A stretch of 64,000 nucleotides of DNA, from assembly GCF_004766045.1 (NCBI RefSeq), contig NZ_SPQQ01000001.1, forward strand, positions 372,001-436,000, in the 5' to 3' direction. Source of the DNA: Desulfosporosinus fructosivorans (GTDB lineage: Bacteria; Bacillota; Desulfitobacteriia; Desulfitobacteriales; Desulfitobacteriaceae). Of this stretch, positions 1 to 64,000 are shown one piece after another (position 1 is the first letter of the stretch; each line of letters starts with the position of its first letter). Below the pieces are notes generated by a model. That model did no database searches and was not told the DNA's origin. It was given only the letters and a program-made list of their open reading frames with translations. The position numbers and the translations under genes were made by a program.

Positions 1-1106
1 CGGCGAACTTGGCTTACATAGCAACAGTCGCAAGACAGATCGCAGAAACCGTAGAAAGAGACTGTCTCGTTGTGGTGAAATCCACAGTCCCTGTAGGCAC
101 CAATGACAAGGTGGAGCAGTTTATTAAGGACTTTCTGCCAACAGACAGCGAGAATGAAATTCTAGGTAAGAATAGTAAGATAAAGATTGAGGTAGCAAGT
201 AACCCAGAGTTCTTAGCTCAAGGTACTGCGGTGCGGGATACTTTAGAGGCAGCAAGAATTATCATCGGCACGGATAGTATCATCGCCAAGGAAACTTTGA
301 TAAAGGTTTATGAACCATTTGGCTTGCCCATCGTTTCAGTCTCAAGAAGGTCTGCTGAGATGATTAAATATGCTGCCAACGACTTCCTGGCTTTGAAAAT
401 ATCCTATATGAACGACATCGCTAACCTTTGTGAATTAGTGGGCGCGGATATACAGGATGTTGCGAAGGGGATGGGGTTCGATGGCAGAATAGGGGATAAG
501 TTCTTAAATGCCGGTATTGGTTATGGTGGCAGCTGCTTCCCGAAGGATACGAAAGCCTTGGATTACTTGGCTAAGCAAAATGGCTATGAGCTTAGGACGG
601 TTAAGGCTGCTATTGCTGTGAATAAAGACCAGAAAGTACTTCTATATAAGAAGGCATGTAAGAGACTCATTACTTTTAATGGTTTGAAAGTGGCTGTGCT
701 TGGATTGGCATTCAAGCCTGGAACAGACGATTTAAGAGAGGCTCCATCATTAGAGAATGTACCTCTGTTGTTAGCGCAAGGGGCAGATATTTATGCCTAT
801 GATCCGGTTGCGATGGATAACTTTAGGAAGATATTTCCTGAGACCGGTACAGAGAGTAAAGGAGAGCAGGGCAAGGGTAGTATTAAATACGTAGAGAGCG
901 TGGAAGAAGCCATCCAAGGTGCTAACGTCTGTTTCGTCCTTACAGAATGGGGAGAAATTAAAGCTGTTAAACCGGAAGATTATAAGAGATTGATGCGAAC
1001 ACCATTGGTTTATGATGGAAGGAATATTTATGCTGTGGAAGATATGAAGGAAAGCGGAGTGGAATACTATTCTATTGGTAGAAAGAAATTTGTGGTTAGT
1101 CGGTAG
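1..1106 (+). CDS. UDP-glucose 6-dehydrogenase (5' end outside the window)
   Basis: Oxidises UDP-glucose to UDP-glucuronate with two NAD+ in the cytoplasm, feeding cell-surface polysaccharide synthesis. The reading frame is open to the left edge, so the N-terminal Rossmann domain (normally about 80 residues) is cut off by the window; the TTG at 9 is not a real start. Visible are the end of the NAD domain (VVVKSTVPVGT, SNPEFLAQGTA), the central helix domain, the catalytic cysteine in GYGGSCFPKD (near base 530) and the C-terminal UDP-binding domain with AVLGLAFKPGTDDLRE. The next gene epimerises its product, 50 bases downstream. The family call is secure. Confidence 0.95.
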   Translation, partial: ANLAYIATVARQIAETVERDCLVVVKSTVPVGTNDKVEQFIKDFLPTDSENEILGKNSKIKIEVASNPEFLAQGTAVRDTLEAARIIIGTDSIIAKETLIKVYEPFGLPIVSVSRRSAEMIKYAANDFLALKISYMNDIANLCELVGADIQDVAKGMGFDGRIGDKFLNAGIGYGGSCFPKDTKALDYLAKQNGYELRTVKAAIAVNKDQKVLLYKKACKRLITFNGLKVAVLGLAFKPGTDDLREAPSLENVPLLLAQGADIYAYDPVAMDNFRKIFPETGTESKGEQGKGSIKYVESVEEAIQGANVCFVLTEWGEIKAVKPEDYKRLMRTPLVYDGRNIYAVEDMKESGVEYYSIGRKKFVVSR

Positions 1107-1156
1107 ACTGCGATGATTGAAGGGCTAACTATCTCAATAAAAGGAGACCAACTAAC

Positions 1157-2203
1157 ATGATTGAAGGATATCGAGAATTAGACCCCAATAAAACCTATTT
1201 GATCACTGGTGGTGCTGGATTCATCGGGTTTTTCTTGTCCAAGAAGCTGTTGGAGCAAGGATGCAGAGTCGTTGGAATTGATAATATGAACGACTATTAT
1301 GATGTGAATTTAAAGTATAGCCGACTGAAACAGTTAGAAGGATATGACCACTATACCTTCATCCAAGGGGACATTTCTGACAAAGACACTGTCACGAACG
1401 TCTTTGAGGAGTATAAGCCAAACATTGTCATGAATCTGGCAGCTCAGGCTGGAGTTCGCTACAGTATTGAAAATCCTGATTCCTATATTCAGAGCAATAT
1501 CATTGGATTTTACAATATTTTAGAGGCTTGTCGTCATAATCCCGTCGATCACTTAGTCTACGCCTCATCCAGTTCTGTCTACGGTGCCAATACGAAGGTA
1601 CCCTTTTCTACGGATGATCAAGTGGACAATCCTGTTTCTCTGTATGCTGCCACTAAAAAATCAAATGAGTTGATGGCGCATACTTATAGTCAATTGTATG
1701 GCATACCTTGTACAGGTTTAAGATTCTTCACTGTATACGGTCCAATGGGAAGACCGGATATGGCCTATTTCGGTTTCACTCAGAAGATATTTAAGGGTGA
1801 GACAATCAACGTGTTTAACTTTGGGGACTGCTATAGAGATTTCACCTATATCGACGATATTGTCGAATCTGTGGCGCGGATATTGTGCAATCCACCAGCT
1901 AAGCGAGTGGATAAGGACAGTATCTTAAACGGGATACAATACGCAGTCTACAATATCGGAAACAATCAACCTGAGCAACTGATGGATTATATCGCTGCAC
2001 TGGAAAAAGCTCTAAGTAATGCAGTCGGGAGAGAGATTGTTGCGGAGAAAGAGTTCCTTCCCATGCAGCCGGGTGATGTTAAGGCCACATATAGTGACAG
2101 TTCACCGTTGGAGAGAGATTTTGATTTTAAACCTAGCACGAGTATAGAAGAAGGGTTACAGAAATTCGCGGATTGGTATGTTGAGTATTATGGGGTGAAG
2201 TGA
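1157..2203 (+). CDS. NAD-dependent epimerase, probably UDP-glucuronate 4-epimerase
   Basis: Extended short-chain dehydrogenase/reductase of 348 residues. It shows the NAD-binding TGGAGFIG at residues 17-24, an SSSSVYG segment, and the catalytic YAATK with Tyr163 and Lys167. Similarity over the whole length, and the dehydrogenase making UDP-glucuronate just upstream, point to conversion of UDP-glucuronate to UDP-galacturonate. UDP-glucose 4-epimerase activity cannot be excluded from sequence alone. An AAGGAG-type ribosome binding site precedes the ATG. It is probably the last gene of a capsule or exopolysaccharide operon lying mostly left of the window. Confidence 0.88.
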   Translation: MIEGYRELDPNKTYLITGGAGFIGFFLSKKLLEQGCRVVGIDNMNDYYDVNLKYSRLKQLEGYDHYTFIQGDISDKDTVTNVFEEYKPNIVMNLAAQAGVRYSIENPDSYIQSNIIGFYNILEACRHNPVDHLVYASSSSVYGANTKVPFSTDDQVDNPVSLYAATKKSNELMAHTYSQLYGIPCTGLRFFTVYGPMGRPDMAYFGFTQKIFKGETINVFNFGDCYRDFTYIDDIVESVARILCNPPAKRVDKDSILNGIQYAVYNIGNNQPEQLMDYIAALEKALSNAVGREIVAEKEFLPMQPGDVKATYSDSSPLERDFDFKPSTSIEEGLQKFADWYVEYYGVK

Positions 2204-2338
2204 ATGCATAATATGCTCTGTTCAAGATACGCTCAAGTTGAGCCAGTCTCGCTAAAACTACTCGGGGTAACGGCTCCCTACCGTTCACCGCTCCGCGAAG
2301 GTTCCTGGACCCTTTCTTTTCCAAACTTCCATTCAGAT
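2204..2338. other. Intergenic stretch, nothing recognised
   Basis: Lies between the epimerase stop and the converging XRE gene. Short overlapping open frames on both strands have no ribosome binding site and no family resemblance. No clear terminator stem with a T-run was found. Confidence 0.4.
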
Positions 2339-2557
2339 TCAGACTTTCGGATATGGCTTTTTCCTGTTTGTTCTGTTCAAGAGATAATCTGTACTTGTGC
2401 TGTGTAATTCTGCCAGTCGGATTAAAATTCCGGTTGGTAAATCCACCTCACCTCGTTCGTAATTGCTGTATATCCTTTGGCTGCAGTTGAGATATGCTGC
2501 AACCTGTGTCTGCGTCAGATCCTTGTCTTCCCTTAAATGTCTTATTCTTTCATACAC
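2339..2557 (-). CDS. Small XRE-family transcriptional regulator
   Basis: A 72-residue protein that is almost entirely a Cro/C1-type helix-turn-helix domain (helices around LTQTQVAAYLNCSQRIYSNYERG, residues 14-36). It has no sensor domain. Proteins of this size usually repress their own and a divergent promoter. The intergenic region just upstream holds two inverted repeats with the shared half-site TAGCGA, one covering the divergent promoter, which fits that role. The regulated product is probably the small gene at 2672. Family identity is secure; the target is inferred. Confidence 0.85.
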   Translation of the reverse strand: MYERIRHLREDKDLTQTQVAAYLNCSQRIYSNYERGEVDLPTGILIRLAELHSTSTDYLLNRTNRKKPYPKV

Positions 2558-2585
2558 CTGAAATCACCTCAAGTTAATTATAGTT

Positions 2586-2631
2586 TAGCGAATTATTCGC
2601 TATTGACTTTTAGCGAGAATATCGCTAAAAT
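2586..2631 (+). promoter_or_regulatory. Promoter with two candidate operators for the XRE regulator
   Basis: The rightward promoter is TTGACT (2603-2608), 17 bases, TAAAAT (2626-2631). Two inverted repeats share the half-site TAGCGA: TAGCGAA/TTCGCTA at 2586-2602 (7-3-7) and TTTTAGCGA/TCGCTAAAA at 2608-2630 (9-5-9). The second fills the spacer and the -10 box, so binding there would block RNA polymerase. The 22-base centre spacing puts the two sites about two helical turns apart. Confidence 0.75.
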
Positions 2632-2671
2632 TATCTCGAATGGTGAATTGAAAATATCGGGGTGATGAACA

Positions 2672-2845
2672 CTGGTAGATTATAAAGAAATGTATAGTAT
2701 CCTATTTAACAAAATGACGGATATCATTGAAGAAATCCAGCAGATTCAGCGTCAAACTGAGGAAATGTACATACATAGCAAGGACAGGGAATTGATTCTT
2801 TTGCAGTCATATAAGGATTTAGAACAGCCAGAGAAGAAAGAATAA
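2672..2845 (+). CDS. Small hypothetical protein divergent from the XRE regulator
   Basis: An open frame of 57 codons that reads (L)VDYKEMYSILF..., followed by a charged helical stretch (EEIQQIQRQTEEMY) and a Lys/Glu-rich tail. A strong ribosome binding site GGGGTGA (2659-2665) sits 6 bases before a CTG at 2672. The only in-frame ATG (2690) has no such site, so a rare CTG start is likely. Small proteins with a similar start (DYKEMY) occur beside XRE regulators in Firmicutes, from memory. It is transcribed from the operator-covered promoter at 2603. Function is unknown. Confidence 0.6.
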   Translation: MVDYKEMYSILFNKMTDIIEEIQQIQRQTEEMYIHSKDRELILLQSYKDLEQPEKKE

Positions 2846-3119
2846 TAATAAAATAGGTGCTCATTTTATTATGTCCGGTGATAGCTCAAAACTTAATGAG
2901 ACTCAAATAGAAAACGATTAATACGGTTATAGAGTTTTATGGAGTTGCTCGGGCTCGGTATTCGCGTTGAAGGCACGAGAGATTTGTAATAAATTGCAGA
3001 AATATTAAGGAAATAAGAAAAATCTAGGAGAATCAACACATTAAAGTAATATTGTACAAAAATGGTAGACGACTAGTGCGACGGTATAGTATATTAAGAT
3101 TAGATTGTGAGTTAATCGT

Positions 3120-3212
3120 AATTGATTGTGAAAAGGCAAACTAGCTGAAAGGTTGGGGCGCAAAGTTAGAAGTCTAAGGCGCTATATGGTGCTATGATGG
3201 TTCGGCTGCCAA
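3120..3212 (+). ncRNA. c-di-GMP-I (GEMM) riboswitch upstream of galU
   Basis: Shows the class I layout: GGCAAAC, a short P2 arm capped by GAAA, the conserved GGCGCAAAG, a longer P3 arm, and a closing GGCTGCC that pairs with GGCA to form P1. The GGCG replaces the usual GGACG core sequence, so this is the most divergent of the five copies in the window. The 3' strand of P1 is shared with the terminator hairpin at 3206-3230, giving a direct route to ligand-controlled termination before galU. Confidence 0.75.
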
Positions 3213-3230
3213 GTAATTGGCAGTTTTTTT
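3206..3230 (+). terminator. Riboswitch-linked intrinsic terminator before galU
   Basis: CTGCCAA / TTGGCAG stem of 7 bp with a GTAA loop, followed by seven T. The 5' arm overlaps the closing P1 strand of the GEMM aptamer, so aptamer and terminator should be mutually exclusive; this suggests that c-di-GMP turns galU on. Confidence 0.8.
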
Positions 3231-3263
3231 ATTGTTTTTTTTAAGGGAGGAGTTGAACGAGTA

Positions 3264-4163
3264 ATGCGTAGAATTCGTAAAGCGATAATTCCGGCGGCGG
3301 GGTTGGGAACCCGTTTTTTGCCAGCAACAAAGTCTCAACCCAAAGAGATGTTACCTATCGTAGATAAGCCAACTATCCAATATATTGTGGAAGAGGCCAT
3401 TAATGCCGGAATTGAAGATATTGTTATTGTGACAGGGAGGAATAAGCGGTCCATTGAAGATCACTTTGATCGTTCCATGGAGCTTGAGACATTTTTGGAG
3501 AAAAATGAAAAAGAGGAACTGCTAGATTTGGTGCAGCATGTCGCGCGGATGGCTGATATTTATTACGTTCGGCAAAAGGAAGCGTTAGGTTTGGGACATG
3601 CGATCTATAGTGCCCGTAAATTTATCGGTAATGAACCATTTGCAGTTCTTTTAGGTGATGATGTTATTCATTCTGAAGTGCCTGCCATACTTCAAATGAA
3701 AAATCAATACGAACGTTATGGTGCGAGCATAGTAGGAGTTCAAGAAGTTCCACTCCAGGATACGTCCAAATACGGGATTGTGGATGGTGAAAAGTTTGCG
3801 GATCGGCTTTATCGTGCCAAGACTATGGTTGAGAAACCTCGTTCTGAAGAAGCCCCCGAAACTCGCCTAGCCATAATGGGCCGGTATATCCTGAATCCGG
3901 AGATTTTTGATATCTTGAGAGTCCTGCCAGCGGGTAAAGGTGGGGAGATTCAGCTCACGGATGGAATTAAGGAACTTGGACGGTATCAGGAAATCCTGGC
4001 CTATGAATTCGAAGGGCGGAGGTATGACGTCGGAGACAAATTAGGCTTTGTAGAAGCAATCATCGAATATGCCTTGCGCCGAGGAGATCTTTCAGAGGAT
4101 CTTAAGAATTATCTGAGAGCGTTGGTTCAGAAAATAGAATTTGAAGATAAATACTTAGCATAA
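3264..4163 (+). CDS. galU: UTP-glucose-1-phosphate uridylyltransferase
   Basis: Makes UDP-glucose from UTP and glucose-1-phosphate, the substrate of the dehydrogenase at the left edge. The 299-residue length is normal for the bacterial enzyme. The nucleotide-binding signature [20 protein letters not shown] spans residues 11-30; VEKPR and the [10 protein letters not shown] motif are also present. The ATG follows GGGAGGAG with a rather long spacer (about 11 bases). A c-di-GMP riboswitch with terminator lies immediately upstream, so UDP-glucose supply appears tied to c-di-GMP and so probably to exopolysaccharide or biofilm formation. Confidence 0.95.
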
Positions 4164-4255
4164 GGGTTCATGCTCGGGGATACATCTTGTCCCTTGAAAG
4201 GCACCGGTATTAATCCCGATGACTTATCTAATTGAAGTGCTTTCGAATGGGGGTC

Positions 4256-4281
4256 CAAATGGTGCATCGATGCACCATTTG
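4256..4281. repeat. 26-bp perfect palindrome, copy 1
   Basis: Perfect palindrome centred on ATCGAT with arms CAAATGGTGCATC. Related copies lie at 5282-5307 and 5451-5480, and all are followed by a similar ACCTA or ACTACACC segment. Confidence 0.85.
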
Positions 4282-4359
4282 ACCTACACCTAGGCGCTCA
4301 TCCTTCTGGGGATCTCGAACAGCTCGCTGTCGCTCACCTCGTATGGGTTAGGATTATAA

Positions 4360-4389
4360 GGCATCGGTTTAATAATCCCGATGCCTTAA
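4360..4389. terminator. Hairpin downstream of the DUF2922 gene
   Basis: AAGGCATCGG / CCGATGCCTT stem of 10-11 bp around an A/T-rich loop. It lies beyond the stop of the leftward DUF1659-DUF2922 pair. There is no long T-run on either strand, so termination is likely but not certain. Confidence 0.5.
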
Positions 4390-4417
4390 TGCCTAATGAG
4401 CTTCCCAAAACGGTAGT

Positions 4418-4657
4418 TTAGGTGATAGGTTGATCATAGAGATCGTCTGTTGTCGTATTGACAATTTTGACGTCTCGTTTGGAAATGAGGTCACCACCGG
4501 AAGTAAGGAAAATATTCTTCGCGATGATTTGATCCATGACAGCTTCGACTTGGGCAGCTGTCAAATCAGTCTTAGGGTTTGCTAAAGTTATTGTCACTGC
4601 GTTCCCTAAGGCGTTGTTAAAGGTCATTCTTAAGACCTTCCTCGTTACGCTGGCCAT
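4418..4657 (-). CDS. DUF2922 domain protein
   Basis: A 79-residue protein matching the DUF2922 pattern: an N-terminal beta-hairpin (RKVLRMTFNNALGNAVTITLANPK), then TAAQVEAVMDQIIAKNIF, and a C-terminal strand with KIVNTTTDDLYD. No signal peptide. It follows the DUF1659 gene by 41 bases, a pairing common in Firmicutes. A good GGAGGGATGACC ribosome binding site precedes the ATG. Function is unknown. The short YvrJ-type gene often found next in such loci was not seen. Confidence 0.85.
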   Translation of the reverse strand: MASVTRKVLRMTFNNALGNAVTITLANPKTDLTAAQVEAVMDQIIAKNIFLTSGGDLISKRDVKIVNTTTDDLYDQPIT

Positions 4658-4698
4658 TGGTCATCCCTCCTTTCTATTGTTCATTCACAAGCCTAGCC

Positions 4699-4923
4699 CT
4701 AATCACTAGCCAAGTCGACGCGATTGTCTCTTCGCACTCCCCTGAGTGGGTATTCCTGAAGCTCATAAATGGCAACGGCTATATTATAAATATCTTCGTC
4801 TGTAGCGATCAATTTCACATTGGGGAAACTACGTTGACTTAGTTTGGCTGAGCCTTGTGGGGTCACACCAGTTTCAAAGGTGACAACCAGCACACTGTCT
4901 TTATTACTGGCTATAACGGCCAT
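4699..4923 (-). CDS. DUF1659 domain protein
   Basis: A 74-residue protein with the DUF1659 pattern: LVVTFETGVTPQGSAKLSQRSFPNVK and ATDEDIYNIAVAIYELQEYP. It is the first gene of the leftward two-gene operon with DUF2922, preceded by AAAGGAGGTGAGC, an ideal ribosome binding site. The biochemical role is unknown. Confidence 0.85.
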   Translation of the reverse strand: MAVIASNKDSVLVVTFETGVTPQGSAKLSQRSFPNVKLIATDEDIYNIAVAIYELQEYPLRGVRRDNRVDLASD

Positions 4924-5281
4924 ATGCTCACCTCCTTTCTTGAAGATTGGACAATGGTTGTCCTAAGTTTAGTATATTGGCTGGACTTGATTTTTGTGAC
5001 AGCTTGGACAAATCTGGGGTCTCCCTCCCCCTTGATCCAGAGTCCGATGGATTCAGAAGGGTTGTATATAGTCTGGATTTGCTTCTACTATGGTTTTACT
5101 GTTGGGAAGCATCTTTCTCCAAATCGCATTTTTTTATGGGTAAATAACCCTCACGCTTGTCTGGGGCTCGGCATATCCTATAATGGTAACTGAAAAGACA
5201 TTCCGAAAAAAGGATGGGCAGACGGTATGAGGATGATTTCCAACAGGACGCCTGAGCAAATTGCGTACGAGGAAGAGAGCC
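4924..5281. other. Gene-free stretch with degraded repeat pieces
   Basis: No convincing gene. A 25-base segment near 4993-5020 (GTGACAGCTTGGACAAATCT) recurs almost unchanged at 5402-5424. Open frames on both strands lack ribosome binding sites and overlap one another. Confidence 0.5.
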
Positions 5282-5370
5282 CAAATGTTGCATCGATGCA
5301 ACATTTGAACTACACCCAAGGGCTTATCCTTTTTGGGATCCCGGTAGAGGACCGGGATCAATTTATAGCG
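5282..5370. repeat. Palindromic repeat unit, copy 2
   Basis: A 26-bp perfect palindrome at 5282-5307 (arms CAAATGTTGCATC) is followed by a conserved segment that ends in a second inverted repeat, GATCCCGGT / ACCGGGATC. The whole unit is repeated at 5451-5547. Relative to the other copies the palindrome has paired GT-to-TT and AC-to-AA changes that keep it perfect. Confidence 0.8.
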
Positions 5371-5410
5371 GACAATGATGTTGGGAACATGAGCCATTTT
5401 TTTGACAGCT

Positions 5411-5438
5411 TGGACAAATCTAGGGTGTGAAGTATAAA
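5411..5438 (+). promoter_or_regulatory. Possible promoter for the sigma-54 activator gene
   Basis: TGGACA (5411-5416), 16 bases, TATAAA (5433-5438). It is the best -35/-10 match upstream of the activator, but the spacer is one base short. A palindrome and a terminator-like hairpin lie between it and the gene. Confidence 0.35.
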
Positions 5439-5450
5439 ATGAAAAAAATT

Positions 5451-5547
5451 TTCAAATGGTGCATCGATGCACCATTTGAACTATACCCAAGGGCTCATCC
5501 TTTTTAGGATTCCGGTTGAGGACCGGGATCAATTTATAGCGGACAAG
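5451..5547. repeat. Palindromic repeat unit, copy 3
   Basis: A 30-bp perfect palindrome at 5451-5480 (arms TTCAAATGGTGCATC) plus the same 65-base follow-on segment as copy 2, including the second inverted repeat in slightly decayed form (GATTCCGGT / ACCGGGATC). It overlaps the 5' extension of the activator's open frame, so that extension is probably non-coding. Confidence 0.8.
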
Positions 5548-5586
5548 GCAAGCGCAGAGTGGAAAAAATCCGGCAATTTAAAGGAG

Positions 5587-5611
5587 TTCGCCCTATTGCG
5601 GGCGAATTTTT
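5587..5611 (+). terminator. Intrinsic terminator upstream of the activator
   Basis: TTCGCCC / GGGCGAA stem of 7 bp with a 6-base loop and five T. It lies inside the maximal open frame of the activator, which argues that the real start is further downstream. It may attenuate read-through into the activator gene. Confidence 0.6.
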
Positions 5612-5631
5612 CATTGAGTGAATTAATTGGG

Positions 5632-7479
5632 TTGCGCGATAAGGGAGGGGTTCCCATTTTTAATCGAGGGCAAATAAAAGAATCTCTTTTGACAAGCATA
5701 CGTAATAATACCCCTATTATCGGGGTGGCAGTCGGTTCTGGGCTTTCAGCGAAACAAGCGGCTGAAGGAGGGGCGGACTTTTTGCTTGTCTTAAATGCTG
5801 GGCGCTTTCGGACGATTGGTATTTCCTCTACGGGATGTATGATGCCCTTTGGCAATAGTAATGACATTGTTATGAAATTCGGGGTGGAAGAGGTTCTGCC
5901 CAGGGTCATTGAAAAGCCTGTCATCTTTGGTTTTTGTGCCACTGATCCTATGGTGGATCAGAGTGTCCTCATAGAACGGATTATCAAGAAGGGTTTTCAT
6001 GGGGTTAATAATTTCCCCACAGTTGGCTTGATTGACGGCCAGTTCCGGGAGGCTCTGGAAGAGAACAATTTTGGCTTTGACCAAGAAGTGGAGTTTATGA
6101 AGAAGGCGATCAGTCGCGGACTTTTTACGATTGCCTTTGTGTTTAATGAGGAGCAGGCAGAAAAGATGGCTGAAGTCGATGTCGATGTTATTTGCGCCCA
6201 TTTGGGTTGGACTGTGGGGGGGAAACAAAGTGTTAAGCCCAGGACGACCTTGGAAGAGGGGGTAAAGTACGCGAATCGAATCTTTGAGGCTGCCAATCGG
6301 GTCAATCCTGGTGTGTTAAACATGGTTTATGGGGGACCTATCAAAACTCCTCAAGATGCTAGCTTCTTCTATCAAAATTCCAGTGCGGTTGGGTATATCG
6401 GGGGTTCCAGTTTCGAAAAGTTTCCGACGGAAACGGCGATCAAGGAGACGACGGATAACTTTAAGAATTATGTACGCCTGATGAAGGAAAATGAAATTCT
6501 CAAGAAGGAACTGATTAAGAAAAAGGGTTTTGATGAGATTGTTGGCCAGAGCAGAGTGATGCAGGACATTTATGACATCATCAATAAGGTGGCTGACAAA
6601 GATATCAATGTTTTAGTTCATGGGGAAAGCGGAACAGGTAAAGAACTTGTGGTCCGGGCAATCCATTTCAATAGCCTGCGCTATAAAGGACCTTTTATTA
6701 AGGTTAATTGTGCTGCTTTAACGGAGAGCATCTTAGAAAGTGAACTCTTTGGGCATGAAAAAGGGGCGTTCACCGGTGCGCATCAACAAAGGATGGGACG
6801 CTTTGAACTGGCTAACCACGGTACTTTGTTGCTTGATGAAATCGGGGAAATGAGTCATAAGACCCAGGCCAAACTCTTGAGAGCCATTCAGGAGCAGGAG
6901 ATCCAGAGGGTTGGGGGCAATAAGACTATCAAAGTCGATGTGCGGATTATTTGTGCCACCAATGTCGATATTCAAAAGTATGTGAGCGACGGGAGACTGC
7001 GGGAAGATCTCTATTATCGGATCAATGTGATTTCGATTAACACTCCACCTCTGCGTGAGCATAAAGAGGATATTGCGTTGCTCGTGCATCACTTTCTGAA
7101 GAGAATCGAGGAGAAGTTTCAAAAGAAGATTACTAGAATGACCCCTGCGGCCTTGGATTGTCTGATGCAATATGATTGGCCGGGAAACATCAGGGAACTT
7201 GAACATACTTTAGAGCGGGCTGCTGTGCTTTGCGACGGGGAAGTGATTGGCATCCCTGATTTACCGGTGTTGATCCAGAACGTTAATTCGGAGCAGGAGC
7301 TGGTTTTTACCGAAGGACAGATGACCCAATTTACCAATGTCAATCTAGAGATCATGGAGCGCCAGTTAGTGATTGATGCCTTAGAAAAATTTGATTGGCA
7401 CCGAACCAAGGCGTCTCAGTACTTAGGAATAACCCGCAGAACCTTATATAACAAAATGATGCGCTATAAAATTCTCTAA
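5632..7479 (+). CDS. Sigma-54 activator with TIM-barrel (PEP-hydrolase-like) sensor domain
   Basis: Three-part regulator: an N-terminal TIM-barrel domain of the PEP_hydrolase type (to about residue 280), a sigma-54 AAA+ domain with Walker A GESGTGKE (about 331), GAFTGA (378-383) and Walker B LLLDEIGE, and a Fis-type helix-turn-helix at the C-terminus (RTKASQYLGITRRTLYNKM). The sensor aligns along its length with the enzyme encoded at 8891; shared motifs include GLSAK, NFPxVGLIDG, PTETAI and GGPI, but His225 of the enzyme is Tyr here. The open frame extends up to 5467, through repeats and a terminator. TTG 5632 is the nearest ordinary start; an ATT at 5656, five bases after GGAGGGG, fits the alignment better. 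It probably activates the -24/-12 promoter at 7601. Confidence 0.9.
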   Translation: MRDKGGVPIFNRGQIKESLLTSIRNNTPIIGVAVGSGLSAKQAAEGGADFLLVLNAGRFRTIGISSTGCMMPFGNSNDIVMKFGVEEVLPRVIEKPVIFGFCATDPMVDQSVLIERIIKKGFHGVNNFPTVGLIDGQFREALEENNFGFDQEVEFMKKAISRGLFTIAFVFNEEQAEKMAEVDVDVICAHLGWTVGGKQSVKPRTTLEEGVKYANRIFEAANRVNPGVLNMVYGGPIKTPQDASFFYQNSSAVGYIGGSSFEKFPTETAIKETTDNFKNYVRLMKENEILKKELIKKKGFDEIVGQSRVMQDIYDIINKVADKDINVLVHGESGTGKELVVRAIHFNSLRYKGPFIKVNCAALTESILESELFGHEKGAFTGAHQQRMGRFELANHGTLLLDEIGEMSHKTQAKLLRAIQEQEIQRVGGNKTIKVDVRIICATNVDIQKYVSDGRLREDLYYRINVISINTPPLREHKEDIALLVHHFLKRIEEKFQKKITRMTPAALDCLMQYDWPGNIRELEHTLERAAVLCDGEVIGIPDLPVLIQNVNSEQELVFTEGQMTQFTNVNLEIMERQLVIDALEKFDWHRTKASQYLGITRRTLYNKMMRYKIL

Positions 7480-7484
7480 ATTCT

Positions 7485-7514
7485 GGCGATTGGGAAGATA
7501 TCTTCTCAATCGCC
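7485..7514. promoter_or_regulatory. 30-bp near-perfect palindrome between activator and sigma-54 promoter
   Basis: GGCGATTGGGAAG and its complement meet at a central GATATC; the 15-bp arms hold only one G-T mispair. It lies about 90-115 bases upstream of the -24/-12 promoter, a usual enhancer distance, so it may be the activator's binding site. It could also act as terminator of the activator gene, though no T-run follows. Confidence 0.55.
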
Positions 7515-7600
7515 TTAGTATTGAGCAAGGATTTTCTCAAAGGAGGGGAACGCTGGGAAAGTGGGTTCCCATTTTTCAGAATATATCGCCTATTCGGCCT

Positions 7601-7616
7601 TGGCATGGTTCTTGCA
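7601..7616 (+). promoter_or_regulatory. Sigma-54 (-24/-12) promoter
   Basis: TGGCATGGTTCTTGCA matches the consensus TGGCAC-N5-TTGCA, with the invariant GG (7602-7603) and GC (7614-7615) exactly ten bases apart. It lies 40 bases before the Tm-1-like gene and directly downstream of a sigma-54 activator gene. Confidence 0.9.
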
Positions 7617-7655
7617 CTAGGTAAAGTAAAAGGTGCAAAGGAGGGATAATTTAGA

Positions 7656-8888
7656 ATGACAGCTGGCAAGGTTGTAATTATCGGTACTCTTGACACCAAG
7701 GGAGTGGAACTTCAGTACATAAAGGAGATTGTGGAAGGCAGCGGACTACAAACCATCGTCATCAATGCCGGAATTATCGGGAAGCCTTATTTTGAACCTG
7801 ATATTTCCAACGTCTCTGTGGCTGAAGCGGCTGGAACGACCCTGATGGAATTGATCGAGCAAGGGGACAGGGGCCAAGCGATCGATGTGATGATGAAGGG
7901 TTCTGCCGAGATAGTGCGACAGCTTTTCCAAGCGGGCCAAGTCGGTGGCATGATCAGTGTCGGCGGATCAGCCGGGACCACGGTTGGGTGCTATGCGATG
8001 CAGGTTTTACCCGTAGGGGTGCCCAAGATTATGGTCTCAACCGTGGCTTCTGGAGATACCAGCCCTTATGTGGGAGTTAAGGACATTACCATGATGTATT
8101 CTGTGGTTGATATTTCAGGCCTTAACCGGCTTTCCCGGACGATTCTGGCGAACGCAGCGTTTGGGATTTCTGGAATGGTCAAAGGAAGCCAGAGTACTCA
8201 GACTCAGGCCGCAGAGAAGACGTTGCTGGGTGCAACGATGTTTGGAGTTACCACCGCTTGCGTTACCAAGGCCAGAGAGTATCTGGAAGAGCGTGGGTAT
8301 GAGGTTTTGGTCTTCCATGCCACAGGATCAGGCGGCAGAGCTATGGAAAGCTTGATAGAATCTGGTTATATCAAAGGGGTTTTGGACATCACCACGACGG
8401 AATGGTGCGATGAGCTGGTGGGAGGAATTTTCGCGGCAGGACCGCTGCGCCTTGAAGCAGCTGGAAAGGCTGGGATACCCCAGGTTGTGTCTGTTGGTGC
8501 TCTAGATATGGTTAACTTTGGTTCGTTGGATTCTGTTCCTGGGAAGTTCAAGGGGCGTCGTCTCTATCAACATAACCCCACGATTACCTTGATGCGCACG
8601 ACAGTGGAGGAAAACCGGGAACTTGGGAAAATCATTGCCCATAAACTGAATCAGACTCTTGGGCCAACCGCCTTGTTCCTACCCTTAAAGGGGGTTTCGG
8701 CGATTGATCAGGAAGGACAGCCCTTCTATGGTCCGGAGGAAGATGAGGCTCTCTTCCAGACCTTGCGGGAAGAGCTTAATCCAGTGCGGGTCAGCTTAGT
8801 GGAAATGAATAAGAATATCAATGATCAAGAATTTGCAGTTGCCATGGCAGAAAAGTTGATACAAATGCTCGAAGCAAAGGAGAATTAG
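7656..8888 (+). CDS. Tm-1-like ATP-binding protein (UPF0261 family)
   Basis: A 410-residue cytoplasmic protein of the UPF0261/Tm-1 family. The N-terminus [18 protein letters not shown] is typical, followed by the glycine-rich [37 protein letters not shown] and [14 protein letters not shown]. The tomato Tm-1 protein, which binds ATP and inhibits a viral replicase, carries this domain fused to a TIM barrel; here the barrel is the next gene, two bases after the stop. The bacterial reaction is unknown. First gene of the sigma-54 operon; GGAGG precedes the ATG. Confidence 0.92.
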
Positions 8889-8890
8889 AA

Positions 8891-9724
8891 ATGACAATTT
8901 CCAGGAATGAAATACTTTCTAGGTTAAAAGCGCAAGTGGCTCAGGGAAAAGCGATTGTTGGTGCTGGTGCAGGAACGGGGCTTTCGGCTAAAAGCGCGGA
9001 AGCGGGTGGAGTTGACCTCATTATTATCTATAATTCCGGACGATACCGGATGGCTGGCCGTGGTTCTTTAGCAGGCCTGATGCCTTATGGGGATGCCAAT
9101 CTGATTGTTGTGGATATGGCAAGTGAGGTTTTACCAGTTGTCAAGAACACGCCTGTGCTGGCTGGAGTGTGCGGTACAGACCCCTTCCGCTTAATCGATG
9201 TCTTCCTGAAGGAACTCAAAGATATGGGCTTTTCGGGAGTACAGAACTTCCCTTCAGTGGGCTTAATCGATGGCTTGTTCCGCACGAATTTAGAAGAAAC
9301 TGGCATGGGTTATGACCTTGAGGTAGAGATGATTCGCAAAGCCCATGAACTTGATTTGTTGACAACCCCTTATGTCTTTAATGTCGAGGAAGCTGAGAAA
9401 ATGGCTAGAGCAGGGGCCGATATTTTAGTGGCCCATATGGGGCTGACAACGAAAGGGGCCATCGGAGCAAAGACTGCCTTGACCTTAGATGATTGCGTTG
9501 AGAAAATTCAAGCCATTCACGATGCAGGTAAAGCGGTGAATCCCGATATCATGGTCATCTGTCATGGCGGACCGATCTCCGAACCGGATGATGCTAATTA
9601 TGTACTGCAAAGAACAAAAGGGGTTGTTGGTTTCTTTGGTGCTTCCAGTATCGAGCGTCTCCCAACTGAAACCGCGATCAAAAATCAAGTGTTGGATTTT
9701 AAGAAGCTTGAACTGCGTCAGTAG
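8891..9724 (+). CDS. TIM-barrel phosphoenolpyruvate-hydrolase-family protein
   Basis: A 277-residue TIM-barrel protein of the PEP_hydrolase (PF09370) family, equivalent to the C-terminal half of plant and fungal Tm-1-type proteins. Motifs: [12 protein letters not shown] near residue 25, [31 protein letters not shown] with His225, and LPTETAIK. Its ribosome binding site AAGGAG lies inside the end of the upstream gene, so the two are translationally coupled and probably work as a complex. The family name implies a C-C or phosphoenolpyruvate-type hydrolysis, but no substrate can be read from the sequence. Confidence 0.9.
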
Positions 9725-9771
9725 TTGAAGTGGAACTATTAGAGTAAAAATGATCGAGGAGGAATTGCAGA

Positions 9772-11136
9772 ATGAAGAAGAAATTGGGGTCTGTGTTACT
9801 CGTAGCCTCGTTAATCCTGAGCTTAACCGTGGTGGGCTGCTCCTCACCTAAACCTGCTGCTACACCTGCCACACCTACGGGTGAGCCAATCGGGATTGGG
9901 GTGGTTGGCCCGATGACTGGTTGGGCTACAGTCTATGGCGAAAATGTTGTTCAAGGGGTTCAGTTAGCCTTAGATGAAGTAGGCGGAAAGTATAAGGATC
10001 GCCCGATTAAGCTGTACATTGAAGATACCAAGGCAGAAGTTGAAGTCATGGTTACCAAATTAGACAGCTTAAAACAACGGGATAAAGTCAATATCATCAT
10101 TGGGCCATCGTTGGGGCATGAAGGGGACGCTGCACCTGGTTGGGCAAAGAAAAACCTGGATGTTCTGATGATGCCTGGTTACGCCGCCCCCCAAGATATG
10201 ACTATGAGAGATCGTACTCCTAATATTATCCGGGCTGGCTGGACGGCTGATCAGGTCATCTTTAACTTTGGTCAGTTCGTCGCTAAGGACCTTAAGTACA
10301 AAAAAGTGATCGTGGTTGGGCAGGACTATGCTTATCCATGGGGCCAGGCTGCCGGCTTTAAACGTGGTTTCTTAGAAAATGGTGGACAAGAGGTTAAGAC
10401 GATTTGGCATCCGGTGGAAATGTTGGATTTTAGTTCGATGATGGGCCAGCTTCAAACCATGGCTAAAGATTATGATGCTGTGATGTATAACGGGGGCGGT
10501 GCCCAGGTTATTGCCTTCTGGAAGCAATGGGAACAGTATGGCATGGGCAAACTCTATCCCCAATTATTAGGTGGAGCCAATATTCCAGATGTTCCGATTC
10601 TTACGGAAGTATCCGAGAGCTTTGAAGGTCTCTACTCTTCCATGCACTATGCCGATGGCATGGATCTCCCGGCTAACAAGAAGTTCAAGGAAGACTTCCA
10701 AAAGAAATTCAATAAACAAGCGGATGCTATCGCCCTTCAAGGGTATGACACCATGAAAGTTATCCTCAAAGGCTTAGAGGCCACAGAGGGTAAGACGGAG
10801 GATATTGCTGCGTTAGAAAAAGCCATCTTGGCTGTTAAAGTGACTGATTCACCGCGCGGACACTTCTACTTCGATGAGTACGGCCAGGCTGTGCAGGATA
10901 TCTATATCAAGCAAGTTAAGAAAGTCGATGGTAAACTCGCCAATGTTGTAGTTAAGACTTATAAAGATGTGACGCAATTTGGACCTTACGAGAGCATTAA
11001 GGATAAATATATGTCCATGCCTCCAGATGGTCGGGATTATCCGTCGGGCAACCTAAGTGAGTATACAGCTGATATCACTAAATATCTCGGGCAAAGCTAT
11101 GTCGATGATTTAAAGAAAAATGGTGGTTGGAAATAG
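9772..11136 (+). CDS. ABC transporter substrate-binding lipoprotein, branched-chain amino acid/amide type
   Basis: A 454-residue type I periplasmic-binding-fold protein. The N-terminal signal ends in a lipobox LTVVGC with Cys23, then a Pro/Thr/Ala linker. The domain begins IGIGVVGPMTGWATVYGENVVQG, typical of the LivJ/urea-amide group. It is probably anchored outside the membrane and delivers its ligand to the permeases encoded downstream. The operon context suggests the ligand is the substrate, or a precursor, of the Tm-1-like/TIM-barrel pair. GAGGAGG precedes the start. Confidence 0.92.
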   Translation: MKKKLGSVLLVASLILSLTVVGCSSPKPAATPATPTGEPIGIGVVGPMTGWATVYGENVVQGVQLALDEVGGKYKDRPIKLYIEDTKAEVEVMVTKLDSLKQRDKVNIIIGPSLGHEGDAAPGWAKKNLDVLMMPGYAAPQDMTMRDRTPNIIRAGWTADQVIFNFGQFVAKDLKYKKVIVVGQDYAYPWGQAAGFKRGFLENGGQEVKTIWHPVEMLDFSSMMGQLQTMAKDYDAVMYNGGGAQVIAFWKQWEQYGMGKLYPQLLGGANIPDVPILTEVSESFEGLYSSMHYADGMDLPANKKFKEDFQKKFNKQADAIALQGYDTMKVILKGLEATEGKTEDIAALEKAILAVKVTDSPRGHFYFDEYGQAVQDIYIKQVKKVDGKLANVVVKTYKDVTQFGPYESIKDKYMSMPPDGRDYPSGNLSEYTADITKYLGQSYVDDLKKNGGWK

Positions 11137-11154
11137 GAACTAAGTAATTGTGAA

Positions 11155-11176
11155 GGGGAGCAAATCTTTGCTCCCC
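11155..11176 (+). terminator. Intercistronic hairpin after the binding-protein gene
   Basis: GGGGAGCAAA / TTTGCTCCCC stem of 10 bp with a 2-base loop and no T-run. Such hairpins often protect the abundant binding-protein mRNA or partly terminate transcription before the permease genes. Confidence 0.5.
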
Positions 11177-11204
11177 CAAGAAATCCCGAGAGGGGAGGGT
11201 TTGC

Positions 11205-12056
11205 ATGTTTTTATCAACTTTTTTCAATGGATTAACCCTCGCAGCACTCTTATTTATCATGGCTATTGGCCTTAACCTGTCCTTCGGTCTTTTGCGGGTT
11301 GTCAACCTTTCTCACGGAGCCTTTTATTTGTTTGGGGGATATATTGGCCTAAGTGTGCTTAAATCTACAGGCCACTGGTGGTTAGGGGTATTATGCGGAG
11401 CCCTTGTTGCGGGCGGGATCGCTGCCATTGAGGAAATCTTCTTCTTAAGGCGTGTGCGGGGTAAATCGACACTAGAGACCTTAATCACACTCTCTATGGC
11501 TATTATTATTTCTGATCTGATCGTCGTGATTTGGGGTGGCAACCCCAAGATGATTGCAATTCCCAAGGCTTTGAAAGGGTTTGTGAGCCTGTTTACCGTC
11601 AATGTTCCAATTTATAACTTATTTCTCCTAACGTTTGCCTGTGTGATCGGGCTTGGCTTGTGGTTGCTAATTAATAAAACTAAGATGGGAATGATTATCC
11701 GTGCCGGGGTTGACAATTTCGAGATGGTGTCAGCTCTGGGAATCAATATACGCCTTGTCTTTACGCTTGTATTTTCCTTGGCTGGCTTTATGGCAGGAAT
11801 GGCAGGGGTCATTGGGGGAACGTTTCTGATGGTAGCCCCGGGTGAGGACTGGCGCATCTTGACCTATACCCTCCTGATTATCATTATCGGGGGGATGGGA
11901 AGCTTTGGGGGGACGATCATTGGTTCGATTATCATCGGCTTGATCTTTAGTTTCGGCAGTGTGTATGTCCCTCAATTTTCCCTATTTCTCATGTTTGCCC
12001 CTGTTGCTTTGACCTTGGTTATTAGGCCGAAGGGCTTATTCGGGAGGACATTATGA
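11205..12056 (+). CDS. ABC transporter permease, LivH type
   Basis: A 283-residue integral membrane protein with about eight hydrophobic segments. It shows the family signature NLSFGLLRVVNLSHGAFYLFGGYIG near residue 20, and a cytoplasmic coupling segment near GVDNFEMVSALGINIRLVF (EAA-like loop). It forms the translocation pore with the LivM-type permease, whose gene overlaps its stop codon by four bases. Start ATG is preceded by GAGGGGAGGG. Confidence 0.92.
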   Translation: MFLSTFFNGLTLAALLFIMAIGLNLSFGLLRVVNLSHGAFYLFGGYIGLSVLKSTGHWWLGVLCGALVAGGIAAIEEIFFLRRVRGKSTLETLITLSMAIIISDLIVVIWGGNPKMIAIPKALKGFVSLFTVNVPIYNLFLLTFACVIGLGLWLLINKTKMGMIIRAGVDNFEMVSALGINIRLVFTLVFSLAGFMAGMAGVIGGTFLMVAPGEDWRILTYTLLIIIIGGMGSFGGTIIGSIIIGLIFSFGSVYVPQFSLFLMFAPVALTLVIRPKGLFGRTL

Positions 12057-13015
12057 GAAAGAACTATAAGCTTTGGGCCCTAATAATCAGCATTCTTCTC
12101 TTAGCCGCAATCCCTCTGGTTGTGGATCAGTTTTTTATCACGATGCTGATCAGAATTATGTACTTCGGTTTACTTTCTGTGGCCTTTACCTTCTTGGCCG
12201 GACAATTGGGATTGTTTTCTCTGATGGTTCCCGTCTTTATGGGAATTTCCGCCTATACAATTGCCATTCTCGAATCCAAGGAAATCTTGCTGTTTCCCTA
12301 TTCCGTCCTTGTCGCCTTAGGCATTATTTTAGCCTTTGCGGCCTTGGCTGGATTCCTGGTCAATCGCTCTAAAGAAGTCTATTTTCTAATGCTCACCCTA
12401 GTTTTGGGTCAACTCGTTTGGGCTATCGTCTTGCAATGGGTTAGCCTGACCAAAGGAACGAATGGGATTTCTGGTATTGAGGTACCCCATTTATGGGGTT
12501 TAGGACAGGGGTCGAATGTCGGATTCTATTATTATACTCTGGCTGTTTTTAGTTTGGTTGTCTTAGGGCTCACAGCCATAATGAGGTCTTCGTTTGGCCT
12601 GAAGCTGCGCGGCATTAGGGAAAGCGAGTCGCGGATGATCATGCTTGGCTACAATGTGGCCTTATTAAAGTGGGCAGCCTTTATGATTTCTAGTTTCATA
12701 GCCGGACTGGCAGGAATCTTCTACGTTTATTACTCAGGCTTGATTAACCCGGATTCAATCAGCCTTAACTCAGCGAACCAAGTCATGATTGCTTCGATTT
12801 TTGGTGGAGTAAACAGTATTATTGGGGCAATTCTAGGCACCGGGATTATTAAGACTCTGGAGATTGTGTTAAGTGGCAGCACCCAACGTTATTTGCTGAT
12901 TATCGGAATCTTATTCTTAGTGGTCATTATGTTTGCCCCCAAAGGGGTCATCGACATTATGGAGCGCGTGATGAATAAGCTTTGGAAAGGAAGTCCTTAT
13001 GACAAAAGAAGGTAA
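12053..13015 (+). CDS. ABC transporter permease, LivM type
   Basis: A 320-residue permease with about ten hydrophobic segments, starting in an ATGA overlap with the LivH-type gene. The coupling segment LKLRGIRESESRMIMLGYNV and the C-terminal APKGVIDIMERV are family-typical. Partner of the preceding permease in a branched-chain-type importer. The last 17 bases overlap the ATPase gene. Confidence 0.92.
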   Translation: MRKNYKLWALIISILLLAAIPLVVDQFFITMLIRIMYFGLLSVAFTFLAGQLGLFSLMVPVFMGISAYTIAILESKEILLFPYSVLVALGIILAFAALAGFLVNRSKEVYFLMLTLVLGQLVWAIVLQWVSLTKGTNGISGIEVPHLWGLGQGSNVGFYYYTLAVFSLVVLGLTAIMRSSFGLKLRGIRESESRMIMLGYNVALLKWAAFMISSFIAGLAGIFYVYYSGLINPDSISLNSANQVMIASIFGGVNSIIGAILGTGIIKTLEIVLSGSTQRYLLIIGILFLVVIMFAPKGVIDIMERVMNKLWKGSPYDKRR

Positions 13016-13763
13016 ACCAGCCTTAACAGTTCGCAGCCTCTCCAAGTCATTTGGAGGAGTCAAAGCGATTGATAACGTTTCTTTGACCTTAGATGCAGGG
13101 TGCAGTCGGGTTCTGATCGGTCCTAACGGAGCGGGGAAGACCACTCTTTTCAATCTGATTACCGGAGAAATCCCTATGGATGAGGGGGAAATCTACCTGT
13201 TTGGGGTGGATATTAGTCAAGCAAAGATTCAGAAGAGGAGTGAGCTGGGGTTAACTCGGACTTACCAAATTTCTAACTTATTTAAAGAACTGACGGTTGA
13301 GGAAAATCTCTATCTCTCGTTAAAAGATAAACAGTGGAATTCCCAAGGGGATTTCTCAAGTCTCTGGACGTCATGGATGAAGTCGTATAAACGAGTGCAA
13401 CGGATCGAGGAAGTCTTAGCCAGTGTTGGTTTAGAGGGTAAACGCCAAACTCTCGTGAGTAGTTTGGCCCACGGTGAACAGCGGCAACTGGAGTTGGGTA
13501 TGGCTATCTCCTCTAATCCCAGAATAATCTTCTTTGATGAACCGATGGCAGGGTTGTCCCCGAACGAAAGGGTTTTCATGGGCAAGTTGATCCGGAAATT
13601 AGCGGCGGAAAAGATCATCTTAGTCATCGAGCATGATATGGATTTTGCTTTAAGTTTGACCGATGATGTGACAGTACTGGATCATGGCAGGGTGATCGCG
13701 GAAGGGCGACCTGAGGAGATCAAGTCGAATCCAGAGGTCAAGAAGATTTACAAGTTGGGCTGA
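12999..13763 (+). CDS. ABC transporter ATP-binding protein, LivG type
   Basis: A 254-residue ATPase with Walker A GPNGAGKTT (about residues 46-54), signature LAHGEQRQLELGMA in place of the usual LSGGQ, Walker B IIFFDEPMAGL, and the switch His in VIEHDMDF. The C-terminus IAEGRPEEIKSNPEVKKIY is typical of LivG. It overlaps the upstream permease gene; its start follows AAAGGAAG inside that gene. Confidence 0.92.
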   Translation: MTKEGKPALTVRSLSKSFGGVKAIDNVSLTLDAGCSRVLIGPNGAGKTTLFNLITGEIPMDEGEIYLFGVDISQAKIQKRSELGLTRTYQISNLFKELTVEENLYLSLKDKQWNSQGDFSSLWTSWMKSYKRVQRIEEVLASVGLEGKRQTLVSSLAHGEQRQLELGMAISSNPRIIFFDEPMAGLSPNERVFMGKLIRKLAAEKIILVIEHDMDFALSLTDDVTVLDHGRVIAEGRPEEIKSNPEVKKIYKLG

Positions 13764-13892
13764 GACGTTTTTAGGTTGCTTGTAGTTGTTCGTAGTTGCT
13801 TGTAGCTGATTTTGTTTGAGTGCAGTTTGATTTTTTGTTGGGGTTAGTGGTTTGGATAGGTGAGAAAAATTTGGAGAATAAGGAAGGGAAAC

Positions 13893-14609
13893 ATGGGAGA
13901 AGCAATTTTAAAGATTAATAATCTAAATTCCTACTATGGGAAATCACATGTTCTTCAAGAGGTGTCTCTCACTGTTAATTCCCTGGAGAGAGTTGCCGTA
14001 CTCGGGAGAAATGGGATGGGAAAATCGACTCTGTTGAAGTCAATCCTTCGCCTACAGGATATTAAAGTAGAAGGGGATGTGCTCTTCAAGGGAGAAACGC
14101 TTAATCAAGCAAAAACCTATGAAATTGCCAAAAAGGGAATTGCCTATGTACCTCAAGGGTGGCTCTTATTCCCATCCCTTTCGGTTGAAGAACATCTTCT
14201 GGTAGCTTACCGCCCTGGTAAAAGTAAAGCTAAGGAATGGAATCCCGAACGGATCTTCGAACTATTTCCCGAGATTGCAGCTCGGAGAAAGGTTAGTGGC
14301 ACCAAACTTAGTGGCGGGGAACAACAGATTTTGGCTATTGGCAGGGCCTTGGTGAGTAATCCTGAAATCCTTTTGATGGATGAACCTTCAGAAGGGATCT
14401 CTACGATGGTGATTGACCGAGTTATTGACCTGTGTCATCAACTCACTGAGCAAGGAATTTCAATCCTCATCGTGGAACAAAATTTAGAGCTTGCTCTCAG
14501 AGTGGCGCAGAGAGTATACGTATTAGTTAACGGGCGAATTGTTTATGAGGGGACAGCCGAGGATTTCCGGGCGGATAAAGAAAGCCAGCATCAATTTCTG
14601 GGAGTATAA
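13893..14609 (+). CDS. ABC transporter ATP-binding protein, LivF type
   Basis: Second ATPase of the importer, 238 residues from the ATG at 13893, chosen because AAGGAAGGGAAAC lies directly before it (an in-frame GTG at 13860 has no such site). Walker A GRNGMGKST, signature LSGGEQQILAIGRAL, Walker B LLMDEPSEG and the LivF-typical VEQNLELAL are present. A 129-base gap containing GTAGTTG-type short repeats separates it from the LivG-type gene. Last gene of the sigma-54 operon. Confidence 0.93.
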   Translation: MGEAILKINNLNSYYGKSHVLQEVSLTVNSLERVAVLGRNGMGKSTLLKSILRLQDIKVEGDVLFKGETLNQAKTYEIAKKGIAYVPQGWLLFPSLSVEEHLLVAYRPGKSKAKEWNPERIFELFPEIAARRKVSGTKLSGGEQQILAIGRALVSNPEILLMDEPSEGISTMVIDRVIDLCHQLTEQGISILIVEQNLELALRVAQRVYVLVNGRIVYEGTAEDFRADKESQHQFLGV

Positions 14610-14675
14610 TATTATATATTGTTTAACCTGTCTTTTTTCGACATTAATTGACCACTCCTTATTTTATTAATTAGC

Positions 14676-14681
14676 TATAAT
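14676..14681 (+). promoter_or_regulatory. -10 box upstream of the second riboswitch
   Basis: TATAAT within TTAGCTATAAT. The same TTAGCTATAAT precedes the riboswitches at 19557 and 20733 (boxes at 19533-19538 and 20710-20715). A good -35 at the usual distance is missing; the nearest TTGACC or TTGC is 21-22 bases away. Confidence 0.6.
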
Positions 14682-14702
14682 AAAATATTACAGCTAATAA
14701 TG

Positions 14703-14787
14703 TTAGCGATAATGGCAAACTTAGTGAAAACTAAGGACGCAAAGCTATGGGTCTTCTAGGTAAAGCTGATGACTGCCAAGCAACCAA
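14703..14787 (+). ncRNA. c-di-GMP-I (GEMM) riboswitch upstream of the DUF3231 operon
   Basis: Class I features in order: TGGCAAAC, P2 arm closed by GAAAAC, the core GGACGCAAAG, P3 arm with GGGTCTTCTAGGTAAAGC, and TGCCA closing P1 against TGGCA. It is nearly identical to the copies at 20733 and 21149. A very strong terminator follows at 14805, before the DUF3231 gene. Confidence 0.92.
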
Positions 14788-14804
14788 TATAATACAACAC
14801 AGTC

Positions 14805-14864
14805 AAATAATAAGAAGGTATCTCCCGCTTCTCATTGGGAGATACCTTCTTATTATTTCTTTTC
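14805..14864 (+). terminator. Strong intrinsic terminator after the riboswitch
   Basis: Perfect 22-bp stem (14805-14826 with 14837-14858, core AAGGTATCTCCC/GGGAGATACCTT) with a 10-base loop, then T-rich sequence. It could be the riboswitch expression platform; the stem is separate from P1, so the coupling is less clear than at galU. Confidence 0.85.
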
Positions 14865-15073
14865 AATAGGTAAGGAATAGGGCTTCTCAATTAACTAGTT
14901 GCCCTATAGCGTGCCTCATTCCTTGTTCTGGTACATGCGATGATTACATCAACTACGATTGTATCTAAGGGATGTCGCTCTTGTAGTCGTTGAACGGAGA
15001 AAATATGAAGAATATCATATATCAATAGGGTAAATAATAACGAGGCATGTTTAATAATAATGGAGGCTTAGTT

Positions 15074-16141
15074 ATGAGCGACTTACAACAACAACATCAA
15101 TGTAACACAGAGCAAGTTCTTTTTGGAGCCGTCCAACACAATTTGTCTGATATTTTACCTTCAGCGTCTGAAGTTGGTCATCTTTGGACTAGTTACTTAG
15201 CGGAATGTATGTCTGTGTGTTTTCTCAAGTATTATGTAGCCAAATCTAAGGACCCTGATATTCACGCTGTTTTACAACGCGCACTTGATGTCTCAAGCCA
15301 ACGGATAAACACTATGGAGGACATCTTTAATTCGATTCATCATCCTATTCCTGAAGCTTACGGTGAAAATGATGTCGATGTCAATGCTAAGCAGTTGTTT
15401 TCCGAGTCTTTTACACTTCAATATACTAGGCTTATGCACAAGTTTATCCTAATAAATTATAGTAAATCTCTAAGTACATCGTCTCGTTCTGATGTTCGTC
15501 GTTATTTTTCTGAATGCCTAAATACGTCTCAAGAGGTGCATCAAAAAGCAACGGAGGTATTATTAGCAAAAGGGTTATTAGAAAAATGTCCGAGTATTAT
15601 GATTCCTGACAGGGTCGATTTTGTACATAACACGGATTATCTTGGCTCTATATTGGGTCTGGGAAATCAAAGACCTCTTAATGCAATTGAAATCAGTCAT
15701 ATCGTCACATTGATGGAGACTAAGCAGTTATTGAAAACCTTGAATTTGGGTTATGCTCAAGTTGTTAAGTCTGAGAAGGTCAAGCGTTTTATCTCGCAAG
15801 CAAAACAAACCGCTGATAAGCAACTAAAGAAACTTAGTTCTTATTTAGAGGATGAAGATTTACCTCAACCAATATTAACAGCCAATTTGGTGACCGACTC
15901 AACTGAATCTCCGCATAGTGATAAATTAATCATGTGTCACGTAACCGTTGTTATAGCCACTATTATTGCTGAATACGGACTTTCGTTGTCAAATAATGCC
16001 AGAAAGGACTTGGCAGCTACCTTCGCTAATCTTGTGATGGAGGTTCTTTCTTTAGCAAAAGACGGAGCAGAATTAATGATTGAAAGCGGATGGCTAGAGA
16101 AAGTCCCCCAAACAGCTAACCGTAAAGAATTAATTAACTAG
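15074..16141 (+). CDS. DUF3231 family protein
   Basis: A 355-residue, largely helical protein with two similar halves (each with a GHLWTSYL- or NAIEISHIV-type start and a FKYY/helix pattern), typical of DUF3231, a ferritin-like family frequent in spore-forming Firmicutes and related to spore-coat CotF-like proteins. The start at 15074 is chosen because GGAGG lies seven bases before it; the frame also opens at 15047 without such a site. Transcribed behind a c-di-GMP riboswitch and followed by two small membrane proteins. The precise function is unknown. Confidence 0.85.
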   Translation: MSDLQQQHQCNTEQVLFGAVQHNLSDILPSASEVGHLWTSYLAECMSVCFLKYYVAKSKDPDIHAVLQRALDVSSQRINTMEDIFNSIHHPIPEAYGENDVDVNAKQLFSESFTLQYTRLMHKFILINYSKSLSTSSRSDVRRYFSECLNTSQEVHQKATEVLLAKGLLEKCPSIMIPDRVDFVHNTDYLGSILGLGNQRPLNAIEISHIVTLMETKQLLKTLNLGYAQVVKSEKVKRFISQAKQTADKQLKKLSSYLEDEDLPQPILTANLVTDSTESPHSDKLIMCHVTVVIATIIAEYGLSLSNNARKDLAATFANLVMEVLSLAKDGAELMIESGWLEKVPQTANRKELIN

Positions 16142-16180
16142 TCAATATTATATTCTAGAAATAAAAGGCGGTTATTAGAA

Positions 16181-16630
16181 ATGGACACTCTAATGCGTGG
16201 TAGTATTGCGGGACTTATTGCAACTATAGTCTATGGAGTTATCAACTGGATACTTTTCATGTTAGGGGTCTTACCATCAACTCTTACACATTATGCAGCA
16301 GTATTTATTACCCCCCCTGGAACTGCAATTTCAACTCTCCCTTTATTCTTAGGAGTAGTAAGTAACATAATGGCGGGCTCATTTGCTGGAGTTATACTTA
16401 CTTACTTACTCAAATGGACGGGATATGATTACGCGTTCATAAAAGGGATTGGTATATCATTGGTTTTCTGGCCAGTACATACTACCTTCTTCCCTACATT
16501 GATTGGCCCAAGGCTCTATGAAACACTTTCACCAATCATGGTATTGTCCACTTTAGTTTTATCGATTCTATGGGGGATTGTAACTGTCTTGGTATTACAA
16601 TCCCCTATATGTAATAAGACCCATGATTGA
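16181..16630 (+). CDS. Uncharacterised membrane protein, four helices (paralogue A)
   Basis: A 149-residue protein with four predicted membrane segments. It aligns with the next gene's product (YAA..., then a GxxxxxxMAGxxAG helix, a TGxxxAxxKGxGxxxxxW stretch), so the two are paralogues, perhaps forming a heterodimer. They overlap by eight bases. The gene lies 39 bases after the DUF3231 gene and is probably in the same riboswitch-controlled transcript. No family with known function was recognised. Confidence 0.75.
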   Translation: MDTLMRGSIAGLIATIVYGVINWILFMLGVLPSTLTHYAAVFITPPGTAISTLPLFLGVVSNIMAGSFAGVILTYLLKWTGYDYAFIKGIGISLVFWPVHTTFFPTLIGPRLYETLSPIMVLSTLVLSILWGIVTVLVLQSPICNKTHD

Positions 16631-17066
16631 ACTCGATTATTTTACTAAGATGGTCCTTGCAGGAATGATGGCTGTGGTTATTGAAACGGCTATTGATTAT
16701 TTACAATACAAATTCCATACAATCGAAAATACAGTTATCACTTACGCAGCATCTATACTACTACCTGATGACGAACCATTGGATAAGCTTAGTGCTCAGG
16801 CAGTGGGTCTTATGGGGCATTTTATTATGGGGGCGGGCGCAGGCATAATCATTGGTCTCGTTTTATTATTTACTGGAGCCAGCAATGCATATCTAAAAGG
16901 TATGGGTGTTGGTGCTTTTTACTGGCTAATAATGCATAGAGGGTTAACTTCTAAGTTTTGGGTAAAGCCTTCTGCAAATATTTCTTCAGGACCAGCAGCT
17001 ATTGAAATTTTGAAACATATATTAATAGGCTTATTAACTGTAAGATTTAGCTTTTGGCTTAGCTGA
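16623..17066 (+). CDS. Uncharacterised membrane protein, four helices (paralogue B)
   Basis: A 147-residue membrane protein related to its upstream neighbour: shared YAA near residue 40, a glycine-rich helix (IMGAGAGIIIG) and TGASNAYLKGMGVGAFYW. It starts within the last codons of the upstream gene, which implies translational coupling. Function is unknown; context suggests a membrane partner for the DUF3231 protein. Confidence 0.75.
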   Translation: MIELDYFTKMVLAGMMAVVIETAIDYLQYKFHTIENTVITYAASILLPDDEPLDKLSAQAVGLMGHFIMGAGAGIIIGLVLLFTGASNAYLKGMGVGAFYWLIMHRGLTSKFWVKPSANISSGPAAIEILKHILIGLLTVRFSFWLS

Positions 17067-17575
17067 TTTCAAATTATTTTACTGCTGAAGTTTTTACCTA
17101 TGCGCAGTAATAGACTCCAAATATATGTCAAAAAAAGATGTGAAACGGACCCCTAGTTTCGTGACAATGCTTGCTCTGTTGAACCGTATTATTCAGATTA
17201 GTGGTCCAACTAGCAATAGAGTGGCTCAAGACAGTGCGTACTTGGCTCTGCAACACCGAAATATTCAGACGCAACTTAAACGTTATCCTGACAATACCAA
17301 AGAATCCCTTAAGGCCAGGCAACCTCAGGCTTTCTAGGGATTCTTAAATCGTAAAACTCTGAACCTCTTAGTAACTATGACGTATATAATATGATTAGAA
17401 ATGTCTAACACAAACTATTCCTTTTTATGGAATTAATATTTACGTTGTTGTATAATGACCTATAGGGTGGTTATGTTTAGTTTTTAATAGAATGGTTGTG
17501 CTGGTGAGTGCGTGAAACTACTGTAGATTTTTTTTGCTAATATGATATTAAATAGTTAGAGCGGCTGACGTTAAA
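17067..17575. other. Gene-poor stretch with a terminator-like repeat
   Basis: No convincing gene. At 17299-17347 the sequence AAAGAATCCCTTAAGGCCA, a 10-base loop and TCTAGGGATTCTT form a hairpin. Related hairpins follow the Rpn-type gene (18519-18567) and its broken copy (20389-20437), with a half-copy at 29530-29547. It probably serves as a terminator of the preceding operon. Confidence 0.5.
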
Positions 17576-18490
17576 ATGGCTGGGAGCAAGAAGAGTAAAC
17601 CTAAACAAACAGCAACGGACGATGGATTTCTAATGTCACCAAAAGTCGACTTCGTATTCAAGCTAATCTTTGGAGACGAAAAAAATAAAGATCTTCTAAT
17701 TGCCTTCCTCAGTGCAGTACTAGGTGTTCCAGCGGAAGACTTTGAGGGAATAGAAATCATCAATAATGAGCTTCTAAGGGAATTTGCAGAGGATAAAAAA
17801 GGAATTCTAGATGTGAGGGCAAAAACTAAACAAGGAAAACAAATCGATATTGAAATACAAATCTTACCTACAGAGTTTATGCCTGAAAGAACCCTGTTCT
17901 ACTGGTCTAAGATGTATAGCAGTCAAGTAAAGCCGGGAGATACCTATTCTAAGCTAAAGAAATGTATCACCATCAACATCGTTGATTTCAAATGTACCCC
18001 ACTTCAAAAGGTGTACTCCAGCTATCATTTGATAGAGGCTGAAAGCGGATACAGGTTGACGGACATCTTAGAGGTCCATTTTCTGGAGATCGTAAAGCTA
18101 GCAGATTTGGCGATTCCAAGAGATGAGAATGATCGAATCGTTGAATGGATGGAATTCCTAGATGCAAAGTCAAAAGGAGTGATTGAGATGTTAGCAGAAA
18201 AGAATAAAGACATTAAAAAAGCTTATGATTTGTTGCAGATCATCAGTAAGGATGAAAAGGCAAGAATGCTGTATGATGCCAGAGAAGCCGAGCTCCGTGA
18301 CCAGCTAACGAGGATAGAGACAGCGGAGAATAAAGGGAAGGCCGAAGGGAAGGCCGAAGGCAAGGCAGAAGGTAAGTTAGAGGCAGCCCGAAACGCGGTA
18401 AAAAAAGGATTGTCATTAGAAGACATTGCTGAGATAACCGATCTGCCCCTAGAAACTGTGCAGAAGCTCAAAGCAGAACTATCAAACTAA
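17576..18490 (+). CDS. Rpn-family PD-(D/E)XK nuclease (putative transposase-like)
   Basis: A 304-residue protein of the Rpn/PDDEXK_2 family. The N-terminus VDFVFKLIFGDEKNKDLLIAFL is the family hallmark; ILDVRA, then IDIEIQIL, supplies the D...ExQ nuclease core, followed by KMYSSQ and a C-terminal helical region. Near the end, KAEG is repeated four times (about residues 258-273), before a small helix-turn-helix-like segment (SLEDIAEITDLPLETVQKL). Homologues (RpnA-E) promote RecA-independent recombination. No clear ribosome binding site. Part of this gene is duplicated at 19934. Confidence 0.85.
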   Translation: MAGSKKSKPKQTATDDGFLMSPKVDFVFKLIFGDEKNKDLLIAFLSAVLGVPAEDFEGIEIINNELLREFAEDKKGILDVRAKTKQGKQIDIEIQILPTEFMPERTLFYWSKMYSSQVKPGDTYSKLKKCITINIVDFKCTPLQKVYSSYHLIEAESGYRLTDILEVHFLEIVKLADLAIPRDENDRIVEWMEFLDAKSKGVIEMLAEKNKDIKKAYDLLQIISKDEKARMLYDAREAELRDQLTRIETAENKGKAEGKAEGKAEGKLEAARNAVKKGLSLEDIAEITDLPLETVQKLKAELSN

Positions 18491-18731
18491 AGGCGAGTAC
18501 TCGGCGGAACGGCTCACCAAGGATCCCTTAAGGCCAACAATATCAGGTCTTCTAGGGATTCTTCAATGTAACATAATGCAGTTATGTGAATAAATGCTCT
18601 GCGAGAGTAGCCGAGACGCTCAGGTTGATTGAGCCAGCTAAAACTAAACCACCTTCACCCATGGTGAACCAGTCGATTACGAACAGGCTTAATTATATAT
18701 TGCTTGCATCGAGAACCCTGATTTTGAGTTC
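18041..18731 (+). repeat. Long direct repeat, copy 1 (3' part of the Rpn gene and downstream)
   Basis: About 690 bases covering the last 150 codons of the Rpn gene, its terminator hairpin and 150 bases beyond. Copy 2 at 19934-20593 is about 95% identical by eye, with a deletion of 27-30 bases in the KAEG repeats. Confidence 0.85.
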
Positions 18732-19198
18732 AAATCATATACCCTAATAAAATACTTGTTCTTTTCAAAAGTATCCGTTAACTCTCCATCAATCAAATAC
18801 TTAGTTGGTTGGTTATCCGTAATGATACCGCAAAATACTCCGTAATTTCTCTCGAAACCAGTCAACTCTTTCGGCAATATCCCGCTGGAGCTTTGCATGA
18901 AACCAAAATATTTGTATTTACCGTTTTGCAGACGTTTGAATGTCGCGAGTCCAGTCACTTGGGGAAAATTGGGGGCTGGTTGGTATGACAAAAGCAGTAA
19001 ATGCAAGTCTTCAACATCTTTTTCTAACTCAATAGTAAAGTTCATTGGTTTACCTTCAAACCAGTGTTGTTCAATAGAGTTTGTCAGTTCATTGTACGAT
19101 AAATCTTTGCTCTTAGCGTAAGTGGAATACCCGTAATACCCAATGAGCAGTGCGATACCAATTAATATTAATGACAATTTCGTCTTATTCTTTACCAT
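18689..19198 (-). CDS. Hypothetical membrane-anchored or exported protein
   Basis: A 169-residue protein from an ATG preceded by AAAGGGGGATATCC; 17 further upstream codons are in frame but lack such a site. Residues 6-26 (TKLSLILIGIALLIGYYGYST) form a signal anchor, and the rest is soluble and probably outside the cell. No domain was recognised. Its 3' end overlaps the edge of the long direct repeat, so its last codons may have been altered by the duplication. Confidence 0.7.
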   Translation of the reverse strand: MVKNKTKLSLILIGIALLIGYYGYSTYAKSKDLSYNELTNSIEQHWFEGKPMNFTIELEKDVEDLHLLLLSYQPAPNFPQVTGLATFKRLQNGKYKYFGFMQSSSGILPKELTGFERNYGVFCGIITDNQPTKYLIDGELTDTFEKNKYFIRVYDLNSKSGFSMQAIYN

Positions 19199-19319
19199 TG
19201 GATATCCCCCTTTATGAAAGGTTGTTATTAATTGCCCATTTTTACACATTTGTGTTTCAAGTTTATCACAAACTTAGAAGTTTCTAACTGGTTAATTTTT
19301 TCCATTTTACACTCAGGGA

Positions 19320-19373
19320 GTTTCTACTAACGAAAGCCCCCCTTTTGTTGATTGCATTAAGGGAGGGTGGATT
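19320..19373. repeat. Short repeat with hairpin, copy 1
   Basis: CTAACGAAAGCCCCCCTTTT through AAGGGAGGGTGG. The segment recurs at 20593-20640. The CCCCCCTT / AAGGGAGGG arms can form a hairpin, followed here by ATTTTTC. Confidence 0.7.
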
Positions 19374-19556
19374 TTTCGAGTCCAGGAACCTTTGTTTAAT
19401 ATAGAGATAGAAGGACGCTTTAAGTGCCAATATCTCGGTGGTTCGTTCAGCCTATAGGTGGCTCTCGCAGAATATATTATTTTGTTTGTCTTTTTTCGAC
19501 ATTTATTGCTCACTTGTTATGTTATTATTAGCTATAATTAAATATGATAGTTTATA

Positions 19557-19645
19557 ATGTTAGCGATAATAGCAAACTTAGTGAAAACTAAGGACCGCAA
19601 AGCTATGGGTCTTCCAGGTAAAGCTGATGACAGCCAAGCTACCGA
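19557..19645 (+). ncRNA. c-di-GMP-I (GEMM) riboswitch, probably degenerate
   Basis: Same architecture as its neighbours, but the conserved core reads GGACCGCAAAG, with one inserted C compared with GGACGCAAAG in the three sister copies. P1 is weakened too: TAGCA no longer pairs fully with AGCCA. Ligand binding is probably reduced or lost. It precedes the first small exported-peptide gene. Confidence 0.8.
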
Positions 19646-19659
19646 ACAACTGCCACGTT

Positions 19660-19694
19660 ATCGCTTTGCCTTTTAAAGGTTGAGCGATTTTTTT
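19660..19694 (+). terminator. Terminator between riboswitch and first small peptide gene
   Basis: ATCGCTTTGCC / GGTTGAGCGAT hairpin around TTTTAAA, followed by seven T. The same terminator is found after the riboswitch at 20733. Confidence 0.8.
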
Positions 19695-19730
19695 GTTTCT
19701 ATTGTAAAAGAAATAAGGAGATGAAGATTA

Positions 19731-19907
19731 ATGTTGAAGTTTGCACTTCTTTATTTACTTGTTCTGGCAATAATTTTAGTATTTAATTATGGTGCTCACG
19801 CTGAAGATAGAATGGAAAATGAATTACAAGAAAAGGAACAAAATTCTGCAAAGCCTATGAAACCTCTTGGTCTTGTTGACGGAGGCGTTACCCATGGCGT
19901 GGTGTAA
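19731..19907 (+). CDS. Small exported peptide, paralogue 1
   Basis: A 58-residue protein: a hydrophobic N-terminal segment (LKFALLYLLVLAIILVF, residues 2-18), NYGAHA as a possible signal peptidase site, a charged region rich in Glu and Lys, and the C-terminal motif PLGLVD...VTHGVV shared with the gene at 20910. AAGGAGATGAAGATTA precedes the ATG. It lies behind a riboswitch and terminator. No known family. It may be a membrane-anchored or secreted peptide; the conserved C-terminus suggests the functional part. Confidence 0.7.
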   Translation: MLKFALLYLLVLAIILVFNYGAHAEDRMENELQEKEQNSAKPMKPLGLVDGGVTHGVV

Positions 19908-19933
19908 CACAGGAATAAGTAGATAGGAAACAT

Positions 19934-20359
19934 GAAAGCGGATACAGGTTGACGGACATCTTAGAGGTCCATTTTCTGGAGATCGTAAAGCCAGCAAATT
20001 TGGCGATTCCAAGAGATGAGAATGATCGAATCGTTGAATGGATGGAATTCCTAGATGCAAAGTCAAAAGGAGTGATTGAGATGTTAGCAGAAAAGAATAA
20101 AGACATTAAAAAAGCTTATGATTTGTTGCAGATCATCAGTAAGGATGAAAAGGCAAGAATGCTGTATGATGCCAGAGAAGCCGAGCTTCGTGACCAGCTA
20201 ACGAGGATAGAGACTGCGGAGAATAAAGGGAAGGCAGAAGGTAAGTTAGAGGCAGCCCGAAATGCATTAAAAAAAGGATTGTCATTAGAAGACATTGCTG
20301 AGATAACCGATCTGCCCTTAGAAACTGTGCAGAAGCTCAAAGCAGAACTATCAAACTAA
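19934..20359 (+). pseudogene. Truncated duplicate of the Rpn-family gene
   Basis: Begins abruptly at the sequence for ESGYRLTDILEVHFLEI, equivalent to base 18041 of the intact gene. It lacks the first 155 codons including the nuclease core and shows a shortened KAEG repeat. The remaining frame is open to the same stop, so an ATG-started 136-residue product is possible but would be inactive as a nuclease. Confidence 0.85.
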
Positions 20360-20593
20360 AGGCGAGTACTCGGCGGAACGGCTCACCAAGGATCCCTTAA
20401 AGCCAACAATATCAGGCCTTCTAAGGGCTCTTCAATGTAACATAATGCAGTTATGTGAATAAATACTCTGAGAGTAGCCGAGACGCTCAGGTTGATTGAG
20501 GCAGCTAAAACTAAACCACCTTCACTCATGGTGAACCAGTCGATTACGAACAGGCTTAATTATATTGCTTGCATCGAGAACCCTGATTTTGAG
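19934..20593 (+). repeat. Long direct repeat, copy 2
   Basis: Second copy of 18041-18731, joined on its left to the small-peptide gene and on its right to a copy of the 19320-19373 segment and then another riboswitch/peptide unit. The order suggests successive segmental duplications. Confidence 0.8.
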
Positions 20594-20732
20594 TCTAACG
20601 AAAGCCCCCCTTTTGTTGATTGCATTAAGGGAGGGTGGCTCTCCCAGAATATATTATTTAGTTTGTCTTCTTTCGACATTAATTGCACACTTCTTATGTT
20701 ATTATTAGCTATAATATAATATGATAGTTTAT

Positions 20733-20818
20733 AATGTTAGCGATAATGGCAAACTTAGTGAAAACTAAGGACGCAAAGCTATGGGTCTTCCAGGTAAAGC
20801 TGATGACTGCCAAGCTAC
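20733..20818 (+). ncRNA. c-di-GMP-I (GEMM) riboswitch upstream of the second small peptide
   Basis: Intact class I aptamer: TGGCAAAC, GAAAAC-capped arm, GGACGCAAAG core, GGGTCTTCCAGGTAAAGC and TGCCA. It and its -10 box TATAAT are near-identical to the copy at 19557 but without the inserted C. Confidence 0.92.
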
Positions 20819-20836
20819 CGAACAACTACCGCGATT

Positions 20837-20871
20837 ATCGCTTTGCCTTTTAAAGGTTGAGCGATTTTTTT
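20837..20871 (+). terminator. Terminator between riboswitch and second small peptide gene
   Basis: ATCGCTTTGCC / GGTTGAGCGAT hairpin with a TTTTAAA loop and a run of seven T. Likely the expression platform of the riboswitch. Confidence 0.82.
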
Positions 20872-20909
20872 GTTTTCTATTGTAAAAGAAATTAAGGAGA
20901 TGAAGATTT

Positions 20910-21101
20910 ATGTTGAAATTTGTACTTCTTTATTTACTTGTTTTGGCAATAATATTAGCTTTTAATTATGGCGCTCACGCTAAAGAAAGACTGATCAATG
21001 AACTACGAAACAAGGAAGACAATTCTTTAAAGCCTGAGAAACCGCTTGGTCTCGTTGACGAATGCTCCTATCCCAGAAGTGTTACACATGGCATGGTGTA
21101 A
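20910..21101 (+). CDS. Small exported peptide, paralogue 2
   Basis: A 63-residue paralogue of the 19731 product. The hydrophobic segment LKFVLLYLLVLAIILAF, the GAHA boundary and the C-terminal PLGLVD...SVTHGMV are conserved, while the middle differs and five residues (ECSYP region) are inserted. That pattern implies selection on both ends. AAGGAGATGAAGATTT precedes the ATG. An intact c-di-GMP riboswitch and terminator control it. No family recognised. Confidence 0.75.
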   Translation: MLKFVLLYLLVLAIILAFNYGAHAKERLINELRNKEDNSLKPEKPLGLVDECSYPRSVTHGMV

Positions 21102-21148
21102 CAAGGTAATAAGTGGATAAACAAATAGTATAACTTTAATTTCATAAT

Positions 21149-21235
21149 GTTAGCGATAATGGCAAACTTAGTGAAAACTAAGGACGCAAAGCTATGGGTC
21201 TTCCAGGTAAAGCTGATGATTGCCAAGCCACCGAA
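21149..21235 (+). ncRNA. c-di-GMP-I (GEMM) riboswitch upstream of the transglutaminase-like gene
   Basis: Intact aptamer: TGGCAAAC, GAAAAC-capped arm, GGACGCAAAG core, GGGTCTTCCAGGTAAAGC and TTGCCA. It begins only 48 bases after the second small-peptide stop. Two consecutive terminators follow. Confidence 0.92.
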
Positions 21236-21253
21236 CAAACAAACGTTTCGCAT

Positions 21254-21290
21254 GTCGCTATGCCTATTTTTAGGCTTAGCGACTTTTTTT
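21254..21290 (+). terminator. First of two tandem terminators after the riboswitch
   Basis: GTCGCTA-GCCTA / TAGGC-TAGCGAC stem with a short T-rich loop and seven T. Confidence 0.85.
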
Positions 21291-21310
21291 AGTGGTTTAC
21301 CATGACCATT

Positions 21311-21347
21311 ATCGCTACGCCTTTTTTAGGCTTAGCGATTTTTTTTA
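21311..21347 (+). terminator. Second of two tandem terminators after the riboswitch
   Basis: ATCGCTA-GCCT / AGGC-TAGCGAT stem followed by eight T. It is a near copy of the preceding terminator, 57 bases further on. Confidence 0.85.
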
Positions 21348-21415
21348 TTGTCTGTGAAAAAATTCGGGTGAATTATGGATCAGGATCAAACTTTTAAGGA
21401 GATGAGTATATATAA

Positions 21416-22264
21416 ATGTTAAAACAGAGAGCGATAAAGTTTGTCCTCGTATTACTCTTGTCTATGACATGTTTGGCATCCAATCCGTTTAACGCATTGG
21501 CTAATGGTGAAACAGCTACGGATTTAACACAGCTTGAGCAGGCAATTAAAGAGGATATGATTAACAGAGAGTCAAATTTTACCATTAATTATGTCGGGGA
21601 CACTACTAAGATGCTGGGAAGCCTTGGGATTGTTACGAAACAAGCTGAAGAAAGTGATGGTTACTTGCACCTGTCCTGGACAACTATCAGGTATCAAGTC
21701 TCTGGAGAAGCAGGCAAAGCGAGTATCAATTTTACTGTGGAATATTTGACTACAATGGATCAAGAAAATTTCGTTACATCACAAGTAAAAGAAATTGTGC
21801 CTACTATTATAACGGCCACTATGACGGATTTTGAAAAAGAGAAGGCCATTCATGACTGGATTCTCAAAAATGTAGCTTATGATTATAAAGTGCAACAAAG
21901 AACAGCGTACTCAGCTTTGACAAGCGGGAAAACCGTGTGTTCAGGGTATGCTATGTTAGCCGAGAAAATGTTAACAGAGGCAGGAATAAAAACTATAATA
22001 GTTTCGGGTTCTATTCCGGGAGGGTTACATGCTTGGAATATGGTGCAAATTGATGGTAACTGGTATCAGTTTGATGCTACGAATAATGATGTACGTGGAA
22101 ACACAACTAAGTACTATAATAAGACAGATGCTTATATGACTAAGAACGGTTTTGTTTGGGATAAGACAAAACTCCCTCAAGCACTGACCGTGTATCAGCC
22201 GGAAACAGCTAAGAGCAGTAAAAGCAATCAGGAATCAAGCCAATTGTTAATGAAGCGAGAATAA
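21416..22264 (+). CDS. Secreted transglutaminase-like (papain-fold) protein
   Basis: A 282-residue protein with a signal peptide (AIKFVLVLLLSMTCLASNPF, cleavage probably near ALA-NG, residue 30). The C-terminal transglutaminase-like core has the triad Cys175 (GKTVCSGYA), His205 (GGLHAWNMV) and Asp220 (YQFDATNND). Bacterial members act as extracellular proteases or cross-linking enzymes; which applies here is unknown. It lies behind a c-di-GMP riboswitch with two terminators. A link to processing of surface proteins, as seen for some c-di-GMP-controlled proteases in Clostridia, is an inference. Confidence 0.88.
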   Translation: MLKQRAIKFVLVLLLSMTCLASNPFNALANGETATDLTQLEQAIKEDMINRESNFTINYVGDTTKMLGSLGIVTKQAEESDGYLHLSWTTIRYQVSGEAGKASINFTVEYLTTMDQENFVTSQVKEIVPTIITATMTDFEKEKAIHDWILKNVAYDYKVQQRTAYSALTSGKTVCSGYAMLAEKMLTEAGIKTIIVSGSIPGGLHAWNMVQIDGNWYQFDATNNDVRGNTTKYYNKTDAYMTKNGFVWDKTKLPQALTVYQPETAKSSKSNQESSQLLMKRE

Positions 22265-22308
22265 GACCCGTCCTGACTTTTTAGTAGATATCTATACTTG
22301 AGTAAGAA

Positions 22309-22347
22309 GAGAGAAGTTGCATTCTATGATGCTGCTTCTCTCTTTTT
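22309..22347 (+). terminator. Terminator after the transglutaminase-like gene
   Basis: GAGAGAAG / CTTCTCTC stem with a partly paired loop, followed by TTTTT. Confidence 0.75.
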
Positions 22348-22481
22348 AGTTTTGCTTCTATATATATGATCCCTAACTGCAGAAGGGACAGTGCGAAAAT
22401 TCCTAACTGTAAAAGTTGTTTGCGTGAATATCTAATGTTAAACTAGAGTAAATTTAGGTAGAAAAATAGGAGGCGTTCCTG

Positions 22482-23033
22482 ATGAAAAAATGGTTAATTC
22501 CAGTGGGTATAATTGTCTTGCTGGGTGTCATGCTAGTTTCTGGTTATAATAACCTAGTAAAAATGTCCGAAGGTGTCAATGGAAGCTGGAGTCAAGTTCA
22601 AAACCAGTTACAGCGCAGAGCAGATTTAATTCCGAATTTGGTGGAGACCGTGAAGGGATATGCCTCACAAGAAAAAGAAATCTTTACTGAGGTTGCTGAG
22701 GCAAGGTCCAAATTAGCGGGTGCTACAAGCGTGGGCGCTGCAGCTCAGGCTGATCAGGCAGTCACCGGTGCTCTAGGAAGATTATTAGCCATCTCTGAAA
22801 ATTATCCACAGCTTAAATCCGATGCAAACTTTCGTGCTTTGCAAGATGAGCTGGCTGGTACGGAAAACCGTATTGCTGTGGCTCGTATGGACTACAATAA
22901 TACTGTTCAAAGCTATAATGCCAAAATCAAGACGATTCCTTCATCTCTCTATGCCGGGCTCCTGGGCTTTGGGCAACGAGACTACTTTAAACCGACTGCT
23001 AATGTAGAGAATGTTCCCGAGGTTAAATTTTAG
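22482..23033 (+). CDS. lemA: LemA family protein
   Basis: A 183-residue membrane-anchored protein: one N-terminal membrane segment (LIPVGIIVLLGVMLVSGYN) followed by a long helical domain. Family signatures NxLVKMxEGVNxxWSQVQNQLQRRADLIPNLVETVKG and the C-terminal GLLGFGQRDYFKP are present. LemA proteins are commonly paired with TPM-domain proteins, as here (next gene, 36 bases on). The exact function is not established. AGGAGG precedes the ATG. Confidence 0.92.
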   Translation: MKKWLIPVGIIVLLGVMLVSGYNNLVKMSEGVNGSWSQVQNQLQRRADLIPNLVETVKGYASQEKEIFTEVAEARSKLAGATSVGAAAQADQAVTGALGRLLAISENYPQLKSDANFRALQDELAGTENRIAVARMDYNNTVQSYNAKIKTIPSSLYAGLLGFGQRDYFKPTANVENVPEVKF

Positions 23034-23069
23034 ACGTAAAGAAAGATTTGTCGAAGGGAATGAAGCCTC

Positions 23070-23873
23070 ATGAAAAGGATACCCCTTCTCGCTGTGTTAG
23101 TTTTGCTAATACTCTCCATTGCTTCCCCTTTAAGAGCAGCAACCCTTCCTATTCCTGAGCGGAGCAACGTGAATTATTTCCTTGTAGATCAGGCCAATGT
23201 TCTTGATCCAGCTACGGAACAATTAATCACTCGTACATCGGCTGAGCTGATGCAAAAAACGAAAGCTGAGATCGTGGTTGTCACTCTAAGTAGTCTAAAG
23301 GGAGTATCCCTTGAGGAACAGGCTTTAGCTATCCTACGGGAATGGGAAACTGATAAAAAGGTAAAGGGAATTGGGGATAAAAATTTGAACAATGGGTTGC
23401 TCCTTCTTGTGTCCACAACGGATCGGGTCTCGCGGATTGAGGTCGGGTATGGGCTGGAAGGAGCCTTGCCGGATGCCAAGACGGGTCAGATTCAGGATGA
23501 GTATATGATTCCTTCTTTTAAAAAGAATGATTATAACCAAGGTATCTTGAATGGATACAGTGCTTTAGCCTTGGAAGTGGCTAAGGAGTATCAAGTAACC
23601 CTAGATCCCAATTCAGCACTCGTGATGCCTGTGCCTGATGCATCGTCATCCGGAGTGGAGACACCTATGCCAACCTGGGTTAAAGTTATTTCCTTTCTCT
23701 TTATCATCCTGTTGTTCTATGTCGATCGGCGTCTCTTTAACGGCTTCTTCTTTGGCCTTATTTTGGGAATGTTGCTCCGGGGCAGAGGAGGAGGCGGTGG
23801 CGGTGGTGGTCGTGGTGGATTCGGCGGCGGTGGTGGTTCAGGTGGAGGCGGAGGTAGCTCCAGAGGGTGGTAA
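23070..23873 (+). CDS. TPM-domain (YgcG-type) membrane protein
   Basis: A 267-residue protein with a signal peptide (LLAVLVLLILSIASPLRA), a TPM domain (VNYFLVDQANVLDPATEQLI through GRIEVGYGLEGALPD and the DEYMIPSFKKNDYNQGI region), one membrane segment near residue 215 and a C-terminal tail that is almost all glycine and serine. It probably forms an operon with lemA. Related TPM proteins act in membrane-protein quality control or photosystem repair elsewhere; the role here is unknown. Confidence 0.9.
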   Translation: MKRIPLLAVLVLLILSIASPLRAATLPIPERSNVNYFLVDQANVLDPATEQLITRTSAELMQKTKAEIVVVTLSSLKGVSLEEQALAILREWETDKKVKGIGDKNLNNGLLLLVSTTDRVSRIEVGYGLEGALPDAKTGQIQDEYMIPSFKKNDYNQGILNGYSALALEVAKEYQVTLDPNSALVMPVPDASSSGVETPMPTWVKVISFLFIILLFYVDRRLFNGFFFGLILGMLLRGRGGGGGGGGRGGFGGGGGSGGGGGSSRGW

Positions 23874-24087
23874 CCATTGGGTTCCTTGGATGGAATCTAA
23901 TGCATTGATTTGTCAGAATCAATTGAAGGAAAATTTATATCATGGTATAATATACCATGTGTGAAAAGACTAAATCCAAATCCTTCATGCTAGAGCGGGA
24001 TATTACCTCCAGGAAAACTTGAGTGTTCCAGCGCAGGCATACGTATCTTGTTAATCTTTAATATTTATTTATTTGTTTGGAGAAATT

Positions 24088-24753
24088 ATGAAAAAATATC
24101 TAAAAATCACAGGAATTATAGTCATATTTATGGCACTGGTTGTTTTTTGGGGATACAATAAATTTTTTACTCCAGACCCGGAAATTGAACAACAACTTAA
24201 TAACCAATTTGGGGCGGGTTTTTTTACTTCGTTTGATGAAGTCTCGGCCTCTAATAATTCAGGAACTGTAAATGATACAAAATCAGTTGATTTGGAAAAT
24301 AAGCTTGATACCTCAATGCTTGAATCTATGGTGGAAAAGGCAAAAGACCCAGAGGCAGGCAAAAACGCGACCGCTTCAACTTCTGTGAACGAAGGTGCTG
24401 TTGCGAAACAGATTCAAGACGAAATTAATAGTAAGTATAAGCGTCAGTTTGATTATTTACAGAATGTTGCCTTGAGCCGTTTAGATACACTGTATTCGGC
24501 AGCAGTTCAGGAGTATAGGCAGGGTAACAAAGCTGGCACCTTGAAGCGTTCAGAGTTGGTCCAAAAATATATTCAAGCAGGAACTATGCTCGAGGCTAAT
24601 GTGGACAGTCAATTTTACGGTGCCTTAAATATGATGCAGGCCGAACTGATTGAGAATAATCTGCCCACGGATATTATTGGTACGAAGAAGAGTGAATATG
24701 GAAATGCTAAGTCCAGTATGCGCTCACAGCTCTTGGGTAAAGCGGGCCTTTGA
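24088..24753 (+). CDS. Hypothetical exported protein
   Basis: A 221-residue protein started at the ATG at 24088, five bases after GGAGA (five upstream in-frame codons lack such a site). Residues 3-24 form a signal anchor (YLKITGIIVIFMALVVFWGY). A low-complexity, acidic linker follows, then a helical C-terminal domain (IQDEINSKYKRQFDYLQNVALSRLDTLYSAA). No family recognised; it looks like a small helical surface protein of spore-formers. Confidence 0.75.
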   Translation: MKKYLKITGIIVIFMALVVFWGYNKFFTPDPEIEQQLNNQFGAGFFTSFDEVSASNNSGTVNDTKSVDLENKLDTSMLESMVEKAKDPEAGKNATASTSVNEGAVAKQIQDEINSKYKRQFDYLQNVALSRLDTLYSAAVQEYRQGNKAGTLKRSELVQKYIQAGTMLEANVDSQFYGALNMMQAELIENNLPTDIIGTKKSEYGNAKSSMRSQLLGKAGL

Positions 24754-24856
24754 GCGACACTATTTGCTCATTTGGTCGGGATGAAGCGCACCCTAGCAGC
24801 CAGTGAGATAGAGGGCAGAAGCAGTATTAAAAGATTATCGAGGGGGGATTGATGAC

Positions 24857-25090
24857 GTGGATCATGAAACTCGAGAGATGTTCAGTAATATTATTGGTTT
24901 ACTTGAAATTATGAAGAAAGACATTAAAGTCATAAAACAAGATATTCACACTATAAATTCTCGTCAAGAAGCGCCGGATCTTTTGAATAGAGGAATAGAA
25001 GTAAGTCGTCAACCGAGCAAGGCCTTAGAAGGGAAAAAATCCACTTGCCCTATGCTTAGTGACCAGTTGAAAACGAGCAGGTTGAGATAG
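24857..25090 (+). CDS. Small coiled-coil protein, GTG start
   Basis: A 77-residue protein starting VDHETREMFSNIIGLLEIMKKDIKVIKQDIHTI with a GGGGGG ribosome binding site before the GTG. Residues 8-35 form an amphipathic helix suited to a coiled coil; the C-terminus is unstructured. It resembles the N-terminal half of the protein encoded at 29071 in style. Function is unknown. Confidence 0.6.
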   Translation: MDHETREMFSNIIGLLEIMKKDIKVIKQDIHTINSRQEAPDLLNRGIEVSRQPSKALEGKKSTCPMLSDQLKTSRLR

Positions 25091-25126
25091 TATCTTGCGA
25101 AATCACTGATAAATTATACCGTGTTA

Positions 25127-25249
25127 TTAAGATCGCAGGGCGAAGAAGGCAATTGCGAGCAGTCCGATGATCGATGAAATAGCAAGGATCAGGAGTTCTT
25201 GACGAGTTGGCAGACTAAAGGTTGGGGTCTTGAGTCGCTTCCAAGGCAT
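25127..25249 (-). CDS. 40-residue single-pass membrane protein
   Basis: Encoded on the minus strand: MPWKRLKTPT, then a short polar stretch and one hydrophobic segment (LLILAISSIIGLLAIAFFAL), ending in Arg-Ser. GGAGTGATAAAT precedes the ATG with good spacing. The basic N-terminus and one helix fit a small inner-membrane protein. No family recognised. Confidence 0.55.
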   Translation of the reverse strand: MPWKRLKTPTFSLPTRQELLILAISSIIGLLAIAFFALRS

Positions 25250-25465
25250 ATTTATCACTCCTTACAATATATGGTTATAATATTCTGCGTTACTAGCACA
25301 ATTCCTTCTTCTAGACCGTGGATAACAGAAGAAATTTAACCATGTGCGACAAGGACTTTCCCCTCTAAGCTATCTTGCTCACGCCAAGGAGTAGGCAGGC
25401 GGGAGAGAATTGCAATGCTTTTTATTCCCAATGGGTATTTGAAGTTCGATTCTTAGCGAATATGC

Positions 25466-25495
25466 TTGACAAATAATATGCTCAGATGCTAAAAT
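25466..25495 (+). promoter_or_regulatory. Promoter of the rplU-prp-rpmA operon
   Basis: TTGACA (25466-25471), 18 bases, TAAAAT (25490-25495), followed by the leader of rplU. Confidence 0.8.
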
Positions 25496-25502
25496 GTTTA
25501 AA

Positions 25503-25600
25503 TGTGGTGACTTCTCACCGCAACCGCTCGAATCAGGTATTAACAGGTTTTTAAGTCTTTAAAAATCGACCTGCAATGGCGAGTCTAGGGCATGGGAGGT
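25503..25600 (+). ncRNA. Probable ribosomal protein L21 leader
   Basis: Between the promoter and rplU lies a structured leader: the hairpin GGTGA-CTTC-TCACC, then a region with GGTATTAACAGG and AATCGACCTG. Position and size fit the L21 leader family of Firmicutes, where L21 autoregulates its operon. I could not align the full consensus, so the assignment rests on context and the first hairpin. Confidence 0.6.
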
Positions 25601-25608
25601 GTAATAAA

Positions 25609-25920
25609 ATGTACGCAGTGATTGAAACCGGTGGTAAACAGTTCCGCGTTCAAGAAGGCGACGTATTTTACGTTGAAAAATTGGAGGCTAACGTAGGAGA
25701 TTCCGTAACAATTGATAAGGTTCTCCTCGTGGAAAAAGACGGTGTGGTTAATATAGGAACCCCAGTTGTAGCTGGTGCTACAGCAGTGCTAAAAGTTGTG
25801 GAGCACGGTAAAGGGGAGAAGATAATTGTCTTCAAATTCAAGGCCAAGAAGAACTATCGACGCAAACAAGGACATCGACAACCCTACACAAAAGTTCTTG
25901 TCGAAGCACTCCAAGCGTAA
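25609..25920 (+). CDS. rplU: 50S ribosomal protein L21
   Basis: A 103-residue large-subunit protein that binds 23S rRNA. It starts [18 protein letters not shown] and ends [22 protein letters not shown], all typical. The ATG at 25609 follows GGGAGGT by nine bases; the frame opens 33 bases earlier without a suitable site. First gene of the operon with prp and rpmA. Confidence 0.97.
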
Positions 25921-26272
25921 GAGTCAAGATGGCATTCGTTTCATAATATGGGCGGATGATCAAGGGCGAATACGTAAATTTGAGTTGTCCGGACATGCTG
26001 GATATGCAGATTCTGGTCAAGACATAGTCTGTGCGGGGATTTCCGCATTGAGTATTGCGGCTTCCAATGGCTTAGAACATTTCTTGTCGGTAGCCCCTAT
26101 TTTGCAGGAGGCAGATGGACATCTCACCTGTGAACTTGTTGGAATACCGGAGCTAGAATTGGAAAAGGCTCAGTGGATTTTGCAAACTATGACTCTAGGC
26201 ATTGAACAGATACATGCGACTTATGGTCAAGACTATATATTTATAGATCGAAGGAGGTGGACTCCATGCTAA
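25898..26272 (+). CDS. prp: Ribosomal-processing cysteine protease Prp
   Basis: Cleaves the N-terminal extension of L27. The core shows the catalytic His in ELSGHAGYA and Cys in [13 protein letters not shown]. Homologues are about 110 residues and begin a few residues before the equivalent of [10 protein letters not shown], so the real start is probably near 25934, where an ATT is the only candidate; the nearest ordinary in-frame start is this TTG, inside rplU. No clear ribosome binding site was found, so translation is likely coupled to rplU. The next gene encodes its substrate. Confidence 0.9.
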
Positions 26273-26574
26273 AAATGAATCTTCAACTCTTCGCCCATAA
26301 AAAAGGGGTTGGTAGCTCACGGAATGGTCGGGACAGTAATTCTCAACGTCTTGGCGTAAAACGTGGCGATGGCCAATTCGTAAACGCAGGTACGATTATC
26401 GTACGACAACGCGGAACGAAGTTTCATCCCGCTAAAAACTGTGGTTTGGGTAAAGATGATACCTTATATGCTCTGATCTCCGGTTATGTTAAGTTTGAGC
26501 ATAAAGACCGGAAGCGCAAACAAGTTAGTATCTATCCTGATCGCCCAGCAACACCATTGGCAGTAGCCCAATAA
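26266..26574 (+). CDS. rpmA: 50S ribosomal protein L27 with Prp-cleaved extension
   Basis: A 102-residue protein. The N-terminus [21 protein letters not shown] contains the Prp site: cleavage after Phe9 exposes the AHKKG end that reaches the peptidyl-transferase centre. AAGGAGGT lies seven bases before the ATG at 26266. It overlaps the end of prp by seven bases. Confidence 0.96.
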
Positions 26575-26587
26575 GCTGTATTTATTC

Positions 26588-26614
26588 ACCCCTGGGTTTT
26601 CCCAGGGGTTTTTA
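26588..26614 (+). terminator. Terminator after rpmA
   Basis: CCCCTGGG / CCCAGGGG stem of 8 bp with a TTTT loop and five T. Confidence 0.88.
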
Positions 26615-26696
26615 TATATCTACATATCATAACTTCTTTTTCTGTAGGGGAAATTTATGAATCCGTACCTTAAACGAGCGCGATTTTGAGAGGAAA

Positions 26697-27215
26697 ATGA
26701 TGATGATGTCAGAAGTTGAACACGTTCTTCTGTCCGAACTCTTACAGTGGTATACTCTCCAGCGGCATGATTATCTGAATCACTGGCAAGTGATTATGGG
26801 TAACTTACAACTCCAGCAACCGGAGAAAGCCCTGGCTTATATGAAGGAAACGGTCGCAATCCAGGAGCAAGAACAAAAGATAGCGCATATTCAAGAACCA
26901 GCCCTAGCGGCTATTCTCTTAGGTTTACTGATTGGTCTTCGGCAGAATGGAATTAAGGCGACTCTCGACTTTCCTGAGGGGATGAAAAAGAAAGACTTTT
27001 GGCGAGATCATTGGCAAGAAGAATATGTCGCAGGGTTATACGGGTACACTAGAGAATGTTTGGACGTGTCTTCACAGTCACAATTGTTATCTAACGTCAC
27101 TGCTGAAGTGTATTTGTTCGAGGAGCTGGGTGGATTGACTTGTCAGGTTATCTTAGAGGACGAGGAAACCGTTCTTTTTGATAAAATGCTTAAGTTAGAG
27201 ATGTCGCCTAAGTGA
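26697..27215 (+). CDS. Spo0B-like sporulation phosphorelay domain protein
   Basis: A 172-residue protein whose N-terminal helical hairpin carries the phosphotransferase histidine: LQRHDYLNHWQVIMGNLQL, His24. The domain matches the Spo0B alpha-helical dimerisation domain. The position between rpmA and obg is the same as in Bacillus subtilis. Whether it relays phosphate to Spo0A here is inferred; the C-terminal domain is weakly conserved. Three ATG codons in a row at the start leave the exact first residue open. Confidence 0.85.
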   Translation: MMMMSEVEHVLLSELLQWYTLQRHDYLNHWQVIMGNLQLQQPEKALAYMKETVAIQEQEQKIAHIQEPALAAILLGLLIGLRQNGIKATLDFPEGMKKKDFWRDHWQEEYVAGLYGYTRECLDVSSQSQLLSNVTAEVYLFEELGGLTCQVILEDEETVLFDKMLKLEMSPK

Positions 27216-27295
27216 ACTCGCCTACGCTCAAGCTGAAACGAGATAAAGTTCAGCATTAGTTTAACGAGAGATCTAACAGTTAAGGAGAATCAACT

Positions 27296-28570
27296 ATGTT
27301 TAAGTTTTATGATCAGGCCAAGATCTATGTTAAAGGCGGCGATGGCGGCGCAGGAGCGGTCGCCTTTCGACGGGAGAAATATGTTCCTGAAGGCGGTCCG
27401 AGCGGTGGAGATGGCGGACGTGGGGGCAATATTATTTTCATGGGAGATGAGGGCTTAAGAACCCTTGTCGATTTCCGCTATCAACGGCATTATAAAGGGA
27501 ATCGCGGGGACCATGGGCAAGCAAAAAATTGCAGTGGTCGAAGCGGGGAAGATATTGTTCTGCGCATTCCGGTCGGAACGATCGTCTTCGATGATGGGAC
27601 TGGAGAAACTATCGCGGATATAACCGAGCATGGACAACGGATCATAGTGGCTGCCGGAGGACGGGGTGGGCGCGGGAATGCTCGCTTTATGAGTAATACC
27701 AATAAAGCTCCAACCTTGGCTGAGAACGGTGAACCTGGCGTAGAAAACTGGCTCCGTCTGGAGTTAAAGCTCTTGGCAGATGTCGGATTGGTTGGTTTCC
27801 CGAATGTGGGAAAATCAACGATTATTTCGCAAGTCTCCGCTGCCAAGCCGAAGATTGCTGATTATCATTTCACTACCTTGATTCCGAATTTAGGCGTGGT
27901 TGAGCTTGAGGATGGACAGAGTTTTGTCATGGCCGATATTCCAGGGCTCATCGAGGGTGCTCATTCGGGGGCGGGCTTAGGGCATGAATTTTTGCGTCAT
28001 ACCGAGCGTACGCGTTTGATTTTGCACGTTTTAGATATCTCGGGATCGGAAGAGCGGGATCCTCTTGAGGATTTAAGAATTATTCAGGATGAACTGCGTC
28101 TGTATAGTCCAGAGTTGGCGTTGAGACCCGTGATTATTGTGGCCAACAAAATGGATATTCCAGGTGCTGAGGAACAGTTGCAGCGCTTGAAGGAAGCGGT
28201 AGAAGACGGTTGCGAGATTTTCCCTGTGTCGGCAGCGACTGGGGAAGGGTTAAAAGCCTTGGTGTATCGAATTGCGCAACTCTTGCCGGATACCCCAGTT
28301 CCCGAGCTTGTTAATCTTCCAGTGGATCATCTGGTGACGAAAGCTCAGTCGGATAAACGTTTTGAAATCTTTAAAGAAGAAGATCTCTTTATGGTTGTTG
28401 GCAAAGAAATTGAAAAACATGTGAAGATGACCTTCTTCGAGCGGGAAGCGAGTGTTTACCGTTTCCAGAATATCCTCAAAGCTATGGGGATCGATGAAGC
28501 TCTCCGGGCGGAAGGAATCAAAGAAGGGGATAAAGTCGAGATCGCTGGCGTGAGGTTTGATTGGGTTTAG
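27296..28570 (+). CDS. obgE: GTPase Obg
   Basis: A 424-residue ribosome-associated GTPase involved in 50S maturation and, in Bacillus, in the stress response and sporulation. N-terminal glycine-rich Obg fold (KGGDGGAGAVAFRREKYVPEGGPSGGDGG), G1 GFPNVGKST (about residue 165), G3 DIPGLIEGA, G4 NKMD, and the C-terminal OCT domain (from about residue 345, FEREASVYRFQNI). Normal length and full set of motifs. Confidence 0.97.
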   Translation: MFKFYDQAKIYVKGGDGGAGAVAFRREKYVPEGGPSGGDGGRGGNIIFMGDEGLRTLVDFRYQRHYKGNRGDHGQAKNCSGRSGEDIVLRIPVGTIVFDDGTGETIADITEHGQRIIVAAGGRGGRGNARFMSNTNKAPTLAENGEPGVENWLRLELKLLADVGLVGFPNVGKSTIISQVSAAKPKIADYHFTTLIPNLGVVELEDGQSFVMADIPGLIEGAHSGAGLGHEFLRHTERTRLILHVLDISGSEERDPLEDLRIIQDELRLYSPELALRPVIIVANKMDIPGAEEQLQRLKEAVEDGCEIFPVSAATGEGLKALVYRIAQLLPDTPVPELVNLPVDHLVTKAQSDKRFEIFKEEDLFMVVGKEIEKHVKMTFFEREASVYRFQNILKAMGIDEALRAEGIKEGDKVEIAGVRFDWV

Positions 28571-28597
28571 AAGTAAAGGTTTAGGGGGAATAGTTTA

Positions 28598-28891
28598 GTG
28601 TTAACAGGTAAGCAAAAAGGTTATTTGCGATCCATGGGAAATGAAATGGATCCGATTATACAAGTGGGTAAGGGTGGAATTACGGAAGCCTTGGTCACCC
28701 AAACTGAGGAAACTTTGGAAGCTCGTGAACTCATCAAGTGCCGAGTCTTACAAAATTGTCCAGATGAGCCGAAAAGCGTAGCTGAGGAACTGGCTGAACA
28801 AGTTCAGGCTGACCTTGTGCAAGTTATTGGCCGGAATTTCTTATTGTATCGAGCGTCAAGAAACAAGCCCATTATTGTTTTGCCGAAGTAA
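28598..28891 (+). CDS. yhbY: YhbY-family CRM-domain RNA-binding protein
   Basis: A 97-residue protein made of a single CRM domain: LTGKQKGYLRSMGNEMDPIIQVGKGGIT and QVIGRNFLLYRAS. It binds pre-50S ribosomal particles in other bacteria. TTG or GTG start with GGGGGAATAGTTTA upstream. It lies 27 bases after obgE and probably shares its transcript. Confidence 0.93.
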   Translation: MLTGKQKGYLRSMGNEMDPIIQVGKGGITEALVTQTEETLEARELIKCRVLQNCPDEPKSVAEELAEQVQADLVQVIGRNFLLYRASRNKPIIVLPK

Positions 28892-28921
28892 GTAGGTATG
28901 TAAGTAGGTAACTCTACCGCC

Positions 28922-28964
28922 GTCCCCAATAGATTCATGGCTTGACCATGTATTTGTTGGGGAC
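28922..28964 (+). terminator. Hairpin after yhbY, copy 1
   Basis: GTCCCCAA / TTGGGGAC stem enclosing ATGG-CTTGA-CCAT, followed by TTTATTTT. A near copy occurs at 29573-29627, so the two flank the coiled-coil gene. Confidence 0.8.
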
Positions 28965-29070
28965 TTTATTTTGATTTAGATTTGATGGAAAAAATATTGT
29001 TAAGAAATTCAAAACACGGCTTAATAACTTACAAATTATGTTATAATTATGTCTCAAGGGGGGTGTTCAA

Positions 29071-29508
29071 ATGGATCCGAAAGTTATGGAGCTTCTCGCG
29101 AACATATATCAAACACAAACTGAAATGCGTATTGAATTAAAAGAGTTTAGAAGTGAATTAAAAGAACTTAGAAGTGAAATGCAAAGTGAGTCGAAAGAGC
29201 TTAGAAGCGAAATGCAAAGTGAATTAATAAAGCTTAGAAGCGAAATTCGAAATGAGTCGACAGAACTTAGAGGTGAAATGCAAAGTAAATTTGATGTACT
29301 CAGAATGGATCAAGAAACATTAGCTCAAAACGTTGCAAAGATAAAAACTGTTATTGAGCATGATATTGCGCAAAAAATTGGAGCAATCTTTGACTTCCGT
29401 GAAATGCAAAAAGATTATAATCAAACGATTGGACAAACACTGGAACGAATTGAAGCCAAGCTCGAAGTGTTGCAGTTAGAAACATCCAACTTAAGACGAA
29501 TTAAATGA
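29071..29508 (+). CDS. Coiled-coil protein with 11-residue repeats
   Basis: A 145-residue protein. Residues 20-75 consist of imperfect repeats of the type ELRSEMQSESK that would form a long right-handed or straight coiled coil. The rest is also helical (AQNVAKIKTVIEHDIAQKIGAIFDFREMQKDYNQ). No signal or membrane segment. It is flanked by two near-identical hairpins, so it may be a small transposed or duplicated cassette. Function is unknown. Confidence 0.75.
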   Translation: MDPKVMELLANIYQTQTEMRIELKEFRSELKELRSEMQSESKELRSEMQSELIKLRSEIRNESTELRGEMQSKFDVLRMDQETLAQNVAKIKTVIEHDIAQKIGAIFDFREMQKDYNQTIGQTLERIEAKLEVLQLETSNLRRIK

Positions 29509-29572
29509 ACCCCTCCAATGACATTAGGTATTCTAGGGATTCTTCAATACATAACCCTCATAATAGTAGTTC

Positions 29573-29627
29573 TATGTAGTCCCCAATGGATCCATGGCTT
29601 GACCATGAATCTGTTGGGGACTACATA
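29573..29627 (+). terminator. Hairpin after the coiled-coil gene, copy 2
   Basis: TATGTAGTCCCCAA / TTGGGGACTACATA stem of 14 bp, again enclosing ATGG-CTTGA-CCAT. No long T-run follows. Confidence 0.7.
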
Positions 29628-29735
29628 TTTGATTGGATAGGATTTGGTAGAGGGAATATTTGAAAGCTTTATACGGGTACACTAGAAAATGATTTTATAT
29701 CTAATCGCGCCCAGGAGCGTTTGGAGGGGATAGTG

Positions 29736-30866
29736 GTGAAGAAGCCTCTTTGGTGGGGTATCGGGATAGTCTTTGTTTTATCATTAGCATACGGAGGATG
29801 GTGGCTTTGGGGAAGGGATCAGGGGCCGATGAAGGTTAAAGCTGTTGCAGTTGCTCCTATCACGATGCAAGAAGAAGTCTATGCGACAGGGAGTCTGGTA
29901 CCAGTGTCTCGCCAGGAGGTGAGGGTCTTAAATCCTGGGCTCGTAACAAAGGTGGCAGTGAAGAGTGGGGAGTCTGTTAAAGCAGGGCAGGTCCTGATTA
30001 CTCTCGATTCGACTCTGACTGATGCTCAAGTGGCCCAAGCTAAGGCGAATGTTGAAGCCGCTCAAACGGGCGTAAATTCAGCACAATCCAATTTGAATGA
30101 GCTTAAGCGAGTCCAAAGCGCGAGTGAAGCTAATCTCAGCCCTCTTTCAGCATCTCCAGGACTTAGCAGCACTAAGCAGGCCGAGGGAGTTCTGGCGCAA
30201 AGTAAGGCAGCCTTAAAGCAGGCCCAAGAAGCGTTGAAAATTGCTCAGGTACAACAGGGGCAAATGGTTTATAAAGCAAGCATTGCTGGAACAGTGATCG
30301 AAGTCAATGCCCAAGAGGGAAATCTATCTCCAGTACAACAGCCGCTTGTGTCAGTGGCCGATTTAAGCCAAATGAACGTGGAGTCGAGACTGAATGAACT
30401 GGATGCGGGGAAGGTTCAGATAGGTGGAAAAGTGACGATTTCTAGTAAGCTCTTAGGGGATACGCCTGCTCAAGGAACTGTTACCGAAATCTCACCTCAG
30501 GCAGTTGCAACAGCGAGTGTTCAGGGAAATTCCTCGGCGACGGTGGGCGTGAAGATTCATTTAGATCAAGTGCCTGCCGGACTAAAGCCGGGTTTTAGTG
30601 TGAATATCCAAATGATTGTGTCTACCAAGGAGGGCGTCTTGGCCGTTCCTCAAGAGGTTCTCTTTCAGGAAGGGAAGAAGAACTTTGTCTATCTGATCCA
30701 GGATGGAAAACTTGTCAAGACTGAAGTATTGATCGGGATAGGTACTGAGACGCATCAAGAAATATCCTCTGGTTTAAAAGCCGGGGACCTGATCGTTCTT
30801 AATCCCTCTAACGAACTTTCGCAAGGTCTGGCGGTAACAGCCGATACTGGGAGTGGTGAGACATGA
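29736..30866 (+). CDS. Membrane-fusion (MacA/HlyD-type) adaptor protein
   Basis: A 376-residue adaptor with an N-terminal membrane anchor (WWGIGIVFVLSLAYGGWWLWG), a biotinyl-lipoyl-like half (VTKVAVKSGESVKAGQVLITLD), a helical hairpin (residues 95-170), the second lipoyl half (GTVIEVNAQEGNL) and beta-barrel domains. It links to the outer side of the permease encoded in the four-base overlap downstream. GTG at 29736 is chosen with GGAGGGG eight bases before; a GTG three bases earlier is equally possible. Confidence 0.9.
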   Translation: MKKPLWWGIGIVFVLSLAYGGWWLWGRDQGPMKVKAVAVAPITMQEEVYATGSLVPVSRQEVRVLNPGLVTKVAVKSGESVKAGQVLITLDSTLTDAQVAQAKANVEAAQTGVNSAQSNLNELKRVQSASEANLSPLSASPGLSSTKQAEGVLAQSKAALKQAQEALKIAQVQQGQMVYKASIAGTVIEVNAQEGNLSPVQQPLVSVADLSQMNVESRLNELDAGKVQIGGKVTISSKLLGDTPAQGTVTEISPQAVATASVQGNSSATVGVKIHLDQVPAGLKPGFSVNIQMIVSTKEGVLAVPQEVLFQEGKKNFVYLIQDGKLVKTEVLIGIGTETHQEISSGLKAGDLIVLNPSNELSQGLAVTADTGSGET

Positions 30867-32062
30867 GCCTCTTAGAAGGTTTGCGGGGAGCACTCTTCAG
30901 CTTGCGGACTAATAAACTCCGGACAGGGTTGACGATGCTGGGAATTATCATCGGGATTGCGGCAGTCATCGCGGTCGTCACGATCGGACTGGGCGGCAAG
31001 GCTGCTATCATGCTAGAGATGGAAAAGAACGGGATTAACCTGTTCATATTATACCCGAAATCGGCAGGGCAAACGGGTGAATCAGTCGGATCAGGTTTGA
31101 CAATTCAGGATGGGGAAAGTTTGAGACGGGCCCTAACACAAGTCAAAACGTTGATTCCGACGAGTGTTGAGTACACAGCCTTAGAAGTGAATCAAAAGCG
31201 ATCTTCAGCCATGATCGTGGGAACGACTCCTGAATTTGCAGACTTACGTCGCCGGGAGATTGCCAATGGGCGGTATTTCTCGGAAGAAGAATTTTCGGCA
31301 GATCGGCGTGTGGTGGTGATCGATCAGACCTTAACTGAGGATTTCTTCGGGGCCGGAAATCCTTTAGGTCAGCAGGTGATCATTCAAAATGTACCTTGCC
31401 GAGTAATTGGAGTTTTGGCCAAGGATGAGTCTGCCTTTGCCCAATTCGATATGGGTCCAAAGAATGCCTTTGCCTATATCCCCTGGGGAAGTTGGTCAGA
31501 TATTTTCCAGTCGACGCGTGTCGATCAATTAGAAGGCGCGACTTACCGAGAAGCAGATTTAAAAGGTACGATCGCTAGCGCTCAACGTTTATTGAACGTG
31601 CGTCACGGAACAATGGATCAGTATGAGGTTTATAATGTGCAGCAATTGGTGCAATCAGCGAATCAGATCACACGCATTCTAACAAGTTTTATCGGTTTGG
31701 TGGCGGGTATTTCCCTTTTAGTAGGGGGGATTGGAATTATGAATATTATGTTAGTTTCGGTGACGGAGCGAACGCGAGAAATTGGGTTGCGCAAAGCTGT
31801 GGGGGCCAAAGAACGCGACATTTTGGCACAGTTTTTATTAGAAGCGATTGTGTTATCCCTAATCGGTGGAATTTTGGGCATTGCTTTGGGGATAGGAAGT
31901 GCGCAGCTGGTGGCGTATCTTTTGCACTGGCCTCCACTTTTGTCGGGTTGGGCGATTTTCTCTGCGGTTACTTTTTCGATCGGAGTGGGATTGTTTTTCG
32001 GCTTTTATCCTGCACTGAAGGCGGCGAAGTTGGAGCCGATGGCGGCGTTGCGGTATGAATAA
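30863..32062 (+). CDS. MacB/FtsX-type ABC transporter permease without fused ATPase
   Basis: A 399-residue permease: one N-terminal membrane helix (LGIIIGIAAVIAVVTIG), a large extracytoplasmic domain (about 50-270) and three C-terminal helices with the FtsX signature IGGIGIMNIMLVSVTERTREIGLRKAVGAK. It pairs with the adaptor gene through an ATGA overlap. The ATPase usually encoded beside such a pair is missing from the window, so one must be supplied elsewhere or lost. Confidence 0.9.
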   Translation: MSLLEGLRGALFSLRTNKLRTGLTMLGIIIGIAAVIAVVTIGLGGKAAIMLEMEKNGINLFILYPKSAGQTGESVGSGLTIQDGESLRRALTQVKTLIPTSVEYTALEVNQKRSSAMIVGTTPEFADLRRREIANGRYFSEEEFSADRRVVVIDQTLTEDFFGAGNPLGQQVIIQNVPCRVIGVLAKDESAFAQFDMGPKNAFAYIPWGSWSDIFQSTRVDQLEGATYREADLKGTIASAQRLLNVRHGTMDQYEVYNVQQLVQSANQITRILTSFIGLVAGISLLVGGIGIMNIMLVSVTERTREIGLRKAVGAKERDILAQFLLEAIVLSLIGGILGIALGIGSAQLVAYLLHWPPLLSGWAIFSAVTFSIGVGLFFGFYPALKAAKLEPMAALRYE

Positions 32063-32090
32063 GTTGGGGTCAGCGACACACTTCCTAGGG

Positions 32091-32306
32091 AGGGTCCGCG
32101 TCACATCTCCTCGCCATGCGGTCGTCGTGCCAAACTAGGGCTTTAATCCTTTCTTTGGGGAGGGCAGGGTTCCCGGCAAATCGGCCATCCTTGGCCGTTG
32201 CCGGCGGGAAACATCCTTGTTTCCCGCCCTGCTGATGAAAGTGGATTAAAGCCGAGTTTGGCTACGACGACCGCAAAGGCGTCGGAGCGTGTGAGCGCGG
32301 ACCCTC
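32091..32306 (+). repeat. Long-hairpin repeat, copy 1
   Basis: About 215 bases between GGGTCCGCG and CGCGGACCC ends. Inside, GGCTTTAATCC pairs with GGATTAAAGCC and further arms pair around a central GGCCATCCTTGGCC. A G-rich tail follows (to about 32500) with GCTGGAAA and GTGGCATGGGGACG motifs. Related copies lie at 39071, 50563 and 55803-57130. Confidence 0.85.
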
Positions 32307-32692
32307 TGGGCTGAGGTAGACGGAGAGGAACGGGGGGACGCCTGTTTCCAGCGTTGCTGGAAAAGCGGGGGACGGAGAGGCGGAACTGCGGGGCATGGGG
32401 ACGTTTCGGGGACGGCCTGTTTCCAGCGCTGCTGGAAAGGCGGAGGACGGAGAGACGACACTGCGTGGCATGGGGACGCGTGGCATGGGGACGTTTCGTT
32501 TGCCATGCGCAAAAAGGAATAAGCTTAAGTAGTGTATGCATTGGCGGTTGGAATGAAAGTCGGGGGCGATTCGTTGCTTGCATTAAGTTTATGAAGTAGG
32601 GTGGCTCAGACCTGTGTCGTTTTTCAATACTATGGTATAATATGGGTGCGTTGGTTTAGAACTCGGACAAGATTGTTAGGGGAAGGTGCAGA

Positions 32693-33007
32693 ATGGCTTT
32701 CGATTTAGACGATAGGCTAATTCAAGGCATCCAGAAAATTGGTCAAAAATATGCTGTAGAACGGATAGTTCTATTCGGGTCACGGGCTAGAGGTGATCAT
32801 AAGCCAGTAAGTGATATTGATTTAGCTGTTTTTCTATTACCAGAGTTTGAGAGCAAGGGGCGTATGGCTAGTGAATTTGACGACCTTAATACGCTTTTGA
32901 GAATAGATGTTGTTTATATCAATGGGCATACTGACCCTGATTTATTGGAAAATATTGAGAGGGAAGGGGTGTTTCTATATGAGCGAGCCATACACAAAAG
33001 TCAATAA
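32693..33007 (+). CDS. mntA: MntA-type minimal nucleotidyltransferase (antitoxin)
   Basis: A 104-residue nucleotidyltransferase with the motif GSX10DXD: Gly29-Ser30, Asp41, Asp43 (LFGSRARGDHKPVSDIDLAVF). In HepT/MntA systems this enzyme AMPylates the HEPN partner and silences its RNase activity. The partner gene overlaps by 29 bases. GGGGAAGGTGCAGA precedes the ATG. Confidence 0.9.
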   Translation: MAFDLDDRLIQGIQKIGQKYAVERIVLFGSRARGDHKPVSDIDLAVFLLPEFESKGRMASEFDDLNTLLRIDVVYINGHTDPDLLENIEREGVFLYERAIHKSQ

Positions 33008-33377
33008 TTTTACCAATGCTCTTGGCAGGCTAAAAGATGGCATTGCTAAATACGATGAGTCTGATGATCTGCTCAGAGATGGGGTAATACAGCGATTCGA
33101 GTTTACTTTCGAGCTTGCTTGGAAAACGTTAAAGGCTGTCTTTGAAGATGAGGGTTTGACAGGGCTGAATTCTCCGAAGACGGTATTGCGTGAAGCGTTT
33201 TCGGCAGAGCTTATAAAAGATGACGAATTGTGGCTTGCCATGCTCAACGACAGAAATTCAACGGCACATATCTACAGTGAACAATTGGCGATTGAGATAT
33301 GTCGTAATATAGAAGAGAAATATGTCATTGCCCTTGTGCATTTGCTGGAGCGAATCAAAACAAGGCTTGGCGAATGA
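32979..33377 (+). CDS. hepT: HepT-type HEPN toxin
   Basis: A 132-residue helical protein of the HI0074/HepT family, with the diagnostic RX4HXY motif: Arg92, His97, Tyr99 in RNSTAHIY. HEPN proteins of this type are RNases; MntA-type partners add AMP to the motif tyrosine. The start at 32979 follows GGGAAGGGGTG; the frame is open upstream through the mntA-type gene without a better site. With the overlapping antitoxin gene it forms a type VII toxin-antitoxin pair. Confidence 0.9.
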   Translation: MSEPYTKVNNFTNALGRLKDGIAKYDESDDLLRDGVIQRFEFTFELAWKTLKAVFEDEGLTGLNSPKTVLREAFSAELIKDDELWLAMLNDRNSTAHIYSEQLAIEICRNIEEKYVIALVHLLERIKTRLGE

Positions 33378-33585
33378 TATGTTAGATTGGGTATGTGAAA
33401 TGCAGAAGAGGCGTAAAGTCTTTTCTGCATTTTTTGTCATGTCTTGGTGGTGGCAAGGGGACGTTTTGGTGGCCATGTCGATACGGATAGAAGTTGAGGA
33501 TGGTCTGTGACTTATATCCTCTTGTAGTGCCTATTCTACTTAGCAAGTTGAGGTCCGTAGAGTTAAAGTCAACCAAGGGATGTCT
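33378..33585. other. Intergenic stretch
   Basis: No gene recognised. At 33447-33482, GGTGGCAAGGGGACGTTTTGG and GGCCATG resemble the tail motif of the long-hairpin repeats (GTGGCATGGGGACGTTTTG), so this may be a decayed fragment of that family. Confidence 0.4.
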
Positions 33586-33613
33586 TGATTGCCATTGTGT
33601 AAAAAAGTATACT
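33586..33613 (+). promoter_or_regulatory. Promoter of the PAS/sigma-54 activator gene
   Basis: TTGATT (33586-33591), 17 bases, TATACT (33608-33613), 135 bases before the start codon. The sequence suggests ordinary sigma-A-type expression of the activator. Confidence 0.7.
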
Positions 33614-33747
33614 AGTACAATAGATGATTATTCAAACTACTTGGAATAGGAAGAAGATTCTTGGATAGATTCAGGTGGTATCGCTAACAAAATGTCCCCG
33701 GCACGGGATGAGACAATGTAACGCAAGTTCCATAGGAGGCTTTTGAG

Positions 33748-35211
33748 ATGGGGTATAGGCGGTACATGCGCATGGCCAAGACAGAAATGTTGCGTAAGGA
33801 GATTCAGATTTATAAAACGATTCTTAACTCAATCCATGAGGGCATTATTATTACTGATCCATCTGGTTATGTTGTTTTCTATAACCAGGAGTTGGCTGTT
33901 CTAGAAGGTTTAAACCGGGACGATGTGATAGGAAAGCATCTTTCAGAGATTTACAGTCAAGCGCCGGATACGAGTGAGCATTTGCTGGTTTCGCGGACTT
34001 CGAAACCGATTGGGGAGACGTATCAGAAATATTTTACACGCCAGGGTCATGAGGTTCACTTGGTTGCGACTACTGTTCCGGTGTTGCAGAATGGTGAGTT
34101 ATTGGCAGTTTATTCACTTTGCCGCGAGACGACCCATTTGAGAGAAGTGTTGCTGCGTACGATGCAACTGCAAGAGATTAAAGAGGATTCTGTAGAAGTG
34201 GGAAAAAAGCAGGGAGTACAATATCCAAGGGCTTACTTTACGTTTTCCGATATTATTAGTAAGAGTAAGGCTATGGAAACGGTCATCAATGGGGCAAAAC
34301 GTGCCATGATGGGTGCTGCGAACATTTTAATTTATGGAGAAACGGGTACTGGTAAAGAACTTCTTGTCCAGAGTATACATAACGGCGGTCCTCGTAGGAG
34401 TCATCCTTTTGTGGCGATTAATTGTTCTGCGATTCCAGAAAATCTCTTGGAAACTATGTTGTTTGGGGCAGTGAAGGGAGCGTATACAGGGGCGATTCCA
34501 ACTGCGGGACTGTTTGAATATGCCGATGAAGGGACCTTGTATCTGGACGAAATCAATTCTATGAGTATTGGGCTTCAAGCTAAACTCTTGAGGGCCCTCC
34601 AAGAACGGAATTATCGCAAGGTGGGGAGTGTTGCGGAAATTCCTCTGCATTGTCGGATTATCAGTTCAATAAACATCGATCCTGTCACCTGTTTGGAAAA
34701 GAAGTGTTTGCGGGAGGATTTATTTTATCGTTTATCGGTGATTTCGCTTACTCTTCCTCCGTTACGGGAGCGAAAAGAGGATATTCCGTTATTAACCGAC
34801 TATTTCATCAAGAAACACTCTCCTAAGAACTCATTGGAGAAATTAGAATTGGCACAAGAGTTGGTCCAAGGGTTTCAGGATTATCGTTGGGCAGGAAATA
34901 TCCGAGAGTTGGAGAACGCTATCGAAAGCATGATCTGTATGTCGGGTGATGAGTTATGCTTGACTCGTGAACACTTGCCAAGCTACCTCAAGCAGCTGAT
35001 GGAGAGAGGGTTAATGGATGTCCTAAGGGGAAAGAATCTAGCTCTGCTTAGTCCTTTCTTAATGGATACAGAAAACATTATTGTAACGGATGCGTTGAAG
35101 AAACATCGCGGTAATCTAAGCCATGCCGCGAAAGAACTGGGTATTCTTCGGCAAAGTCTGCAATATCGAATTAAGAAATTCGGCATTGAGGTGGAACAAT
35201 TTCGTCGGTAA
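33748..35211 (+). CDS. PAS-domain sigma-54-dependent activator
   Basis: A 487-residue regulator: PAS sensor (residues 22-125, ILNSIHEGIIITDPSGYVVFYNQ), sigma-54 AAA+ domain with Walker A GETGTGKE (197-204), GAYTGA (244-249, a tolerated variant of GAFTGA) and Walker B LYLDEINS, then a Fis-type helix-turn-helix (HRGNLSHAAKELGILRQSLQYRIKKF). GGAGG precedes the ATG. It lies immediately upstream of candidate enhancer sites and a -24/-12 promoter for the betaine-type transporter operon. The PAS ligand is unknown. Confidence 0.93.
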   Translation: MGYRRYMRMAKTEMLRKEIQIYKTILNSIHEGIIITDPSGYVVFYNQELAVLEGLNRDDVIGKHLSEIYSQAPDTSEHLLVSRTSKPIGETYQKYFTRQGHEVHLVATTVPVLQNGELLAVYSLCRETTHLREVLLRTMQLQEIKEDSVEVGKKQGVQYPRAYFTFSDIISKSKAMETVINGAKRAMMGAANILIYGETGTGKELLVQSIHNGGPRRSHPFVAINCSAIPENLLETMLFGAVKGAYTGAIPTAGLFEYADEGTLYLDEINSMSIGLQAKLLRALQERNYRKVGSVAEIPLHCRIISSINIDPVTCLEKKCLREDLFYRLSVISLTLPPLRERKEDIPLLTDYFIKKHSPKNSLEKLELAQELVQGFQDYRWAGNIRELENAIESMICMSGDELCLTREHLPSYLKQLMERGLMDVLRGKNLALLSPFLMDTENIIVTDALKKHRGNLSHAAKELGILRQSLQYRIKKFGIEVEQFRR

Positions 35212-35267
35212 AGTTTTTGGATAATAGTTTGTTACCCAGAAGGTGAAAAAGTGAATTATAACATAGT

Positions 35268-35371
35268 TGAAGTGCATAATATTTTGCAGCAAAAATTTAT
35301 GATGCACTTGTCCTAAAACTTGCTGTTTGAAGTATTCAAAGGTTCTTTTAGGGGCAAAAAAGTTATGCACC
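35268..35371. promoter_or_regulatory. Candidate enhancer sites for the PAS activator
   Basis: Three copies of a TKATGCACYT-like sequence: AAGTGCATAA (35270-35279, inverted), TGATGCACTT (35300-35309) and TTATGCACCT (35363-35372). They lie 55-155 bases upstream of the -24/-12 promoter, the usual range for sigma-54 activator binding sites, next to the activator gene. Confidence 0.5.
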
Positions 35372-35423
35372 TCAGAAAAAGAGAAAAACGCCTCAAGGCC
35401 GATGCTCTCTATTGTCTGAATGT

Positions 35424-35439
35424 AGGCACGATTCTTGCA
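35424..35439 (+). promoter_or_regulatory. Sigma-54 (-24/-12) promoter of the betaine-transporter operon
   Basis: AGGCACGATTCTTGCA keeps the invariant GG (35425-35426) and GC (35437-35438) ten bases apart. It lies 87 bases before the first permease gene. Confidence 0.88.
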
Positions 35440-35525
35440 ACAAATATTAAGTTTAACTCAGAGGACTCCTATTTGTAGAAATCGGGGGTCTCACGGTCGG
35501 ATAAAGATTGGGGGAGTGATAGCGA

Positions 35526-36188
35526 GTGACCTTGCAAGATTTCCTGAGTTTTCTCGAGAAAAATACGGAGACGATTATCGAATATAGTGGAAATCACTTT
35601 ACGCTAGTCTTGTCGGCGGTGATGATTTCGCTAGTGATCTGGGTACCGGTCGGCTTATTGTTGACCAAAAGCGATAAATGGGCTGCTAGGGTCTTGGGTT
35701 TGGCGAATACAATCTTTTGCATTCCTAGTTTATCGATGTTTGCTATTTTAGTTGCTATCCCTTTCTTCGGCTTAGGGCGGAAGTCTGCGTTGTTTGCTTT
35801 GGTTCTGTATGCGATGATGCCTTTGATTCGTAGTGTCTATGACGGGGTTAAAAATGTCGATCGCAATGTCATTGAAGCGGCCAGAGGGATGGGTATGAGT
35901 ACGGGGAGAATTTTACGTGAAATTCTTGTGCCGTTGGGTATGCCGATTATCTTTGCTGGTTTTCGAATCACGGTTGTCATGACGACAGGCATCGCCGCGA
36001 TCGCGACCTATATAGGAGAACGCAATCTAGGGCGCTTTATTTCGGAAGGGCTTGTCCGTTCAAATACGCCTATGATGGTTACTGGAGCCCTGATTATCTC
36101 CGTGATTGCTATTGGTTTGGACACGATCTTAGGGGTTATTGAGAAATGGATTGTTCCGAAAGGAATGAGGCGAAAGTTTGAAGGCTAA
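35526..36188 (+). CDS. Quaternary-amine ABC transporter permease (OpuCB/ProW type)
   Basis: A 220-residue permease with six predicted membrane helices and the coupling EAA loop VIEAARGMGMSTGRILREILVPLGMP (about residues 118-143). The family carries glycine betaine, choline or carnitine. GTG start with GGGGGAG nine bases upstream. First gene of the sigma-54 operon, which suggests a catabolic rather than osmotic role. Confidence 0.9.
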   Translation: MTLQDFLSFLEKNTETIIEYSGNHFTLVLSAVMISLVIWVPVGLLLTKSDKWAARVLGLANTIFCIPSLSMFAILVAIPFFGLGRKSALFALVLYAMMPLIRSVYDGVKNVDRNVIEAARGMGMSTGRILREILVPLGMPIIFAGFRITVVMTTGIAAIATYIGERNLGRFISEGLVRSNTPMMVTGALIISVIAIGLDTILGVIEKWIVPKGMRRKFEG

Positions 36189-36232
36189 GTGGCGGTTTGC
36201 CATCGGATAAAGTTTCCAGAGGGGGATCTTGA

Positions 36233-37348
36233 ATGATAGAACTAAAGCAAATTACGAAGCAGTACCCTGGTCAAGCGATGCCTGCAGTGGAGCAATTATC
36301 TCTTTCCATACCTGAAGGAGAGATTTGTGTATTAGTCGGTCCCTCGGGCTGCGGAAAAAGCACGATCTTGCGCATGATTAACCGAATGATAGAACCGACG
36401 TCTGGGTCGGTCACAATTAAAGGGGAAAATGTATCGAAGACCGATTCGGATCAGTTAAGAATGGGTATTGGTTATGTGATCCAGCAAATTGGTCTTCTAC
36501 CCCACCGGACGATTGCAGAGAACATTGCAATTGTGCCTCGGTTATATAAATGGCCGAAGGAGAAGATCGCCAAACGTGTCGACGAGCTCATCGTCATGAT
36601 GGGGCTTGACCTGGAAAAGACGCGGGGGAAATATCCGTCTCAGCTAAGTGGTGGGCAAATGCAGAGGGTTGGTGTAGCCCGAGCCATGGCTGTCGATCCT
36701 CCCATTATGCTTATGGATGAGCCCTTTGGAGCGGTTGACCCGATTGCACGGACCCATTTACAGGATGAATTACTGCGTCTGCAAAAGGAGATTAAAAAGA
36801 CGATCGTCTTTGTCACGCATGATATTAATGAAGCCATTAAGATGGGAGACAATATTGCCATCTTCGACGCTGGTAAACTCGTTCAATTTGGAACGCCGGA
36901 AGAGATCCTCACGAATCCTAAGAATTCTTTTGTTGAGAACTTTATTGGACATGATCGAGTGGTCAAAAAGTTGAGCTTATATCGTGTTGATGAAGCGATG
37001 CAGCCCGTGAAGTGTCTTGTGAGGGAGGCTGAATTGCTGAGGGCCGGTCAGATGATGAAGGACGCAGGGACTGAGGTGGCGTTTGTCTTAAATGAGGTGG
37101 GTAAGCGCTTGGGACATTTGACGTTAGTGGAGTTTGAAGAGTGTCAGAATGAGCTGGAGGCTTTGCGGAAAAAGGTTCTTCGCACGGAGACGGCCTTCGT
37201 TCAAGCAACGACCTCTCTACCAGATGCTCTCTCGTTGTTGCTGGAATTTGACTCTGACTATCTGGGGATTCTTGAGGGCAAAGAACTTTGTGGAGTGCTC
37301 TCTTTCAAAGATATTCGGAGACATGTTTACCGGAAAGAGGGTGGGTAA
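36233..37348 (+). CDS. Quaternary-amine ABC transporter ATPase (OpuCA/ProV type)
   Basis: A 371-residue ATPase with Walker A GPSGCGKST (about residues 38-46), signature LSGGQMQRVGVARAM, Walker B IMLMDEPFGAVDP and the switch His in FVTHDINEAIKMGD. After residue 245 a weakly conserved CBS-pair-like tail follows, as in OpuCA. The stop codon directly abuts the ATG of the next permease gene. Confidence 0.92.
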   Translation: MIELKQITKQYPGQAMPAVEQLSLSIPEGEICVLVGPSGCGKSTILRMINRMIEPTSGSVTIKGENVSKTDSDQLRMGIGYVIQQIGLLPHRTIAENIAIVPRLYKWPKEKIAKRVDELIVMMGLDLEKTRGKYPSQLSGGQMQRVGVARAMAVDPPIMLMDEPFGAVDPIARTHLQDELLRLQKEIKKTIVFVTHDINEAIKMGDNIAIFDAGKLVQFGTPEEILTNPKNSFVENFIGHDRVVKKLSLYRVDEAMQPVKCLVREAELLRAGQMMKDAGTEVAFVLNEVGKRLGHLTLVEFEECQNELEALRKKVLRTETAFVQATTSLPDALSLLLEFDSDYLGILEGKELCGVLSFKDIRRHVYRKEGG

Positions 37349-37990
37349 ATGACTTGGGAAAATTTTAGGTTTGCCCTTTTCGAGAAGGCGCCAGAAGCCC
37401 TACTGGAGCATTTTCTGATCGTTGTGATTACCATATCGATAGCTATTCTGATTTCCGTCCCTCTCGGAGTCTTATTATCTCGTCCGAAGTTCAAAGGTTT
37501 CGGCCTAGTAACCCTTAACATATTGAACGTTTTACAAGCGATTCCAGGGTTGGCTATTATTGCCTTAGCGTTACCGATTCTTGGTTTGGGAATGAAACCT
37601 GCCGTCCTCGCTTTGCTCTTTCAAAGTCTGCTGCCCATTGTCCGAAATACGATTGCTGGGTTGATTGGGGTAAGTCCAGATGTGAAGGAAGCGGCTAGTG
37701 GTATGGGGATGTCCCAGCGGAGAATTCTTATTGAAGTAGAAATTCCGTTGGCTTTGCCGATTATTCTGAGCGGTATTCGGACTGCCACTGTTTATGTTGT
37801 CAGTATTGGGACCTTAGCTGCGCTGATTGGGGCAGGCGGTTTGGGTAATTTAATTATGGGGGGCTTGTCTCTTTTCCGGCCAGAGTACTTGCTGGTTGGA
37901 GCTGGGCTTGGGGCGCTTATGGCGATCGTGTTAGAGCGGAGTTTAAGCTATCTTGAGTATCGAATTACTCCACCTGGTATGCGGGTTTAA
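37349..37990 (+). CDS. Quaternary-amine ABC transporter permease (OpuCD type)
   Basis: A 213-residue second permease with about six membrane helices and the coupling loop VKEAASGMGMSQRRILIEVEIPLALP. It begins on the base after the ATPase stop codon, and GGGTAA-type overlap implies coupled translation. Confidence 0.92.
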   Translation: MTWENFRFALFEKAPEALLEHFLIVVITISIAILISVPLGVLLSRPKFKGFGLVTLNILNVLQAIPGLAIIALALPILGLGMKPAVLALLFQSLLPIVRNTIAGLIGVSPDVKEAASGMGMSQRRILIEVEIPLALPIILSGIRTATVYVVSIGTLAALIGAGGLGNLIMGGLSLFRPEYLLVGAGLGALMAIVLERSLSYLEYRITPPGMRV

Positions 37991-38113
37991 ATAAGTGAAC
38001 CTGTGAATGGAGTTGAAGGGAGGGATCCACCCAGTAAGGGATTGAAGGTTTGGAAGGTTAATAAGATTTATAGGAGAGAAGGATAAAAAAGGTTTAGAGG
38101 AAGGGGTCTGTAT

Positions 38114-39070
38114 ATGAAGAAGAGATTATCATTGGGAATCGTTGTGATTATGTCGCTCGCCTTAGCTTTGGGAGGCGTAATGGGCTGTGGCGCAAAAGCG
38201 CCTGCAGCTGGGACTACTCCGGCTGCTACTGACACAGCTAAAAAAGGACCGACGATTAAGATTTCGTCTAAGACCTTTACAGAAGCGGCACTCTTGGGAA
38301 CACTTAGTCTGCAGTACTTAAAGGGCCTGGGATACCCGGTGGAAAACAAGATGGGTCTAGGGGAATTGGCCGTGATTAGACCAGCTCTGACTTCTGGGCA
38401 AATCGATCTTTATTGGGAGTACACTGGTACGGGTGTCATCAACTTAATGAAACATGACCCTGTGTTTGAGGCGCAAGAGAGCTACAAACTTATTAAAGAG
38501 TGGGATGCTAAAAATAACATTGTGTGGCTAGATTATGCTCCCTTGGATGATACCTATGGAATTGTGGTCCGCGGAGATGTCGCTGAAAAGTATAAACTTA
38601 AGACAATCTCGGACTATGTTGCTCTAGTTAAGAAGGGCGAAAGCCTGAAATTCGTCGGCTTCCCTGAATGGGAAGGGCGAGCTGACGGTCTACCATCCTT
38701 TGAAAAGGTTTATGATTTCAAAATGCCTAAAGGGGATTTCGTCAATGTGGCCATGGGTTTAAACTACGATACTCTCAAAGCTAATAAAGGGGATCTAGCT
38801 ATAGCCTTCACCACGGAACCGAGAATCGTTACGGATAAGTTGGTCATGCTCGTAGACGATAAAAAGGCCTTCCCGGTTTATAATGCTGCACCTGTTGTCA
38901 GAAAAGAAATTGTCGATGCTTATCCTACCTTGGCTGATGATCTAAAGAAATTGAGTTCTGTGCTCGATACTAGGACCATCACAGAGTTGAACATGCAGGC
39001 TGACATTGAGAAGAAGTCTGTCGAAGAAGTTTCAACGACGTTTTTGAAGAGTAAGGGTTTGCTCAAGTAG
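38114..39070 (+). CDS. Glycine betaine/quaternary-amine-binding lipoprotein (OpuCC type)
   Basis: A 318-residue binding protein with lipobox GVMGC (Cys25) and the OpuAC-like core ISSKTFTEAALLGTLSLQYL, then LYWEYTGTGVINLM and FTTEPRIVTDKLVMLVDDK. It captures the ligand outside the membrane for the permeases encoded upstream. Aromatic residues typical of betaine cages are present, but the exact ligand cannot be fixed from sequence. Confidence 0.9.
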   Translation: MKKRLSLGIVVIMSLALALGGVMGCGAKAPAAGTTPAATDTAKKGPTIKISSKTFTEAALLGTLSLQYLKGLGYPVENKMGLGELAVIRPALTSGQIDLYWEYTGTGVINLMKHDPVFEAQESYKLIKEWDAKNNIVWLDYAPLDDTYGIVVRGDVAEKYKLKTISDYVALVKKGESLKFVGFPEWEGRADGLPSFEKVYDFKMPKGDFVNVAMGLNYDTLKANKGDLAIAFTTEPRIVTDKLVMLVDDKKAFPVYNAAPVVRKEIVDAYPTLADDLKKLSSVLDTRTITELNMQADIEKKSVEEVSTTFLKSKGLLK

Positions 39071-39287
39071 GGAGGCTCGCGAGACACGTCCTCGGCCCTG
39101 CGTTCGTCGTGCCAAACTAGGGCTTTAATCCTTTCTTTGGGGAGGGCAGGGTTCCCGGCAAATCGGCCATCCTTGGCCGTTGCCGGCGGGAAACGTCCTT
39201 GTTTCCCGCCCTGCCGATGAAAGAGGATTAAAGCCGAGTTTGGCTACGACGACCGCAAAGGCGTCGGAGCGTGTGATCGCGGACCCA
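39071..39287 (+). repeat. Long-hairpin repeat, copy 2
   Basis: Same family as 32091-32306: starts at the stop codon of the binding-protein gene, contains GGCTTTAATCC ... GGATTAAAGCC and ends at CGCGGACCC. The G-rich tail is absent; a different hairpin element follows. Confidence 0.85.
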
Positions 39288-39326
39288 CCGTTCTTCGTTC
39301 CGTTTCGGTTCCAAGACCGGGACGCA

Positions 39327-39593
39327 GTGTCACACGAGCGCGAAGCCTTTACGTAAGCAGATTAGCAAACTTCCGTGTAAGCGGCCCCAGATACGGGGCA
39401 GCGAACAAGGACGTGAGCTGTCGCCACTGCGCCAAGGATGGCGCATTTGGCACGATAGTCTCCAGTGGAGATTATCGCCGTAGGCGTGTTCTTTAAAAGA
39501 ATACTATCGCCGAAGGATGAACCCCGCACCCCCTTTAGGAGCTTACACGGTTAGTTTGCTCTGCGTCGTAAGTGCCGAGCGCTGTGTCACACA
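39327..39593. repeat. Second type of long-hairpin element
   Basis: About 265 bases bounded by GTGTCACAC at 39327 and GTGTCACAC at 39584. Inner arms TTAGCAAAC...CCGTGTAAGC and GCTTACACGG...GTTTGCTC pair imperfectly over about 30 bases. The middle has smaller hairpins (CGATAGTCTCCAGTGGAGATTATCG region). No open frame of note. Confidence 0.65.
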
Positions 39594-39598
39594 AGTCT

Positions 39599-39652
39599 GG
39601 CCACTTTATGCCCCGGAATTGCCTCTGGCTTGGGGCAGGAGGTGGCCATTAT
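39599..39652 (+). terminator. Hairpin before the ferredoxin-like gene
   Basis: TGGCCAC...TGCCCC and GGGGCA...GTGGCCA arms form an interrupted stem, followed by TTATTA. It could be a weak terminator of read-through from the transporter operon. Confidence 0.45.
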
Positions 39653-39684
39653 TAGTTTTTGAAACGTGAAAGGCAGGATATTTT

Positions 39685-40689
39685 ATGTCCATATTGTCGA
39701 GGGGTGAGAGGTTTGCCGCCTTGTTTGGGGTACCGAAGTTTGTCGTTCCCCATTTGGCTTGTTTTGTGTCTGAACCTGAAATGGAGCTGGTGCTTCTGAT
39801 GGATGGTCAGAAGTGTTCTGTCCCTGATTTAGCTTTGAAGATGAAATGCACGCAATTAGAAACCCGGGACCTGCTGGAGAGCTGCTATTTGAAGTCGATT
39901 GTCAATAAGGAAGAGTGTGGTGGGGAACTGGTTTATTTTGCTTCTAGTTTCTATGATAGATTAGATTATTTGTGTAAGTTTGACGACAACTATCATGTGG
40001 ACCAAGAACTGTCTGCGGCTTTGAACGAGTGGTGCTATGAAGTGTACGCAGGTCGGATGGAGCCGTATTTAGATAGACTTCAGAAAAAGGAGGAAGTGGA
40101 TAGGGCTCCGGAGATGTTTGAGCTGATAGATAATCTTGAGGAATTACTTGATTCTGTTAGTGAAATCCGTTTAGTTCCTTGTAATTGTCGGAAGTTAGCG
40201 GGCCATTGTTCTAAGCCAACTGAAACTTGTTTGAGTTTTGATCGCTCCATCACAGACCGTACTTTTGGTCAAGTTCTGACGAAGGAGGAGGCCAAAGAGA
40301 TCGTGGAGGCGGCTCATCGCAATGGCTTGATGCATTCTGTGAACAGTGACTGGCGGACCAAGGGGTTGGCCTATATGTGTAATTGTTGTTCTTGCTGTTG
40401 TTATCCGACACGTTTTGCCTTAGATAGGGGAACAAAGGGCGTATTCCCGGTTATTAAATACGAGGCTCAGAGAGATGCAGTCAAGTGTACCCATTGTGGG
40501 GCGTGCACCAAGCGGTGCCATTTTTCAGCGTTTTATGTGGGTGAAGCGGAATTTGTGGTGAAAGGCAAGATCCGAAGGATGGTTGAATTTGATCCGGAAA
40601 AGTGTTGGGGGTGTGGAATCTGTGTTGAGACTTGTCCCCATGAGGCAATCTCCATGGGTGCTCTGAGAATCAATCTTAAGGATGGCTAA
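39685..40689 (+). CDS. Cysteine-rich 4Fe-4S ferredoxin-like protein
   Basis: A 334-residue cytoplasmic protein. The N-terminal part looks like a winged-helix fold (MELVLLMDGQKCSVPDLALKMKCTQLETRDLLE). Cysteine clusters CNCRKLAGHC (about residue 170) and CNCCSCCC (about 233) may bind metal. Two typical 4Fe-4S ferredoxin motifs follow, CTHCGACTKRC and CWGCGICVETC. Placed before two MttB-type methyltransferases, it may supply low-potential electrons to reactivate a corrinoid protein, but this is inferred from context. Confidence 0.8.
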   Translation: MSILSRGERFAALFGVPKFVVPHLACFVSEPEMELVLLMDGQKCSVPDLALKMKCTQLETRDLLESCYLKSIVNKEECGGELVYFASSFYDRLDYLCKFDDNYHVDQELSAALNEWCYEVYAGRMEPYLDRLQKKEEVDRAPEMFELIDNLEELLDSVSEIRLVPCNCRKLAGHCSKPTETCLSFDRSITDRTFGQVLTKEEAKEIVEAAHRNGLMHSVNSDWRTKGLAYMCNCCSCCCYPTRFALDRGTKGVFPVIKYEAQRDAVKCTHCGACTKRCHFSAFYVGEAEFVVKGKIRRMVEFDPEKCWGCGICVETCPHEAISMGALRINLKDG

Positions 40690-40736
40690 GAAGTGCCTAG
40701 TGAATCTAGTGAATTAAGTAAGAGGGGGAGACGTTT

Positions 40737-42230
40737 ATGAGAAAGATTCGTTCTAATAGTATTGAATATGCAACCCCACAGCTACGGTGGGTCAGTGAGG
40801 GACAGATTGAGGAGATTCATTTCGCGACCTTGGAAGTGCTGGAGCGGACTGGGGTAAAAGTGGACCATCCAGAGGCCTTGCAGTTGATGAAGGATGCGGG
40901 ATGTATTGTGACGGAAAACCGTGTTCGAATTCCGAGTTGGCTGGTCGAAGAGTGCATTCGCTTGGCACCGAGTAAAATTGTGGTTGCCAATCGCAAGGGT
41001 GAACGCGTCATGCCTCTGGAAAAGAATAGGACGTATTTCGGCACGGGCTCGGATCTTCCCTTTACCATTGATCTGGAAACGGGTAAGCGAAGACGCTCTA
41101 CGAAGAAAGACGTTGAATTGGCCTGCCGGGTCATGGACTATTTACCAAATTATGATTTTGTGATGAGTTATGCCATTGCTTCAGATCAGAGTGCTAAAGT
41201 AAGCGACCTTCATCAGATGGAGGCTATGGTTTCTAACACGATTAAACCGATGATCGTGACTGCCCATGATGAAATAAATATGCGGGCTCAATTAGAGATG
41301 GCTGCCCTAGTGGTGGGTGGTAAGGAAGAACTTCGCAAGAACCCTTGCCTGATTCTTTACTCTGAACCGATCTCTCCGTTGGTACATACGAATGATGGGA
41401 TTGGCAAGATGTTTGCGTGTTTTGAATATGGAGTGCCGGTCGTTTATACGCCGGGGATTTTATCTGGGGCTACAACGCCAGTTACAAAAGCAGGAACTAT
41501 CGTGTTGATGAACGCGGAGGCACTAGCCGGGGTTGTCATGGCTCAGTTAAAACAAAAAGGTGCGCCCATTATTATAGGGGGCGGCGCGACTCCGATGGAC
41601 ATGCGGACCACGGCAACTCTCTACGGGTCTCCGGAGACGATGATGAACTATGGAATTATGACTCAATTATCTCAATTTTACGGGATTCCGAACTTTACAG
41701 AAGCTGGGTGTGTCAATGCACCTGTGCCTGATGCTCAGGCTGGAATGGAAGCGGGGAACGGAATTTTAATGGCTCAGTTGATGGGCGCTAATTTGGTTCA
41801 TGACGTGGGATATCTCGAGGGTGGAAAAACCGGTTCACTGACGTTTTTGACAATGTGCAATGATTTTATGGATAACGCGCGTTACATGGGCCGTGGAACT
41901 CGAATTAATGAGGATACGTTGGCCGTCGATGTGATCGATGAAGTGGGCCCGGGTGGCAACTATCTCGGTCATGATCATACCTTTAAGCATTTCCGTGACG
42001 AGGTCTGGACACCAAAACAGTTCAACCGATCCTTCTGGGAGATTTGGGAAGAGCAGGGATCTAAATCGGCAGAAGACCTAGCTGCTGATTTGGCCAAAGA
42101 GATCGTCGCAACGCATACTTCTGAACTGCTCGATGAAACGATCCGCACAGGATTGAATGAGATCATAGCGGAGACTGAGAGGGAGAAAAAGTCCACGAGG
42201 AGAGTCAAGGGGACAAAGAAGGGGGAGTAA
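40737..42230 (+). CDS. Trimethylamine methyltransferase family protein (MttB superfamily, non-Pyl), copy 1
   Basis: A 497-residue TIM-barrel methyltransferase of the MttB/COG5598 superfamily. Markers: EVLERTGVKVDHPEALQLMKDAG near the N-terminus, YFGTGSDLPF, GVPVVYTPGILSGATTPVTKAG, and the C-terminal VDVIDEVGPGGNYLGHDHTFKHF. There is no in-frame amber codon, so it belongs to the pyrrolysine-free group, one of which (MtgB of Desulfitobacterium) demethylates glycine betaine. It follows a betaine-type importer. Four bases separate it from its paralogue. Confidence 0.9.
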   Translation: MRKIRSNSIEYATPQLRWVSEGQIEEIHFATLEVLERTGVKVDHPEALQLMKDAGCIVTENRVRIPSWLVEECIRLAPSKIVVANRKGERVMPLEKNRTYFGTGSDLPFTIDLETGKRRRSTKKDVELACRVMDYLPNYDFVMSYAIASDQSAKVSDLHQMEAMVSNTIKPMIVTAHDEINMRAQLEMAALVVGGKEELRKNPCLILYSEPISPLVHTNDGIGKMFACFEYGVPVVYTPGILSGATTPVTKAGTIVLMNAEALAGVVMAQLKQKGAPIIIGGGATPMDMRTTATLYGSPETMMNYGIMTQLSQFYGIPNFTEAGCVNAPVPDAQAGMEAGNGILMAQLMGANLVHDVGYLEGGKTGSLTFLTMCNDFMDNARYMGRGTRINEDTLAVDVIDEVGPGGNYLGHDHTFKHFRDEVWTPKQFNRSFWEIWEEQGSKSAEDLAADLAKEIVATHTSELLDETIRTGLNEIIAETEREKKSTRRVKGTKKGE

Positions 42231-42234
42231 CGTC

Positions 42235-43719
42235 ATGGGAGTAGGAACTTCACACGGCAACGGGCTGTTTTTCCGAACACTGACAGAAAAACAAGCGATG
42301 GATATTCATCACGCGAGTTGTCAAATTCTCGAAGAGACGGGTATGGTGATTCACCATGAGGAAGCGGTCGAACTTCTTCGCCAGGCGGGGGCATTAGTAG
42401 AAAACGGTAACCATGTTTATTTTCCGACCTATCTTGTGCAGCAAGCTTTGCAATCCGCTCCTTCAAGAGTGACCCTATATAATCGAAGCGGTGGAGCAGC
42501 ACTTCATTTAGAAGGGTCCAATGTATATTTTGGTACAGGGTCAGACACCCTCAATTATCTCGATCCGAACACTTTGCAAAGGCGTAAGTGGCTTCAAGAG
42601 GATGTGGCGAACGGGATTAAAATCTGTGACAAGTCGCCAAATATTGATTTTGTCATGTCCATGGGCCTTTTGTCGGATGTGGATCCTCGCATGATTAATC
42701 GGGAACAATATGCTATTATGGTGCAAAATACAGAAAAACCCCAAGTAGTTATCGCCGAAGATGGGGATACTCTGCGGGATATTATCGAGATGGCTGCTGT
42801 GGCAGTCGGTGGGAAAGAACGGTTGCGGCAAAAACCCCTGTTTATGCTCTACACCGAGCCAACATCCCCACTCCAGCATCCGAAAGAATCAGTTGACAAA
42901 TTATTGATCGCCGCAGAAAATGGGGTTCCCACGAATTTTGCCTGCGGAGGGGTCGCAGGAGCCTCTGTTCCGGTAACGGTCGGTGCTGCTTTAGTTCAAG
43001 CAAACGCTGAGGCTTTGAGTGGTTTAGTCATCCATCAATTGAAAGCCAAAGGGGCCCCTTTTGTATACGGCTACGGTAATTCTCCCCTCGATATGCGGAC
43101 TATGCAGGCTATTTATGCTACTCCTGAGGCTATTCTCTATCAAGGGGGGATGGTGGATCTTGCACACTACTACCAGCTTCCTTCTTGGGGTTATGCTGGG
43201 TGTTGCAATTCTAAAGTGTGTGATGAACAAGCGATTATGGAGTCGACCCAATTCACCTTAATGGGTGCACTTCAAGGGTGTAATATTATGCATGATGTTT
43301 TTTATATGGAATTTGGCTTAACGGGATCACTGGAACTACTGGTCATTTCGAATGAGGTGATTGAGCGGACTCGACGATTGCTAAGAGGGATTGATACGGA
43401 CAAAGAATCCTTGGGTGTAGAAGCGATTATGCGAGTGGGTCCAGGTGGCAACTTCTTGGGGGATGAGCATACGGCCGCTCATTTTAGACAAAATTGGCGG
43501 CCAGAGCTCTCAGATTTTAGTAACTATGAGAATTGGTCAGAGAACGGAAGTAAGACGATGGCCGATCGGGCGCGGGAACGGATTAAAACGATCCTTGAAA
43601 CACATCACCCAAAACCTGTCACAGAAGAGGTTAGAGCGGGAATTGAAGCGGTACTTATCAAGGCCAGAGAAAAGTGTGCGGTGCCCAGGAGCCGATATAA
43701 GGGTAAGAGGGGCAAGTGA
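42235..43719 (+). CDS. Trimethylamine methyltransferase family protein (MttB superfamily, non-Pyl), copy 2
   Basis: A 494-residue paralogue of the preceding protein, clearly diverged but with the same markers: QILEETGMVIHHEEAVELLRQAG, YFGTGSDTLNYLD, GVAGASVPVTVGAALVQANAEAL and VGPGGNFLGDEHTAAHFR. No amber codon interrupts it. The two may act on different methylated amines or form a heteromer. No corrinoid (MttC/MtgC-type) protein gene is present next to them. Confidence 0.9.
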   Translation: MGVGTSHGNGLFFRTLTEKQAMDIHHASCQILEETGMVIHHEEAVELLRQAGALVENGNHVYFPTYLVQQALQSAPSRVTLYNRSGGAALHLEGSNVYFGTGSDTLNYLDPNTLQRRKWLQEDVANGIKICDKSPNIDFVMSMGLLSDVDPRMINREQYAIMVQNTEKPQVVIAEDGDTLRDIIEMAAVAVGGKERLRQKPLFMLYTEPTSPLQHPKESVDKLLIAAENGVPTNFACGGVAGASVPVTVGAALVQANAEALSGLVIHQLKAKGAPFVYGYGNSPLDMRTMQAIYATPEAILYQGGMVDLAHYYQLPSWGYAGCCNSKVCDEQAIMESTQFTLMGALQGCNIMHDVFYMEFGLTGSLELLVISNEVIERTRRLLRGIDTDKESLGVEAIMRVGPGGNFLGDEHTAAHFRQNWRPELSDFSNYENWSENGSKTMADRARERIKTILETHHPKPVTEEVRAGIEAVLIKAREKCAVPRSRYKGKRGK

Positions 43720-43800
43720 ATTCGATTAGCCTAAAGTGTCTTGGGTAATCGCTTAATAATAGAAGGCATGGGGTTTTAAAATTTGGGAGGTAGCGGGTAA

Positions 43801-44538
43801 ATGATGCAGCGAATTGAGTGGAAAAACTTGAATATAGATCCGTCTGAGGTTTATCGGCGTATTGGTATGCCGGATGCGGATTCTAAACGGAGTCAGAATT
43901 TTAAGCCATATGTTGAACAGATGCGACTCAAGGCGTTAGGTCTTATTGAGGTTCGTTGCATTTATGACTACGTACCGGTAAAGGTCTCGGGTTCTGAAGA
44001 AATTCTTCTGGCCAACCAGTATCCAGTTAAAGCTGCTACTTCGTTCTTTGAAGGAGCAGCGGAAGTGCTAATCGCTATTCAAACTATCGGCTTTCGCCTC
44101 GAAGAAGAGTCAGCGCGTTTGTTTGAAGTTAATGAGATGCTCGATGGGATGGTCCTAGATGGCTGCGGGACAGTGGCCCTTGATGAAGCTTTAGAATTGT
44201 TAAGGGGTATGGTGGTTAAGGACGTGTCAGCTCGCGGTCTACAGACGGGTCATAATTTATGCCCAGGGGGTTATCAAATTCCCCTAGAAGCTCAGAAAAC
44301 CATATTTGCTCTGCTGGATGGAGGAGAAATTGGGGTGACGTTAGGGGAGTCGTTGGTAATGTCTCCGGTAAAATCTCATACGCTGGTGATCCCTGTTGGA
44401 CAAAAGTTGAGTAAGCCGAACTTGTCCTGCGCAATAACCTGTGAGATGTGCGTGGATCAGCAAAATTGTTCCCACAGTCGCTTGAAATTTGGCAAACCTA
44501 AGCCGCTGGCCACGGATGGAGAGAAAAGGAACACTTAG
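43801..44538 (+). CDS. MetH activation-domain-like protein
   Basis: A 245-residue protein resembling the B12-dependent methionine synthase reactivation domain: NLCPGGYQIPLEAQKTIFALLDGGEIGVTLGESLVMSPVKSHTLVIPVG corresponds to the S-adenosylmethionine/cobalamin-facing core. The C-terminal CEMCVDQQNCSHSR adds cysteines that may bind a cluster. It follows the two methyltransferase genes and probably helps maintain a corrinoid cofactor. Confidence 0.8.
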   Translation: MMQRIEWKNLNIDPSEVYRRIGMPDADSKRSQNFKPYVEQMRLKALGLIEVRCIYDYVPVKVSGSEEILLANQYPVKAATSFFEGAAEVLIAIQTIGFRLEEESARLFEVNEMLDGMVLDGCGTVALDEALELLRGMVVKDVSARGLQTGHNLCPGGYQIPLEAQKTIFALLDGGEIGVTLGESLVMSPVKSHTLVIPVGQKLSKPNLSCAITCEMCVDQQNCSHSRLKFGKPKPLATDGEKRNT

Positions 44539-44541
44539 CGG

Positions 44542-44671
44542 TGAAGGAGGCGTATACCCCCATCGAAGCAGAGTATGGGGTAAAACTCCCCCTTGGAGAA
44601 GTGGGAGTCTCGATGGGATGAAGTCCTTTCAGGTGGAAAACCATCCCCCATACTTGCAGGAGGCGTACAGA
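44542..44671 (+). other. Structured intergenic element with predicted pseudoknot
   Basis: Between the MetH-like stop and the 2Fe-2S subunit start. Stems: P1 CCCATCGA/TCGATGGG (44559-44566 with 44610-44617); P2 ACTCCC..CTT/AAG..GGGAGT (44585-44608); P3 GGTGG/CCATC (44632-44645); and GTATGGGG with CCCCATAC (44573-44580 with 44646-44653), which crosses P1 and makes a pseudoknot. AGGAGGCGTA flanks it on both sides (44545-44554 and 44658-44667); the right copy is the ribosome binding site of the next gene. It could be a riboswitch or an inserted nonautonomous element. Confidence 0.65.
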
Positions 44672-44673
44672 AA

Positions 44674-45168
44674 ATGGAATTAGAAATGACCGTTAATGGT
44701 ATGGCACAACGAGTGCGAGTTAAGCCTAACGATCGATTAATTGATGTTCTGCGAGAGTCCCTGGGTTTAACGGGTGCCAAAGAAGGGTGTAGTGGAGAAG
44801 GGGAATGTGGTGCTTGTACTGTTATTATGAATGGTAAAGCCGTTAATTCCTGCTTGGTCCTAGCTTTACAAGCCAGAGGGAAAGAGATTGTTACTATCGA
44901 AGGTTTAGAGCATAATGGGGAGTTAGATCTCCTCCAACAAGCCTTTATTGATTCGGGTGCAGTCCAGTGTGGGTATTGCACGCCAGGCATGATTATGGCG
45001 GCAAAGGCTTTGCTGATGGAGAATCCCACCCCGAGTGAAGCGGAGATCAGGCTTGCTATTGCGGGGAATCTCTGTCGCTGTACAGGCTATATCAAGATCA
45101 TTGACGCCATTCAGGCGGTAGCTGGCACGAACCTTGGGAAAGGGGGGCCAGTCGATGGAGGGGTATAA
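44674..45168 (+). CDS. Molybdenum-hydroxylase 2Fe-2S subunit
   Basis: A 164-residue iron-sulfur subunit of the xanthine dehydrogenase/CO dehydrogenase family. N-terminal plant-type cluster GCSGEGECGACTV...NSCLV and C-terminal helical cluster CGYCTPG...CRCTGY. The ATG at 44674 follows AGGAGGCGTACAG; 27 upstream codons are in frame but run through the structured element. It overlaps the FAD-subunit gene. The molybdopterin-binding large subunit is not in the window. Confidence 0.92.
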   Translation: MELEMTVNGMAQRVRVKPNDRLIDVLRESLGLTGAKEGCSGEGECGACTVIMNGKAVNSCLVLALQARGKEIVTIEGLEHNGELDLLQQAFIDSGAVQCGYCTPGMIMAAKALLMENPTPSEAEIRLAIAGNLCRCTGYIKIIDAIQAVAGTNLGKGGPVDGGV

Positions 45169-46060
45169 AGGGTATAACTTCTTTGGACCGACGACTTTAA
45201 ACCAGTTAATGGAGGGGGTCTCAGACTTTAACGGGAGTATCTCCTTCATAGCGGGGGGGACTGACCTAGTCATTGACTTGAGAAAGGGCAAAAAAAAGCC
45301 ACAACTTGTCGTTGACTTGTCTCAAATTCCAGAACTTAGCGGGGTTCATGAGGAGGATGGTCGTATCCACATTGGGGGTGCTACTACCTTTAGCCTTCTG
45401 TCCAGACATCCACTCATTTTAAAAAAGGGGTTATGTTTAGCGCAAGCGACCCGGAGGATTGGCTCAGAGCAGATCAGAAACCGTGGGACGATAGGGGGAA
45501 ATATTGCCAGCGCTTCCCCTGCAGGAGATTGTTTGCCTGTGCTTTTAGTCTTAGAAGCGATGATTACCTTACAAGATCCTATTTCCGTTCGAAGGCTTCC
45601 TCTTTGTCAGGTGCTGCAGGGAAGTGGTCGAACCTGCTTGACCTCGAAGGAGGTGATCACCGGGATTGACTTTCCTCTCCTAGATGACGAGTATGTCAGC
45701 GGTTTTGAGAAGATTGGTAGTCGGACGACTGTGACCGTGGCTAGATTAAATATGGCAACGGTGATAAAGTACGATCGAGAGAATAATTCCATCAAGGAAG
45801 CGCGCATCGCTGTAGGAGCACTTGGCGAGACGGCATTTAGGTTACCGGACCTCGAAAAAAATCTTTTGGGAGAGATCAATCCGTTACTTTTACGCCGTTT
45901 TGAGGACATGCTAACAGAAGCTGTTGATAAGGCGATTACAGGGAGAGAATCTCACCCCTATAAACGTGAGGCAATAAGGGGAATAGCTGAGGATATGTTC
46001 GTGAACCTTTTTGGATCAAACTCGATTCCAGGAGAAAGTGGGCGAAAGCATGACCAGTAA
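45155..46060 (+). CDS. Molybdenum-hydroxylase FAD-binding subunit
   Basis: A 301-residue protein with the FAD-binding FIAGGTDLVIDLRKG (near residue 30) and RNRGTIGGNIASASPAGD segment, followed by the CO dehydrogenase flavoprotein C-terminal domain. The ATG at 45155 lies seven bases after AGGGGGG, inside the previous gene. Its end overlaps the start of the urocanase gene by 11 bases, so it seems to be transcribed with the histidine-degradation genes. Confidence 0.9.
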   Translation: MEGYKGYNFFGPTTLNQLMEGVSDFNGSISFIAGGTDLVIDLRKGKKKPQLVVDLSQIPELSGVHEEDGRIHIGGATTFSLLSRHPLILKKGLCLAQATRRIGSEQIRNRGTIGGNIASASPAGDCLPVLLVLEAMITLQDPISVRRLPLCQVLQGSGRTCLTSKEVITGIDFPLLDDEYVSGFEKIGSRTTVTVARLNMATVIKYDRENNSIKEARIAVGALGETAFRLPDLEKNLLGEINPLLLRRFEDMLTEAVDKAITGRESHPYKREAIRGIAEDMFVNLFGSNSIPGESGRKHDQ

Positions 46061-48062
46061 TTATGAAATTTCGGAAGCCATGACCATTAAACTAGACTCT
46101 CAGCTGCCAGAGATACAAGAATTTGTAGAGGGAATCCGCAGGGCTCCAGATAGAGGGTTTAGCCTAACACCAGCTCAAACTAAGATTGCTTTAAAAAATG
46201 CTCTGCGCTATGTGCCAGAGGAATTCCACGAGACATTAGCCCCAGAATTCCTAGAGGAATTGCGGACGAGAGGTAGAATTTATGCTTATCGTTTCCGTCC
46301 AGCGGGACGATTGTATGGTAAACCTATTGAAGAGTATAAGGGGAACTGCATCGAAGGCAAGGCTTTTCAGGTGATGATCGAGAATAACCTGGATTTTGAT
46401 GTTGCTCTTTATCCCTATGAGCTTGTAACTTACGGTGAAACGGGAAGTGTCTGCCAAAACTGGCTGCAGTATCGTTTGATCAAAAAATACCTTGAAGTGA
46501 TGACGGATCAGCAGACCTTGGTCATGGAATCAGGGCACCCAGTGGGGTTGTTCCCCTCGCGGCCGGAATCTCCGAGAGTGATTATCACGAATGCTTTAAT
46601 GGTCGGAATGTTTGACAATCAGAAGGATTGGGAAATTGCGGAGCAGATGGGCGTTGCCAATTATGGACAAATGACAGCAGGTGGCTGGATGTATATTGGA
46701 CCTCAAGGAATTGTGCATGGCACGTTCAATACCTTACTCAATGCTGGCCGCTTAAAGTTGGGGGTCCCGCATGATGGGGATATTCGAGGCTTTTTATTTA
46801 TTTCGTCCGGTCTGGGCGGAATGAGCGGTGCGCAGGGGAAATCTGTGGAGATTGCCCAGGGAGTCGGCATTATTGCTGAAGTCGACGAGTCCAGAATCCA
46901 GACTCGTTACGAGCAGGGCTGGGTTAGTAAACGATCAGCAGACCTCGAGGAAGTCTTTCGGATTGCGGCGGAGTATTTGCAGAAGAAAGAACCTATGTCG
47001 ATTGCCTACCAGGGTAATGTCGTGGACTTATTGGAGTATGCGGTCAAGAACAAGATAAAAGTGGACTTACTTTCTGACCAGACATCCTGTCATGTTGTGC
47101 ATGAAGGGGGCTACTGCCCACAAGGAATTACCTTCGAAGAGAGAACCAGGCTTCTTGGTGAGGACCGGGTAGAATTTGCAAGATTGGTGGACGAGAGTCT
47201 AAGACGCCACTACGAATTGATCTCTACGTTGGTCGAACGGGGTACCTATTTCTTTGATTACGGGAATTCTTTTATGAAAGCGGTTTATGATGCTGGAGTC
47301 CAAGAGATCTCTAAAAATGGCGTGGATGAAAAAGATGGCTTTATTTTCCCCTCTTATGTGGAAGATATCATGGGGCCAGAACTCTTTGATTATGGGTACG
47401 GGCCGTTTAGGTGGGTTTGCCTGAGCGGAAAAAAAGAAGATTTACAGAAAACCGACAAGGCAGCTATGAACTGTATCGATCCAAACCGCAGGGGTCAAGA
47501 TCGGGACAACTATATATGGATTAAGGATGCGGAAAAGAATAAACTGGTCGTCGGTACTCAAGCGAGGATTCTCTATCAGGACGCTGAGGGGCGGATTAAG
47601 ATTGCCCTTAAATTCAATGAAATGATTCGTGATGGTGAGATTGGAGCGGTCATGCTGGGACGAGATCACCATGATGTGAGCGGTACGGATTCACCGTTTA
47701 GAGAAACGGCGAACATCAAAGATGGTAGTAATGTGATGGCCGATATGGCTGTACAAAGCTTCGCGGGGGATGCCGCCAGAGGGATGAGTCTTGTATCCCT
47801 GCATAATGGAGGGGGCGTCGGTATTGGCAAAGCGATCAATGGGGGCTTTGGCTTGGTACTTGACGGAAGTGAACGCGTGGATAAGGTTATTAAATCCGCC
47901 TTGTTATGGGATGTGATGGGTGGAGTCGCTCGACGGTCTTGGGCTAGAAATGAGCATTCAATTGAAACCAGCATTGAGTTTAATGAGCGTTACAAGGGGA
48001 AAGGACATATTACGGTTCCCTTTATTCCTGACGAGGAGTTAATTGAGAGACTAGTCAAGTAA
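46050..48062 (+). CDS. hutU: Urocanate hydratase (long type)
   Basis: Converts urocanate to imidazolonepropionate using tightly bound NAD+. The 670-residue length fits the longer urocanase form rather than the 550-residue one of Bacillus and Pseudomonas. Core motifs MESGHPVGLFPS, ANYGQMTAGGWMYIGPQGIVHGT, GLGGMSGAQGK and VLDGSERVDKVI are intact. The start at 46050 follows GGAGAAAGTGGG. Next pathway genes follow at 48918, 49665 and 50899. Confidence 0.92.
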   Translation: MTSNYEISEAMTIKLDSQLPEIQEFVEGIRRAPDRGFSLTPAQTKIALKNALRYVPEEFHETLAPEFLEELRTRGRIYAYRFRPAGRLYGKPIEEYKGNCIEGKAFQVMIENNLDFDVALYPYELVTYGETGSVCQNWLQYRLIKKYLEVMTDQQTLVMESGHPVGLFPSRPESPRVIITNALMVGMFDNQKDWEIAEQMGVANYGQMTAGGWMYIGPQGIVHGTFNTLLNAGRLKLGVPHDGDIRGFLFISSGLGGMSGAQGKSVEIAQGVGIIAEVDESRIQTRYEQGWVSKRSADLEEVFRIAAEYLQKKEPMSIAYQGNVVDLLEYAVKNKIKVDLLSDQTSCHVVHEGGYCPQGITFEERTRLLGEDRVEFARLVDESLRRHYELISTLVERGTYFFDYGNSFMKAVYDAGVQEISKNGVDEKDGFIFPSYVEDIMGPELFDYGYGPFRWVCLSGKKEDLQKTDKAAMNCIDPNRRGQDRDNYIWIKDAEKNKLVVGTQARILYQDAEGRIKIALKFNEMIRDGEIGAVMLGRDHHDVSGTDSPFRETANIKDGSNVMADMAVQSFAGDAARGMSLVSLHNGGGVGIGKAINGGFGLVLDGSERVDKVIKSALLWDVMGGVARRSWARNEHSIETSIEFNERYKGKGHITVPFIPDEELIERLVK

Positions 48063-48100
48063 GGCTCCGCGACATACTTGTTCAGCTATGCGATTGTCAT
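48063..48100. repeat. Truncated left end of a long-hairpin repeat
   Basis: GGCTCCGCGACATACTTG through CTATGCG resembles the first 35 bases of the long-hairpin family, directly after the urocanase stop. The rest is missing. Confidence 0.4.
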
Positions 48101-48133
48101 AAATAATCGGTAACGCTGGAGGGGGAGTTTATT

Positions 48134-48811
48134 TTGGATAGGAAAGTTCTAACGTTGGGTTTAGTAATGTGCCTATCAAGTATTACTGTCACAGGGTGTT
48201 CAAATTCTCAACAGGATGAAATAGCCAGACTCGATAAGAGTTATGTTTTAGAACAGCAAAAAAACGTTGAACTAGAAAAGGAGAAAGCTGTTTTAAGTGA
48301 ATCGCTTGAAAGTGCAAATAAGAGAGTAGAAAAGCAAGTATCGATAATTACAAGTTTAAGCAAAGATTCGGCAAATGAAATGAATATTTATTCCATCTGT
48401 ACAGGTAATATTGATGATTACAGCAAGGTAATAGATTTTTATATAACTATGCCCAAGGAACTTTCCCTGAAGAGTAAATTGAGTACCATTGCAGAAACTA
48501 TATCTGAAGCTTATTTTAGCAATCTTCCGATCAAGGTATTAGAGATTGATGATAAGAAAATTGCCACGGTCAATCTGGAGGAGATGCCAGAAAGCTCAAC
48601 AGATACATCAATGAAACAGAGTAACTCATGGTCTACTAGCTTATTCCAAGGATCAACAGGGGGAACTATAACGAGAATTCGTTTAGCTGAATCATTCTTA
48701 CAGAAAGACTATAAGGGTGAGTGGATAGAAGGTATAAGATTTTTGTATAAGGGACAGCGTATAGATTTTCAACATGTTCCAGAATTAAGTGAAGTTATTT
48801 ATCGACGATAG
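48134..48811 (+). CDS. Hypothetical lipoprotein
   Basis: A 225-residue protein with a lipobox ITVTGC (Cys22) and then a coiled-coil stretch (residues 30-75), followed by a folded domain of unknown family. GGAGGGGGAG precedes a TTG start. It sits inside the histidine-degradation cluster, but nothing links it functionally. Confidence 0.7.
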   Translation: MDRKVLTLGLVMCLSSITVTGCSNSQQDEIARLDKSYVLEQQKNVELEKEKAVLSESLESANKRVEKQVSIITSLSKDSANEMNIYSICTGNIDDYSKVIDFYITMPKELSLKSKLSTIAETISEAYFSNLPIKVLEIDDKKIATVNLEEMPESSTDTSMKQSNSWSTSLFQGSTGGTITRIRLAESFLQKDYKGEWIEGIRFLYKGQRIDFQHVPELSEVIYRR

Positions 48812-48917
48812 TTTTCTTCGATTAGTCTCTTCGAACAGTCTTTCGAACAGTCTTCTTCCATCAGTATTCTTGTTCACTACCCTTGTTAACAAAAAAGCAT
48901 ACGGAGGTATTTCGATT

Positions 48918-49547
48918 ATGAATTTGCGAGACTTAAGCTTGAATGACTTTGTTCAAGAGGTGGCATCTTCCTCGCCTGCGCCGGGCGGCGGGAGTGTTGC
49001 AGCTTATGCAGGGGCTCAAGGATATGCGTTGGTTGCTATGGTTTGTCGTTTGACGCTTGGACGGGAGAAGTTTTTCCCGGTTCAGGAGGAGATGAGGTCT
49101 TTGCTGGAAGTGGCTGTGGTGAGGCGGGAAGAGTTGTTGAGCCTGGTTCAGGAGGATACTGAAGGGTTTAAGGTCGTGATGGAGGCACTCGCGCTACCTA
49201 AGCAGAGTGATGAGGAAAAAGTGCTCCGACGTGAAGCCTTGGAGCGGGCAACGATGAAGGCAGCTGAGATTCCCTTGCAGACGGCGAGGGTTTGTTTGAC
49301 GGGGTTGAGCGAAGTACTTGGCTTGTTGACTAAAGGAAATCCTAATGCCTTGAGTGACATGGGAGTTGCTGCTCAAATGTTTAAATCTGGGTTAGAGGGT
49401 GCCCTCTATAATGTTCAAATAAATGCGCTAGGCCTTAAGTCTCTGCCGATGAAAGAAGATTTAATGATGCAATGCCAAGCATTGCGCGAAAAGGGAACTC
49501 GCTTGTTTGAGGAATGCCAAGGTAATGTGTTGAAGCGGCTCGAGTAG
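48918..49547 (+). CDS. fchA: Formimidoyltetrahydrofolate cyclodeaminase
   Basis: A 209-residue cyclodeaminase/cyclohydrolase family protein that converts formimino-tetrahydrofolate to methenyl-tetrahydrofolate and ammonia. SSSPAPGGGSVAAYAGAQGYALVAMVCRLTLG is the family hallmark. The start at 48918 follows GGAGGT. Split from the formiminotransferase, which is the next gene, unlike the fused mammalian enzyme. Confidence 0.92.
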   Translation: MNLRDLSLNDFVQEVASSSPAPGGGSVAAYAGAQGYALVAMVCRLTLGREKFFPVQEEMRSLLEVAVVRREELLSLVQEDTEGFKVVMEALALPKQSDEEKVLRREALERATMKAAEIPLQTARVCLTGLSEVLGLLTKGNPNALSDMGVAAQMFKSGLEGALYNVQINALGLKSLPMKEDLMMQCQALREKGTRLFEECQGNVLKRLE

Positions 49548-49664
49548 TGAGACTCTCAAGGCAAGAGTCGGGGGCAGTTCGCAAGTATGAGGAGTGTTCT
49601 TGAATTTGCATTGAATTAATTGGATATTGGATATTGAATTATAAATTTTAGGGGGAAATAATTA

Positions 49665-50561
49665 GTGGTAAAGATTATGGAATGTATTCCTAATATCAGC
49701 GAGGGCAGGAGATTAGATGTTGTAGAGGAAATCCTGGCTGAGGTGAGACAGGTTGCGGGAGTTACTTTGCTGGATTATTCCAGTAATGCGGATCACAATC
49801 GGACGGTTATTAGCCTGATTGGTGAGCCAGAAAGGGTAGTTGAGGCTGCTTGGAGGCTTATCGTAAAAGCGGCTGAGAAGATTGACCTGGATCAGCACCA
49901 AGGGGAACATCCTCGAATGGGGGCAACAGATGTCGTTCCGTTCGTTCCAATACGGGGAATGGCGATGGAAGAATGTGTTGATTTAGCGAAGGGCTTAGGG
50001 GAACGTGTTGGGCGGGAATTATTAATTCCGGTCTATCTGTATGAGAAGGCTGCGACTAGGCCTGAACGTCGCAACTTAGCGGAGGTGCGTAGAGGGCAAT
50101 ATGAAGGGCTGAAAGAGAGTATTCGAACTTCTGAGCGGACTCCAGATTATGGGCCAAGTGTTTTAGGGAAGGCGGGAGCGATCGCCATTGGAGCTCGACC
50201 GCCTCTTGTTGCGTTTAATGTGAACCTGGGAACAACAAATCTAGAGATTGGCAAAGCGATTGCCAAAGGGATTCGTGGGAGTTCTGGCGGATTTGTCAAT
50301 ATTAAGGCTTTAGCGATTGATCTTTCTGAGCAAGGGCTTGTGCAGATCTCTATGAATATGGTGGATACTCAAGGAACGCCATTGTATCGGGCTCTGGAGT
50401 TTATAAAGACAGAGGCAGCCCATTTTGGAGTGCCTATTGTAGGTAGTGAAATCGTGGGACTTGTCCCGTTGGAGGCTATGATGGATGTTGCAACCTATTA
50501 TTTAGGGGTGCATGATTTCTCTAGTGAGCAGATTTTGGAGAAACGCGTGTTCGGATTTTAA
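49665..50561 (+). CDS. ftcD: Glutamate formimidoyltransferase
   Basis: Transfers the formimino group from N-formiminoglutamate to tetrahydrofolate. The 298-residue protein covers only the formiminotransferase domains: ECIPNISEGRRLDVV, DHNRTVISLIG, HPRMGATDVVPFVPI and FNVNLGTTNLEIGKAIAK. GTG start after GGGGG. It works with FchA and links histidine catabolism to the one-carbon pool. Confidence 0.94.
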   Translation: MVKIMECIPNISEGRRLDVVEEILAEVRQVAGVTLLDYSSNADHNRTVISLIGEPERVVEAAWRLIVKAAEKIDLDQHQGEHPRMGATDVVPFVPIRGMAMEECVDLAKGLGERVGRELLIPVYLYEKAATRPERRNLAEVRRGQYEGLKESIRTSERTPDYGPSVLGKAGAIAIGARPPLVAFNVNLGTTNLEIGKAIAKGIRGSSGGFVNIKALAIDLSEQGLVQISMNMVDTQGTPLYRALEFIKTEAAHFGVPIVGSEIVGLVPLEAMMDVATYYLGVHDFSSEQILEKRVFGF

Positions 50562-50562
50562 G

Positions 50563-50780
50563 AGGGTCCGCGAAACACTTCCTCGGCCATGCGTTCATCG
50601 TGCCAAACTAGGGCTTTAATCCGTCATGCAAGAGGGGTAGGATGCCCGGCCAATGCGACGTCCGTGTCGCATGGCCGGCGGGAAACGTCCTTGTTTCCCG
50701 TCCTACGGATGAAAGCGGATTAAAGCCGAGTTTGGCAACGACCACCGCAAAGGCGTTGGAGAGTGTTATCGCGGACCCTC
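50563..50780 (+). repeat. Long-hairpin repeat, copy 3
   Basis: Begins two bases after the ftcD stop with GGGTCCGCG and ends in CGCGGACCC. It keeps GGCTTTAATCC / GGATTAAAGCC; the central loop reads GGCCAATGCGACG...CGCATGGCC. Its tail shares GTGGCGCTGT and ACGCAGAGGCGCTTTG with the last copy of the array at 57 kb. Confidence 0.85.
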
Positions 50781-50898
50781 TAGCTTGGGTCGAGTGGAGA
50801 GGAAGGATGACGGAAAAGACCGTGGCGCTGTTTGCATTTATTAACGCAGAGGCGCTTTGAGAGTGAAAAGTATTTCTTATTATTAAGGAGATGTTTTT

Positions 50899-52158
50899 AT
50901 GTATGCGGATCTTTTGATCCATTCTGCTCAGATGATGGCGACGTTGAAGGGGTTCTCGACAGGTCCTGCCTGTGGAAACGCTATGTCTGAGATCGGTTTG
51001 ATTGAAGATGGTGCCGTCGCTATTCGAGAGGGAATGATCGTAGCGGTTGGGACTACGGCGGAAGTTCAGGCTGGTGGTTGGGTAGGGCCTGAAACAAGGC
51101 AAATAAGCGCTAGGAATAGGGTTGTTACCCCTGGCTTTGTCGATCCTCATACACACGTTCTCTATGCTGGTTCTCGGGAAAATGAATTATCTTTGAAAAT
51201 TAAAGGGGTTCCCTATCTCGAGATACTAAAACAGGGTGGGGGTATTCTTTCGACGGTTAGAAGTACGAAGCAGGCAACCGATGAAGAAATTAAGGCGCAA
51301 ACAGGCCGCAGGCTTCAGACGATGCTTAGTCTTGGAACGACCACGGTTGAAGTGAAGAGTGGGTATGGATTGACGACAGAGGAAGAAATACGGTCGTTGC
51401 GTCTCATTAAAGAATTAGGGAGTGAACAGGTGCTTGACCTGGTGCCGACGTTTATGGGAGCACACGCAGTTCCACCGGGTTATAGTGAAGAAGAGTTTAC
51501 AAACTATATTATCGAAGATATGTTGCCGAAAATTGCTGCTGAGGGTCTCGCGGAGTTTTGTGATGTTTTTTGTGAACCTGGAGTTTTCAGTGTCCGTTCG
51601 AGCGAGCGGATTTTAGCTAAGGCTAGACAGCTAAATCTCAAGTTAAAAATTCATGCGGATGAATTGGCTGCCTCAGCTGGAGGGACAGAGTTAGCAGCAA
51701 AAATGGGTGTCATTAGTGCTGAACACTTACTCCAAGCCTCGGATGAAGGGATTTCTGGTCTGGCGAAACAAGGAGTGATCGCGGTTCTGCTGCCTGCGAC
51801 TTCGTTTAACCTTGCTAAAAATTCGTATGCCAGAGCAAGAACTATGATTGGCGCAGGGGTGCCTGTAGCGTTGGCAACTGATTCAAATCCTGGCTCATCT
51901 CCTACGGAATCCATGCCCCTAGTCATAACTCTTGCTTGTCTCTACCTTCGGCTTTCTCCAGAGGAAGCATTGACGGCCGCAACCATCAATGCGGCTCATG
52001 CTATCGGCAGGGCTGATCAGGTAGGTAGTTTAGAAGTTGGGAAACAAGGGGATGTTCTGATTCTCGATATTCCTAATCTGAATTATTTGCCGTATCATTT
52101 CGGAAGTAATCCTGTGGGGGTAGTTATTAAACGGGGGAAAGTGGTTTGGGAGTTTTGA
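50899..52158 (+). CDS. hutI: Imidazolonepropionase
   Basis: Hydrolyses imidazolone-5-propionate to N-formiminoglutamate. A 419-residue amidohydrolase with metal ligands in VDPHTHVLYAGSRENEL (about residue 80), VEVKSGYGLT, HADELAASAGG and ATDSNPGS. Full length. With hutU, fchA and ftcD it completes the path from urocanate to glutamate; a histidine ammonia-lyase gene is not in the window. Confidence 0.95.
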   Translation: MYADLLIHSAQMMATLKGFSTGPACGNAMSEIGLIEDGAVAIREGMIVAVGTTAEVQAGGWVGPETRQISARNRVVTPGFVDPHTHVLYAGSRENELSLKIKGVPYLEILKQGGGILSTVRSTKQATDEEIKAQTGRRLQTMLSLGTTTVEVKSGYGLTTEEEIRSLRLIKELGSEQVLDLVPTFMGAHAVPPGYSEEEFTNYIIEDMLPKIAAEGLAEFCDVFCEPGVFSVRSSERILAKARQLNLKLKIHADELAASAGGTELAAKMGVISAEHLLQASDEGISGLAKQGVIAVLLPATSFNLAKNSYARARTMIGAGVPVALATDSNPGSSPTESMPLVITLACLYLRLSPEEALTAATINAAHAIGRADQVGSLEVGKQGDVLILDIPNLNYLPYHFGSNPVGVVIKRGKVVWEF

Positions 52159-52356
52159 GATAGCAAGAGTGTTGGAAAGGGTTTAGTTTTGATCAATTTT
52201 GAGTAATAATTTAGGAATTGTGCTAAAAGCTGATTTTCACTGCATAGTTATACATATTGTGACAGAAATATATATAATTAGTTATTGATGTTATCTCGAT
52301 AATATATTACTATATTATGGAGAACTGTGAATAATAATGAAATGAGGTTTTAGTAG

Positions 52357-52530
52357 GTGAAACAGCTTACCACAGATGAAAAAATTGAGGAATTAAGATT
52401 ACTTATGCAAGCGGTTGCTTCAGATAAAGATCTTACAGACCACAGAGTTGTAAGTTTGAGTACAAAACTGGACTTACTAATTAACGAGTTTTATAAAAAT
52501 AACATAGGATTTAGTCACCCTGCCGTGTGA
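52357..52530 (+). CDS. Spo0E-like aspartyl-phosphate phosphatase
   Basis: A 57-residue protein whose second helix reads VVSLSTKLDLLINEFYK, close to the Spo0E signature SQELDxLIxxYYK. Two helices in a hairpin fit the family, which dephosphorylates Spo0A~P and delays sporulation. GTG start with GAGG about ten bases upstream. It is a lone gene closed by the strong terminator at 52619. Confidence 0.75.
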   Translation: MKQLTTDEKIEELRLLMQAVASDKDLTDHRVVSLSTKLDLLINEFYKNNIGFSHPAV

Positions 52531-52618
52531 TTTAGCCGGAAGATGCGCAAATTGTTCTTTGTCTTTTCACAAAGAGAAATTCAGGGTGATTGTGACTAGA
52601 GTATATAAGTTTCAACAT

Positions 52619-52678
52619 TAGATTTAATAAGGGTTGTAGCAAGCGTGTTTCAGTTTGCTACAACCCTTATTAAATCTA
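52619..52678. terminator. Bidirectional terminator
   Basis: A 24-bp perfect stem (52619-52642 with 52655-52678, core AAGGGTTGTAGCAA) with a 12-base loop, between the rightward Spo0E-like gene and the leftward permease gene. A/T-rich ends could serve both directions. Confidence 0.85.
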
Positions 52679-52718
52679 GATTTACTATCAGGAGGAAATT
52701 CTAGGTAATGTGATGCGA

Positions 52719-54116
52719 TTATGATTTTAGCTTAGGTAACAGGGGAACAAAGACGAGTCCAGAAAGGATAAGGAGCATCCCCAAACCTAGGGTCTTCAGG
52801 TCTGTAAGGCCAGACTTGAGAACCCAGATGGAATAACCAGCGGCGAGGGCTGCAATAAGGCCTTCGGTGAACCGTTTGGATTTACTGACATTCTCGTAAC
52901 TTTCTCCTTTTAGGGTAAGCACTAAAGAATAGGTTGCTGCAAATAAATATGGAACAAGGTTAGCTAGGGTGGCAATAACTATCATGGTGTTAAAGGCGTT
53001 AGCAATGGAATTAGATAAGGTAGAGATTAAGAATACTTGAGTTAATCCATTGGTGACCCAGGCAGCACGTAAGGGGGCGCCATTTTTATTTTCTTTAACG
53101 AACCAGTGAGGAAAGAGATTGAGCCTTGCAGATTGATAAGGAACTTCGACACTCAATAAAATCCACCCGACAGCAGCTCCTGCCATGGATAAAACGCCTA
53201 AGGCGGCCATGATCAAGGAGCCGTTGGGTCCGATAATATGGGTGAGAACGTCGACGAGTGGTTTGTCAGTGGTCATGAGTTCTTGTTGAGGCAAGGCGCC
53301 CATGGCAAAGATTGTAATCAGTAAATAGATGGTTAAACTTATAAAGAGTCCTACTATGGTTGCACGCTTAACATCACGAAGGTTTTTGGCTCGGCCAGAT
53401 AGCCAGACAGCAGATTCAATTCCGATGAAGGCCCACAAGGTAAGCAGTGCCCCGCGGTTCATTTGTTCGTAAAGCCCCAGGTGTTCTCCGGTCTCGAGTG
53501 TTTTTTCTGCTACAAAAGGGTGTAAGTATTGGGTTTGGAAGATGATCAAGACTACGGCGATGAAAAAGATAAAGCCTACTATTTTCGCAACGGTTGCTAC
53601 AAAATTAATTTTGCTAACCGCATAAGTTCCGCGGTACATTAAAAAGTGTATTATCCAGAGAATAACGGACGAAATGATAAATGTCAGAAAATTCCCTAGG
53701 AGAAGATCAAAGGAACCAAAACTAACCATAAGTTGTTTGCTTTGAATTACTGGAAGAAAATACGTAAGATACCCAATCAGTGTAATTAAAACAGCTGCAT
53801 TTCCAGGGGAGTTAGAAGTCCAATAACCCCAGGAAATTTCAAAGCCCATAATTTGCCCGAGTTTCGTCTTATTATTAAACAATTCGCGGGTGTAACTGGG
53901 AGGCCCACCTATCAAGTTAGGCTTGCGGTCTGATAATTGCCCAAAGACAAGCGCAAGCATGAGAACGCCGAATCCAGTTAAAAGCCAGGCGAGCATGGCT
54001 CCAGCTGGTGATGCGACGTTTGCCAAAGATTGGGGGAGCATGAAGATAGCAGATCCAACCATGTTGCCAGCCACTAAAGCAGTTAATAACCAAAAACCTA
54101 ATTTTTTGTCTCCCAT
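52719..54116 (-). CDS. Amino-acid permease of the APC superfamily
   Basis: A 465-residue permease with about 12 predicted membrane helices. The N-terminal GFWLLTALVAGNMVGSAIFMLPQSLA is characteristic of the basic-amino-acid/polyamine antiporter (ArcD-like) group. Substrate unknown; proximity to the histidine-degradation and cysteine-desulfidase genes makes an amino acid, possibly histidine, plausible. It is oppositely oriented to both neighbours. Confidence 0.88.
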   Translation of the reverse strand: MGDKKLGFWLLTALVAGNMVGSAIFMLPQSLANVASPAGAMLAWLLTGFGVLMLALVFGQLSDRKPNLIGGPPSYTRELFNNKTKLGQIMGFEISWGYWTSNSPGNAAVLITLIGYLTYFLPVIQSKQLMVSFGSFDLLLGNFLTFIISSVILWIIHFLMYRGTYAVSKINFVATVAKIVGFIFFIAVVLIIFQTQYLHPFVAEKTLETGEHLGLYEQMNRGALLTLWAFIGIESAVWLSGRAKNLRDVKRATIVGLFISLTIYLLITIFAMGALPQQELMTTDKPLVDVLTHIIGPNGSLIMAALGVLSMAGAAVGWILLSVEVPYQSARLNLFPHWFVKENKNGAPLRAAWVTNGLTQVFLISTLSNSIANAFNTMIVIATLANLVPYLFAATYSLVLTLKGESYENVSKSKRFTEGLIAALAAGYSIWVLKSGLTDLKTLGLGMLLILSGLVFVPLLPKLKS

Positions 54117-54499
54117 ATTGATATGTACTCCTCTGCCATTTTAATATTGAATAGTAAAGCGGATCTTAGATGAAAACCTTCATTAGACTACCAACTTGGT
54201 GCACCATTGTCAATTAGTGCAAGTGTGGGGACGGTTCGGGATTTGTGCTTTGTACTCAACGTTTTACAGAAATTAGCGTTCCCAATTTAGGTTGAAAGAT
54301 GACACGGTGAATTGGAATTTATGAGAGCTTAATGTAAGACTAAGTAGAGTTCGTGACGTTTTGCTCTTGAAATGGTATGATAATTCAGTCAAGGAGAATT
54401 AAGGTTATTATTGGTTGAGGATTTAGTTCAAAATGGAATTCAAATAGGCCATTATAGATAATTCAAATAGGCTGCCAAAAACAAGGGGGAATACGTAAC
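54117..54499. other. Intergenic stretch
   Basis: No gene seen. AGTGTGGGGACGGTTCGGGA near 54229 resembles the GGGGACG-type motifs of the long-hairpin repeat tails. GGTGCACC (54199) is a small palindrome. Promoters for both divergent genes must lie here, but no strong -35/-10 pair was found. Confidence 0.4.
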
Positions 54500-55798
54500 A
54501 TGGATTATGAGAAATTTATAGAGCGTCTAGAAAAAGAACTGGTGGTCACTTTAGGGTGTACTGAACCTATTGCGATTGCTTATGCGGCTGCGCTTGCTAG
54601 AAAACATGCCAAGGGAGAAATAGTAACGGCGGTGAGAGTTTTAGCTAGTGCTAATGTTCTGAAAAACGCGATGGCGGTTGTCATTCCAGGTACTCACGGC
54701 AGTGGGGTTAATTTTGCGGCTGCCTTAGGTGTATTGGCTGGAGACTTTTCGAAAGGTCTGGAAGTGCTGACAGGACTGACGCAAGGGGATGTAGAGAAAG
54801 CGAAGAAAATGATTGCAGATAAGCTAGTTACGGTAGGGGTTGCTGAAACAGCTAAAAAACTGTATATCGAGGTAGTCGTCAAAACCTCACAATCTTATGC
54901 CAAGGTTATTGTCGCTGATGAGCATACAAAGGTTGTACTCATTGAAGTAGATGGACTGACCTTAATCGATACGCTCACGGAAAAGAATGGAATTCTAAGC
55001 AGTGTCGGGAGTGAGAGGGAAGAGGATTCATTTATTACGTTAGACTCCATTTGGGAGTTTGTGCAACGTGTCCAGATTAAGGACCTCGATATTATTAAGA
55101 AGGCTATGGAACTCAATACTACCATTGGGTTAGAGGGGTTGACTCATGAGTACGGGTTGCAGGTCGGGAAAACGATTAAGGAAAGCATTCGTAAAGGGTT
55201 TTTAACGGATGACCTAATAACCTATGCTATGGCTTTGACGGCTGGGGCTTCTGATGCCAGAATGTCAGGGAGTACACTGCCAGTGATGAGTAATTCGGGA
55301 AGTGGTAATCAAGGGATTTCGGCGACTTTACCGGTTGTAGCCGTAGGAGAGAGATTGCAAGTATCTAATGAGCGCTTAATACGGGCAGTAACCTTGAGTA
55401 ATCTTATTGCGATTTACATAAAATTACGGATCGGACGACTTTCTGCGCTCTGTGGAGCTACCGCATCTGGAACAGGTGCAAGTTGCGGGATTACCTACTT
55501 GCTAGGAGGGGGAAAGGCGGAAATAAAGGCGGCAATCCAGAATATGCAGGGTAATACGGCTGGGATGTTCTGTGATGGAGCAAAAGTAGGATGTGCCTTG
55601 AAATTATCGTCTTGTACCAATGCCGCTGTTTTAGCCGCCCTTATGGCAATAGATGGGATTGCTATTCAGCCAACTGATGGCATTATTGAATGTACAGCGG
55701 AACAAACTATTGAAAACCTTGGCCGTCTCGCCAATGAATGTTCGCGTGAAGTAGATCGGGTTATTTTGGATATTATGGTGAGTAAGAAAGTAAGTTAG
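54500..55798 (+). CDS. cyuA: L-cysteine desulfidase (CyuA/UPF0597 family)
   Basis: A 432-residue protein. Cys20 in VTLGCTEPIAIAYAAA is the conserved nucleophile. GATASGTGASCGITYLLGG and MFCDGAKVGCALKLSSCTNAA carry the cysteines that bind a 4Fe-4S cluster in this serine-dehydratase-like fold. The family releases sulfide, ammonia and pyruvate from cysteine in anaerobes. AAGGGGGAATACGTAAC precedes the ATG. Confidence 0.9.
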   Translation: MDYEKFIERLEKELVVTLGCTEPIAIAYAAALARKHAKGEIVTAVRVLASANVLKNAMAVVIPGTHGSGVNFAAALGVLAGDFSKGLEVLTGLTQGDVEKAKKMIADKLVTVGVAETAKKLYIEVVVKTSQSYAKVIVADEHTKVVLIEVDGLTLIDTLTEKNGILSSVGSEREEDSFITLDSIWEFVQRVQIKDLDIIKKAMELNTTIGLEGLTHEYGLQVGKTIKESIRKGFLTDDLITYAMALTAGASDARMSGSTLPVMSNSGSGNQGISATLPVVAVGERLQVSNERLIRAVTLSNLIAIYIKLRIGRLSALCGATASGTGASCGITYLLGGGKAEIKAAIQNMQGNTAGMFCDGAKVGCALKLSSCTNAAVLAALMAIDGIAIQPTDGIIECTAEQTIENLGRLANECSREVDRVILDIMVSKKVS

Positions 55799-55802
55799 GG
55801 AG

Positions 55803-57130
55803 GGAGGGTCCGAGTCACACCTCCTCGGGCCATGCGTTCGTCGTGGGAGGGTCCGCGTCACACCTCCTCGGCCATGCGTTCGTCGTGCCAAACTAGGGCT
55901 TTAATCCTTCTTGCAAGAGGGCAGGATCCCCGGCAAATCGGCCATCCTTGGCCGTTGCCGGCGGGAAACGTCCTGTTTCCCGTCCTGCTGATGAAAGAGG
56001 ATTAAAGCCGAGTTTGGCTACGACTCACGCAAAGGCGTTGGAGCGTGTGAGCGCGGACCCTCTGGGCTGGGGTCGACGGGAGAAGAACGGGGGACGGCCT
56101 GTTTCCAGCGCTGCTGGAAAAGCGGGAGACGGAGAAACGCGTGGCATGGGGACGTTTCGTGGCATGGGGACGTTTTGTTTGCCATGGGGGGCGTTTAAGT
56201 AAGGTCCGCGTCACACCTCCTCGGACCCTGCGTTCGTCGTGCCAAACTAGGGCTTTAATCCTTCTTGCAAGAGACAGGATTCCCGGCAAATCGGCCATCC
56301 TTGGCCGTTGCCGGCGGGAAACATCCTTGTTTCCCGCCCTGCCGATGAAAGTGGATTAAAGCCGAGTTTGGCTACGACTCACGCAAAAGGCGTCGGAGCG
56401 TGTGAGCACGGACCCTCTGGGCTGAGGTCTACGGAAGAAGAACGGGGGACGGCCTGTTTCCAGCGTTGCTGGAAAAGCGGGAGACGGAGAAACGCGTGGC
56501 ATGGGGACGTTTTCGTGGCATGGGGACGTTTTGTTTGCCATGTGGGGCGTTTAAGTAAGGTCCGCGTCACACCTCCTCGGACCCTGCGTTCGTCGTGCCA
56601 AACTAGGGCTTTAATCCTTCTTGCAAGAGACAGGATTCCCGGCAAATCGGCCATCCTTGGCCGTTGCCGGCGGGAAACATCCTTGTTTCCCGCCCTGCCG
56701 ATGAAAGTGGATTAAAGCCGAGTTTGGCTACGACTCACGCAAAAGGCGTCGGAGCGTGTGAGCACGGACCCTCTGGGCTGAGGTCTACGGAAGAAGAACG
56801 GGGGACGGCCTGTTTCCAGCGTTGCTGGAAAAGCGGGAGACGGAGAAACGCGTGGCATGGGGACGTTTGCGTGGCATGGGGACGTTTTGTTTGCCATGGG
56901 GGGCGTTTAAGTAAGGTCCGCGTCACACCTCCTCGGGCCGTGCGTTCGTCGTGCCAAACTAGGGCTTTAATCCTTCTTGCAAGAGGGCAGGATTCCCGGC
57001 CAATGCGACGTCCTTGTCGCAGGGCCGGCGGGAAACGTCCTGTTTCCCGTCCTGCTGATGAAAGAGGATTAAAGCCGAGTTTGGCTACGACTCACGCAAA
57101 AGGCGTCGGAGCGTGTGAGCGCGGACCTTT
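55803..57130 (+). repeat. Tandem array of long-hairpin repeats (four copies plus a stub)
   Basis: A 43-base stub (55803-55845) is followed by cores at 55846-56062, 56202-56416, 56559-56772 and 56915-57126. The first three full units with their G-rich tails have a period of about 356 bases, and units 2 and 3 are almost identical. Each core keeps GGTCCGCG / CGCGGACC-type ends (one variant GCACGGACC) and GGCTTTAATCC / GGATTAAAGCC arms. Open frames here are by-products of the repeats. Confidence 0.9.
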
Positions 57131-57359
57131 GGGCTGGGGTCGACGGGGATAGGATTGAGCGGGGCCCGTGGCGCTGTCTGCGTTTATTGACGCAGAGACG
57201 CTTTGTGTGTTATCTGGCTTTGGAGACGGCCTGTTTCCAGCGCTGCTGGAAAGGCGGGAGACGGAGAAACGCGTGGAGTGTGGCATGGGGACGCAGGACG
57301 GTTCTTGAGTTGCCTTTTATGGTGAGATTGAGAAGAAATGCTGAAGAAGGAGATTAGTT

Positions 57360-58694
57360 ATGAAGATTGTAATTATCGGTGGAGATGCAGCTGGTATGAG
57401 TGCTGCAGCTAAAGCAAAAAGAGTAGATAAAGATGCACAGGTAGTTGTCTATGAAAAAACCGATATTGTTTCTTTTGGTGCTTGCGGACTTCCGTATTTT
57501 GTGGGGGATTTCTTCGATGATCCGAATAATATGGTGGCTCGAACGGCGGAAAGGACAAGAGAGAGTGGCATTGATATCAATCTCTTACACGAAGCGGTTC
57601 AAGTAGATGTCCCTAACAAGCTTCTAACATTGAAGAATTTAACTACAGGGGAAGAGCGCGTGGACAGTTACGATAAACTTATGATTGCTACTGGGGCAAC
57701 TCCGATTATTCCCCCTATTCAAAATGTAGAATTGAAGAATGTTTTCACTCTGAAATCCATTTATGACGGGATTGATCTAAAACAAGCGGCCTTGCTTCAA
57801 AGAAATAAAGAAGTTGTCATTATCGGGGCTGGTTTCATTGGGCTTGAGCTGGTCGAAGCGATGCTAAAGCTGGGGAAGAAGGTTCGTCTTATCCAACTCG
57901 ATTCGAGAATACTACCGGAGGCTTTTGATCAAGAAATCACAGATATTATGGAAAAAGAGTTGACGGATCAAGGGGTGCAGTTACAGCTTGTAGAAAAGGT
58001 TCTTGCGTTTCAAGGAAAAACAACGGTAACAGATGTTGTCACTGACAAGGGAACCTACAAAGCGGATATTGTGATCTTGGCAACGGGAATCAGACCGTCA
58101 ACAGCCTTTTTAGGTGATACAGGGATGAACTTGTTGCGAAATGGCGCTATTGTGATTAACGAATTTGGAGAAACTAACTTAAAAGATGTTTATGCTGCTG
58201 GAGATTGTGCGACAGTCTATCATCTGATCAGGGAGGAAAATGTCTATATTCCTCTAGCGACGACAGCGAACAAGCTAGGGAGGATTGTGGGGGAAAATTT
58301 AGTAGGTCAGAAGACTTCTTTTCAAGGTACCTTAGGGTCTGCGGCAGTTAAAGTCATGGATCTCGAAGCGGGAAAGACCGGACTGTCTGAAGGCGAAGCG
58401 CAGAAAATGGGTTTGAATTTTAAGACAGTTTTCATTAACGATCAAAATCAAACGGGCTATTACCCTGGCCAAGCGGATATCGCGGTAAAACTTATTTATG
58501 AGGCAGAAACTCAGGTCCTTCTCGGGGGACAGGTTATTGGCAAAAAGGGCGCAGTGTTGCGAGTTGATGTGCTGGCTGCTGCCATTTTTAAAAAGATGAC
58601 TACTCAAGAACTGGGAATGTTAGATTTGTGCTATTCCCCTCCCTTTTCTAAGGCTTGGGATGTGCTTAATGTAGCGGGGAATAACGCTGGTTAA
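57360..58694 (+). CDS. CoA-disulfide reductase/NADH oxidase-like flavoprotein
   Basis: A 444-residue pyridine nucleotide-disulfide oxidoreductase with a single catalytic cysteine: FAD motif IIGGDAAGMSAA, then SFGACGLPY with Cys42, NAD motif VIIGAGFIGLELVEAM, and the second FAD contact VYAAGDCATVY. The C-terminal dimerisation domain is present. Members reduce CoA disulfide, polysulfide or oxygen; the residues visible do not distinguish them. Beside a cysteine desulfidase, a sulfur or thiol-redox role is plausible. GAAGGAG precedes the ATG. Confidence 0.88.
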   Translation: MKIVIIGGDAAGMSAAAKAKRVDKDAQVVVYEKTDIVSFGACGLPYFVGDFFDDPNNMVARTAERTRESGIDINLLHEAVQVDVPNKLLTLKNLTTGEERVDSYDKLMIATGATPIIPPIQNVELKNVFTLKSIYDGIDLKQAALLQRNKEVVIIGAGFIGLELVEAMLKLGKKVRLIQLDSRILPEAFDQEITDIMEKELTDQGVQLQLVEKVLAFQGKTTVTDVVTDKGTYKADIVILATGIRPSTAFLGDTGMNLLRNGAIVINEFGETNLKDVYAAGDCATVYHLIREENVYIPLATTANKLGRIVGENLVGQKTSFQGTLGSAAVKVMDLEAGKTGLSEGEAQKMGLNFKTVFINDQNQTGYYPGQADIAVKLIYEAETQVLLGGQVIGKKGAVLRVDVLAAAIFKKMTTQELGMLDLCYSPPFSKAWDVLNVAGNNAG

Positions 58695-58775
58695 AGAGGC
58701 TACGTGTCTCGGAGCAGTGATCTGTTGCTTCTATTTAGAGGCTCTGGCTAAAGAGCGGTTCTCTATGAAGGTTTA

Positions 58776-58815
58776 GAATCCCCTCCTCAGGTTCGGGCCT
58801 AGGTGGGGAGGGTTC
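58776..58815. terminator. Hairpin downstream of the flavoprotein gene
   Basis: GAATCCC.CTCC and GGTGGGGAGGGTTC arms pair with a small bulge around CAGG-TTCGGG-CCT. It lies between two converging genes and may terminate both; no T-run. Confidence 0.5.
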
Positions 58816-58818
58816 AAG

Positions 58819-59361
58819 CTATAACAGGCTACTTAGCGGAAGTTTGAAGATTATCATGACTACAAGAAACAATAAAGCTGAAATAGGCCAAGCGAGTAGC
58901 GGATTTTTATAATGTAGACTTATCATGGAAAACATTGTGACATTGAACCCGACGGACCACCAATAATTCCAGCCATTATGATAAGTTATGGACTGTAAGG
59001 GAATGGAGGTAGCTTCAAGTAAAGATAATATAAATGCCCAGTTTGCAATATGAAGAATTTTTTTGACTCTAGATTCTTTTGGAATATAGGGAAGAAAGAG
59101 AAGAATGTAACAGGGGAAAGATACAAACGCAATTAATAGATCACTGAATGTATGCTTAAGTACCGGATGCTCGAACCTCCATAATGGGTGATTCACAGTA
59201 AAAAAATTATAAAGAAGATCCCAAATAATAACATATAGAATGGTAGGGTAGTATTTTCTCCAGTTTCTCCAATCGCCCCATTTCAGACAAATAAGAATTA
59301 GCAGTATTGCTTTTGCTGGTCTTATGATATGTTGAAGAATGATAAGTATCATATATGCCAC
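58819..59361 (-). CDS. CBO0543-family integral membrane protein
   Basis: A 180-residue membrane protein with about five predicted helices. The WGDWRNWRKYYPTILYVIIWDLLYNF segment and the NHPLWRFEHP...LIAFVSFPCYILLFLPYIP pattern match the CBO0543 family of spore-forming Firmicutes, whose function is unknown. No clear ribosome binding site close to the ATG at 59361; the first few codons are therefore uncertain. Confidence 0.7.
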   Translation of the reverse strand: MAYMILIILQHIIRPAKAILLILICLKWGDWRNWRKYYPTILYVIIWDLLYNFFTVNHPLWRFEHPVLKHTFSDLLIAFVSFPCYILLFLPYIPKESRVKKILHIANWAFILSLLEATSIPLQSITYHNGWNYWWSVGFNVTMFSMISLHYKNPLLAWPISALLFLVVMIIFKLPLSSLL

Positions 59362-59805
59362 CTTTGGAAGATTGAAATGTCATGTTGACTCAATGTTAAC
59401 TACCTCCTATTACTTGTTTTTAGGTCCTAGAACATTGTATACCAATAAATTCATAAAATGGAATATAGGACCATTGTATCGCGGGAAGGTCTTACCTATA
59501 ATATGCCAAACGGCACATCCTAATAGGACTTTAGCCCTATTATCAAGGTCCTATTTGGAATTCGGGATTTAGGATTTAGCAGGAGGACTAAGAAAGCGAG
59601 CAAGTGGTATTATTTTTGTAGAAGAAGTCCCGTAGCGGTGCAACTGCCCCTGCTATGGGACTTCTTCTAAGCATCGTTTGCCTAAATATGATATAATAAA
59701 TTGTTCTACAGCTTTTTAGTACTAGGTCTAGAGTATAAAATGACGTTTATATACCTTAGGCTTAGCGCCTGTTAAGTTTTTATATAAGGGGAAGAGGAAC
59801 AAAAC
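59362..59805. other. Intergenic stretch with a strong hairpin
   Basis: No gene seen. At 59620-59668 AGAAGAAGTCCCGTAGC pairs with GCTATGGGACTTCTTCT (17 bp, one G-T) around a 15-base loop. No T-run follows on the plus strand. It lies about 140 bases before the ABC-F gene and may be a leader or attenuator structure, as some ABC-F genes have, or a terminator. Confidence 0.5.
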
Positions 59806-61743
59806 ATGAACATCTTAACAGCTGAGAATCTGACGAAAAGTTACGGAGAAAAAGTACTTTTTGAAGATATTTCATTCGGGATTGACGAAGGAGAGAAGAT
59901 AGGAATCATTGGGGTTAACGGGACTGGTAAGTCTACCTTGCTTAAAATATTAGCAGGTGTAGAATGGCCGGATTCGGGTAAGGTCACGATGGGAAATAAC
60001 GTGCACCTCGACTATCTCCCTCAAAATCCTGAGTTTGAAGATGAGGCTACGGTTTTACAGCAAGTTTTTAAAGGGAATTCTCCAGTGATGAAGTTGCTCA
60101 GGGAGTATGAAGTGGCCGCAGAAAGGCTTAATGATGACCCAGATCAACCGCTTCTGCAACAGGCCTTGATTGGGCTCGGGCAACAGATGGATGAACTGGA
60201 GGCTTGGCAGCTCGAAAGTGATGCAAAAGCGATTCTGACTAAGCTTGGAATTTCTAACTTTGATACTTTAATCGGGACCCTGTCGGGAGGGCAGAGAAAA
60301 CGAGTGGCTTTGGCGAGTGCGCTCATTAACCCTACGGATATTCTGACACTAGATGAGCCGACAAACCACATTGATAATGATACCGTGGATTGGTTAGAAC
60401 AGTATTTGAATAAACGTAAAGGTGCTTTGGTCATGATTACGCATGATCGATATTTTCTTGACCGGGTCGTTGGTCGAATATTCGAGTTAGATCAGGGGAA
60501 ACTTTATCCTTACCCTGGAAACTATAGCCGTTTCTTGGAGCTGAAAGTGGAGCGAGAAGAGCAGGTTGAGGCGACTGAGAGAAAACGCCAAAATCTTTTT
60601 CGCAATGAGCTTGCCTGGATGCGCAGAGGGGCCAAAGCCCGTACGACCAAGCAAAAGGCGAGGATCGATCGTTTTGAAAAGATACAGGCCGATAAACCAA
60701 CGGATTACCTTGATCGGATTGAGATGCCGGCAGGGGCATCCCGCTTAGGAAAGAAGATCTTAGAATGTAATCATGTGCAAAAAGGCTTTCCCGACCGAGG
60801 GGTAGTGATCGATGACTTCAATTACATTCTACTGAGAAATGATCGGATCGGGATTGTTGGGCCCAATGGGAGCGGTAAGACAACCTTACTAAACTTGATT
60901 ACTGGTTTAATGGTTCCAGATGGCGGGAGCATAGAGATAGGCAGCACGGTTAACATCGGGTATTTTGCTCAGGAGAATACGTATTTGAATCCTGACATCC
61001 GGGTTATTGATGAGATTAAGGCTGTGGCTGAAGTAATTCCCACGGCTGATGGTGGCACTATTACGGCATCTCAGATGTTGGAGCGCTTCTTATTTCCGGC
61101 GGCAACGCAGTGGACCCAGATCGGTAAACTCTCGGGTGGAGAAAAGCGAAGACTTTATCTATTGCGAATCTTGATGGCAGCTCCCAATGTCTTATTGTTA
61201 GATGAGCCGACCAATGATTTGGATATTCAGACCTTAACTATTTTAGAAGGTTATCTGGACGAATTTCCAGGCGCAGTCATTGCGGTTTCTCATGATCGGT
61301 ATTTTCTCGATAGAATTACGGATAAGATATTCGCCTTCGAAGGGGAGGGGAAAATTAGATCCTATGTGGGAAATTACTCAGACTATCGCGAACAGATGTA
61401 TGCAGAAAAACAGGCGGATGAGCAGGCTGTCAGTTTAGCCTCTTTGGCCAAAACTTTCCAGACTACGAAGGCGGAGGATCTTCCTGAGCGGAAGAAAGAG
61501 CGTCCGTTGAAAATGACGTTTAAAGAGCAGAAAGACTATGAGCAAATCGAGGCTCAAATTTCTCAGACGGAAGAGGATCTTCAGAAAAATAATCAACTCA
61601 TGAATGATATGGGTAGTGATTTTGGAAAACTAACTGAACTGGTAGAAATTCAAAAAAATCTGGAGCAGAAACTGGATGATATGCTGGATCGTTGGACGCA
61701 TTTGAACGAACTAGCGGAAAAGATAGCACAAAACAAGGGGTAA
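59806..61743 (+). CDS. ABC-F family ATPase, Uup-like
   Basis: A 645-residue soluble protein with two ABC cassettes: Walker A GVNGTGKST and GPNGSGKTT, signatures LSGGQRKRVALASAL and LSGGEKRRLYLLRIL, Walker B TLDEPTNH and LLDEPTND. The linker ELAWMRRGAKARTTKQKARI and a C-terminal coiled coil (residues 560-645) are as in Uup. No membrane segment. ABC-F proteins bind the ribosome's E site; some confer antibiotic resistance, but the linker is not diagnostic. Confidence 0.9.
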   Translation: MNILTAENLTKSYGEKVLFEDISFGIDEGEKIGIIGVNGTGKSTLLKILAGVEWPDSGKVTMGNNVHLDYLPQNPEFEDEATVLQQVFKGNSPVMKLLREYEVAAERLNDDPDQPLLQQALIGLGQQMDELEAWQLESDAKAILTKLGISNFDTLIGTLSGGQRKRVALASALINPTDILTLDEPTNHIDNDTVDWLEQYLNKRKGALVMITHDRYFLDRVVGRIFELDQGKLYPYPGNYSRFLELKVEREEQVEATERKRQNLFRNELAWMRRGAKARTTKQKARIDRFEKIQADKPTDYLDRIEMPAGASRLGKKILECNHVQKGFPDRGVVIDDFNYILLRNDRIGIVGPNGSGKTTLLNLITGLMVPDGGSIEIGSTVNIGYFAQENTYLNPDIRVIDEIKAVAEVIPTADGGTITASQMLERFLFPAATQWTQIGKLSGGEKRRLYLLRILMAAPNVLLLDEPTNDLDIQTLTILEGYLDEFPGAVIAVSHDRYFLDRITDKIFAFEGEGKIRSYVGNYSDYREQMYAEKQADEQAVSLASLAKTFQTTKAEDLPERKKERPLKMTFKEQKDYEQIEAQISQTEEDLQKNNQLMNDMGSDFGKLTELVEIQKNLEQKLDDMLDRWTHLNELAEKIAQNKG

Positions 61744-61855
61744 ATAGGATGCACGATGCCAGAGCTGCAAGGATAGAGTTGCAACGCATCCCGGCTAAGG
61801 CAGTCGGCAAATTATCGTCAAATTAGATCAATAAAATTATTGGAGGATGAAATTT

Positions 61856-62011
61856 ATGGATGACAAGACGCTTGAAGCGATGAAAAGAGTAGTAGAAGAG
61901 AAGAAACTGAAGAGTTCCCAACAAGGTGGACCGACTAAAGCCACGCAGAAAATCGGGGAGAGAAGAAAGGGCATTAAGCGACGCAAAGTTGGCGGTATGT
62001 TTGATAAGTAA
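61856..62011 (+). CDS. 51-residue basic protein between two ABC-F genes
   Basis: A small protein: helical acidic/basic N-terminus (DDKTLEAMKRVVEEKKLK) and a very basic C-terminus (GERRKGIKRRKVGGMFDK) that would suit RNA binding. TGGAGGATGAAATTT precedes the ATG. Its place between two ribosome-binding ATPase genes hints at a ribosome-related role, which is speculative. No family recognised. Confidence 0.6.
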   Translation: MDDKTLEAMKRVVEEKKLKSSQQGGPTKATQKIGERRKGIKRRKVGGMFDK

Positions 62012-62063
62012 CTTAATTCCTAAATCTAGATAGTAAGTAATTTAAGGGGAGAAAAACTGTCAT

Positions 62064-63620
62064 ATGAGCATTTTAAATGTAGAAAGCGTTAGCCATGGTT
62101 TTGGTGGACGTAGAATTTTAGAGGATGTTAGCTTTCGCTTATTAAAAGGGGAGCACGTTGGCTTAGTGGGGGCGAACGGGGAAGGGAAATCAACCTTTCT
62201 AGATATTATTACAGGAAAGCTCATGCCTGATAAAGGCAAGGTCGAATGGTCAAGTCGAGTTACAGTAGGTTATTTAGATCAACACACAGTCCTGACCCGG
62301 GGTAAAACGATCCGGGACGTTCTCAAAGAAGCGTTTCAAGGTATGTTCGATCTGGAAGCGGAGACGCTACAGATTTATGATCGAATGGGAAGTGTCTCGG
62401 AAAGTGAAATGAATAAACTCTTGGATGATGTGGGAGAGATTCAGAGCATTCTAGAACACAATGGCTTTTACATGATCGATGCTAAAGTTGAAGAGATTGC
62501 CAACGGTCTAGGACTCGGAGAAGTAGGGCTGGACAAAGATGTCGAGGATTTAAGCGGGGGGCAACGTACTAAAGTTTTACTGACGAAGCTCTTGCTCCAA
62601 AATCCGAGCATTTTGATTCTAGATGAGCCCACGAACTTTTTGGACGTGGAGCATATTGAGTGGTTGAAGCGCTACCTTAATCAATATGAAAATGCATTTA
62701 TTCTCGTTTCCCACGATGTTGCCTTTCTAAATTCCGTGGTCAACCTCATTTATCACGTAGAAAACGCGGGCTTGACTCGCTATACCGGTAACTATGAAGA
62801 ATTTATGGCACTCTTTGAAACTCAAAAGGTTCAGGAGATTAAGGCCTATGATAAGCAGCAAAAAGAAGTGGACCGTATGGAAGACTTTATTGCCAAGAAC
62901 AAGGCGCGATTTTCAACGACTGGGCGTGCAAAGAGCAGGCAAAAGCAGTTAGAAAAGATGGATCTACTAGATAAACCAAGGGAGAAAATTCAACCGAAGT
63001 TTAAATTTAGAGAAGCGCGGACACCGAGTAAGTTGATTTTTGAAGCGAGGGATCTCGTACTGGGCTATGATGAACCTTTGACAAGCCCTCTGAATTTGAG
63101 GTTAGAACGTGGACAAAAGGTGGCTATCCGTGGGGTCAATGGATTGGGTAAATCCACCTTGTTAAAGACCTTGCTCGGAATTATTCCGCCAGTGTCGGGA
63201 GACCTCGAACTGGGAGATTTTCTCTTCCCAGGTTACTTTGAGCAAGAATCCAGTCACAAGAACTATAACACTGCATTAGATGAAGTCTGGGGTGAATACC
63301 CGGGTCTTTCGAATTCAGAAGTGCGCAGCGCCCTAGCAAGGTGTGGTTTGACCAAGGAACACATCTCAAGCAAGATGATGGTATTAAGCGGCGGAGAAAA
63401 CGCCAAAGTGCGACTCTGTAAACTCATGCTGAAGGATGTGAACTGGTTAGTGCTCGATGAGCCGACCAATCATTTGGATGTGGATGCTAAGGAAGAGCTT
63501 AAGAGAGCGATTACTGAATATAGAGGGACTGTGATTGTCGTTTCTCATGAACCTGAATTCTATGAAGATTGGGTGACTAATGTGTGGAATTTAGAGGAGT
63601 GGACGACTAAAATAGTCTAA
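62064..63620 (+). CDS. ABC-F family ATPase, YkpA/YbiT-like
   Basis: A 518-residue ABC-F protein with cassettes at Walker A GANGEGKST and GVNGLGKST, signatures LSGGQRTKVLLTKLL and LSGGENAKVRLCKLM, Walker B LDEPTNF and LDEPTNH. The linker IAKNKARFSTTGRAKSRQKQLEKM resembles the YkpA/YbiT group. No C-terminal extension. Ribosome-associated translation factor by family; specific role unknown. Confidence 0.9.
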   Translation: MSILNVESVSHGFGGRRILEDVSFRLLKGEHVGLVGANGEGKSTFLDIITGKLMPDKGKVEWSSRVTVGYLDQHTVLTRGKTIRDVLKEAFQGMFDLEAETLQIYDRMGSVSESEMNKLLDDVGEIQSILEHNGFYMIDAKVEEIANGLGLGEVGLDKDVEDLSGGQRTKVLLTKLLLQNPSILILDEPTNFLDVEHIEWLKRYLNQYENAFILVSHDVAFLNSVVNLIYHVENAGLTRYTGNYEEFMALFETQKVQEIKAYDKQQKEVDRMEDFIAKNKARFSTTGRAKSRQKQLEKMDLLDKPREKIQPKFKFREARTPSKLIFEARDLVLGYDEPLTSPLNLRLERGQKVAIRGVNGLGKSTLLKTLLGIIPPVSGDLELGDFLFPGYFEQESSHKNYNTALDEVWGEYPGLSNSEVRSALARCGLTKEHISSKMMVLSGGENAKVRLCKLMLKDVNWLVLDEPTNHLDVDAKEELKRAITEYRGTVIVVSHEPEFYEDWVTNVWNLEEWTTKIV

Positions 63621-63827
63621 AGAGTTTTAGAGGCTATCTGAGGTTTTTAACTAAAGTCTTGATAGTCTATCTTAAAGAGAGTCAGTGCCTCTCTGTGAAT
63701 TCAAACTGATCAGTCCAAGGTGATTGATGAAGCACGTTACGACGCACATATGAATGAAATAATATGAGGCGGAATTTAGCGGATGCTGGACGGCAACGGG
63801 GTACAACAAATCTAGATTCTATCCATT
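63621..63827. other. Leader-like stretch after the ABC-F gene
   Basis: No gene seen. The segment GGATGCTGGACGGCAACGGG near 63780 precedes a strong terminator, a layout like an attenuated leader, but I recognise no RNA family. Confidence 0.3.
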
Positions 63828-63875
63828 ATCCCCAATATACACAAGGATTAGCTTGTGTATATTGGGGATTTTTTC
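63828..63875 (+). terminator. Strong intrinsic terminator
   Basis: An 18-bp perfect stem (63828-63845 with 63852-63869, core CCCCAATATACACAAG) with a six-base loop and six T. Confidence 0.88.
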
Positions 63876-64000
63876 GTATTCACATTAACCGATGTTTTAG
63901 AGCTAAGTGTTGACGGTGGAATTCTAGCGATATTGGTGTATTGTCAGCATATTTCGTTCTACGATAACTTTCATTCTGAGAAAATCGAGATAATAATAAA

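Follow-up and report, generated by a model that had tools for sequence, protein, structure and literature searches.

A sigma-54 activator whose probable sensor belongs to the same TIM-barrel family as the predicted enzyme of its adjoining operon in Desulfosporosinus fructosivorans

What does an operon process when it couples a UPF0261 (Tm-1-like) gene to a TIM-barrel gene and a solute importer, and what switches it on? The window (the whole 64-kb stretch of DNA analyzed here) was found by profile search to contain an eight-gene system, comprising an activator gene followed by UPF0261, a PF09370 barrel, and five Liv-type importer genes. The operon described in an earlier note on this DNA is real: the UPF0261 gene, a PF09370 gene after a 2-base gap, and the five-gene Liv-type importer all lie where that note had placed them. 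The activator (ORF 5467-7479) is part of the same system, though it falls outside the range described then (7601-14609). The features are as follows, with PF09370 scores to be read against a profile cut-off of 33.8 bits.

5467..7479, + strand: sigma-54 activator gene (PF09370 + PF00158 + PF25601 + PF02954; GAFTGA present)
5674..6468, + strand: the activator's sensor barrel, residues 70-334 (PF09370, 343.5 bits; diverged member)
6538..7038, + strand: sigma-54 interaction AAA+ domain, activator residues 358-524 (PF00158, 240.4 bits)
7345..7467, + strand: Fis-type helix-turn-helix, activator residues 627-667 (PF02954, 52 bits)
7490..7509, no strand: dyad 1, candidate activator site (TTGGGAA-N6-TTCTCAA; 13/14 positions)
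7521..7540, no strand: dyad 2, candidate activator site (TTGAGCA-N6-TTCTCAA; 13/14 positions)
7601..7616, + strand: -24/-12 promoter sequence TGGCATGGTTCTTGCA (sole exact match in the window)
7656..8888, + strand: UPF0261 (Tm-1-like) protein, likely small-molecule kinase (PF06792, 214.1 bits, and PF23189, 327.5 bits, both above cut-off)
8891..9724, + strand: stand-alone PF09370 TIM-barrel, predicted lyase or hydrolase (PF09370, 451.5 bits)
9772..11136, + strand: importer substrate-binding protein (PF13458, 195.6 bits)
11205..12056, + strand: importer permease 1, LivH-like (PF02653, 125.3 bits)
12053..13015, + strand: importer permease 2, LivM-like (PF02653, 109.3 bits)
12999..13763, + strand: importer ATPase 1, LivG-like (PF00005 and PF12399)
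13860..14609, + strand: importer ATPase 2, LivF-like (PF00005, 105 bits)

Two of these starts are provisional. The homologs P0001 and P0004, both of 607 aa, begin at residue 64 of the activator as numbered in the window, where the codon is ATT (position 5656), and the activator perhaps starts near this position rather than at 5467. For importer ATPase 2, the ATG at 13893 may be the true start and appears likelier than 13860.

The activator carries the hallmarks of a sigma-54 enhancer-binding protein, namely a PF00158 AAA+ domain, a GAFTGA loop, and a Fis-type helix-turn-helix, and, judging from sequence, is accompanied by a putative -24/-12 target promoter and a genomic sigma-54. The main point, overlooked in the earlier note, is that the activator's sensor itself belongs to the TIM-barrel family: it constitutes a second PF09370 domain, and the only two PF09370 matches in the whole genome are this sensor and the stand-alone barrel. 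The sensor is a diverged relative of the pathway's own barrel, and the activator would therefore likely switch the cluster on upon binding the pathway substrate or product, with the sensor barrel as the presumed ligand-binding domain. Catabolic operons are controlled by PrpR (at PrpB) and other sigma-54 activators, and the arrangement here is similar in that an apparently ligand-type sigma-54 activator sits beside a probable catabolic operon, with PrpB also resembling the window's barrel in fold. In contrast to PrpR/PrpB, however, the sensor domain in the window and the enzyme encoded by the operon are members of one family.

Sensor and enzyme barrels were separable. In a tree of 117 barrels, 32 regulator and 85 stand-alone barrels fell on opposite sides of one branch (SH-aLRT 99), with the window's sensor on the sensor side, and this split persisted after removal of 18 diagnostic columns. 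Of the 94 positions invariant in enzymes, the sensors (at least 90% of 28) had lost 18 and retained 32. Residues Y47 and H225 are kept in 62 close enzyme barrels and lost in sensors, including that of the window's activator. L070_9, an enzyme with an extended start, was grouped with the enzymes rather than with AraC-type regulators in both the residue table and the tree. Residues D68 and R100 were rejected as general catalytic marks because they are missing in six of nine alphaproteobacterial enzymes.

Enzyme-derived sensors are exemplified by BzdR, DhaQ, and the ROK repressors, in which a catalytic fold has likewise been adopted by a regulator to receive its signal; the sensor lineage found here differs in being fused variously to AraC domains, to AAA+/Fis modules with GAFTGA, or to AAA+ without GAFTGA. 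Promoter type follows the regulator's output domain across genomes. A -24/-12 sequence was present at eight of nine AAA-type loci versus 0 of 81 other loci at the same score cut, which was set at 19.5 after the scores were seen (the best of the 81 being 19.0, at L075). The site at L007 was found by eye, the chosen ORF having started upstream of it, and similar misses are possible among the 81. The one AAA-type locus lacking a -24/-12 sequence also lacks GAFTGA, and sigma-54 was not found in its draft genome. In the family to which genome G022 belongs, PF09370 occurs in 26 of 118 genomes, with second barrels in open frames of approximately 400-520 aa. We give even weight, for and against, to the reading that a copy of the catabolic TIM-barrel enzyme lost its catalytic ability and now serves as a portable sensor of UPF0261-barrel metabolites, as one lineage spanning Firmicutes and Alphaproteobacteria, with AraC, sigma-54 AAA+, or GAFTGA-less AAA+ outputs and promoters to match. 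If true, this would clearly exemplify the conversion of an enzyme into a transcriptional sensor, its output modules swapped together with promoter type.

Within the window, TGGCATGGTTCTTGCA is the sole exact match to TGGCAY-N5-TTGCW in 64 kb, where 0.10 would be expected, and 9 of 100 shuffled windows contained at least one such match. Together with the sigma-54 gene of this genome (G000; PF04552 match) and the sigma-54 AAA+ domain of the activator, this exact -24/-12 sequence upholds the earlier proposal of a sigma-54-type operon. The two dyads hint weakly at activator sites. Allowing up to two mismatches, the dyad motif had four matches in the window versus 0.44 expected, two of the four lying elsewhere, for a motif picked by eye from the same regions later scored and a shuffle control that does not preserve hairpins. 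Dyad 1 is doubtful as an activator site because it lies inside a terminator-like hairpin (7485-7514), and the motif was absent at L125 and L077.

The UPF0261 protein is likely a small-molecule kinase, by analogy with MarK and with a homolog from Novosphingobium aromaticivorans solved with acetovanillone (PDB 9mpy, whose title gives the organism and the ligand). The window's protein and 9mpy belong to the same family over their full length (E 4.1e-73), with 144 of 404 residues identical; 9mpy has 23 of the 28 invariant positions of a 39-sequence UPF0261 alignment and only 34 of the 57 nearly invariant ones. PMC13101465 describes MarK as the single-component kinase with which N. aromaticivorans begins acetovanillone catabolism, whereas a barrel gene follows UPF0261 in the window. 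MarK is presumably Saro_1862, the UPF0261 protein of 9mpy. The earlier statement that the imported molecule has no described pathway is weakened, because 9mpy holds acetovanillone and the same organism uses the MarK kinase; none of the literature examined says which reaction the UPF0261-barrel pair natively carries out.

For the stand-alone barrel, cleavage of a phosphorylated product is predicted from its fold, which among the families listed resembles, with others, PEP-mutase/isocitrate-lyase enzymes, near phosphonopyruvate hydrolase and 2-methylisocitrate lyase; a family beyond that list may also fit. Isocitrate and methylisocitrate lyases carry the lyase motif K(K/R)CG, which is absent from the 8891-9724 barrel as read by eye; the barrel's sole CG sits in GVCGTDP. 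Mesorhizobium loti Mll9387 is known by structure (2p10, under the title putative phosphonopyruvate hydrolase), and no activity assay was found for it. "PEP hydrolase" was rejected as a demonstrated activity, the part of the literature accessible to search yielding no assay and a glyphosate review as its sole text match.

Tm-1 confers tobamovirus resistance in tomato and, like plant Tm-1-like proteins, is encoded by one fused gene, whereas the window has two genes plus an importer and a barrel-sensor activator. The fused pair is kept by land plants, with Tm-1-like proteins reported from nearly all sequenced land plant genomes; the earlier description of fusion in plants and fungi needs correcting for fungi, where the genes are mostly separate, with only two Aspergillus genes reported as fused (PMC5028733). 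Co-occurrence and co-evolution of the two families have been published and an interaction proposed (PMC5028733). Close coupling is borne out here: PF09370 occurs in 27 of 299 genomes from the phylum, and 25 of these 27 carry PF06792 as well, in all 25 on one contig within approximately 2 kb (coordinates compared by eye); 23 of 48 PF06792 genomes are without PF09370. Of 80 UPF0261 loci counted by tblastn, 16 lacked an enzyme-type barrel within 3 kb, and some of these 16 are close to contig ends. The wider linkage envisaged earlier, of the pair with Liv-type genes, stood only in part. Two other Firmicutes (L007 and L008) have exactly this arrangement of eight genes, which is partly kept in a broken copy from the window's own order (L137), but at least four of five importer subunits lie within 9 kb at only 3 of the 80 loci, and several relatives adjoin other importers.

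The Liv/HAAT-type importer itself is complete, with a Peripla_BP_6 binding protein, two BPD_transp_2 permeases, and two ATPases, and we infer that it is likely dedicated to the pathway substrate. The next relative of the binding protein in the genome is 26% identical, and the scores of the binding protein fall far under the NCBIfam cut-offs for PRK15404 (LivJ-type; 51.3 versus 477 bits) and UrtA (84.7 versus 492.75). Its best solved relative is 4zpj (148 bits), for which we know of no ligand, and the nearest also include 4ey3, 4evs, 4f06, and 4evq (86-108 bits), which we take to be proteins binding hydroxybenzoate-type acids. A hydroxybenzoate-type ligand, suggested by these four, was not upheld.

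The families, gene order, promoter sequence, family placement of the sensor, lost enzyme residues, and match of promoter to output were all observed. The best explanation, which in our judgment stands at an even balance, combines UPF0261 as a likely kinase, a barrel predicted to cleave the phosphorylated product, a likely dedicated importer, and an activator whose diverged barrel would sense the pathway substrate or product. The catabolic role proposed earlier is supported as the likeliest reading of the operon. The imported compound would be phosphorylated by UPF0261 and then cleaved by the barrel enzyme; binding of substrate or phosphorylated intermediate to the activator's barrel would release the AAA+ module, and sigma-54 RNA polymerase would then transcribe the seven genes.

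A plant-derived phenolic, of hydroxyphenylethanone or aromatic-acid type, is a possible, if doubtful, substrate, with UPF0261 as a MarK-like aromatic kinase and an importer for aromatic acids; the acetovanillone in 9mpy and the four presumed hydroxybenzoate-type binders point this way, whereas just 144 of 404 residues are common to UPF0261 and 9mpy, the closer 4zpj has no ligand known to us, many relatives lie beside sugar-type genes, and profile search detected no aromatic-ring genes in the operon. We consider it unlikely that the sensor barrel senses a protein, mimicking the enzyme barrel and binding UPF0261, such that enzyme-free UPF0261 or one state of its cycle would set the state of the activator. 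Dihydroxyacetone kinase subunits control DhaR, a loose parallel. The proposed interaction of the two co-evolving families (PMC5028733) and the 32 of 94 enzyme-invariant positions common to sensor and enzyme barrels are consistent with such binding, but barrels occur without UPF0261 in 2 of 27 genomes (G029 and G271), with a barrel-AraC regulator in G029. Quite improbable is an importer of an ordinary solute (branched-chain amino acid or amide) sharing only the promoter with a housekeeping or repair pair, for, despite the rarity of importer linkage, the fused pair of land plants (PMC5028733), and the Liv-type importer and amidase adjoining the pair in Bradyrhizobium, the eight-gene order is identical in three intact Firmicutes and partly so in the broken copy, and the binding protein is far from LivJ- and UrtA-type models.

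The locus is a compact test bed, in which the substrate should be identifiable through the binding protein and read out by the activator's barrel. Should the sensor be a disabled enzyme copy, the ligand it binds would indicate what the enzyme consumes or produces. In the part of the literature covered by our search, PMC5028733 included, no published description of barrel-sensor regulators was found. The existing names "TIM-barrel signal transduction protein" and "predicted TIM-barrel enzyme/AraC-like DNA-binding protein" indicate that the fusions had already been noticed, and PF09370, whose family name is PEP_hydrolase, was itself earlier called TIM-barrel signal transduction.

The activator encoded 5' of the operon (open reading frame 5467–7479) has a PF09370 TIM barrel as its input domain (residues 70–334, 343.5 bits), a point overlooked in the earlier note. 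A GAFTGA-bearing sigma-54 AAA+ domain and a Fis-type HTH come after the barrel, and the protein's Pfam matches include no receiver domain. Only two PF09370 matches occur in the 6.12-Mb genome, both barrels at this locus: the activator's (a predicted sensor, fused to a regulator output) and a stand-alone one (a predicted enzyme). Close homologues of the activator start at its residue 64, where the window has ATT at 5656, preceded by AAGGGAGGGG. A palindromic repeat is present in three copies (4255–4317, 5281–5375 and 5452–5546), the third overlapping the listed activator start. With the sensor barrel as query, 563 database proteins were returned; among the best 120, those most like the window's sensor, 77 combined PF09370 with PF00158 and 43 with AraC-type PF12833 (counted by eye). 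Enzyme folds are known to be reused as sensors. No description of barrel-sensor regulators was found in the literature searched, and database protein names show that the fusions have been noticed. The association and co-evolution of UPF0261 and the barrel are already published, in a paper (PMC5028733) in which a term search found no "sigma", "AraC" or "HTH".

The operon has the genes and order that the earlier note described, spanning 7656–14609:

7656–8888, plus strand: UPF0261 gene
8891–9724, plus strand: PF09370 enzyme-type barrel gene, after a 2-base gap
9772–11136, plus strand: importer binding protein gene
11205–12056 and 12053–13015, plus strand: importer permease genes
12999–13763 and 13860–14609, plus strand: importer ATPase genes

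A -24/-12 promoter sequence is likewise present: TGGCATGGTTCTTGCA at 7601–7616 is the sole exact TGGCAY-N5-TTGCW match within the 64-kb window (0.10 expected per window; at least one match in 9 of 100 shuffles), and the genome has a sigma-54 gene. Five c-di-GMP-I type riboswitches lie on the plus strand (3125–3213, 14704–14788, 19561–19646, 20739–20823 and 21152–21236), one of them directly 3' of the operon and ahead of a DUF3231 gene, and the minus strand carries two copies of TwoAYGGAY, an RNA motif whose function is unknown (32116–32276 and 50589–50750).

Sensor and enzyme barrels were compared in an alignment of 62 close stand-alone barrels (enzymes), 28 regulator barrels (19 AraC-type and nine AAA-type, by output domain) and 13 more divergent stand-alone barrels, after exclusion of L134 (identical to L073), L137 (broken) and barrels below 255 aa, the split L024 sensor among them. 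Allowing one exception per enzyme-invariant position, and calling a position kept or lost when this held in at least 90% of sensors, 94 invariant positions were found, with 32 kept, 18 lost and 44 intermediate in the 28 sensors. Y47 (replaced by L or F) and H225 (by Y) were lost in all 28 sensors and retained in 12 of the 13 divergent stand-alone barrels; five or six of those 13 have sensor-type letters at other positions, for example G251 and N68. Several lost positions, including Y47 and H225, would lie at or adjoining strand ends, as judged visually from the secondary structure of the model. Plasmid records served as a test of this pattern in other phyla: both residues were retained in all 10 enzymes, one of them archaeal, and both were missing from all four alphaproteobacterial AAA-type sensors, while D68 and R100 were not retained in six of nine alphaproteobacterial enzymes. 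A quick, unrooted tree was built from 117 barrels; it does not order the sensor and enzyme states in time, and the program flagged long branches. One branch of it parts 32 sensors from 85 others (SH-aLRT 99), a split that persists without the 18 diagnostic columns. AAA-type sensors do not form a single group in this tree.

Regulator output domain and promoter type change together across loci. Upstream of UPF0261, seven of nine barrel-AAA loci have a -24/-12 site with a score of 19.5 or more out of 22; none of 81 others does, their best score being 19.0 (L075). In an eighth barrel-AAA locus (L007), the site was seen by eye 3' of a wrongly extended ORF start; the ninth (L077) instead has a sigma-70-like TTGACA-N17-TATACT and lacks GAFTGA, as do the four alphaproteobacterial AAA-type sensors. 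No PF04552 match was found in the L077 genome, a 1.5-Mb draft of unstated completeness; all eight other genomes with barrel-AAA loci have one, as do eight of 18 genomes with AraC-type sensors, the remaining 10 having no match above cut-off. The dyad TTGAGAA-N6-TTCTCAA, matched at 10 or more of its 14 positions, occurs 11 times in the nine activator–UPF0261 gaps, four of them in the window (shuffle mean 2.56, maximum 7, 200 shuffles). Two copies match at 13 of 14 positions (7490–7509 and 7521–7540), the former also being a terminator-like stem, and the dyad is only suggestive as a candidate activator site.

Linkage of the pair to the importer, the check proposed in the earlier note, proved narrow. 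A scan of genome contigs gave at least 585 relatives, and among the best 80 loci an enzyme-type barrel lay within 3 kb of UPF0261 in 64 and a sensor barrel in 23 (four AAA, 19 AraC); only three (L007, L008 and L041) had four or more of the five importer subunits inside a 9-kb distance. The window's eight genes nevertheless recur in the same order in Salsuginibacillus kocurii (L007) and Natribacillus halophilus (L008), and within this small subgroup the importer is likely a dedicated one. UPF0261 and a barrel also occur together with a Liv-type importer at L141. A broken operon copy in a genome of the window's taxonomic order (L137, G356:C88) comprises a split barrel-AAA gene, barrel fragments with stops and recognisable importer genes (61–71% identity); UPF0261 was not found at that locus. 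Across 299 genomes of the phylum, PF06792 occurs in 48 (46 above cut-off), PF09370 in 27 and both in 25, where they lie about 2 kb or less apart (by eye). Within the window's genus, PF09370 is missing from each of 28 further genomes, and the locus is therefore accessory there.

The genome holds no second protein close to the importer's binding protein, the next relative being 26% identical. The binding protein's nearest solved relatives are 4zpj (148 bits), 4ey3 (108), 4evs (107), 4f06 (103) and 4evq (86), the last four of which we take to bind hydroxybenzoate-type acids; 3td9, titled a branched-chain amino acid protein, scored 69 bits, and urea- and Leu/Ile/Val-type proteins at most 55. The catabolic role proposed for the pair likely stands, and the accompanying claim that no pathway has been described is weakened by MarK, the acetovanillone kinase of Novosphingobium aromaticivorans.

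UPF0261 neighbourhoods vary: in some, sugar-type ABC importers are accompanied by MocA-type oxidoreductases, cupins and sugar-isomerase-like genes, and a Bradyrhizobium locus has a Liv-type importer and an amidase. A PhyH-like gene lies directly 3' of UPF0261 in L029 (11221–12126) and nine more Poribacteria loci (one of the 10 scanned), and no enzyme-type barrel was found within 3 kb of UPF0261 in these 10. Plasmid UPF0261 genes of Rhizobium, Shinella and Ruegeria (L150, L155, L151 and L157), with no barrel annotated nearby, have as neighbours genes for class-III aminotransferases and for phosphotransferase or homoserine-kinase-like proteins, joined at two of the loci by HAD hydrolases, and perhaps belong to other kinase-dependent pathways. 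In L130 (G029, a genome in which PF06792 was not found), a barrel and a barrel-AraC regulator adjoin GSP_synth-type ATP-grasp, PfkB and KduI genes. One or two stand-alone barrels, often with UPF0261, accompany a RuBisCO-like protein in seven loci (Pfam-confirmed in L128, L129 and L135; by eye in L127, L131, L140 and L142), an arrangement that also includes a ComB-like phosphatase, with confirmation in L128, or, in L135, an amidohydrolase. On rhizobial plasmids, short PF09370-family genes divergent from UPF0261 (L149 7274–7861, partial match confirmed; L158 7292–7846) adjoin barrel-AAA regulators without GAFTGA.
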